Part shown: in pieces, positions 1-30,045 of the stretch
Layout of the letters: each line of letters opens with the position of its first letter
Numbering within the stretch: position 1 is the stretch's first letter
IMG/VR virus record: IMGVR_UViG_3300042389_000157
Span: 1 to 30,045 of that record
From: a virus
DNA length: 30,045 nucleotides
Direction: 5' to 3' (one strand)
The notes under the pieces: generated by a model
Seen by the model: the letters and a program-made list of their open reading frames with translations, nothing else
What the model was told of the DNA's origin: nothing
Databases searched by the model: none
Made by a program: the position numbers and the translations under genes

Positions 1-196
1 CCATTACCAAGTCGCTGTAATCCAGCCTTGGGACGTTATGCTGGCTTATGGGCTAGATCCTTGGAGTGCTAATGTTATTAAGTACTTACTTCGCTTTCCA
101 TACAAGAATGGCGTGGAAGACCTTGAAAAGGCTAAACATTACATAGAATTTCTTATTGCGAACTACGAAAGTATTGACAAAAAGTACTATTCATGA
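1..196 (+). CDS. DUF3310 family protein, C-terminal part (partial)
   Basis: The reading frame is open from base 2 to a TGA at 194-196; the start lies outside the window. The 64 visible residues begin HYQ and contain IKYLLRFPYKNGVEDLEKA followed by a helical stretch with HYIEFL. This is the pattern I know from DUF3310, a small helical family common in tailed phages, some members of which are linked to T7 gp1.7-like nucleotide kinases. A role in nucleotide metabolism would fit the downstream reductase, but that is inference. The stop overlaps the next start as ATGA, so the two genes are translationally coupled. Confidence 0.72.
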   Translation, partial: HYQVAVIQPWDVMLAYGLDPWSANVIKYLLRFPYKNGVEDLEKAKHYIEFLIANYESIDKKYYS

Positions 197-1209
197 TACA
201 CTTAAACAAGAATCGCCGTATTAATTTCTACGGCATTAAAGACCAGCAAGCCGCCAATCCTGCTTATCAACATGGGATGGATTTGATAAAACAAGGTGAT
301 TGGGAACATGGTTTTTATCTGCATGAGTTGCGTTCTTTACCAGATTTAAGAATCAAACAAGGGATTAAAACAGACTTCTCAAAGACTCCTGTTTGGGTTC
401 CCGGAAATTGGTGTAAAGGTAAGAATGCTATCGTGTGGTCTGAAGCAGGATGGGGCGACATTATTCAATTCAGTCGTTTCATTCCTCTGCTAAAACAAGC
501 TGGAATACAATCAGTGAAGTTGTTATTCCCTGATCCTGTAGTTCGGCTATTAAAAAGACTACCTAATCATAACGGTTTATACACCGCAGGGGAATCTTTT
601 CCCAACGCAGTAAAGATTAAGGTAATGTCGTTGCCGTACTTCTTAATGGAACACAATGTAATACCTGCTGAACCAGTACAGAAGATATACGGTAGTGAAG
701 GGATATTTCGTAATCCTGAAATTGTTAAGCCAGTACGACAAAAACCTGTATTAGGTTATTGCTATACAACCTTAAACAATAGCTGGAATATGAAAGCTAA
801 GCAGATGCCTAAAGAGCTTATGCTAAACTTCATTAAGCAGCACCCAGAGTTTGATTGGGTATCGTTACAGCAAGATGATGGCTTTATTACATCAAAGCAT
901 TGGAGCGATACTGCTGATCAAATTCAAACACTCGATGGAGTTATCTCAGTGGACTCAGCAATAGCTCACTGTGCTGGCTCTGTCGGTGTCCCTGTAGCAA
1001 ACCTAATAGGACAAGAAGGTTCAGCGTGCTGGAGGTGGTTCCCAAAAGGAGACACAACATACTGGTACGACAGCATGAAGACTATTTGGTATGATACTTG
1101 GACAGAAGGACTTGAGAAAGCCCTAACGCATTTTCAACAACCAACGAAAGTAAAGAAAGATGGCATTAACAATACACGATCTAAAAGACAGACTAAAGCA
1201 AATAAATGA
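193..1209 (+). CDS. GT9-like (heptosyltransferase-type) glycosyltransferase
   Basis: This 338-residue protein resembles the GT-B domain found at the end of TPR-linked glycosyltransferases of the GT9/ADP-heptose-transferase type. Visible hallmarks in order are an EWRW-like N-terminal element (residues 35-48), SEAGWGDIIQFSRFIPLL at 83-100 (the family's EQGxGDxIQFxRY nucleotide-fold entry), MSLP at 145-148, SLQQ at 224-227, and LDGVISVDSAIAHCAG at 247-262, then WRWFP and WYDS. These last blocks match the donor-binding Rossmann half. Such enzymes move a sugar from a nucleotide donor to an acceptor; here the acceptor is unknown and could be host surface glycan, a protein or modified DNA. The start overlaps the DUF3310 stop. 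The basic last 16 or so residues overlap the next gene and may be read-through tail. Confidence 0.72.
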   Translation: MIHLNKNRRINFYGIKDQQAANPAYQHGMDLIKQGDWEHGFYLHELRSLPDLRIKQGIKTDFSKTPVWVPGNWCKGKNAIVWSEAGWGDIIQFSRFIPLLKQAGIQSVKLLFPDPVVRLLKRLPNHNGLYTAGESFPNAVKIKVMSLPYFLMEHNVIPAEPVQKIYGSEGIFRNPEIVKPVRQKPVLGYCYTTLNNSWNMKAKQMPKELMLNFIKQHPEFDWVSLQQDDGFITSKHWSDTADQIQTLDGVISVDSAIAHCAGSVGVPVANLIGQEGSACWRWFPKGDTTYWYDSMKTIWYDTWTEGLEKALTHFQQPTKVKKDGINNTRSKRQTKANK

Positions 1210-1315
1210 GATTGATTTGTTAGAGCTTCTGGAGATATCATCGGAGGATCTCGTTGAGAGATTTATTGATTTAATTGAAGACAACTTTGACAAACTTGAG
1301 AAAGAAGTAGAATGA
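1160..1315 (+). CDS. small acidic conserved phage protein (51 aa)
   Basis: This 51-residue frame begins MALTIHDLKDRLKQINEID and continues with an acidic helical section containing ISSEDLVERF and KLEKEVE. It lies in another frame from the end of the glycosyltransferase and overlaps it by 50 bases. Its stop overlaps the reductase start as ATGA. I recall similar short acidic proteins in other podoviruses and cyanophage-like genomes, but know no function. The Shine-Dalgarno sequence is weak (AAAGAAAG just before the ATG), so translation is probably coupled to the upstream gene. Confidence 0.7.
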   Translation: MALTIHDLKDRLKQINEIDLLELLEISSEDLVERFIDLIEDNFDKLEKEVE

Positions 1316-3216
1316 CCTATAACACACCATTTAGCACAGTCGGCTATATTACATACAAAAGAACCTACGCAAGGAGATTAAATGAAACAGATCCAAAATC
1401 AAAAACAGAAGAGTTTACCGACACCGTTGAACGGGTTATTAAAGCTGCTAACGATCAGCTAAGCTGTGGCTTTGACGCTGACGAGCAAGAGCGTCTACGG
1501 AAGTACTTGTTGGAACTGAAAGGCACTGTTGCTGGACGATTCCTGTGGCAAATGGGGACAGAGACAGTTGATCGCTTAGGATTAGCTAGTTTACAGAACT
1601 GTGCATTTACTGTCATTGATCAACCCGTCCGTCCTTTCACATGGGCGATGGATTTGCTGATGCTTGGCTCAGGTGTTGGCTACAACATTCAGAGGCAATA
1701 TGTTGATAAACTTCCTCCGGTCAACGCTAACTTTAGCGCTCCTACTCGTGTTACTACCGCTGACGCTGATTTTATCGTGCCTGATTCCCGTGAAGGATGG
1801 GTCAAGTTATTGGGTAAGACGCTCAAAGCGGCGTTCTTAGCCGACACCAATCCTACATTCACTTATAGCACTATCCTTGTTCGTGGTCGTGGAGCGCCTA
1901 TTAAAGGCTTTGGCGGTACTGCTTCAGGTCCAGAGGACTTATGTGATGGCATCGTTAAGATTAGTAACATCCTTGAGAAGCGTAAAGGTAAGAAGTTACG
2001 TCCAATTGACTGCCTTGACATCATGAACATTATCGGTGCTATTGTCGTTGCTGGTAATGTACGACGTTCTGCACAGATTGCGATAGGAGACCCTGACGAT
2101 GTTGAGTATCTACTTGCTAAGCGCTGGGACATGGGGAATATTCCTTCTTGGAGAGCTATGTCTAATAATTCTGTTGTTTGCAGCGATACTAAGGACTTAC
2201 ACGAGTACTTCTGGGATGGATATGAAGGCAAAGGAGAGCCATACGGTCTTATCAACCTTAAACTCTCACGTAAGATTGGTCGTCTTGGTGAGACTGATTA
2301 TCCTGATCCTGATGTTATGGGTTATAATCCATGTGCTGAGCAGTCTTTGGCTGCTTATGAAACTTGTTGCTTAGCGGAAGTATATTTACCTAACATCGAG
2401 AGTAAAGATGAGTTGCTTGATGTCTGTAAGATTCTCTATCGTATCAACAAGCATAGCTTAGCACTGCCTTGCCATCTGAAAGAGACAGAAGACATTGTGC
2501 ATAAGAATATGAGAATGGGTATTGGTGTTACAGGTGTGCTACAGGCAACAGAAGAGCAGCGTAGCTGGTTAAATGATACCTATCGCCGACTTCGTGAGTT
2601 TGACTTCAAGTACAGTCATGAGCATAATTTCCCTGAGTCTGTTAAGTTGACAACAGTTAAGCCTAGCGGTACTTTGTCGTTGCTTCCGGGCGTTACTTCA
2701 GGATGTCATCCAGCATATTCTCGTCACATGATTCGTCGTATTCGTATCGCTGCAGATCATGCCTTGGTGCAAGTATGTCGTGAGCATGGCTATCCAGTAG
2801 AGTATCAACGTAACTTCGATGGTTCTGAGGATCACAGCACAATGGTTGTATCATTCCCATTTGCTTATCCTGAAGGAACAAAGATTGCTGCTGAAATGAC
2901 CGCTATTGATCAGTTGGAAGTTGTGAAGTGGTTACAGGCTAACTGGTCAGACAATAGCGTATCCTGTACTGTGTACTATCGCAAGGAAGAATTGCCTGAG
3001 ATTCAGAAGTATCTAGCAAAGAACTACAAGAACAATCACAAGTCCTTGTCTTTCTTGCTACACAATGAACACGGCTTTCACCAAGCGCCTTTGGAGGAAA
3101 TCACGAAAGAGCAGTATGACGCACTCGTGGCTTCTACACGATTAATCACACACATTGATGAAGCTAGTTTTGATGGTGGCGACGAATGTGCCAGCGGAGC
3201 TTGCCCAGTCAAATGA
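1312..3216 (+). CDS. nrdJ: adenosylcobalamin-dependent ribonucleoside-triphosphate reductase (class II, monomeric)
   Basis: The 634-residue protein reduces ribonucleoside triphosphates to deoxy forms using coenzyme B12, supplying precursors for phage DNA. It follows the Lactobacillus leichmannii RTPR pattern: Cys97 in LQNC (redox partner of Cys352), the finger-loop NPCAE at 339-343 with the thiyl-radical Cys341 and catalytic Glu343, Cys352 eleven residues later, KPSGTLSLLPG in the substrate pocket, and the C-terminal CASGAC pair that shuttles electrons from thioredoxin. All expected catalytic residues are present. It is shorter than the bacterial enzyme (about 740 residues), as phage forms often are, and no ATP-cone is visible at the N terminus. 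It is overlapped by the preceding gene and overlaps the following one. Confidence 0.93.
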   Translation: MTYNTPFSTVGYITYKRTYARRLNETDPKSKTEEFTDTVERVIKAANDQLSCGFDADEQERLRKYLLELKGTVAGRFLWQMGTETVDRLGLASLQNCAFTVIDQPVRPFTWAMDLLMLGSGVGYNIQRQYVDKLPPVNANFSAPTRVTTADADFIVPDSREGWVKLLGKTLKAAFLADTNPTFTYSTILVRGRGAPIKGFGGTASGPEDLCDGIVKISNILEKRKGKKLRPIDCLDIMNIIGAIVVAGNVRRSAQIAIGDPDDVEYLLAKRWDMGNIPSWRAMSNNSVVCSDTKDLHEYFWDGYEGKGEPYGLINLKLSRKIGRLGETDYPDPDVMGYNPCAEQSLAAYETCCLAEVYLPNIESKDELLDVCKILYRINKHSLALPCHLKETEDIVHKNMRMGIGVTGVLQATEEQRSWLNDTYRRLREFDFKYSHEHNFPESVKLTTVKPSGTLSLLPGVTSGCHPAYSRHMIRRIRIAADHALVQVCREHGYPVEYQRNFDGSEDHSTMVVSFPFAYPEGTKIAAEMTAIDQLEVVKWLQANWSDNSVSCTVYYRKEELPEIQKYLAKNYKNNHKSLSFLLHNEHGFHQAPLEEITKEQYDALVASTRLITHIDEASFDGGDECASGACPVK

Positions 3217-3347
3217 TGATAAACCTACACTTAATTACTGGGTTTTGTATAGGGTTTGAGTATGTCCCTAGTTTCGATGACGAGTCTCATTTCGTCATTG
3301 ATCTAGGGATTATTAGAATCCTTTTCAGTAGACCTCACGACGACTGA
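3213..3347 (+). CDS. small conserved phage protein downstream of the reductase (44 aa)
   Basis: The frame starts at an ATG overlapping the reductase stop (or at a second ATG three bases on) and encodes 44 residues with LHLITGFCIGFEYV and VIDLGIIRILF. I recognise this hydrophobic, beta-rich layout from short proteins in other phages, often annotated as hypothetical. No function is known to me. The coupling to nrdJ and the terminator about 45 bases after its stop mark it as the last gene of this plus-strand operon. Confidence 0.65.
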   Translation: MMINLHLITGFCIGFEYVPSFDDESHFVIDLGIIRILFSRPHDD

Positions 3348-3389
3348 GGCGGCTGGTTCACCTAATACCCAATGCATTTGCGCTCCTTT

Positions 3390-3415
3390 AGCCCCGCTTC
3401 GGCGGGGTTCTTTTT
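3390..3415 (+). terminator. intrinsic terminator ending the nrdJ operon
   Basis: CCCCGC (3392-3397), TTCG loop, GCGGGG (3402-3407), then TTCTTTTT. This is a six-pair GC stem with a stable UUCG tetraloop and a U tract on the plus-strand transcript. On the minus strand the stem is followed by CTAAAGG, so it should not end minus-strand transcripts efficiently. Confidence 0.9.
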
Positions 3416-3466
3416 GTTACAAAGTGTCGGTAAATATTTATAAGTACCTACAAAATGTATCGTATA

Positions 3467-3901
3467 CTATACAAAATTCCTAGTACCAGTTTTATCAATA
3501 AGTAGGGCTTGTCTACGAGGCTTATCAGAAGCACCGTTAGGAACGCTTATATGCGTCCATGACGAGAATTCTTCGATGATTTGATCAAAGGGTATATCCG
3601 AAGCCAAGCACGCCTCTACGACCTGTTTAGGGGTCATTCCGGGGACTCTGATATCAGCAGCACAACCTATCCTATGTTGGCTAGTGTCCTTGCTACCGAC
3701 AGAGTCATTGACTGGTTTAGAGCGAAAGCCTGAGTTAATCATGATAGGCTTGCCTAGTAAAGACCTAACTTGTTCAAGCAAGGCTGCCAATCGAGTTAGA
3801 TTAGCAACCTCACTAGCGTTAGGGGTATTATCTAGGTTCTTACGCTCAGCTACTTCTGAGTGCGTAAGTTCTTCTAAGGTAAAGTTAGGGCTTAGGTTCA
3901 T
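3467..3901 (-). CDS. M15-family peptidase endolysin
   Basis: This 144-residue protein is a D-Ala-D-Ala-carboxypeptidase-like (peptidase M15A) endolysin that cuts peptidoglycan cross-links or stem peptides at lysis. The zinc site is readable: the SxHxxGxAxD motif at 74-83 gives His76 and Asp83, and WTHIS supplies His117; Glu110 just before it is the probable catalytic base. INSGFRS (55-61) is the usual substrate-side element. No signal peptide is visible, so it should need the holin for access to the wall. The start overlaps the holin gene by 17 bases. It is the last gene of the late minus-strand block. Confidence 0.9.
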   Translation of the reverse strand: MNLSPNFTLEELTHSEVAERKNLDNTPNASEVANLTRLAALLEQVRSLLGKPIMINSGFRSKPVNDSVGSKDTSQHRIGCAADIRVPGMTPKQVVEACLASDIPFDQIIEEFSSWTHISVPNGASDKPRRQALLIDKTGTRNFV

Positions 3902-4301
3902 CTTTCTTATCCTTCTTCATGTCCATAATCTTCTCCAGCGTACGACCACCAAAGTATGCACTCATAATAAGCATACCCCACTGACCTAATAGATTGACGT
4001 ACGATTCCTTAGCATCGTAGCCAAAAGCCGACATCATTGCAAACAAGAAATATCCTACAAAGATAGCCACTAACGACATAGGGCGTATATTCTTAGACAA
4101 CCAAGAATCACTAGCAAGATCAGCTTTCCAACGATCTGAGATGTTGTTCTGCTCATTCATATCAGCCTGTAACTCAGCTAGTCTACCTTCTTGCTGCATC
4201 TGTAGTAACTCTTTCTGAGCCTTTGCCTTAGCTTCTGGATCAGGAATGAACTTATCTAGGACTTTCATCCCAACGTCTACTAGCGCCATTAATGGAATCA
4301 T
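3885..4301 (-). CDS. holin (GTA-type 3TM holin family)
   Basis: The 138-residue protein has a hydrophobic or amphipathic N terminus (1-19), a charged central helix, then DRWKADLASDSWLSKNIRP (56-74), which is the signature I associate with GTA_holin_3TM proteins. Membrane segments follow at about 75-94 and 103-118, then GGRTLEKI and a Lys/Asp-rich cytoplasmic tail. It would form holes in the inner membrane and release the endolysin encoded next. The gene overlaps the endolysin downstream and is ATGA-coupled to the 150-residue gene upstream. Confidence 0.85.
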   Translation of the reverse strand: MIPLMALVDVGMKVLDKFIPDPEAKAKAQKELLQMQQEGRLAELQADMNEQNNISDRWKADLASDSWLSKNIRPMSLVAIFVGYFLFAMMSAFGYDAKESYVNLLGQWGMLIMSAYFGGRTLEKIMDMKKDKKDEPKP

Positions 4302-4750
4302 TGTTTATACCCCCAAGTTAAATACCAAGCAATGACCGCAGCCACTGCATAGCACACAAACATTGCTCTACGACTCTTTGCCAAATCTTCTTTAAACTCT
4401 CTAGTAAGTTCATTGTCTTGTTTCTCTATCTTTTGTTTAATGGATTCGATTTCATTCCAGCGTTTAGCGCCGTACTTTTTAATAAAATCAGTTTTGACTT
4501 TAGCTTCCTCAATACGGATGGTTTCTTGACGTTGCCATTCCATCAATGCTCTCTTGAAGTACTGCTCTTTAAAGACCTGTGCTTCTCTTATCTGTCTTTT
4601 ACGCTCTAGGTCTTTCTGCTGTGCTGCTGCTCCAGCGTCCTTCTGTACATCGGTAATGCTCTTAGTGATGGACTTACTAGCCTCTCGACTAGCATCCATA
4701 CTACTAGTTACGGATTTTGCTCCTTCGATAAAACCAAATTGGTCGGACAT
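4298..4750 (-). CDS. coiled-coil protein with C-terminal membrane anchor
   Basis: I do not recognise a named family. The 150-residue protein is Lys/Glu/Gln-rich and predicted helical over residues 35-125, with long heptad-like stretches, and ends in one hydrophobic segment (about 129-146, FVCYAVAAVIAWYLTW) followed by GYKQ. The layout is a tail-anchored coiled coil with its bulk probably in the cytoplasm. It sits just upstream of the holin, so it may assist lysis or be a late membrane protein. It is not a classical inner-membrane spanin, which carries its membrane segment at the N terminus. Confidence 0.65.
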   Translation of the reverse strand: MSDQFGFIEGAKSVTSSMDASREASKSITKSITDVQKDAGAAAQQKDLERKRQIREAQVFKEQYFKRALMEWQRQETIRIEEAKVKTDFIKKYGAKRWNEIESIKQKIEKQDNELTREFKEDLAKSRRAMFVCYAVAAVIAWYLTWGYKQ

Positions 4751-4761
4751 AACTCATGTTC

Positions 4762-6705
4762 TTATTCTGTTACTACTTCGTCCCAGTTAATAGCCTTGGA
4801 TGATTCGGCAGGAATTTGTGTTGGAGGCTGTTGTGTTCCAACAGGGTTTAATATATTACTAACATCACGGACATAATCACTATCAATAATTCCAGTTTCA
4901 TTAAGGCGATCTACTAATTTAGCAGCAGCGGCTCCGGCAAACCTAGGATTCTGGCTTGCTTTTGATAGTCCAGCTAATGCAGATACTGCTTGTGGATTAG
5001 TAGCGGCTTTTGCAATTAGACGAGGTGTTAGAATAAACACACCAGCACTTAAAACTGTTTCCGGTAAGTTTTCTTTTAATTTATCTTGCATATCAGTTGG
5101 GAGAACAAAATAACCAGCAACACCTAATGTTGCCTGTCCACCAACAATAGTTGCTTTATTTCGCAAGAATGCTTGTATTTGACTAGGTGCGTTTTCTAAG
5201 CCAATATCTGCCGCATTTAGAATATCCTGTAATGGTTTTGCTTCTGATTTAAACAACTTATAGAAAGCACGGCGAGTCTCAGGGTTTTGTTCAATATCAG
5301 TAGCAAACTTTTTCATCTTCTCAGGAGACGACAAACCTTGCTCTAGGAATCCGTATTTGAAGTCATTTAAAACTTGTGCGCCTTGTTTACCTTGTGCTGT
5401 AGCGTATTTATCAACAGCAGTAATGGCTTTAAATAAATCTGTAGACTTTTCTGTTTCTGCTAAATCAAATACATAAGCACCCATTTTAGACGGAGCTTTA
5501 GACATAGCTGTGTTAATCGTCTCGCCAAATAAAGCATCAGTACCTTCACGGTAAGCATTTTGAGTGTTTTTGTAATCGTTGATAAGTTTATTAATATACG
5601 GACTATTCTTTAACTCACGATTACGATACGAAAAAGCGCTATCCATTGCGTTTGTAATATTAGCACCTGCTTTAGAATAAGCGGCAGATAACGCAGTAGC
5701 TTTACCTTCAGCGGATAGCTTATCTTGTGAGGCTGCTAGGAAGTTACTACGAAGATCGTGAGCAACGCCAAAGTCAATCATGTCGTCTTGAGCAAGAATA
5801 TCTTCTAACACCTTAGCACGGTCTGCACCGGCTCCTTTAAATTTACTCTTAGCTAAAAAGTCTAATTCTTTCTGAGCTTCACGCTTTAAGGGTTTTAAAT
5901 CAACAAAAGCATTTAAATCTTTTGTTAGATTTTGATAGAATGGACGATAAGTATCTTTAAAAGAATCACGAGCAGTGCTTATTAGATTCTGGAAGTTTTC
6001 ACCAGCAGCACGAGTAAGAGGTTCGTCTGCACGAAGCGCTTGATTAAATGTTTCAGATGTATTAAGAGTTGCTTTTACCTCTTCCATTCCTTTACTTAGT
6101 GCTTTAGCAACATTCGCCTGCTGTTCACGGTAAACCCCAATACCTGTTCCACCTTTAGAGATTTCTTCAAAGAAATTGTCTAAATTACTTCCTGTAAGTT
6201 GTGAACGAGTTAAAGTAGCACCACGATCCGCTAAAAACTTCTGAGCTGCTAGTTTAGCATCGCCGAATGATCCTTCTTTAGAGACACCAAACTTAGATAA
6301 CTGATCTGCTCCAATACGGTATACTTTAGAACCAACAGCAAACGCTAAATTACCGCCAATATCCCAAGCAGCGTTTTCAGCTAATGCACCAAAAGCTCTT
6401 TCAGGAGTCATTTGATTTGTTAAAGCAGCTTCAGCGCCTAAGCCCACAACAGTGCCTGCTGTAGATCCTGCTAATGAAGGCACAAATTGACGACCTAAAG
6501 CAGTACCGAGGATACGACCTTCCGCAGCTCCTGCAGGACTACGAGTCAGCATAGCTCCTCCTACGCCCCCTAACAATCCACCAATTTCTGGTAGCGGACT
6601 TGTGCTAGTAGGTACAACGCCGCCTTCAGGCGTAGTTGAATAAGTTATATCTGCAGGAGGACCGCCTTCTTCTAAGACGGATTTATCCCAATCTATTTTA
6701 GCCAT
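4762..6705 (-). CDS. probable internal virion / DNA-ejection protein (647 aa)
   Basis: This 647-residue protein has no family I can name. The N-terminal 100 residues are rich in Gly/Ala with glycine-zipper-like hydrophobic stretches (GGLLGGVGGAML, STAGTVVGLGAEAAL). A long mainly helical, charged middle (about 130-560) follows, then another hydrophobic piece near 520-560. Long helical proteins with membrane-active patches, encoded after the tail genes and before lysis, are typical podoviral internal proteins that leave the capsid and help DNA cross the envelope. It is one of three such consecutive genes (4762-9232). The ATG directly abuts the stop of the upstream gene. Confidence 0.6.
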   Translation of the reverse strand: MAKIDWDKSVLEEGGPPADITYSTTPEGGVVPTSTSPLPEIGGLLGGVGGAMLTRSPAGAAEGRILGTALGRQFVPSLAGSTAGTVVGLGAEAALTNQMTPERAFGALAENAAWDIGGNLAFAVGSKVYRIGADQLSKFGVSKEGSFGDAKLAAQKFLADRGATLTRSQLTGSNLDNFFEEISKGGTGIGVYREQQANVAKALSKGMEEVKATLNTSETFNQALRADEPLTRAAGENFQNLISTARDSFKDTYRPFYQNLTKDLNAFVDLKPLKREAQKELDFLAKSKFKGAGADRAKVLEDILAQDDMIDFGVAHDLRSNFLAASQDKLSAEGKATALSAAYSKAGANITNAMDSAFSYRNRELKNSPYINKLINDYKNTQNAYREGTDALFGETINTAMSKAPSKMGAYVFDLAETEKSTDLFKAITAVDKYATAQGKQGAQVLNDFKYGFLEQGLSSPEKMKKFATDIEQNPETRRAFYKLFKSEAKPLQDILNAADIGLENAPSQIQAFLRNKATIVGGQATLGVAGYFVLPTDMQDKLKENLPETVLSAGVFILTPRLIAKAATNPQAVSALAGLSKASQNPRFAGAAAAKLVDRLNETGIIDSDYVRDVSNILNPVGTQQPPTQIPAESSKAINWDEVVTE

Positions 6706-7854
6706 TTATAGTCCTAAGTCTTTTTCAATCTTTTTAGCAAAATCTGCTTCTTCTTTACTAATCTTCTGCCCTGAACGAACACGAGATTCTAACTGACGAT
6801 ACTTAGTTAAGTCTTGATAAATATTATCTTGTTGTAAAGCAATATTAAAATCTTGTAGACTACCAAATTTATCAGCTTTTCTATATTCGTCTGCTCTTTT
6901 TACTAAAGCACGATTTGCAGAAATATCATCTTTAAGTAAAGCTACAAGTCTCTTAATTGTGGCAGGCTCTTGTAGTGCTTCTGGTTTAGACTGGCGTAAG
7001 AAATCAAGTTCTTTTGCAGCCAACGAACCGGGAAGTTGACGAACAGCCGGCAACACAAAATTAGTAAATAACGCATTAAGCGTCTCAGTGTTACTAGCTT
7101 TTTCTGATACTGGAATACCTAAGCCAGATAAAGTCTTACTTGCCGTTTTAGAAAAATTGGCAAATTGACCCGTAAACGCATTTGGTAGAATACGTTCTAC
7201 TTCAGCAATATCACGAGATACTTTAGAGTTTGCTGCTAAAGCATCTTGTGCTTTAGTAATTTGATCAGCTACATTCTTACCGCCAGCCTCAGCTTCTTTC
7301 TTAGCAAATAATGTGGTTAATCCTCCTAGATCAAGACTTACTTTAGGCGCTTTACCTTCCCCTTCAGCAGCAATAGCTCTATCATAAGCAACTACTCTAG
7401 GATCATTTGCAGTTAAACCAGACGCAATTAATTCATCTCTTTCTGTAATTAACTTACCTAATCCAGAAGTTGGTGTCCTTTGCTCTCTTAATGCTTTTGC
7501 TGTTTTAGCTCCTGTTAAGCGTAAATCAGCAGCTCTTTTTGATGCTTCCACTGCCGCTTGTGGCGATAGTGGAGAAACCTGTTTAGCGAATTGCTCAATT
7601 GAGTCAGGGTCACTAAAATCAACCGTAGATGCTAACTCACGAACTTTAGTAGCACGATTAAGTTGCTCATCGCCACCGAGTAACTGATTAATGCCTCGAC
7701 CAACACTAGCACCTCCTTGATAGATTGCCATGTTAGCCCGTTGTAGCGGATCTAACTGTGCAAATCTAAATGCTTGATTAGAGTCTAAAACTTGTCGTTG
7801 CTGTTGCAACGCAGCAGGGTCAATACCAAATAAACTATTTACGATGTCAGCCAT
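6706..7854 (-). CDS. probable internal virion protein (382 aa)
   Basis: The 382-residue protein is largely helical and charged and rich in Ala, Leu and Lys, with no enzyme motif I can see. The N terminus has a Gln-rich stretch (AALQQQRQVLDSNQ) and a Gly-rich piece (GGASVGRGINQLLGG). Position is the main evidence: it lies between two other large virion-like genes, almost without spacers, in the order expected for the ejection-protein set of podoviruses. A structural role is inferred rather than shown. Confidence 0.55.
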   Translation of the reverse strand: MADIVNSLFGIDPAALQQQRQVLDSNQAFRFAQLDPLQRANMAIYQGGASVGRGINQLLGGDEQLNRATKVRELASTVDFSDPDSIEQFAKQVSPLSPQAAVEASKRAADLRLTGAKTAKALREQRTPTSGLGKLITERDELIASGLTANDPRVVAYDRAIAAEGEGKAPKVSLDLGGLTTLFAKKEAEAGGKNVADQITKAQDALAANSKVSRDIAEVERILPNAFTGQFANFSKTASKTLSGLGIPVSEKASNTETLNALFTNFVLPAVRQLPGSLAAKELDFLRQSKPEALQEPATIKRLVALLKDDISANRALVKRADEYRKADKFGSLQDFNIALQQDNIYQDLTKYRQLESRVRSGQKISKEEADFAKKIEKDLGL

Positions 7855-7855
7855 C

Positions 7856-9232
7856 TCAATCTCTCCAAGTTAAACTGCCTTGACTACCGCCTCTTGCTAA
7901 TGCGGCTTGACTTCCCGGAACACCTCCACCGAATCCGCCAAATAAACTAGCAAGGCTTCCCATCCCGCCGCCACCACTCATAGCACCTCCTAAACCACTT
8001 AGAGCTGTTCCTAATGGACTGTAACCTTGATACTGAGAATAGGCTTGTGCTGCAGCGGCTTGTGGTTGCATATATAACTGACCGGCTCTTGAACCAGCGC
8101 CAGCTTGTGCAGCGGCTAAGTCTTGACTTAATTGGAAAGGCTGCATTCCCATTGCCTCTATATTTCCAGCTAAACCTAGTTGCGCTCTTAATGGATCTAG
8201 GTAAGCACTCTGTAATGCTGGTACTCGTCCAAGAAGTTGACCTGCTGTATCAAATAGACCAGTACCTAGTCCAAGGTCTTGAGCAAATCGTTGACGTGCT
8301 ACATCTTCGCCAGCTAAACCAGTAGCAATTGCTTGACCGCCGTATCCTAAACTTGCTTGTAAGTTACCTAAAGTACGTTGACGAGCAATGTCTTCAGCTT
8401 GTTGCTGAGTTGTTAGAGCAGTACCGCCTAGTTGTGTACCTAGGGCAATATCCTGTGCTAAACGCTGACGAGCTACATCGGTAGACTGAGCAGCTAATGC
8501 TCTATCTTGTTGTGCAATAGCATTGTAATATGCTTGCAGTTCAGGCGATGTTGGTGCGCCACCAGTAGCTGTCGTAACACCTAAACCACCACGACCGGAA
8601 CCAAACAAACTACTACGAGTCTGTGCTAGTTGTGCCTGACGAGATGGTTCTAGTAATGCTCTTTGCTGTTCAAAGTATTGTTGTGCTGCTGCAGTAGGAT
8701 CGTAGCTAGTTGGTGTTACTTGCTGTGATAAACCACGAAGCTGAGCCGACAAAGCCTGTGCTTCAGGAGAAGCTGCCATGCTAAAGTCGGTAGGGGCTAA
8801 TCCTGTAGCAGCTTGTTGATAGCGTTGTTGGAGCGCCAACGCTTCTGGAGAAGCTGTTCTTGAAATATTTGTTGGCAGTAATTCACCGCCGAGATTAAAT
8901 AACCCTTGTGCCGCAGAGGTAAACGGCGCTGTTTGATTTCTGATATTAAAGAAATCGTAATCAGTAGACCCGGTAAGTAATCGATTACGAAGTTCCTGTA
9001 GTTGAGGAGTTAATTCATAACCTGCACTTGTTACACGCCCTAAAGGATCAGTCTCGAATCTTGATGCACCAAATCCAGTAGTAATTCCTACCGGACGGAA
9101 CATCGCCATTTGAGATGAACGCTCTCCAGCAGCTCTTAATGCTTCTGCTTGTGCTTTGGCTGCATCAGCGGCTTTACCACCGGAGATTAAACCCCCGATT
9201 CCTCCTACAATTCCACCAACTACTCCACCCAT
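7856..9232 (-). CDS. probable internal virion protein with N-terminal glycine zipper (458 aa)
   Basis: The protein opens with MGGVVGGIVGGIGGLISGG, a glycine-zipper stretch that can insert in membranes, followed by an Ala-rich helix. Much of the rest is Gln/Ala/Leu-rich with imperfect repeats of the type ARQRxxQDxxLGTxL (around residues 250-330), and the end is Gly/Ser-rich. This composition fits podoviral ejection proteins (P22 gp7/gp16/gp20-like in character, not clearly homologous). It is the first of three consecutive virion-like genes and begins two bases after the stop of the small GNAT-like gene. Confidence 0.6.
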   Translation of the reverse strand: MGGVVGGIVGGIGGLISGGKAADAAKAQAEALRAAGERSSQMAMFRPVGITTGFGASRFETDPLGRVTSAGYELTPQLQELRNRLLTGSTDYDFFNIRNQTAPFTSAAQGLFNLGGELLPTNISRTASPEALALQQRYQQAATGLAPTDFSMAASPEAQALSAQLRGLSQQVTPTSYDPTAAAQQYFEQQRALLEPSRQAQLAQTRSSLFGSGRGGLGVTTATGGAPTSPELQAYYNAIAQQDRALAAQSTDVARQRLAQDIALGTQLGGTALTTQQQAEDIARQRTLGNLQASLGYGGQAIATGLAGEDVARQRFAQDLGLGTGLFDTAGQLLGRVPALQSAYLDPLRAQLGLAGNIEAMGMQPFQLSQDLAAAQAGAGSRAGQLYMQPQAAAAQAYSQYQGYSPLGTALSGLGGAMSGGGGMGSLASLFGGFGGGVPGSQAALARGGSQGSLTWRD

Positions 9233-9234
9233 GA

Positions 9235-9525
9235 TTAATCACTCCAATAATAAATATATATTATGTTACCTTTTAAACTGACTACTTGTCCAAACAGTTT
9301 AAAACCTAACGCTGCGATAAACTTTAAATAACCAGTTGTCTCGTGTTCTTTGCAGCAATATAACGGACCACCGTGTAACTCTGTAAAACTATTCCAATCC
9401 TTCTTTAATGCTTTAAACACTGCTGGACTCCAGTTATGCACATCGCAGTGCATGAATGGTAGACCTTCGTGTTCTTCAATATAAAACTTATAATCCGGTC
9501 TAATGATGACTGGAATCTTAATCAT
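9235..9525 (-). CDS. small GNAT-like / T7 gp13-like protein
   Basis: The 96 residues end in TGYLKFIAALGFKLFGQVV and a beta-rich tail (NIIYIYYW), resembling the last strand-helix-strand of acetyltransferase-fold proteins and of T7 gp13-type proteins (internal virion protein A), which also read FLKTIGAxF near the end. A complete acetyl-CoA loop is not obvious, so catalytic activity is doubtful. It lies between the collar-domain fibre and the putative internal proteins, matching the place of gp13-like proteins in related genomes. The start codon overlaps the fibre stop (TAATG). Confidence 0.5.
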   Translation of the reverse strand: MIKIPVIIRPDYKFYIEEHEGLPFMHCDVHNWSPAVFKALKKDWNSFTELHGGPLYCCKEHETTGYLKFIAALGFKLFGQVVSLKGNIIYIYYWSD

Positions 9526-10388
9526 TACAGACGCATAATGTACGCAAGAGCATAGTACGGAGGTAAGTTCGTAAACGCTGCTCCGCTACCTGTAGAACCT
9601 GAAGTACCAGTTACTGTTACTGTATGTGTATGATCTCCAGAAACTGCAGAAGTTGTACCACTATAAGTATGTGTATGCTCTACGCTTGTTGATGATAAGG
9701 TAACTTGAGCAAATCCAGTATCTGAAGTAGGGGTACCATTCTTAGTACCGCTAAAGCTCGACGAAGCACAAACATCATTTAAGTGTGAATCTGTTTGTCC
9801 TTGATTTTGTGTTGGATAAATATGATTATGTCCAGAATCAGTAGCAGTGTGTGTATGGCTTGCATTAGCACTCATGTTTCCAGTAGTGCCACTAAATGTA
9901 TGCGTATGTCCAGCACTTTGACCGCTGGTTGTACCCGAGGCAGATAAACTATGTGTGTGTGCTGGTAACTCGCTTGATGTTAAAGTGCTTGTAGCTGATC
10001 CGCCAGTGTCGCCTACAGAGTAAGTACTGCCAGCACCGACAACAAAGCGATTCCGTAAGTCAGGAGTACCACTAGAGCCGTTACACAATGCCCAACCACT
10101 AGGAATACTAGCAACAGAGCCAGACCATAATAGAATAACACCAGAAGGAATAGCAGCCTGTACAAAAGCAGTTGTGGCTACCTGCGTTGTGTTTGTTCCA
10201 TATGATGCAGTCGGTGCTGTAGGAGTACCAGTCAATGCAGGGCTATTTAAGTCTGCCTTCGAAGAAATAGCAGAAGCTACAGCAGTTAACTCAGTGTCAA
10301 TCTCTGTGCCTTTAACAATCTTTCCTGAGTTACCAGTAGGTAATCCATCTTTAGCTGTAAAGTTAGTAGCTTTTGTGTAATTACTCAT
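9525..10388 (-). CDS. tail fibre protein with tail-collar domain and HxH-rich tip
   Basis: The 287-residue protein starts with a short attachment-like region (residues 1-75), followed by a phage tail-collar domain (about 79-125: PSGVILLWSG, IPSGWALCNGS, PDLRNRFVVGAG). The rest is Ser/Thr/Gly-rich with six HxH units (HTH or HNH). In T4 gp37 and gp12 such HxH pairs bind metal along the axis of a trimeric fibre tip; a metal-bound trimer is a reasonable inference. The end (LPPYYALAYIMRL) is typical of collar-type fibres. It likely contacts the host receptor, and differs in architecture from the S74-ended fibre at 14429-16876. Confidence 0.85.
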   Translation of the reverse strand: MSNYTKATNFTAKDGLPTGNSGKIVKGTEIDTELTAVASAISSKADLNSPALTGTPTAPTASYGTNTTQVATTAFVQAAIPSGVILLWSGSVASIPSGWALCNGSSGTPDLRNRFVVGAGSTYSVGDTGGSATSTLTSSELPAHTHSLSASGTTSGQSAGHTHTFSGTTGNMSANASHTHTATDSGHNHIYPTQNQGQTDSHLNDVCASSSFSGTKNGTPTSDTGFAQVTLSSTSVEHTHTYSGTTSAVSGDHTHTVTVTGTSGSTGSGAAFTNLPPYYALAYIMRL

Positions 10389-10397
10389 ATCAATTCC

Positions 10398-12050
10398 TTA
10401 GATTAAAGTCTTTCCTTTTTTGATTCCTACGTCAATCTTCTGTATCGACAGAGGATTACCGTTGATGTCTGCTTCTAATCCTAGTTGCATAACAGTGCCT
10501 TGACCGCCAGCATTAACAGAGAAACGATCTAAAACAATACCTGAACTATATTCAGCAATGTTGTATTCTGTTGATCCCGGTATTGCATCTATAGTAGAGT
10601 TATTATACTCATATACTACAGCCGTATCTAAAAGATAAGTAGTAGCTTGATAGCCTTCGCTATAATCAAAGCCCCACTTAATTGCTACTGACTGGTTAGT
10701 ACCGCCAATCAAGACCCAGCCAATCTTCTTTAATACCTTTAATGCAGTAGAAGCATCAAAATCAAAATAGTTCGTATAATACTGTAAACGATATGACGAT
10801 GTGTTGTCGCTATATCCAAAGTATTTAGCAATGTAACCCGGTTTACCTAGTAATAAGTTACGATCCTGTGTTACACAAAAAGCCTTAGGTTCAAGACTAT
10901 CCCAAATCGTTACACGCATTGAGTTATCTTGTAGTGCAGCTCTAGTATCAAAACAATATACAAACTTAGTAGTCGGCAGTGTTAATAGATAAATAGCATC
11001 ACGCTCAAAATAGATACTTTTAATCTTAGTTAAGTCTGTCTCTGACGCTACTGCCGACATCAATTCATCACGTACATTCTTGGAGATGTCACGCATTGGT
11101 AGCGACTTCTCTTGAATAACTCGCTGTAAGCTACGAACTCCTGCATCAGATAAGAACATTACATCTGTGCCTAAACTCTGAACCGAGTCACGAGCAATAC
11201 ATCCTACATTGGTTAATACTTCTACTAATGTTAATGCACCAGTATCTAAAGGATTAGCGTAGATAGCTGTGTTCTTTTTACCGAAGAGTATAATATATCC
11301 GTTATGTGCTACAGCAGCGACTACAGGATCACCGTTAGGTAATACTTCTTGTAGGTTTAAGTAACCAGCAGAACCATTCAAGAAGTCTGTGCCAGCTAGT
11401 AAATCACTGAAGTACACAGTCTGTGTATCTCCACTGATACCACCACACCAGATTCTGCCGTAAGCAGACAACACCCAGCTAGGCATAAATGTAGCTGTGC
11501 TATGATTAGGAGGCAATGCAGCATCATCTCCTACACGCTGAAATCCAAATGTACCGCTATCGTGCGAACTAAAAGGATTACCAGAAACAGGTAGCTCATG
11601 ATATACTAGCATAGGATGTCCTGCTTGTGCCATGTATACATGAGGCTGAAAGTCGCTTACATCGCCATAAGACAAGGCAGCACCTTGCCAGTTATTTGCA
11701 GTAATCGTATATGTAGCATCACCACTGTTGTCTGTATTGCGTACTGTCTTAGTAGTCATCGTAGTTGTTCCTACGAATAACTTATTGTTACCAGCACTCA
11801 GCACATCTGTACCGCCACCAGTGACTACTTCAAAGATAAACTCTACTGGATTAGCAGCACCTAAGTCTGTATTGACTGCAGTATTTACTGGTGTCCACCC
11901 ACGCCTTGCACCGATACGACCATACTTATCAATCACACAGTTCTGTGCCTTCAGCGCATAACCAGACGACAAGGTAATACTAGACTCTTGAAGATTGAGT
12001 CCGTAAAAGCCCGGCGCAGCAATCGATTGTGTTAAAAGTTGACTAGCCAT
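10398..12050 (-). CDS. tail nozzle / tail tubular protein B-like
   Basis: The 550-residue, beta-rich protein begins with a short lead (ITLSSGYALKAQNCVID, YGRIGARRGW) that I associate with podoviral nozzle proteins (T7 gp12 or P22 gp10 role), which extend the tail below the adaptor and hold packaged DNA. No catalytic motif is visible. It abuts the adaptor gene with no spacer, the usual adaptor-then-nozzle order, and precedes a fibre gene. The family assignment rests on this order, the size and the N-terminal pattern. Confidence 0.72.
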   Translation of the reverse strand: MASQLLTQSIAAPGFYGLNLQESSITLSSGYALKAQNCVIDKYGRIGARRGWTPVNTAVNTDLGAANPVEFIFEVVTGGGTDVLSAGNNKLFVGTTTMTTKTVRNTDNSGDATYTITANNWQGAALSYGDVSDFQPHVYMAQAGHPMLVYHELPVSGNPFSSHDSGTFGFQRVGDDAALPPNHSTATFMPSWVLSAYGRIWCGGISGDTQTVYFSDLLAGTDFLNGSAGYLNLQEVLPNGDPVVAAVAHNGYIILFGKKNTAIYANPLDTGALTLVEVLTNVGCIARDSVQSLGTDVMFLSDAGVRSLQRVIQEKSLPMRDISKNVRDELMSAVASETDLTKIKSIYFERDAIYLLTLPTTKFVYCFDTRAALQDNSMRVTIWDSLEPKAFCVTQDRNLLLGKPGYIAKYFGYSDNTSSYRLQYYTNYFDFDASTALKVLKKIGWVLIGGTNQSVAIKWGFDYSEGYQATTYLLDTAVVYEYNNSTIDAIPGSTEYNIAEYSSGIVLDRFSVNAGGQGTVMQLGLEADINGNPLSIQKIDVGIKKGKTLI

Positions 12051-12707
12051 TTATACCCAGTTCCACTGCGATTCTTCAATGTATCGAGCCGATTCTAATG
12101 AAATTGCATCGGATAAACTTTGACGATATAAAGCATAAGTCTCACCAGACTGTACGCCACCGTCTTCACCACGTTCTGCTTGCGCCCTTGCCAATGCACC
12201 TAAGATAACTGGTTCATCAGGAACTAGAAGAACATCAGCGTTAGCTGCTAAGAGTACTTGTGGCTTAATAATGTTAAAGCGAAGGTTATAAGCACCATTA
12301 GGAATTGGAAACAAATCAACCTGAGTATCGCCGTTAGCGTTAGTACCGTTGAAGTTATAATACATTGGACTACCCTTTTGTGGGGTCGTCAACAAGAACT
12401 GTTGATCCATCCACAAAGTAGGAGCATTCTCAACAAAGAAGTTATCGGTGTCGTTAAGCACATCAATAACCCTAAAGCGTTGACCAGAACCAGTCAATAC
12501 ATAGTTAAATACATCGGCGGTTGTTGTCGCAGACAGTGTCTCTGATAAAGCATTCCAGTTATAGGAATCCTCAACCATTCGCTTAGAATCATTGACATAA
12601 CGAGCAATGAGCTTAACGTAGGCGTTATCCGATACCGAGGAAGCCTCTGGCTCTCGTAAGCGAATAAGTACGTCATTAACAAGCTGGATATAGTTCATTG
12701 AAGCCAT
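12051..12707 (-). CDS. head-tail adaptor / tail tubular protein A-like
   Basis: This 218-residue protein has the features of gp11/gp4-type podoviral adaptors: an N-terminal helix (YIQLVNDVLIRLREPE), then ARYVNDSKRMVEDSYNWNAL, a beta core, and a C-terminal helix with YALYRQSLSDAI ending ESQWNW. It would dock on the portal ring and carry the nozzle, whose gene follows immediately. Two in-frame starts exist, at 12707 and 12698; an AGGA six bases ahead favours 12707. That AGGA lies inside the -10 of the promoter at 12713-12741. Confidence 0.8.
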   Translation of the reverse strand: MASMNYIQLVNDVLIRLREPEASSVSDNAYVKLIARYVNDSKRMVEDSYNWNALSETLSATTTADVFNYVLTGSGQRFRVIDVLNDTDNFFVENAPTLWMDQQFLLTTPQKGSPMYYNFNGTNANGDTQVDLFPIPNGAYNLRFNIIKPQVLLAANADVLLVPDEPVILGALARAQAERGEDGGVQSGETYALYRQSLSDAISLESARYIEESQWNWV

Positions 12708-12712
12708 TCGTT

Positions 12713-12741
12713 ATCCTATCATAGTTTGACTATTTTGTCAA
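12713..12741 (-). promoter_or_regulatory. sigma-70-type extended -10 promoter (adaptor/nozzle operon)
   Basis: On the minus strand: TTGACA (12736-12741), 17 bases ending in TGA, then TAGGAT (12713-12718). The -35 is perfect and the -10 matches 4 of 6. The site is between genes. The predicted start point is about 12706, on the start codon itself, so this transcript would be nearly leaderless unless the second ATG is used. The AGGA in the -10 may instead serve as the ribosome site on longer transcripts. Confidence 0.6.
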
Positions 12742-12749
12742 GTAAAATC

Positions 12750-12995
12750 TCAACAATCCCATTTCTTTAATGCCAAGGCTTTACGAGTAGGTCTGCCTTT
12801 TTCGTCCTTCATCGGACCTTTAACGCCTCCCATCCTTGCACAGAAGCTCTTACGTCTTCCAGCCGCTTTAGGGGACTTTGCAGCCTCTTTAGCAGAAACT
12901 GGGGGCTTGAGGTCAGCGCCTTCAGTTCGCTTGAAATAAGCCCTTCCTTTGGCGTTTAAACCGCCTTTGGGATCCTGATATACTTTCTTTACCAT
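12750..12995 (-). CDS. DUF6321-like small basic protein
   Basis: The 81-residue, Lys/Arg-rich protein contains GGLNAKGRAYFKRTEGADLKPPV and, near the end, GRRKSFCARMGG and KGRPTRKALALKKW. I know this pattern as DUF6321, present in many phages. Function is unknown; the charge suggests DNA binding or packing in the virion. It starts within the stop of the next gene upstream (TAATG) and is the last of four consecutive tiny basic genes. Confidence 0.75.
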   Translation of the reverse strand: MVKKVYQDPKGGLNAKGRAYFKRTEGADLKPPVSAKEAAKSPKAAGRRKSFCARMGGVKGPMKDEKGRPTRKALALKKWDC

Positions 12996-13150
12996 TATTT
13001 CTTCTTCTTAGCTGTTTTGGCAGCGTCTTTAAAGTCCTGCGCCGAAGGTGCGCCTTTGCTGCCTACCTTACGCATCTTCTCGCCTGAGCCAGCAGCGATA
13101 CGCTTACGCTTTTGGGCAATATTATAATACAAGCCCTTTTTAGTAACCAC
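12995..13150 (-). CDS. small Lys-rich conserved phage protein (51 aa, GTG start)
   Basis: From a GTG at 13150 the frame encodes 51 residues with KKGLYYNIAQKRKRIAAGSG, EKMRKVGSKGAP and a poly-Lys end. The GLYxNIxxKRKRIxxGSGEKMRKxGxKGAP pattern is one I recall from many phage structural regions. No function is known. It overlaps the upstream small gene by 11 bases and the downstream start by one base. A nucleic-acid-binding virion protein is possible but unproven. Confidence 0.7.
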   Translation of the reverse strand: MVTKKGLYYNIAQKRKRIAAGSGEKMRKVGSKGAPSAQDFKDAAKTAKKKK

Positions 13151-13274
13151 GCATTGCACCCATCTTCTTAGCTGGCTTAGATACTACCTTAGCACCAGTC
13201 TTCTTAGCATACTGCTTAGCTTGCTTCTTACCCTTAGTTGTATAGGGGAACTTCTTCTCTTTGACCATTGGCAT
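13140..13274 (-). CDS. small Lys-rich protein (44 aa)
   Basis: The 44-residue frame reads MPMVKEKKFPYTTKGKKQ, then a Lys-rich helix and KKMGAMRGY. Residues are about one third Lys/Arg. Similar KKFPYTxKGxKxAKxYAKK proteins occur in phages next to the gene type at 12995-13150, which supports it as a real gene. It begins two bases after the stop of the preceding frame (13276). Function unknown. Confidence 0.65.
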   Translation of the reverse strand: MPMVKEKKFPYTTKGKKQAKQYAKKTGAKVVSKPAKKMGAMRGY

Positions 13275-13275
13275 A

Positions 13276-13419
13276 TTACTTACCTTTCTTTTTGGATTTA
13301 GGAACTCCTGCTTGACGCAAGGAAATTGCTACGGCTTGCTTCTGAGGACGACCTTCTTTAACTAACTTAGAGATGTTCTTGCTGATCGTCTTCTGTGATT
13401 TACCTTTAGCGAGAGGCAT
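13276..13419 (-). CDS. small basic conserved phage protein (47 aa)
   Basis: The 47-residue frame begins [20 protein letters not shown] and continues [17 protein letters not shown] before a Lys-rich end. The [34 protein letters not shown] pattern is very common among phage hypothetical proteins. It begins 10 bases after the stop of the gene at 13430-13783; AGGAGAC lies six bases upstream of the ATG. Function unknown; the basic helix-like body suggests nucleic-acid contact. Confidence 0.72.
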
Positions 13420-13429
13420 CTAAGTCTCC

Positions 13430-13783
13430 TTATAAATACTGTTGTACGGTACTTCGTTGTTCTAACTCTAATGTTATAATACAGCTTGCATTCGTTGCAC
13501 CAGTTTCAATTAATACACGAATCTCATCACCTTCATCTAATACCACATAAGCCTGTCCGTCAATGCGTAAGAAGTTCTTACCTGTTAATGAATAATCATA
13601 CACTACAGCAACCTCTACATTCTCTGAAGCGTCATACCAGAATGCTCTGAAGTTCTTAGCAGAGGCTGTGCCGTTGTAAGCGTATAACAGAGTCCACTTA
13701 GCAATGTTCCTAGTTGGAACAGTAAACATTGTTGTCAATGTATTAGCAGTAAGATTCTTACCTACGGAGTGTGGTCTACTCAT
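13430..13783 (-). CDS. unknown beta-rich, probably virion-associated protein (117 aa)
   Basis: I do not recognise a family. The 117 residues alternate short polar and hydrophobic stretches (TLLYAYNG, AVVYDYSL, YVVLDEGDEIRVLIETG, CIITLELEQ), suggesting a compact beta sandwich, with no membrane segment or cysteine-based motif. Placement among tail and capsid genes points to a minor virion or decoration protein. The ATG overlaps the stop of the upstream gene (ATGA). Confidence 0.55.
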   Translation of the reverse strand: MSRPHSVGKNLTANTLTTMFTVPTRNIAKWTLLYAYNGTASAKNFRAFWYDASENVEVAVVYDYSLTGKNFLRIDGQAYVVLDEGDEIRVLIETGATNASCIITLELEQRSTVQQYL

Positions 13784-13932
13784 TTAAGTACCAAAGTTAA
13801 TAAAGTAATAATAATGAATCCAGCAGTGCCTAGGAGAATCTGTTCTAGTCGCTTTAGTCTAGCGTTAATCTGTTCGTATCGAACTTTACAGACTTCTTCG
13901 TGGCTTAGGAGTTTTAATTCAGATTCAGTCAT
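13780..13932 (-). CDS. small membrane protein with N-terminal helix (50 aa)
   Basis: The frame encodes MTESELKLLSHEEVCKVRYE, an amphipathic helix (INARLKRLEQIL) and a C-terminal hydrophobic segment (GTAGFIIITLLTLVLK). The HEExCxxRYExIxxRLxxLE-then-membrane layout resembles small phage proteins of the XhlA type, which help lysis or sit at the membrane. Both ends overlap neighbours as ATGA, so it is translated as part of a tightly coupled set. Confidence 0.65.
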   Translation of the reverse strand: MTESELKLLSHEEVCKVRYEQINARLKRLEQILLGTAGFIIITLLTLVLK

Positions 13933-14129
13933 TTCTCTAAACTTTCTTTTAGCATCTTTACAAATGCATCTTTGCCTACTCTTAATTGGTCTAATGCGAA
14001 TGATGCAGAAGAAATCTTACGATCTAAATCTAGGCAATGATTAACCAGCATTTTCTGCTCATCGGTCATATCATCAAGACTGTGTTCTACATCATCAATT
14101 ACGATTGTCTGTGTTTTTTTCTCGGACAT
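13929..14129 (-). CDS. DUF6447-like small protein (66 aa)
   Basis: The 66-residue protein starts with a short beta hairpin (TIVIDDVEHSLDDM) followed by two helices (TDEQKMLVNHCLDLDRKI and LDQLRVGKDAFVKML). This V-I-D-x-x-x-H/Y-x-x-x-D-L/M-S/T-D-E pattern is what I know as DUF6447, found next to tail or capsid genes in many phages. Function unknown. The gene is ATGA-coupled to the small membrane protein that follows. Confidence 0.6.
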   Translation of the reverse strand: MSEKKTQTIVIDDVEHSLDDMTDEQKMLVNHCLDLDRKISSASFALDQLRVGKDAFVKMLKESLEK

Positions 14130-14142
14130 CGTTACTCTCCAA

Positions 14143-14427
14143 TTACCAAGGTGTGCCAGACTTGCTGACAGGATTCTTTTGTGCTTCTATCTGACTAGCT
14201 AAACTAGCTTCTACGGCATCCTTATCTACACCGCTTGCCCAGCACCAGTCTAAGACTTCTGCCATTGTTACCTGTGCGTAAGGGATTGTTGGTGTGCCAG
14301 TAAAGCCACAAGTGCCATATACGGATGCACTATATTCACCATCTACTGCGGTGCAATTCCAATGAGCCGTTGTAATAAAGCCGTTTGCTGTTTCGTAGTC
14401 TGTTTGACCAATGTTCCATGTTGCCAT
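14143..14427 (-). CDS. conserved small protein following the S74 fibre (94 aa)
   Basis: The protein begins MATWNIGQTDYETANGFITT, continues HWNCTAVDGEYSASVYGT, and ends with a helix plus KNPVSKSGTPW. Short MATWNI... proteins ending in S-G-x-P-W are frequent in phage tail-fibre regions (DUF7936-like in my memory), possibly chaperones or accessory fibre proteins. Its start lies two bases after the fibre stop, supporting co-expression with that fibre. The function is not established. Confidence 0.6.
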   Translation of the reverse strand: MATWNIGQTDYETANGFITTAHWNCTAVDGEYSASVYGTCGFTGTPTIPYAQVTMAEVLDWCWASGVDKDAVEASLASQIEAQKNPVSKSGTPW

Positions 14428-14428
14428 T

Positions 14429-16876
14429 TTAATTTCCTTTTAAGGTTTGCAATTCAGCTTTAACTGTGTCTAGTTCTGCTTTGAGTTCTTGAATACATTT
14501 CATCAAAGCGTATTGCAAGTCCGTTTGGTAAATAGACAGTCGCATTTTTTCAGGTTGGTCTTTACCTGCCCAGTTTGATTCCATAACTAGTTCAGGAGCA
14601 ACGGATTGAACATCTTGAGCAACAACACCTAATGTCAAACCGCCATCTTCTTCAAGATTTTGGTCAATGTAATTAAATGTCTGAACAGGGATTGAACAGA
14701 TGGTATCAAGATAAGATTTAGCTGGTGCAAAGTTTGTTTTTTCTCTGCGGTCAGATAAATTGACATCGTTTGCTGAGTAATTAGCTAAACCACCATTAGA
14801 ACGAATTGTTGCTCGCTCTACAGTATCTGCACATTGTAAAAAATAACTCGTTGTATTATTAGGAGATTGACCAGTAAATGAAATATATGGTCCGTATATA
14901 TTTCCAGTTGCTTTGGTGCTTGAAAAAACTACAACATTAAAATCTTGATTAGTTCTTAGTTCATGGTAAGGGTCAGTAGTACTAAAATAAGTTCCAGTAT
15001 TACTTGCTTTTAAAAAACCACCAGAGGTAATACGCATACGCTCTGAAAGACCAGAGTTGTATGTCGAAAATATTAACATATAGTTATTGCTTGATTCATA
15101 ACTTTGTTGGATTCTGGAAACAGTAGTAAGGCTACCTCCGTCTGTTGGAATAGTTCTAAAATTAATTGAACTACCATATCCCCATTGGGTGCTGTTACAA
15201 ATATCAATACCACCTGTGTAGCTAACTTCTTTAGTATCAACAGTTAAAGTGCTACCTGTTGTGGTTGTATTAATAAGCACTTGCCCACCAGAGGTAATAC
15301 GCATACGCTCTGAAGCGCCTGTGTACCAAGATTGAAAACGACCTGAATCAACTAAATAATAAGCATCTTGTGCGCCTTTAACTGAAATACCATCGTAGTT
15401 TACTGTTGTATATAGTGCAGTATTACTTGCAAATTCTCGCCTAATTTCACCTTTAACAGTCAAAAGCGAACTAGGACTACTAGTACCGATACCAACATTA
15501 CCGCTAGAGTCAATACTCATACGAGGGCTAGTATTGCCAGCGTAATTTACATAAAAATTCATTGCATCAGTACTGTGGACATACTGAATATACCCTTGAT
15601 ATAATGCTGAACCTGATGTTCCGTCAGCAAAATTTAAAGTGCCAACATTTGTTGTGCCAGTATAAATAGTCAAACCTTGGTCTGCACTTCCATTACCAAT
15701 AACTAGTTTATTTGCAAATGAGTTAAATGTAGATGGAATAGAATTTCCAATACCAACATTACCGCTAGAGTCAATCCTCATGCTTTCTACACCACCTTCT
15801 GTAAAGGCAATAGTGTCAGCAGCAGGGAAGAAGATACCTGTATTGGTATCGCCTGTAGTAGTGATGGATGGGAGTGATACTGTGCCAGCAGAGAATGTGG
15901 CTACACCAGTAGCTTCTAGCGTGGTGAACTTACCTGTAGACGCTGTAGTAGCACCGATAGTAGTGCCATTAATCGTGCCACCAGTAATAGCAATACTTGA
16001 AAGATTTATAGAAGCTGCAGAAGCTGCGGCTGCAGTAGCACTGTTGGCTGCTGAAGTAGCACTATTAGCAGCATTTGTTGCTGAAGTAGATGCAGACGAT
16101 GCTGAGTTACTTGCGTTAGTTGCACTAGTCGATGCAGACGAAGCAGAGTTACTAGCGTTAGTTGCTGAAGTAGCTGCATTGGTTGCTGAAGTACTGGCAG
16201 CAGATGCAGAGTTACTAGCATTGGTTGCTGACGTACTTGCTGCAGAGGCACTATTCGATGCATTCGTTGCAGAGGTTGATGCAGCACTTGCTGAAGCAAC
16301 AGCATTAGTCTCTGCTGTTTCTGCATTAGTCTCTGCTGTTTCTGCATTAGTTTCTGCTAATTCAGCAGCAGTCCGTGCTGTTTGTGCTGCAGTAGCACTG
16401 TTGGCTGCATTGGTTGCTGAAGTTGCAGCAGCACTAGCAGAATTGCTTGCGTTGGTTGCTTGAGTTGTAGCAGTAGACGCAGATGAAGCTGCATTCGTAG
16501 CAGAGGTAGAAGCGTTGCTTGCTGAAGTAGACGCAGACGATGCTGAGTTACTAGCGTTAGTAGCTTGAGTAGTAGCCGTAGAAGCTGATGCAGCAGCATT
16601 GGTAGCAGATGTAGAAGCAGCACTAGCAGAACTTGCAGCGTTAGTAGCAGCAGTTTCTGCATTGGTTTCAGCAGTCTCTGCGTTGGTCTCTGCAGTTTCT
16701 GCGTTTGTCTCTGCTGTCTCTGCGTTAGTCTCTGCAGTTTGTGCAGCAGCCTGAGCTGCCTCTGCAGCAACCTGTGCAGCAACCGCAGCGTCCTTGGCTG
16801 CTAAAGCTAGTAATACTTCACTTGCAGCGTCTTGAGTAGCATCGCCTGAACCACCTGCTCCACGATAAATAGCCAA
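14429..16876 (-). CDS. tail fibre with repeat stalk and C-terminal S74 chaperone domain
   Basis: The 815-residue fibre has three parts. Residues 1-45 are a short Gly/Ala-rich start. Residues 45-280 are a low-complexity Ala/Ser/Thr/Asn/Glu stalk of seven-residue (ETNAETA) and then SAASTSATNAS-type repeats, likely a trimeric coiled stalk. Residues 285-700 are a beta-rich shaft with repeated SMRIDSSGNVGIG and ERMRITSGG blocks. The end is a peptidase S74 intramolecular chaperone: LSDRREK at 707-713 places the Ser708/Lys713 self-cleavage dyad, followed by GVVAQDVQSVAPELV and a coiled coil. The chaperone should drive trimer folding and then cut itself off. It is the likely main host-recognition fibre. 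Confidence 0.9.
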   Translation of the reverse strand: MAIYRGAGGSGDATQDAASEVLLALAAKDAAVAAQVAAEAAQAAAQTAETNAETAETNAETAETNAETAETNAETAATNAASSASAASTSATNAAASASTATTQATNASNSASSASTSASNASTSATNAASSASTATTQATNASNSASAAATSATNAANSATAAQTARTAAELAETNAETAETNAETAETNAVASASAASTSATNASNSASAASTSATNASNSASAASTSATNAATSATNASNSASSASTSATNASNSASSASTSATNAANSATSAANSATAAAASAASINLSSIAITGGTINGTTIGATTASTGKFTTLEATGVATFSAGTVSLPSITTTGDTNTGIFFPAADTIAFTEGGVESMRIDSSGNVGIGNSIPSTFNSFANKLVIGNGSADQGLTIYTGTTNVGTLNFADGTSGSALYQGYIQYVHSTDAMNFYVNYAGNTSPRMSIDSSGNVGIGTSSPSSLLTVKGEIRREFASNTALYTTVNYDGISVKGAQDAYYLVDSGRFQSWYTGASERMRITSGGQVLINTTTTGSTLTVDTKEVSYTGGIDICNSTQWGYGSSINFRTIPTDGGSLTTVSRIQQSYESSNNYMLIFSTYNSGLSERMRITSGGFLKASNTGTYFSTTDPYHELRTNQDFNVVVFSSTKATGNIYGPYISFTGQSPNNTTSYFLQCADTVERATIRSNGGLANYSANDVNLSDRREKTNFAPAKSYLDTICSIPVQTFNYIDQNLEEDGGLTLGVVAQDVQSVAPELVMESNWAGKDQPEKMRLSIYQTDLQYALMKCIQELKAELDTVKAELQTLKGN
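16010..16770 (-). repeat. degenerate short tandem repeats encoding the fibre stalk
   Basis: DNA built from recurring GCATTAGTCTCTGCTGTTTCT-like (21-base) and GTTGCTGAAGTAGATGCAGA-like units; each repeats several times with small changes. They encode the ETNAETA and SAASTSATNA stalk repeats of the fibre. The unit lengths are multiples of three, so slippage would change stalk length without breaking the frame. Confidence 0.85.
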
Positions 16877-16920
16877 AATTTATCTCCTATATTTGTTTAA
16901 ATACACTCAGTGAATGTACT

Positions 16921-16952
16921 TAAAGAAAACTCCCTAGCCGAAGCCAGAGAGT
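16921..16952 (-). terminator. intrinsic terminator after the capsid gene
   Basis: On the minus strand ACTCTCTGGC (16952-16943), TTCG loop, GCTAGGGAGT (16938-16929), then TTTCTTTA. The ten-base arms pair throughout, counting two G-U pairs. It lies 16 bases after the capsid stop and would reduce read-through into the fibre gene, raising capsid mRNA relative to fibre mRNA. Confidence 0.85.
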
Positions 16953-16967
16953 CTTGAGTTGCCTATA

Positions 16968-17930
16968 TTAGGCGTTTACTGCGAGAACAAATCCAGTTTC
17001 TGGACGAACTACTTTTACGCCATAAAGCGTATCTGCAGTGTACAGAGTGGATAAATATTCCTGTTTATATTGCGTTTGTGAACGAACACCAAGTTGCTCA
17101 GCAAGAACCATCGTATCACGATGAGCCAAGATAGCTGCTTTGATATCGCCACCAGCAGTTGCAGTGTTCTCAGCATCGGTTTCGATAACTGGAGAATTGC
17201 TGGTTACATAGATATCGATACCATACAACTGACCGATCTGACCGTTGTTTACACCACGACCATCAACGAAATCAGAGCTGTTGTAACGATCAATACCCAT
17301 GATAGCTGCACGCAATGATGGAGGAATTGCAAAGAAGCGACCATCCATTGGAGTGTCAGCGTCATCCATGAGCTTGATCAAGGCACGGAAGCCAGCATCA
17401 GTAAATACGTCAGCAGGAACTACAGTGTCATCAGCGTAAGCTGTGAGACCAGTAGAAGCGTCGATGTAATAGCTGGTGCTGTGTGTCCAGTCAGAAGCGT
17501 CACCGTTACCGAAAGACTTACCTAATTGGAACAAGGTGTCGTCAACCTTCTTAGCCAAAGCATAGCCAGCGTCGTCAGTGTAGAAACGACGTAGTGATGC
17601 CAAAGCCTGAACTTCGACGATGTCTTCGATGAAACGTGAGTACTCGAAGTGCTGGTCAATCGAGACTAATACTTCGGTCTCTGTGTCAGCTTGGATGGTA
17701 ACTGTTGTGTTAGCAGCTTTAGCAGTTGCTACACCACGAGTTGGTTTAGGAATATGAAGAGTATCGCCTTTCTTACCTTTCATGGTCATTTTATTGACCA
17801 AGTTAGCTAATACGAGGCTCTTCTTGTAAGCAGCTACTACTTCGTCACTCCAAATCTCTGGAATAAACTTATCTGCTTGCGTTTTTGCTACGATTGAACC
17901 GGATCCACCGGGGTATGCTGCTGTTGCCAT
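16968..17930 (-). CDS. major capsid protein (HK97-fold type)
   Basis: The 320-residue protein starts with a Gly-rich tail and AKTQADKFIPEIWSDEV, then KSLVLANLVNKMTMKGKKGD and TLHIPKPTRG, followed by QHFEYSRFIEDI. This FIPEIWS...L...L.N......GDTV.IP order is what I know from podoviral HK97-fold major capsid proteins. The end (DTLYGVKVVRPETGFVLAV) is also typical. Length, position directly after the scaffold gene, a strong ribosome site (AGGAG) and a terminator right behind it fit an abundant virion protein forming the shell. Confidence 0.88.
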   Translation of the reverse strand: MATAAYPGGSGSIVAKTQADKFIPEIWSDEVVAAYKKSLVLANLVNKMTMKGKKGDTLHIPKPTRGVATAKAANTTVTIQADTETEVLVSIDQHFEYSRFIEDIVEVQALASLRRFYTDDAGYALAKKVDDTLFQLGKSFGNGDASDWTHSTSYYIDASTGLTAYADDTVVPADVFTDAGFRALIKLMDDADTPMDGRFFAIPPSLRAAIMGIDRYNSSDFVDGRGVNNGQIGQLYGIDIYVTSNSPVIETDAENTATAGGDIKAAILAHRDTMVLAEQLGVRSQTQYKQEYLSTLYTADTLYGVKVVRPETGFVLAVNA

Positions 17931-17957
17931 TTTATAAATCTCCTAAATTATTAAGTT

Positions 17958-18782
17958 TTACTTAACTCGCCCTTCGTTATACGCCGCAAGAATTTCGTCT
18001 TGCAATGACATATATCGATCTGGGTCTGTCATTCTCAGTTTGATAAGGTCAGCTCTTCGATAAATCTTTCTAGTGCTTTCTCCGCTACCGCCTGTATCGA
18101 CTGCTGCTGCACGTAATGCTGTATCTTGAGTTTTAGCCTGTGCTTCTGCTGCTTGGGTCTTCTTCTCGTTAGACTGAGTACCTTTAATCGCCTTGTAGGT
18201 GCTTAAAAGTTCATCAGCCGAGTTAAAGTCAAATTCAGCATCGGCTCTTGTAAACAAATCTATACGAACTGGACTTGCTTTAATCCATTCATGGAAGTCT
18301 GCGTTTTGCGCTATCTCCACAAAGTCGGGATGCTTAGACTGCAGTTTCTGTGCAGTTTGCATTCTCTTAAATTCGAGTGCGTTTTGTTTAGCTTCAAGTA
18401 CTGCAGGGTGCTGATCAACGGTCTTTAAGACAGCTTGCTTTGGGTCAGCAAAGAAATCTTCTTCTGGAACTGTTTCAGCCGGCTTAAACTGTTGCTTAGT
18501 GTCGAGTTGTTGCTTGAGTAACTGATCTGCTAGACTTCGTACCTCATGAACCTCGTTTGCTTGACGACCTATTAGCTTCTCAGCTTCTTGGTGCATCTTT
18601 GCAATCTCTAACGCAGATTTACCTCGATACTTCTCAGGTAACTCATCCGTTGGTTCTTTCGTGTCAACCGCTTCAGGTTGTGCTGCAATTTGTGTTGCAG
18701 CGTCTTGGGTTGTAACATCTGATACTACTTCTTGCTCAGTACCTTCAAACAGTTCTTCTTGTTCAACAAAGTTTGCAGCCAT
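17958..18782 (-). CDS. capsid scaffolding protein
   Basis: The 274-residue protein is acidic and Gln-rich at the N terminus, largely helical (AEKLIGRQANEVHEVRSLADQLL, then many Lys/Gln/Glu helices), and ends with a basic helix-turn-helix-like piece (IYRRADLIKLRMTDPDRY). This composition and its location immediately before the capsid gene match podoviral scaffolds, which nucleate the prohead and leave before DNA entry. The basic C terminus would be the capsid-binding part, as in P22; that is inference from the family. Confidence 0.8.
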   Translation of the reverse strand: MAANFVEQEELFEGTEQEVVSDVTTQDAATQIAAQPEAVDTKEPTDELPEKYRGKSALEIAKMHQEAEKLIGRQANEVHEVRSLADQLLKQQLDTKQQFKPAETVPEEDFFADPKQAVLKTVDQHPAVLEAKQNALEFKRMQTAQKLQSKHPDFVEIAQNADFHEWIKASPVRIDLFTRADAEFDFNSADELLSTYKAIKGTQSNEKKTQAAEAQAKTQDTALRAAAVDTGGSGESTRKIYRRADLIKLRMTDPDRYMSLQDEILAAYNEGRVK

Positions 18783-18852
18783 AATAATGCTCCCGTCACA
18801 AAGTGATTGTAGGATTTATAAAATAACAAAGGTCCGTTAGGGGTTGTCTTCG

Positions 18853-19086
18853 TCACGAATTGAGCTTACGCTCTCTTAGGCGTTTTTCTTCACGCTGTTT
18901 AGCCCATCTTGCTGTCGCTTGCGGATGATCGCCAGAGATAGGATCGAGGCTAATACGGGGTGCAGAAATCTGCCTGTGTGCGTCTTTACCGCACAACCAA
19001 CAAGTGACTTTGGATACCTCATAACTAACCAAGTTTTCTTGCTGGTGTCCCTCTTCACAGAGGAAATCAAATAATCTACGAGTCAT
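18853..19086 (-). CDS. FmdB-like zinc-ribbon protein (77 aa)
   Basis: From the ATG at 19086 the protein reads MTRRLFDFLCEEGH, then VTCWLCGKDAHRQISAPRI, LDPISGDHPQATARWAKQREE and a basic end. The CEEGH...CWLC spacing suggests a small zinc ribbon, and the LDPxSGDxPxAT.KWA tail is one I have seen in phage proteins encoded beside scaffold or portal genes. An in-frame ATG at 19095 exists, but GGGAG stands directly against it and nine bases before the second ATG, so 19086 is preferred. The role is unknown. Confidence 0.65.
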   Translation of the reverse strand: MTRRLFDFLCEEGHQQENLVSYEVSKVTCWLCGKDAHRQISAPRISLDPISGDHPQATARWAKQREEKRLRERKLNS

Positions 19087-19336
19087 CCTGAGCATCTCCC
19101 GATGAGTCTTTTTGCAATGCCTCGTAAGCCTGTTCTGAGCTTTCTTTCAAAGTTAGAATCCACTGAAGGATGTCTAATTGTCCTTTGCGAAAGAACAGAT
19201 CAATTTCGTTTTGAATCGGAGCTACTTTATTCACCGAATCGAATATTCCTTGAACATCCTCGATGAATTGTTTCCACCCTAACGTAGTCATAGTGGAAAA
19301 TCGCTCTTCATAATACTTTTCTAACTGTTTGTCCAT
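19076..19336 (-). CDS. conserved phage protein between portal and scaffold (86 aa)
   Basis: The 86-residue protein starts MDKQLEKYYEERFSTM and contains TLGWKQFIEDVQGIF and FFRKGQLDILQWI, then an acidic end. It is helical and without cysteines or membrane segments. I recall similar proteins beside phage scaffold genes, with no known function. It is the first gene after the promoter at 19387-19415, with AGGAG seven bases before the ATG, and overlaps the zinc-ribbon gene. Confidence 0.65.
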   Translation of the reverse strand: MDKQLEKYYEERFSTMTTLGWKQFIEDVQGIFDSVNKVAPIQNEIDLFFRKGQLDILQWILTLKESSEQAYEALQKDSSGDAQDDS

Positions 19337-19359
19337 AGTTTTCTCCTGTTTTAGGAACT

Positions 19360-19379
19360 ATGTTGCATAATTACAACAT
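19360..19379. repeat. inverted repeat in the leader of the 19336 operon
   Basis: ATGTTG (19360-19365), eight bases, CAACAT (19374-19379). It begins at the predicted +1 of the minus-strand promoter, so it may be an operator or a leader hairpin. Confidence 0.4.
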
Positions 19380-19386
19380 TATGCTG

Positions 19387-19415
19387 ATGGTATCATATTT
19401 TTACTTGATTTGCAA
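19387..19415 (-). promoter_or_regulatory. extended -10 promoter for the scaffold/capsid block
   Basis: Minus strand: TTGCAA (19410-19415), 17 bases ending in TATGA, then TACCAT (19387-19392). The predicted start near 19380 leaves a leader of about 44 bases. Bases upstream of the -35 (AGCATAAT on the minus strand) and most of the spacer are also found at the terminase promoter 24446-24474. A ten-base direct repeat CATTATGCTG lies at 19377-19386 and 19417-19426, on both sides of the promoter. Confidence 0.7.
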
Positions 19416-19435
19416 GCATTATGCTGTGATAAAAC

Positions 19436-19464
19436 TTGACAAAAGTAAAGAAGTGTGATATCCT
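19436..19464 (+). promoter_or_regulatory. extended -10 promoter for the HNH endonuclease gene
   Basis: TTGACA (19436-19441), 17 bases ending in TGTGA, then TATCCT (19459-19464). The -35 is perfect, the -10 matches 4 of 6, and an extended TGA is present. AAGGAG at 19473-19478 and ATG at 19484 follow. It is back-to-back with the promoter at 19387-19415. Confidence 0.75.
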
Positions 19465-19483
19465 ATCGTTTTAAGGAGAATTT

Positions 19484-20062
19484 ATGCCATTCTATCGCCG
19501 CCTCACAGAAGCAGACTATGATCTTGTTAAAACACTCGCCCTGCAAGGTGAAAAACTTGAGGATATTGCTAAACAACTTAGCACATCCGTCAGCCGTCAA
19601 CGTATAAAGCAAATAACACAACAATTCGGTATTGATTCTTTTAGCATTCGTCAGACTAAAAAGGCTGAAGCACTAAATTCCCGTATGTTTGCTAAATGGG
19701 GTAAAGAATGGAATAACAAACAATTCCGTAAAAGTGCTATTTATCAAACAATGCGTGAAAAATTCCGAGCTAAAAAAGCCAATGCTATTAAATCAGGGAA
19801 GGAATTTACAATCGAGTTTGGTGATCTTGTTTTCCCTACCCATTGCCCTGTTCTAGGATTAGAATTGGATTATTTTAACGATACAAGAGCAGAAAATACT
19901 GTCACTTTTGATCGTGTAGACCCCTCTAAAGGCTATATCAAAGGCAATGTTGTTATGATTTCGTGGCGTGCCAATCGTATTAAAAACGACGGCACTGCCG
20001 AAGAGCATTTACAAATTGCTAACTTTATGAAGCAGCACGTTTCTGAAGCATCTGTAAACTAG
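19484..20062 (+). CDS. HNH-type endonuclease with N-terminal HTH (probable homing endonuclease)
   Basis: The 192-residue protein has a helix-turn-helix-like start (LTEADYDLVKTLALQG, EDIAKQLSTSVSRQRIKQI) and a C-terminal domain containing CPVLGLELDYF, then TVTFDRVDPSKGYIKGNVV and SWRANRIKNDGT. The CPxxGxxL...DRxDxxxGYxxGNVxxxSxxxNxxK order is that of a common phage HNH-type nuclease family, often mobile. It is the only plus-strand gene within 3467-24259. It has its own promoter and AAGGAG ribosome site, and its last 38 bases overlap the 3' end of the portal gene on the other strand. It may be a free-standing homing endonuclease inserted between portal and scaffold genes. Confidence 0.82.
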   Translation: MPFYRRLTEADYDLVKTLALQGEKLEDIAKQLSTSVSRQRIKQITQQFGIDSFSIRQTKKAEALNSRMFAKWGKEWNNKQFRKSAIYQTMREKFRAKKANAIKSGKEFTIEFGDLVFPTHCPVLGLELDYFNDTRAENTVTFDRVDPSKGYIKGNVVMISWRANRIKNDGTAEEHLQIANFMKQHVSEASVN

Positions 20063-22022
20063 CAATACGCTCGTTGCTCTTAATATCTTCTTCCTTGAGA
20101 GCTAATTCAGCAATCTTGGCTCGTTGAGCAAACTCTCCTGAGCTATCTTGACCACGAATGTTCTGCGATAGCCCTGAAATAATCTTGGCTTGGGTCTCTT
20201 GTGGCATTAACTGAGCCTCAACTACGTCTTTCTGAGCAGAAGCGTTGTTTCTAGTGGCTTCTGACTGCAGTTTAGCAATTTCAGCCTGTGCAGTAGCGGT
20301 TTGGAGCTGCATTTGAGCCTGTTGCATCTGTTGTTGCTCTGGGCTAGGCTGCGTCATCTGCTCTAGTTGCTGGATCATCTCAGCACGATTTGGCAAGCTA
20401 GAAGAGCTAATGATACCTTTGAGGATCATTGGCAGTACTGGAGTGTCAGGACCGAGAGTTTGTAGCAATGCGATGAGCTGCTGTTGTTCGTATTCACGGG
20501 CAATGATACCTAATGTAGCCATTGGGATAAACTTGTAATCAGAAGCAGGATAACGCTCAGGGTCAAACTGCATAAAGCGATAAGCAGCTTTACGAATCAA
20601 TGGAACTAAGAAGTCCTCTTGGAAGTTTGTTAATGTACGCTTGTACTTCTTAACGATACCAGCAACCGACATTGACATCTGAGCTGCACCGTCACGGGTA
20701 AACTGTGTTGGCTGCCCAGCAGCATCGGTTGTTCCTGTAGCCTGAAGAAGCATTCTTTCAAAGTTCTGGCTAATCGCTAAGTTACCTTGATCGGTAGTAC
20801 CAAACTTGAATGGGAATAGGATCTCTGCTGGATTACCATTGGTGAGGATTGCTTTGCCGGGTTTGACTTCAAACTTAGCGCCACGAGGTAATCGTGTAGC
20901 ATCCATTGCAATCATTGGCGATGTGGTGAGGGCTAGGCTGTCAAGGTGTGAACGCAATTGAGCGTCAATACCTTTTTGCATATTGTAAGCCTTCTCGACT
21001 GTGCCACGACCCCAGAAGCGATTTGGTACTGTATCATCCTGATATGCTACAACAGGACGATCCTTCATCATGTAAGGCGTTTTCTCCGCTTTGAGTAGTA
21101 AGTCGCCATTAGCAATAACAACGATGGCTTCGACGAGGTCGCTATACTGATCCGCAGTGCTATCCTCCGGAAATAAGTCAACAACTTCTTCACCTTCTTT
21201 GTTCTCCAATTGTTCAATGTATTCACGAGGAACTAAACCGTAATACTTCATCAGAAGTACTTTGTCATCCTTAAACTGTACTTGTTCCTGTGTTGGCTCA
21301 AGATCGTCGTCTTGTCCGTAGGGTTGGATGTCTACCTTACGATAGATACCCTTCTCGATCCCAGAGACAATCTGGTGAATCGATACATAAGACTCGATAG
21401 CAACTCCCATTGCATCATCAACGGTTGTAGCGTTGGGATCAATGAGGAAGTTCTTTGGATTGATGGGATTTAGCTTGACGCAGGTATATTCCTTCTCCAT
21501 CACTCCGTAGGCGGCAGTACCGTCTTCCATTGGCATTGTTTGTGGGAACATCTCAGTCTTCTTAGAGACTGTTAACTCACCAATACCAGTACCGTAAATC
21601 TCAGCTAACAACTCAACCTGAGTGATAGCCTTCTTAATATTCTCTTTCTCTAGGTCTTCTTTGAGCTGGAGTTTAAGGATTTCAACATCAATAAACTGTT
21701 GATCGGCAACATCATCAGCGATGTCAAACCATTCGCCATTTCCGAATACTGCTTCGCAAATCTCTGCGTGTCTTGTTTCCACAGCTTGCTGAGTCGCTGG
21801 GGAGATAATACGGCTGCGCTCAGATTCTCTAGTGCGGTCTTCTGCAGCCCACTTACCTCTAAATATTCTTTCATATTCTTTCCACTCTTCTAAGTAATTT
21901 GTATCTCTGTGGTCTCTCCACCGGTCACAGTGAGAGACAACGAACTCGACAATCTCTTTGTCTGATTCGGTTGGTTGCTCGAACTCGTTTTGTCCTAGTT
22001 CGTCTTTTTCAAATTCAGCCAT
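20025..22022 (-). CDS. portal protein
   Basis: The 665-residue protein forms the ring through which DNA enters and leaves the capsid. Visible features are CDRWRDHRDTNYLEEWKEYE and RIFRGKW near the start, RSRIISPATQQAVETRHAEI, a central region with NPINPKNFLIDPNATTVDDA, NRFWGRGTVEKAYNMQKGID, and a Gln-rich C-terminal coiled coil (about 555-630) like the barrel of P22-type portals. Size, order (just after terminase) and motifs agree with podoviral portals. The 3' end overlaps the antisense HNH gene. The gene upstream ends nine bases before this start. Confidence 0.9.
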   Translation of the reverse strand: MAEFEKDELGQNEFEQPTESDKEIVEFVVSHCDRWRDHRDTNYLEEWKEYERIFRGKWAAEDRTRESERSRIISPATQQAVETRHAEICEAVFGNGEWFDIADDVADQQFIDVEILKLQLKEDLEKENIKKAITQVELLAEIYGTGIGELTVSKKTEMFPQTMPMEDGTAAYGVMEKEYTCVKLNPINPKNFLIDPNATTVDDAMGVAIESYVSIHQIVSGIEKGIYRKVDIQPYGQDDDLEPTQEQVQFKDDKVLLMKYYGLVPREYIEQLENKEGEEVVDLFPEDSTADQYSDLVEAIVVIANGDLLLKAEKTPYMMKDRPVVAYQDDTVPNRFWGRGTVEKAYNMQKGIDAQLRSHLDSLALTTSPMIAMDATRLPRGAKFEVKPGKAILTNGNPAEILFPFKFGTTDQGNLAISQNFERMLLQATGTTDAAGQPTQFTRDGAAQMSMSVAGIVKKYKRTLTNFQEDFLVPLIRKAAYRFMQFDPERYPASDYKFIPMATLGIIAREYEQQQLIALLQTLGPDTPVLPMILKGIISSSSLPNRAEMIQQLEQMTQPSPEQQQMQQAQMQLQTATAQAEIAKLQSEATRNNASAQKDVVEAQLMPQETQAKIISGLSQNIRGQDSSGEFAQRAKIAELALKEEDIKSNERIASLQMLQKRAAS

Positions 22023-22030
22023 GATTTTCC

Positions 22031-22594
22031 TTATTTAGTGGTATCGCCGAAAGGGTCTGTATAAAAAGGAGATGCCTGTTTAACCATCATTGGTTTTTTT
22101 AAATACTGCTGTAAACCAGTTAACAGTTCCCGTTGTTGCGGGGTATAAGCATCAGCCCATTCGTTGTTTTTGTCAGGGGCTAAGAATCCTCGTAGATATG
22201 CATCTTGTCTACTAACCCGAAACCAGTCTTCAAATGATCGTGTTTCTTTGTTTTCTCGTTTAGCTCGTTCGTAAGCGGCTTTGTCAACTGCAAGCTGATC
22301 TGGTGTTAAGGAGCTAATAAAAGTATCTCTAACTTGCGAGAACGTAGGATCTACTTCAGGAAGATAATGAAGCATATCACCAAAGATAGCTTTCTTTAAT
22401 TCTTCACCTTTTAAATCTTTAGAGAATACTTCTAAAGTAGGAGTACCGGGGTTAGGGTTATACTTCTCGTCTGGAGAATAAAATTCTATTACACCGCCGT
22501 ACGGTGACTTCTTTCCACGAGAATCAATTACCTTAAAAGGAAACTGACTCAGACTTGGATATTCAGCGTAGATTTCTTTTAATATTTCTTCCAT
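22031..22594 (-). CDS. conserved protein between large terminase and portal (187 aa)
   Basis: I know this type only as a conserved phage protein of unknown role. The 187 residues begin with a short helix, then VIDSRGKKSPYGGVIEFYSPDE, NPGTPTLEVFSKDL, GDMLHYLPEVDPTF, SLTPDQLAVDKAAYERA, RSFEDWFRVSRQDAYLRGFLAPD and YTPQQRELLTGLQQYL. The DxLHYL element looks faintly like a metalloprotease helix, but no full HExxH is present. Its start codon is one base within the terminase stop region, implying coupling; a packaging or head-assembly role is inferred from position alone. Confidence 0.65.
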   Translation of the reverse strand: MEEILKEIYAEYPSLSQFPFKVIDSRGKKSPYGGVIEFYSPDEKYNPNPGTPTLEVFSKDLKGEELKKAIFGDMLHYLPEVDPTFSQVRDTFISSLTPDQLAVDKAAYERAKRENKETRSFEDWFRVSRQDAYLRGFLAPDKNNEWADAYTPQQRELLTGLQQYLKKPMMVKQASPFYTDPFGDTTK

Positions 22595-23850
22595 TAGTAT
22601 CCGCTTATCACATCGAGTACTTCATAATCATCTTCGTCATAGTCCTGCTGATAACTAGTCAAGGACATCTGATCGACATACGCTAATGCGTCCACAAGGT
22701 CATCATGGACATTAGCGGTAGGAAACTGGAGTACTTGATCTACGAACTCTTTCCAGTCTTCATCTTCGTTAAGGGTAATCCTGCCGTGTTCAAACCTACC
22801 CTGTAACGCCCAAGCTACTCGCTCAGTCTTTTTCTTGTTGCCATGCGTCAAATCTGTGATGTGAAAGTACGTATTGTTCTTCCTCATCAAATCGTTTAAG
22901 TAGGGATGTACTGCATTCTTTAGCGCCCCTCTTTCGATTCCTACAGCCATCGGTTTGTATTCTTGTACAAGTCTAAGTATCTTTCCCGCTGTCTCTTTAA
23001 TATCCCAACGACCATGTACAATCTTCTCAACGAACCAATCTCCAGTGTCTTCTACTTTTACAATTGCGATAGCGGATTCATCTAACCGTTTCTTAGAAGC
23101 GCCTGCATTCTTAGCAACTTCTTCAAAACCGGCAAGGTCGATAGCGATGATGTAGTCGCCATACTGCGGAGCCTCGCCATACTTAATCCACTCTTCTTTG
23201 AATATCTCCTGACCGGCATTGTCAAAAGAAGCCTCATACTCTTGTTTGAACGCAAACGATGAGAGTGTTTTCTTCGCTGCGTCCACCTCTTTCGGGTCAA
23301 TCGTCTCATTGTCTTTCGTGGTGAAGTGCCATGCTTTCCATTCTTCGTCTTCTTCTGAGAAGCCTAGTTTATACATATCGTAAAACCAGTTACGCCCTGA
23401 CGGAGTGGAGATAAACATAGCTTCTCCTTTGTTATCCGACAGAGAAGCACGAACAATCTTCTCCCACGTCTCCTGCTTAATAAACGCACACTCGTCAAGC
23501 ACTGCGTAATACAAACTCAGACCACGAAGGGTATCGCTGTTGTCTGCGCCACGAACATGAATCTTACGACCATTCACCAAGGTGATGTCCAGATTGTTAA
23601 TGTGAGCAGACTTAATCACAGGTCTACCGATCTCTAGGAGGCTGTCCCAGATGATTTGTCTGGACTGCCCTAGGGTAGGGGACACATATAATACAGCGCT
23701 GCCCTCTGGTGCCTCTAATGCCTTTATAATGAGCATCATGGTAGCGAGTCTGCTTTTGCCACACCGCCGCCCGGCTGCTATCACTTTAAAGCGAGTCTTA
23801 TCCTTAAAGACTTCTTGTTGCCAATTCAGTAACTGGAAGTTAAGATTCAT
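22594..23850 (-). CDS. terL: terminase large subunit (ATPase-nuclease packaging motor)
   Basis: The 418-residue motor pumps and cuts phage DNA. Its ATPase half has a Walker A-like GRRCGKS (27-33), Walker B YAVLDE (115-120, with Glu120 catalytic) and coupling motif STP (149-151). Its RNase H-like nuclease half has IAIDLAG (235-241, Asp238), GIERG (304-308, Glu306) and VHDDLVDALAY (381-391), giving the acidic metal-binding triad. All needed residues are present. It overlaps the small subunit by 11 bases and is followed by the conserved 187-residue gene and the portal. Confidence 0.95.
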   Translation of the reverse strand: MNLNFQLLNWQQEVFKDKTRFKVIAAGRRCGKSRLATMMLIIKALEAPEGSAVLYVSPTLGQSRQIIWDSLLEIGRPVIKSAHINNLDITLVNGRKIHVRGADNSDTLRGLSLYYAVLDECAFIKQETWEKIVRASLSDNKGEAMFISTPSGRNWFYDMYKLGFSEEDEEWKAWHFTTKDNETIDPKEVDAAKKTLSSFAFKQEYEASFDNAGQEIFKEEWIKYGEAPQYGDYIIAIDLAGFEEVAKNAGASKKRLDESAIAIVKVEDTGDWFVEKIVHGRWDIKETAGKILRLVQEYKPMAVGIERGALKNAVHPYLNDLMRKNNTYFHITDLTHGNKKKTERVAWALQGRFEHGRITLNEDEDWKEFVDQVLQFPTANVHDDLVDALAYVDQMSLTSYQQDYDEDDYEVLDVISGY

Positions 23851-24259
23851 CTTCTTCCACCATGTCTACGACACCAGCATCTACTGTGGGGTTATTCAAC
23901 CCAGTAATATTGATGCTGATCTGTGGAGTGGTTCCACCGTTCTTTGCTGCATCGAATACCGACACTGGCAATATTCTATCGACACATAGCTTTAGTGCCG
24001 CCATGTTATCCTTATCGTCAGGGTTTAATGCTTTAGCGATAAGTGTTTCAATTATTTTATCTCCGGAAGTGCCTAGCAACCTTGCTTTGAATTCAGCAAT
24101 TCGTGCAGAGTCTCCGGCAGGTCTTCCGACCTTACCTCTGTTACCCTTCTTCTTCGCCTCGATGTCCTTCTTTAGGGGACGACCTAACTTACGACGAACA
24201 ATCTTAGGACGTTGTTTCTTTTCGACAACATCAGTTGTTACTTCTAATTCGTTTGACAA
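23840..24259 (-). CDS. terS: probable terminase small subunit with AT-hook-like motifs (TTG start)
   Basis: The 139-residue protein has a basic N-terminal part with two GRP cores, KLGRPLKK and KVGRPAGD, of the AT-hook type, then a helical part (RIAEFKARLLGTSGDKIIETLI, LKLCVDRILP) and a flexible acidic end. It would recognise phage DNA for packaging. The start is a TTG at 24259, with AAGGA eight bases upstream; no in-frame ATG precedes the conserved part. Position immediately before terL, overlapping it by 11 bases, supports the call; family similarity alone is modest. Confidence 0.7.
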   Translation of the reverse strand: MSNELEVTTDVVEKKQRPKIVRRKLGRPLKKDIEAKKKGNRGKVGRPAGDSARIAEFKARLLGTSGDKIIETLIAKALNPDDKDNMAALKLCVDRILPVSVFDAAKNGGTTPQISINITGLNNPTVDAGVVDMVEEDES

Positions 24260-24424
24260 GTCTTTATCCTTTTGGAGACGTTGTTGCGAAGCAACGATTT
24301 TATTAACTGCTTTCTATAAAATCCAGCCTTCGGCTGTACTATATAGGATTTACGCTATCGGAGAGGTTTCTATAGGAGAAGAATATTAATCATCCTATAT
24401 CGCTATCGGATATCCCTAACATCC

Positions 24425-24453
24425 GATATAGTTATTATACTGAGAACTATATC
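24425..24453. repeat. inverted repeat over the terminase promoter -10 (candidate operator)
   Basis: GATATAGTT (24425-24433) and AACTATATC (24445-24453) are perfect 9-base arms 11 bases apart. The right arm covers the -10 of the minus-strand promoter and the left arm lies just after +1, a typical position for a repressor site. Confidence 0.55.
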
Positions 24454-24474
24454 ATACTTTTACTTAAATTACAA
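24446..24474 (-). promoter_or_regulatory. extended -10 promoter for the terminase/late operon
   Basis: Minus strand: TTGTAA (24469-24474), 17 bases ending in TATGA, then TATAGT (24446-24451, 5 of 6 to consensus). The predicted start near 24440 gives a leader of about 180 bases before the TTG start of terS. The 39 bases from AGCATAAT upstream through the -10 match the promoter at 19387-19415 at 30 positions. Confidence 0.72.
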
Positions 24475-24509
24475 TGATTATGCTACTGTACATTGTTAAG
24501 CATACGCCT

Positions 24510-24582
24510 TAGTCCCTCCGGTGCGGGACTTCACAGTCTAGACAGGTCTCCGCAACCTATCCGCTATAGTCCCTACGGTGCG
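24510..24582. repeat. pair of 16-base direct repeats TAGTCCCTnCGGTGCG
   Basis: Copies at 24510-24525 and 24567-24582 differ at one base. The first is followed by GGACT, making an AGTCCC...GGGACT hairpin (24511-24530). They are 57 bases apart in the gene-free region; role unknown. Confidence 0.6.
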
Positions 24583-24691
24583 CTGATCCCGCTACAGTCC
24601 AGTCTACGACTGTGTCCCTTTATTGTCTACTTTAGACTCCGTATAAATATACTTTATTATCAACTACTTACGATATAGTGTACTATGCTTC

Positions 24692-24734
24692 TTTTTTACT
24701 ATTTTGTATACTTGCTTTTTACTGTTTTGTATAC
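24692..24734. repeat. tandem pair of TTTTTACTnTTTTGTATAC repeats
   Basis: Copies at 24693-24711 and 24716-24734 differ at one base and are offset by 23 bases, about two helix turns. Each ends in the palindrome GTATAC. This looks like a tandem protein-binding site. Confidence 0.65.
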
Positions 24735-24840
24735 AGTAGCGGCTCCGACAACATTACACAACACAGCCAACCCCACCCCCCCTATGTTGTTTTAATACAA
24801 CACGTTAGCGATAGTGTTGTTTCTACGCAACAGTCTTGGT

Positions 24841-24978
24841 CATAGTCATAGACTATCAAGATACATTGTCGATAGCGTGGCTGTATGGGGCTATGATGCA
24901 CCTTTATAGTGCAACCTAGTAAACCTTGCACCAACACAGGGCATAGACATAAACTATCAAGCAACCTCACCGATAGCG
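24841..24978. repeat. 37-base imperfect direct repeat (CATAG...CGATAGCG)
   Basis: Copies at 24841-24877 and 24942-24978 share CATAG, ACTATCAAG and CGATAGCG cores in the same order and spacing. They lie among other GATAG/CTATC elements, giving an iteron-like look. Confidence 0.6.
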
Positions 24979-24996
24979 CCAGACTATCACGGCATC

Positions 24997-25180
24997 AGGG
25001 TAAACCCTTAAATACTGTTTAGACTGCAATACAGGGTCATAGAGGCGTTTTTGCCTGAGTTGAGGGGTTAGTATTGCCACACTATCGATCTCGATTTTCG
25101 AGGGTAAACCCTAAGTATAAAGACTGAGAGAATCATTACTAATTGTTATATTCCACATTGTAAGAATCAGGGAAAACCCT
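24997..25180. repeat. three AGGG-N4-CCCT palindromes upstream of the early genes
   Basis: AGGGTAAACCCT at 24997-25008 and 25101-25112, and AGGGAAAACCCT at 25169-25180. A looser form, TAGGG-TTTGT-CCCTA, occurs at 25670-25684 between the second and third early genes. The repeated palindrome ahead of the early arm suggests operators. Confidence 0.6.
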
Positions 25181-25257
25181 AATAGAATTACTTGATGATT
25201 AGCGTTAGACTGTAATTGTAGTGATTGATTAACAGTAGATAAGAAAGGTAATAAATC

Positions 25258-25443
25258 ATGAATCCATTAAAACAGTACATCACAGACGAACTCTTAAACG
25301 AGTACGCTAACACCCGTGACAAAGCCGTATTGATAGCGGATACGCTAGGGGTATCGATTAGTAGTAGCAAATGGGAAGACTTAGAGCAGTTAGTCATTGA
25401 CTGTTGCGCCACTCGTAACATTGAAATAAACTGGTACGAATAA
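25258..25443 (+). CDS. unknown early protein (61 aa)
   Basis: This is the first gene of the plus-strand early arm. The 61 residues are mainly helical (MNPLKQYITDELLNEYANT, DKAVLIADTLGV) with KWEDLEQLVIDCCATRN near the end, containing a Cys-Cys pair. I recognise no family. AAAGG precedes the ATG. Being first after the large regulatory region, it is likely expressed early and could act on the host, but this is inference. Confidence 0.6.
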   Translation: MNPLKQYITDELLNEYANTRDKAVLIADTLGVSISSSKWEDLEQLVIDCCATRNIEINWYE

Positions 25444-25469
25444 TTAACTAATAACAGGAGAGTAAAACC

Positions 25470-25667
25470 ATGTTCACATTAAAAGACTTTCTCAAAGACT
25501 TAAAACAGTGCAAGCGAATTATGGGCTATGTTAAGTATAGCGAAGATGACGGCACATACTTTGAAATGAAAAAGACTGATGTATTGTTTGTGTTCAAAGA
25601 CTATCCAAAAGATACACAAATCAATTACAGGGTTGATTTTGTTCACAATACCATTTATCTAAACTAA
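25470..25667 (+). CDS. unknown early protein (65 aa)
   Basis: The 65-residue protein starts MFTLKDFLKDLKQCKRIMG and continues with alternating hydrophobic strands (YVKYSED, YFEMKKTDVLFVF, INYRVDFV), suggesting a small helix-plus-beta-sheet fold. I recognise no family. AGGAG lies nine or ten bases before the ATG. It follows the first early gene by 26 bases and precedes a TAGGG/CCCTA inverted repeat. Confidence 0.6.
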   Translation: MFTLKDFLKDLKQCKRIMGYVKYSEDDGTYFEMKKTDVLFVFKDYPKDTQINYRVDFVHNTIYLN

Positions 25668-25744
25668 ACTAGGGTTTGTCCCTATTGCGGATCATTATCG
25701 ATAGGGATAGACTGTAAACACTTAAACACTTGAAAGGGATTATT

Positions 25745-25930
25745 ATGAAACAATTTAACCACAAAGACTATTTAGTTATCCTTGATTACAATCATAATGG
25801 TTGCTTAGCCACTGCCATTGGTGATAATGATTATTTTAAGATTCAGTATCAGGGATATACAGACAGACAGATTAAGGGTAGAGTAAAACATCAGATTGAT
25901 TATCGTATTGAGAATGGCATTAAACAGTAG
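25745..25930 (+). CDS. unknown early protein (61 aa)
   Basis: The ATG at 25745, with AAAGGG about seven bases before it, is a better start than the in-frame TTG at 25730. The protein reads MKQFNHKDYLVILDYNHNG, then a beta-rich middle (CLATAIGDNDYFKIQYQGYT) and a basic helix (RQIKGRVKHQIDYRIE). I know no family. The compact sheet-and-helix layout resembles other small phage early proteins. Confidence 0.6.
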   Translation: MKQFNHKDYLVILDYNHNGCLATAIGDNDYFKIQYQGYTDRQIKGRVKHQIDYRIENGIKQ

Positions 25931-25977
25931 TAAACTTAACAGAGCAGTATCTTAACTTTAGACAGGAGATTTACATT

Positions 25978-26274
25978 ATGAGAAAGATTGAAATTCAAAT
26001 GCTTAACGCTATCGAGTCCAAGCGCAATTGGACAATGGATAACACACTTGTCCATATTGAGAATGGTGGCGGGAATCCCTTTGGCTTGCGTGCTGAAATC
26101 TACCTACACGGGAATCATATCGCTGATTATTGGTATGATTCTAAAGAGTTAGATGTTGATGTCAAAACCTTAGCACAATGGCAAACACCTACAACTAAAT
26201 CACGCCTGAGAGCATTGGGCGCTAATGTTAGCACTCGCAAGGGTGTCACTTATCTCAACAATGTCGCAATCTAA
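25978..26274 (+). CDS. conserved phage protein with HGNHIA motif (98 aa)
   Basis: The 98-residue protein has MRKIEIQMLNAIESKRNWTMDNT, then AEIYLHGNHIADYWYD and KTLAQWQTPTTKSRLRALGANV. The order MRKIExQMxxAI...VxLHGNxIA...TTxSRLxAL is one I recall from many phage genomes (T4-like, podoviral and siphoviral), always as a hypothetical protein. AGGAG precedes the start. Its wide distribution suggests a useful conserved early function that I cannot name. Confidence 0.7.
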   Translation: MRKIEIQMLNAIESKRNWTMDNTLVHIENGGGNPFGLRAEIYLHGNHIADYWYDSKELDVDVKTLAQWQTPTTKSRLRALGANVSTRKGVTYLNNVAI

Positions 26275-26287
26275 TAAGGGGCTTAAA

Positions 26288-26479
26288 ATGCGTTTTAATA
26301 AAGAAAATACACTCAATCACCTTTGGCAACATATCGAGAGATTAGAGAAACAATGGGGCTTTAATCCTGATACTGGGTGGAATCAAATCGTTGGCGCTGA
26401 CTTACAAAAGGTTATCGCTTATGGTGAATATGACGGGTACAAAAAAGTTATTGATTCAATTAATTACGGCACTTTATAA
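26288..26479 (+). CDS. unknown early protein (63 aa)
   Basis: The chosen ATG at 26288 follows AAGGGG by about eight bases; the frame stays open to a TTG further upstream, but that would overlap the preceding gene. The 63 residues are helical with several aromatic residues (LNHLWQHIERLEKQWGFN, GWNQIVGADLQKVIAYGEYDG). I recognise no family. Translation probably depends on this small intergenic ribosome site. Confidence 0.58.
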   Translation: MRFNKENTLNHLWQHIERLEKQWGFNPDTGWNQIVGADLQKVIAYGEYDGYKKVIDSINYGTL

Positions 26480-26489
26480 AGGAATAATC

Positions 26490-26789
26490 ATGGGCGCAAC
26501 TAACACATATAACGGATGGACAAACTACGCCACATGGCGGATAAATCTTGAGATATTTGATGGTAAATCGCTTAGCGATTATTCAGATGCAGATGATGTC
26601 TGTGATGTTGCAGATGATTTAAAATATTATCTAACAGATTATTTTGAGCAAACGGCACAAGATGGCATAAACAATGGGTCTGATTTGTCCTTAATGCGAG
26701 ATTATGCCTTAGCGTTTATTAGTGATGTAAATTGGCATGAAATCGCTCAACATTTAGTCGATAACTATTCGGAGGCAAACCATGATTAA
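26490..26789 (+). CDS. DUF7249-like protein with NGWTNYATW motif (99 aa)
   Basis: The ATG at 26490 gives MGATNTYNGWTNYATWRINL followed by an acidic stretch (SDADDVCDVADDLKYYL) and a helical end (ISDVNWHEIAQHLVDNY). YNGWTNYxTWxxxL is the signature of a widespread phage/plasmid family I know as DUF7249. Its low pI and small size resemble DNA-mimic or anti-restriction proteins, but no activity is established. It overlaps the next micro-gene by eight bases. Confidence 0.72.
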   Translation: MGATNTYNGWTNYATWRINLEIFDGKSLSDYSDADDVCDVADDLKYYLTDYFEQTAQDGINNGSDLSLMRDYALAFISDVNWHEIAQHLVDNYSEANHD

Positions 26790-26862
26790 ATCATTATTGC
26801 TTACTGGCGTGTGTTTATACACTTGCTTAACTGCTGTTTATGTTATTGTTTTCTACCTATGA
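26782..26862 (+). CDS. micro membrane protein (26 aa)
   Basis: The frame encodes MIKSLLLTGVCLYTCLTAVY and VIVFYL, a single hydrophobic span of about 20 residues with one Lys at the start. GGAGG stands six bases before the ATG, a near-perfect ribosome site, which supports a real gene despite its size. It could be an inner-membrane effector; no family is known to me. Confidence 0.5.
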   Translation: MIKSLLLTGVCLYTCLTAVYVIVFYL

Positions 26863-26874
26863 AAGGGGTTTATT

Positions 26875-27096
26875 ATGAAAGATTATCCAACAACGCAATT
26901 CTTAAAAGATGCTTTCCCATATGCTTTAGGTTATTGGCAAGGCAGATCGTCAGGCTATTTTGAGAATGGCACTTATGAAAACATGAGCGATTTTCATAAA
27001 CACTTATATAAGTTAGGATATGATTCAGGAGTGGCAGATTATTGCGAATTAGATGATGATTGCCCGAAGTTTGAACCCGCTAAAGAGGAGATATAG
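26875..27096 (+). CDS. small early protein with GYDSGVADYCE motif (73 aa)
   Basis: The 73 residues contain FPYALGYWQGRSSGYFENG, then HKHLYKLGYDSGVADYCELD and an acidic end. I have seen the ALGYxxGR...YxxGYDxGVxDYC arrangement in other phages' hypothetical proteins and assign no function. It begins 12 bases after the micro membrane gene, with AAAGGGG ahead of the ATG, and is followed by the next gene after two bases. Confidence 0.62.
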   Translation: MKDYPTTQFLKDAFPYALGYWQGRSSGYFENGTYENMSDFHKHLYKLGYDSGVADYCELDDDCPKFEPAKEEI

Positions 27097-27098
27097 TT

Positions 27099-27392
27099 AT
27101 GCAATATAAACCAAACCCAAACAATATAGAGAACTTATCCGATAACGAACTAAACGAGATTAAAGCCTATGTTAAGGGAATAATCGAGGGTATAAAAGAT
27201 ACTCACAAACCAGAAGAAATAGATTTTATCTTAGAAGACTATTGGACTGCATGGGATAACACTATTGACATAAATATATGGTTAGATGAATCAGACCCTA
27301 AACGATATTTAACTACACTATATCGAATCCATGAATCAGGCTATACAGACATGGAAACATTTCAGCGCTTAGACTATATGAAAGAGGGTTAA
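27099..27392 (+). CDS. unknown acidic early protein (97 aa)
   Basis: The 97-residue protein is helical and acidic (LSDNELNEIKAYVKGIIEGI, PEEIDFILEDYWTAWD, DINIWLDESDPKRYLTTLYRI). I recognise no family. GAGGAG lies seven bases before its ATG, at the end of the previous gene. High acidity and small size again resemble early inhibitors of host proteins, without proof. Confidence 0.6.
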   Translation: MQYKPNPNNIENLSDNELNEIKAYVKGIIEGIKDTHKPEEIDFILEDYWTAWDNTIDINIWLDESDPKRYLTTLYRIHESGYTDMETFQRLDYMKEG

Positions 27393-27394
27393 TT

Positions 27395-27595
27395 ATGAAC
27401 TATTCACACTTAGAAATAGCCACAGAAGTAGCGTTACAAATTGGCGATATATTAGAGGATAGACCTAGGGCAGAGAGTCGCTGGCACTTATGCAATATTG
27501 CTAAGCGAATCATTGACGCTAATATTATCACTGAGAAAACAGAAGACATTGACGACGTGATTAAAGCGTGGTTATCTGATAAAGAGGGGTATTGA
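27395..27595 (+). CDS. unknown early protein (66 aa)
   Basis: The 66 residues are helical: MNYSHLEIATEVALQIGDIL, PRAESRWHLCNIAKRIIDAN and DIDDVIKAWLSDKEGY. No family is recognised. It begins two bases after the preceding stop, with GAGGG before the ATG, and ends just before the next gene, so these four or five genes form a compact operon. Confidence 0.6.
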   Translation: MNYSHLEIATEVALQIGDILEDRPRAESRWHLCNIAKRIIDANIITEKTEDIDDVIKAWLSDKEGY

Positions 27596-27596
27596 T

Positions 27597-27764
27597 ATGA
27601 GTAAGGATAGATTTGACTACTATATGGAATTTATGTCGATGCGCTTAGATGATCCACAATTTAGGCTTATGTATGGAATAAATGAGTTCGATAAATGGTA
27701 TTCTGATTTTATGGAGATACTTTCACAAAAACACTCTGAACCCATGGAAGAGAATAAACCATGA
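27597..27764 (+). CDS. unknown early protein (55 aa)
   Basis: This short frame encodes MSKDRFDYYMEFMSMRLDDP, QFRLMYGINEFDKWYSDFME and a polar end. It is aromatic- and Met-rich and probably helical. AGAGGGG is about seven bases upstream of the ATG, and the stop overlaps the next start as ATGA, arguing for a real gene. I know no family. Confidence 0.58.
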   Translation: MSKDRFDYYMEFMSMRLDDPQFRLMYGINEFDKWYSDFMEILSQKHSEPMEENKP

Positions 27765-27862
27765 AAACTGCACTATTTTGGTGCATGACATACCTAATTT
27801 TAGCCTATGTTGTCTATCATCTTGTTGGAGTGATGTTATGTTATACTTGGGAATACCTCTAA
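27761..27862 (+). CDS. micro membrane protein (33 aa)
   Basis: The frame encodes MKTALFWCMTYLILAYVVYH and LVGVMLCYTWEYL, a hydrophobic span of about 24 residues with one Lys near the start. It is ATGA-coupled to the previous gene. It is the second micro membrane protein in this early arm; the two are not clearly similar beyond hydrophobicity. The role is unknown. Confidence 0.5.
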   Translation: MKTALFWCMTYLILAYVVYHLVGVMLCYTWEYL

Positions 27863-27952
27863 AACGCTCTAAAACGGCGTATACGGGGTTTTTATGGGGT
27901 AGGTAATACCTCGGTATCATCTACTATGTTTTAATCGAATAGAGAGGGTTTT

Positions 27953-28180
27953 ATGCACTGCACAATATGCGACAAAATGCTTAATGATTATGAGTCAACA
28001 CGAAAGACCTTAGATGGTAAATACTTGGATATGTGCCAAGAGTGTTACACAGGTTTAGACGTGCTGATACCGACAATAGACAGAAAGGATTTACTACACG
28101 AGGCAGATATGCCGTCAATGGATGAAATATTTGACGAATACGGGGACTATGAAGACTATACCAACAATGAAGACCTATAA
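27953..28180 (+). CDS. zinc-ribbon early protein (75 aa)
   Basis: The 75-residue protein begins MHCTICDKMLNDYESTRK and continues YLDMCQECYTGLD, giving two CxxC pairs (residues 3-6 and 28-31) that would bind zinc, then an acidic end (DEIFDEYGDYEDYTNNED). Small CxxCDKxLxDxESTR...CxxC proteins are common in phages, with no function known to me. GAGAGGG precedes the ATG. The 90 bases before it contain an ATACC-TC-GGTAT inverted repeat (27906-27917). Confidence 0.7.
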   Translation: MHCTICDKMLNDYESTRKTLDGKYLDMCQECYTGLDVLIPTIDRKDLLHEADMPSMDEIFDEYGDYEDYTNNEDL

Positions 28181-28242
28181 CGTAATACAACTTAGTATAT
28201 GCTTATGTTATATACATAGTTAAACCTACTATAACGTAATAC
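28175..28242. repeat. 14-base direct repeat CTATAACGTAATAC
   Basis: Exact copies lie at 28175-28188 (containing the stop of the zinc-ribbon gene) and 28229-28242. The second is followed by a perfect palindrome ACTATATAGT (28241-28250), which abuts the -10 of the minus-strand promoter at 28252-28280. Confidence 0.65.
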
Positions 28243-28251
28243 TATATAGTG

Positions 28252-28280
28252 AGGGTATCATAGTTTTATGATTTTGTCAA
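28252..28280 (-). promoter_or_regulatory. extended -10 promoter pointing back into the early genes
   Basis: Minus strand: TTGACA (28275-28280), 17 bases ending in TATGA, then TACCCT (28252-28257). It closely matches the adaptor promoter at 12713-12741: both have TTGACAAAAT and ACTATGATA. No minus-strand gene follows, so it would make antisense RNA across 28180 and lower unless it is a relic or a binding site only. Confidence 0.55.
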
Positions 28281-28304
28281 TAGTTTTCTGTTGTATTTAT
28301 GTCG

Positions 28305-28333
28305 TTGTTTTTGTTATCAATGTATGATATTGT
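28305..28333 (+). promoter_or_regulatory. extended -10 promoter for the 28354 operon
   Basis: TTGTTT (28305-28310), 17 bases ending in TATGA, then TATTGT (28328-28333). The -35 is weaker than in the other members. The predicted start near 28340 would give a very short leader containing AAGGAGG (28343-28349). Confidence 0.5.
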
Positions 28334-28353
28334 CGAAACTACAAGGAGGATTT

Positions 28354-28518
28354 ATGCATCATAACGAAGAAGCAAGATATCATTTCACATTGATGGATAT
28401 GGTCGATCTAATCGGTGATTATGGCTATGACCGAGTAATGATTGATTTGGATGTCGCTATCGCTGATAAGGTCAATCGCTTAGTTCAACGTGCAGTAGCG
28501 GAGGATAATGATGATTGA
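28354..28518 (+). CDS. unknown early protein (54 aa)
   Basis: The ATG at 28354 follows AAGGAGG closely. The 54 residues read MHHNEEARYHFTLMDMVDLI, then YGYDRVMIDLDVAIADKVNR and an acidic end; the protein is probably helical. An in-frame start farther upstream would lie inside the promoter and is rejected. No family is recognised. It overlaps the next gene by eight to eleven bases. Confidence 0.6.
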   Translation: MHHNEEARYHFTLMDMVDLIGDYGYDRVMIDLDVAIADKVNRLVQRAVAEDNDD

Positions 28519-28810
28519 GAAACTAGAAGCACCTGACGGGTATGTCTTTGTATGTGTGCATTGTGCTAAGGATATTGGTATTGAGTTACCAGACGAAACG
28601 AATCCCTATGAGTTAGCCGATGAGCTAGACCGAGTATTGCAAGTAGCAGGGTGTGATAATCGAGTGCCTAGAATGTTACGTCAGCAAGCAGATCGGATAG
28701 CGGAATTGGAAAACCAATTAGATAAATGCAGTCATCACGAGGCTATGGCACACCAAGGCGGGTATGAGATTGGGTATGCTGAAGGATTAAAAAAGGCACA
28801 AGAGAAATGA
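28511..28810 (+). CDS. unknown coiled-coil protein with CVHCAKD motif (99 aa)
   Basis: Two adjacent ATGs (28508, 28511) are possible; GGAGG at 28500-28504 is six bases before the second, which I prefer. The protein starts IEKLEAPDGYVFVCVHCAKD, with one CxxC that could be half of a metal site, then an acidic helical part and a coiled coil (RQQADRIAELENQLDK), ending YEIGYAEGLKKAQEK. I know no named family. It is ATGA-coupled to the following gene. Confidence 0.6.
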   Translation: MIEKLEAPDGYVFVCVHCAKDIGIELPDETNPYELADELDRVLQVAGCDNRVPRMLRQQADRIAELENQLDKCSHHEAMAHQGGYEIGYAEGLKKAQEK

Positions 28811-28989
28811 ATAAAATGGGTATGGAATTAATTACTGATAGCGAAAGATCAGCAAAGTGGAACCATGAACAAAATAATTGGGATGTCGCTGATAAGATGG
28901 TTTATCAATGGAAGAATAAGACAGAACAATCACCTAGATTTAGTATTCTTCACGATGCATTAGATTGGATGATTAAGAGGAACTCATGA
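28807..28989 (+). CDS. unknown early protein (60 aa)
   Basis: The 60 residues (MNKMGMELITDSERSAKWNH, WDVADKMVYQWKNKTEQSPR, ILHDALDWMIKRNS) are helical and Trp-rich. The start overlaps the upstream stop and the stop overlaps the downstream start, both as ATGA. The tight coupling is the main support that this is a gene. No family is recognised. Confidence 0.58.
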   Translation: MNKMGMELITDSERSAKWNHEQNNWDVADKMVYQWKNKTEQSPRFSILHDALDWMIKRNS

Positions 28990-29207
28990 AAGACCTTATC
29001 TTCATTGGGGTATTTGCTTTGGGTTGTTTATGTGGTTGGATTGCTAATCAGGTTCATTTTGAACATAATGATTGCATTGATTATTCAGGCAAGTATCAGC
29101 GCTATGAAGCATGGTTAAGCGTTAAGGATGGGATTTACCGGTGCTTTTGGATTGAAAAGGATTACCCACATAGGGTTAGAATACAAGGAATAATTGATGT
29201 AAAGTAA
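28986..29207 (+). CDS. unknown membrane-anchored early protein (73 aa)
   Basis: An N-terminal hydrophobic helix (MKDLIFIGVFALGCLCGWIA) is followed by a polar, aromatic part (CIDYSGKYQRYEAWL, YRCFWIEKDYPHRVRIQGII). The first part looks like a signal anchor, so the rest probably faces the periplasm. I know no family. It ends the operon; a repeat block follows immediately. Confidence 0.6.
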   Translation: MKDLIFIGVFALGCLCGWIANQVHFEHNDCIDYSGKYQRYEAWLSVKDGIYRCFWIEKDYPHRVRIQGIIDVK

Positions 29208-29311
29208 ACCTATAAGTTATATTTATTGATTATTTTATAACCTATAAGTTATACATAATGTAACATAAACGATACATTAAGTGGGGTTATTGTAACAAAT
29301 ACGATACATTA
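29207..29311. repeat. two pairs of direct repeats, each spaced 32 bases
   Basis: AACCTATAAGTTATA occurs at 29207-29221 and 29239-29253; the second copy is extended to TATAAC-CTATAA-GTTATA. GTAACAnAAnACGATACATTA-type copies occur at 29260-29279 and 29292-29311 (18 of 20 bases identical). Both pairs have a 32-base offset, about three helix turns. The block fills the gap before the gene at 29323 and looks like an operator or promoter array. Confidence 0.7.
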
Positions 29312-29322
29312 GGAGAATGATG

Positions 29323-29493
29323 ATGAAACCAAGTGATTTAGTAGGACGCATTACAGAAGCAAATCGTATCAGTGGGACTCGTGCATACGGGGACTGTGAA
29401 TACAAGGAAGAAGATCCAAGAATGGCAATATGGAAACTCGAAGCAGAATGGATTGTTAAACAACAAAAGGAGAAACAAGATGGATTACTATGA
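29323..29493 (+). CDS. unknown early protein (56 aa)
   Basis: Three ATGs in a row (29317, 29320, 29323) follow AGGAG; the third has the best spacing of seven. The 56 residues read MKPSDLVGRITEANRISGTR, AYGDCEYKEEDPRMAIWKLE and a basic helix. The protein is helical, without membrane segments. It overlaps the next gene by 14 bases. No family is recognised. Confidence 0.58.
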   Translation: MKPSDLVGRITEANRISGTRAYGDCEYKEEDPRMAIWKLEAEWIVKQQKEKQDGLL

Positions 29494-29743
29494 TTTCAGT
29501 TGTAAGGTTGATGACATACAGGGTAAGATGGACTGTTTTGCTGATTTGTTAGAAACACTAGCGTCAGCAGATTCGACGGATATGTCCAGTGGCACATTCT
29601 GGTTTATTCAGGATACTGTCAAGCGGTATTCTCAAGAACTTGAAAGTCTATCGCATGAATTAATGGAGAAACACAGAGAACTAACTGATCAAACTACTTC
29701 ATTGAAGCCAAAGAAAAATGCTGACAAAACAAAGAACAAGTAA
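29480..29743 (+). CDS. unknown helical protein preceding primase (87 aa)
   Basis: The ATG at 29480 follows AAGGAG by seven bases and is the right start; the frame stays open upstream but overlaps the previous gene in another frame. The protein reads MDYYDFSCKVDDIQGKMDCF, then helical heptads (TVKRYSQELESLSHELMEKHREL) and a Lys/Thr-rich end, suggesting a small coiled coil. No family is recognised. It overlaps the primase start by 26 bases, so it is co-expressed with replication genes. Confidence 0.62.
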   Translation: MDYYDFSCKVDDIQGKMDCFADLLETLASADSTDMSSGTFWFIQDTVKRYSQELESLSHELMEKHRELTDQTTSLKPKKNADKTKNK

Positions 29744-30045
29744 ATTCCTAAAGCACATCGCTTGCCCTAATTGTGGGTCATCGGATGGCAATGCTTTACA
29801 TGATGATGGTCATACTTATTGCCATGTATGTCATACTTACACCGATGGCGATGGAGTTATTACCAAGAGAGAAATTAAACCAATGAATAAGGATTTACAA
29901 TTTTATGACAATGCTACTTCTAATGCTATCGCTGATCGTAATATTTCTTCGGCTGTTTGCTTAAAATATGGAGTTAAACAAGATGTTAACAAGCATTATT
30001 ACCCTTACTTTGATAATGATGGCGTGTTATCTGCTATTAAGATTA
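29718..30045 (+). CDS. T7 gp4-like DNA primase/helicase, N-terminal part (partial)
   Basis: The frame starts at 29718 and runs off the window; 109 residues are visible. It opens with the T7 gp4 zinc-binding domain: CPNCGSSDGNALHDDGHTYC and HVC place four cysteines at 16, 19, 35 and 38, as at 17, 20, 36 and 39 in T7. After a linker, AIADRNISSAVCLKYGV resembles T7 gp4 ALTARGISKETCQKAG, the entry to the primase domain. The protein would lay down RNA primers and, if full length, unwind DNA at the fork. It is the first clear replication gene of the early arm. Confidence 0.93.
   Translation, partial: MLTKQRTSKFLKHIACPNCGSSDGNALHDDGHTYCHVCHTYTDGDGVITKREIKPMNKDLQFYDNATSNAIADRNISSAVCLKYGVKQDVNKHYYPYFDNDGVLSAIKI

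Follow-up and report, generated by a model that had tools for sequence, protein, structure and literature searches.

The window analysed here is a linear 30,045-base virus record from IMG/VR (IMGVR_UViG_3300042389_000157), and its source is an aquatic virus of bacteria. Positions 24260-25257 hold no recognisable gene, are rich in repeats and separate a leftward from a rightward gene arm, as a sequence-only reading had described. The leftward arm opens with terS and terL (22594-24259), followed by portal, scaffold, capsid and tail genes; a rightward arm of small genes begins at 25258. TerL, the large terminase subunit (22594..23850, minus strand), matches the PHROGs family phrog_2 (E 3e-46), and its nuclease half, and that half only, also matches the T7-type family phrog_38 (E 1e-27). 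The neighbouring gene (23840..24259, minus strand) is named terS, for a putative small terminase subunit, from its position next to terL: searches of PHROGs and Pfam gave no match, and one scan of bacterial genomes with the protein returned no relative. It starts with TTG, with the RBS AAGGA just upstream, and this start and RBS line are kept among relatives, with ATG instead in some (for example L027). The first small ORF of the early arm (25258..25443, plus strand) has a conserved leader and RBS block, and the gene itself differs among relatives. Within the late arm, an HNH/endonuclease gene (19484-20062, plus strand) runs against the direction of the arm and overlaps the end of the portal gene.

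A TerL scan yielded 156 related contigs, 80 of which were kept, with identities from 99% down to 67%. The gene-free region could be aligned in the 26 relatives that were long enough, giving 27 regions with the window; these consist of conserved blocks with variable stretches between them and many insertions and deletions. Positions 22000-27000 had no DNA match in the phages collection of cultured phages, and the best TerL and MCP matches of the window lie below 60%, with no DNA similarity that would place it in Saffermanviridae or Cobavirinae. The relative G003 (loci L091 and L092) encodes a T7-like primase/helicase, PolA, an ssDNA-binding protein and an exonuclease. A single-subunit RNA polymerase model, run with no positive control, matched nothing in 15 long relatives and nothing in the controls either. 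The record of G003 has 39,997 bases and its ends overlap each other by 529 nt, so that it was assembled as a closed molecule; positions 27756-28029 of the window match, at 80% DNA identity, a stretch of G003 that overlaps a gene-free gap in its own early arm.

The repeats of the gene-free region are real. Five hairpins lie where the sequence-only reading had placed them, namely CAGCCTTCGGCTG (24324-24336), AGTCCC..GGGACT (24511-24530), CAGTCTACGACTG (24600-24612), TGTTGTTTTAATACAACA (24785-24802) and AACAC..GTGTT (from 24799), and terminator-like hairpins number six in 23500-26000 vs 1.5 expected. Four short repeated motifs exceed their counts in 200 dinucleotide shuffles: CGATAGCG occurs four times (0.02 expected), CGATATAG three times (0.06), GATAGCG four times (0.10) and ACTATC five times (0.91). 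The 37-base direct repeat that it reported also exists, but as two 40-nt copies that are 78% identical (at 24838 and 24939). Comparison with relatives, which it had proposed as a check, gave a divided answer: the C-run discussed below is deeply conserved but the GATAGCG repeats are not. In five other long contigs, the corresponding region contains one copy of CGATAGCG or none. An Rfam search gave no match, folds computed from the alignments were weak as evidence of a conserved structured RNA, and single-sequence fold z-scores were mostly 0 to -3, with a few lower values, the strongest over the palindromes.

On the leftward side, a sigma70 promoter lies at 24446..24474 (minus strand), with a -35 of TTGTAA, a 17-nt spacer and an extended -10 (TGATATAGT, the -10 at 24451-24446), and would fire left into terS-terL. 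A predicted sigma70 promoter toward terS is found in all 27 aligned regions; its -35 reads TTGACA in 23 of them and TTGTAA in the remaining four, the window among them. Promoters much like it also turn up in many distant relatives, and a TATAGT-N4-ACTATA dyad overlaps the promoter in many relatives. Judged by its conserved -35, 17-nt spacer and -10, this element is a predicted promoter of the host sigma70 type. The leader between promoter and terS (24336..24445, minus strand) is near-identical in close relatives, and no conserved RNA fold was found in it. The terS leader of the window contains a 52-nt insert with two hairpins (24284..24335), which none of the nine closest relatives covering this site has. 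In others (L008, L018, L022), a 37-nt portion of the insert (24301-24337) is found at a different place of the same region, with a paired stem change from CAGCC/GGCTG to CAGAC/GTCTG; such a compensated change suggests that the hairpin itself matters. We considered a dispersed mobile hairpin and rejected it, as the 37-nt element was seen only within the gene-free region in the loci placed and nowhere else in the window.

The rightward side carries elements of another kind. An 18-bp imperfect palindrome, TGTTGTTTNTANRCAACA, is present in two copies 30 bp apart (24785..24832), just right of the C-run, and is found in 22/27 aligned regions, the copy number among relatives ranging from 0 to 3. Neighbouring copies are separated by 30 bp in nine pairs, 19 bp in four and 51-52 bp in three, counted among relatives that are not independent of one another. 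These steps of 11 and ~21 bp suggest, from the spacing, a protein that would read one face of the helix. Further right, the conserved block CGATAGCG..TATGATGCACCTTTATAGTGC (24868..24925, plus strand) may contain a rightward promoter in the window, with a -10 that is not conserved; in the aligned regions a search for a conserved rightward promoter gave only candidates, none kept at one place. Three AGGG-N4-CCCT palindromes follow (24997..25181; at 24997, 25101 and 25169) in a stretch that includes blocks conserved among relatives, and a fourth, with N5, lies at 25671; these four are the only ones in the window and all are on the early side. The 18-bp palindromes or the AGGG-N4/5-CCCT palindromes could be operators or origin sites. 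Together with the conserved sigma70 promoter, such operator-like palindromes between the two arms bear out the sequence-only reading in its 'switch', that is, a divergent control region.

Its other half, a replication origin, fared less well. Lambda O acts on 18-bp iterons, and an early protein of this virus might likewise bind the 18-bp palindromes beside the AT-rich stretch (24640..24740, 26% GC) and open the DNA. The palindromes adjoin that stretch, their spacings of 19, 30 and 51-52 bp in the 22 of 27 regions that have them roughly keep the phase of the helix, and the cumulative GC skew has its minimum in the region in six of six long contigs. The palindrome is, however, absent from five of the 27 regions and single in several, two repeat finders detected no array of at least three direct repeats, the region has no DnaA boxes, and no initiator was recognised among 10 early-arm proteins of G003, a subset of its early genes. 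GC skew, a check that the sequence-only reading had named, did give the minimum here, but arms pointing away from each other predict it by transcription alone; we therefore rejected skew as origin evidence, confounded as it is by gene direction (one counter-oriented gene was checked and did not discriminate). With neither iteron array nor DnaA boxes, and with a confounded skew, the origin claim is unsupported and we regard an origin at this place as unlikely. Gene-free regions with a skew minimum between divergent arms are easily mistaken for origins, and the case may serve as a warning. Within the AT-rich stretch, a 23-bp tandem duplication (24684-24734) is present in some relatives and single in others, and two contigs, L002 and L017, stop shortly beyond the duplication.

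The deepest conserved element of the region is a C4AC7 run (24771..24782, plus strand), which the sequence-only reading had also listed. Of the 60 relatives whose sequence extends 900 nt or more upstream of terL, 59 carry it at the same place and on the same strand, to ~67% TerL identity, and where little else of the DNA can be aligned it is the strongest feature in common. Only L061 lacks it, a contig that breaks off 11 nt past the GGCTCC motif, before reaching the C-run. A conserved stretch precedes the run, with a T-rich box followed by GGCTCC. In the window this box is TTTTG (24725..24729, plus strand) and ends 46 nt before the C7 run, which starts at 24776. Among the 59 relatives (54 distinct elements), 50 have a T-run followed by G that ends 45-47 nt ahead of the C-run, and a wider set picked by pattern, from scans of at least 120 contigs each, gave the 45-47 nt spacing in 122/123 distinct elements among the matches listed. 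The complement of the run, G7TG4 on the minus strand, had been read as a possible G-quadruplex, which might act as a switch or a fork barrier; no canonical four-run motif exists near the C-run or elsewhere in the window, and one was found in only 1/59 relatives, so that we give this idea next to no credence.

In the two-arm cyanophages A-4L and Pf-WMP3, a C6 run lies exactly 26 nt inside the left genome end, an observation that prompted a wider comparison. In 17 of 18 T7-supergroup records a run of C4-C8 begins at 20-29 from the left end: T7, T3, phiKMV, HTVC019P and VpV262 at 26, Syn5 at 25, P-SSP7, A-4L, Pf-WMP3, LPP-2, PP and gh-1 at 27, JG068 at 28, SP6 and LUZ19 at 29, ICBM1 at 21 and Pf-WMP4 at 20. 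The failing record, RIO-1, has no run of C4 or longer starting at 20-29 and has one at 38 instead. These 18 references are our own selection, and ICBM1, VpV262, gh-1, JG068 and LUZ19, together with RIO-1, were added after the rule had been seen. For 12 of the 18 records we verified exact terminal repeats; in five others the repeats are as annotated, and the PP record has no exact repeat. Compared with phiKMV, the LUZ19 record opens three bases earlier. Judged from six whole records, a C-run of this kind would fall at 20-29 by chance with a probability of 0.0002-0.006 in five; in the sixth, Pf-WMP3, no other run of that length was counted. Three phages with direct terminal repeats from outside the T7 supergroup have their C-runs near the left end at other places (N4 at 32, LUZ24 at 1 and 12, SPO1 at 7; 0/3 in 20-29).

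A T-rich box, whose letters differ among references, lies 18-22 nt outside the cut in phiKMV, SP6, Syn5, P-SSP7, Pf-WMP3, A-4L, LPP-2, T3 and HTVC019P; none was found at that distance in T7 or Pf-WMP4, and at ICBM1 TTTTTGTG stands directly at the cut, which makes the alignment of the T-box ambiguous there. The five references with TTTTG in this place (phiKMV, SP6, Syn5, P-SSP7 and Pf-WMP3) have the same spacing of 45-47 nt to the C-run as the relatives of the window; T7, T3 and HTVC019P have no TTTTG box. The 46 nt between T-rich box and C-run in the window lies within this range of distances at known ends.

This match, with the position of the region between the outer ends of both arms, laid out as in A-4L and ICBM1, leads us to interpret the region as the place where the left and right genome ends of a podovirus of the T7 supergroup, one without a single-subunit RNA polymerase, are joined, together with divergent promoters, at a probability of about 0.74. 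The gene-free kilobase would then most likely combine a DNA cutting and packaging site with the start signals of both arms, rather than being a plasmid-like origin, and the ends would be seen as one piece because the assembly closed them. From the reference phages we infer that terminase cuts at 24744..24752 (plus strand), the left end of the linear genome, which would place the AT-rich stretch just outside that end; the first base is predicted near 24750/24751 by the C7 run and T-box, or at 24745/24746 by the C4 run. Virion DNA would be a linear molecule with its left end near 24750; it would extend rightward through the early arm, come back along the leftward late arm as far as terS and the sequence left of 24750, and probably close with another copy of what lies right of the cut, as a direct terminal repeat. 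In concatemers, terminase would recognise and cut the DNA between the T-rich box ~20 nt outside and the C-run ~25 nt inside. The region would also hold the promoter that reads leftward into terS-terL and, on the right side of the cut, the early-arm leaders and the palindromes to which regulators might bind.

Several results weigh against joined ends. A terminal repeat is seen here in none of the contigs, and no clear second copy was found at an end in 28 long records; assemblies would collapse such a repeat. The failure of RIO-1, the other offsets of N4, LUZ24 and SPO1, the ambiguous T-box of ICBM1, the lack of TTTTG in T7, T3 and HTVC019P and our own choice of references also count against it. 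Contig ends scatter with no pile-up at the element, three of them (L002, L017 and L107) lying within ~7 nt of it; we rejected contig ends as proof of a physical end, and they neither support nor refute the cut. The window TerL scores best with phrog_2 and not with T7-type phrog_38, which would suit a headful (pac) packaging start with circularly permuted ends in place of a fixed end with a terminal repeat. The self-overlap of G003, which lies at an unrelated place, is likewise what permuted or circularised DNA would give, but closing a terminal-repeat genome in assembly gives an overlap at any place as well, phrog_38 does match the nuclease half of TerL, and the C-run signature fits fixed-end phages; headful packaging appears quite unlikely. 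Divergent transcription control with no genome end, the C-run being a regulator site or a DNA-structure element, would account for the textbook leftward promoter in 27/27 regions with its overlapping dyad in many relatives and for the confinement of the AGGG-N4/5-CCCT palindromes to the early control side, but leaves the match of C-run and T-box spacing to T7-supergroup ends unexplained, and we hold it to be improbable.

Beyond this virus, we tentatively propose, at somewhat less than even odds, that a C-run ~25-27 nt in from the left end, in many cases accompanied by a T-rich box ~20 nt outside that end, is an ancient mark that positions terminase and is shared among T7-supergroup families whether or not they encode an RNA polymerase of their own, that it can be read from closed metagenomic contigs, and that palindromes in a phased array inside the end are an addition of this uncultured family. 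Part of the C-rich end signature is already in print: in the portions covered here, one report describes a conserved G+C-rich 5' end of cobaviral repeats and the use of an ORF-free region to relocate the ends of SIO1 (PMC6775973), and another poly-C stretches in Yersinia phage repeats (PMC5923468). A fixed C-run offset across families is not stated in the covered text of PMC9410186, PMC3896407, PMC6775973, PMC5923468 or PMC10140849, nor under the terms searched in PMC3350473, supplements and subscription papers lying outside this survey. The ends of uncultured phages are usually lost in assembly; with a mark from which the cut can be predicted in closed contigs, many metagenomic podoviruses could be placed in their true linear order, and such a mark would also point to what the terminase of this group recognises.

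Among known systems, T7 itself has C5 at 26 nt from the left end and host promoters beside the end at its concatemer junction, and its primase/helicase, polymerase and ssDNA-binding protein have counterparts in G003; T7 has its own RNA polymerase, a model of which matched none of the 15 long relatives, and, unlike in the window, all its annotated genes run in one direction. A-4L of Anabaena and Pf-WMP3 and Pf-WMP4 of Phormidium (Saffermanviridae) have a rightward early arm, a leftward late arm and terminase near the right end, with terminal repeats of 810, 234 and 107 bp and C6 at 27, 27 and 20 nt, respectively; for the capsid proteins of A-4L and Pf-WMP3 the identity is 26-35%. In contrast to the window, the top TerL family of these three phages is phrog_38 and other genes lie between terminase and the right end. 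The map of ICBM1 (vB_LenP_ICBM1, MF431617; Zobellviridae, Cobavirinae) has two arms like the window; its terminase lies in the leftward arm, its terminal repeat measures 172 bp, and runs of C5 and C6 begin at 21 and 29, respectively, counted from the left end; its first gene starts at 911, so that its joined ends form an ORF-free stretch of ~1 kb, as in the window. It differs in having eight leftward genes between terminase and the right end and in being cut directly after the T-run, and its likeness is one of map and end motifs. The rightward arm of ICBM1 encodes primase/helicase, PolA, exonuclease and, late in this early arm, a cobalamin-dependent ribonucleotide reductase, an enzyme that is not annotated in A-4L, Pf-WMP3 or Pf-WMP4. 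The ribonucleotide reductase of the window (1312-3216, plus strand) is 75% identical to one in the uncultured phage MW202701 from Manatee Spring, and is far closer to it than TerL or capsid are to their own matches.
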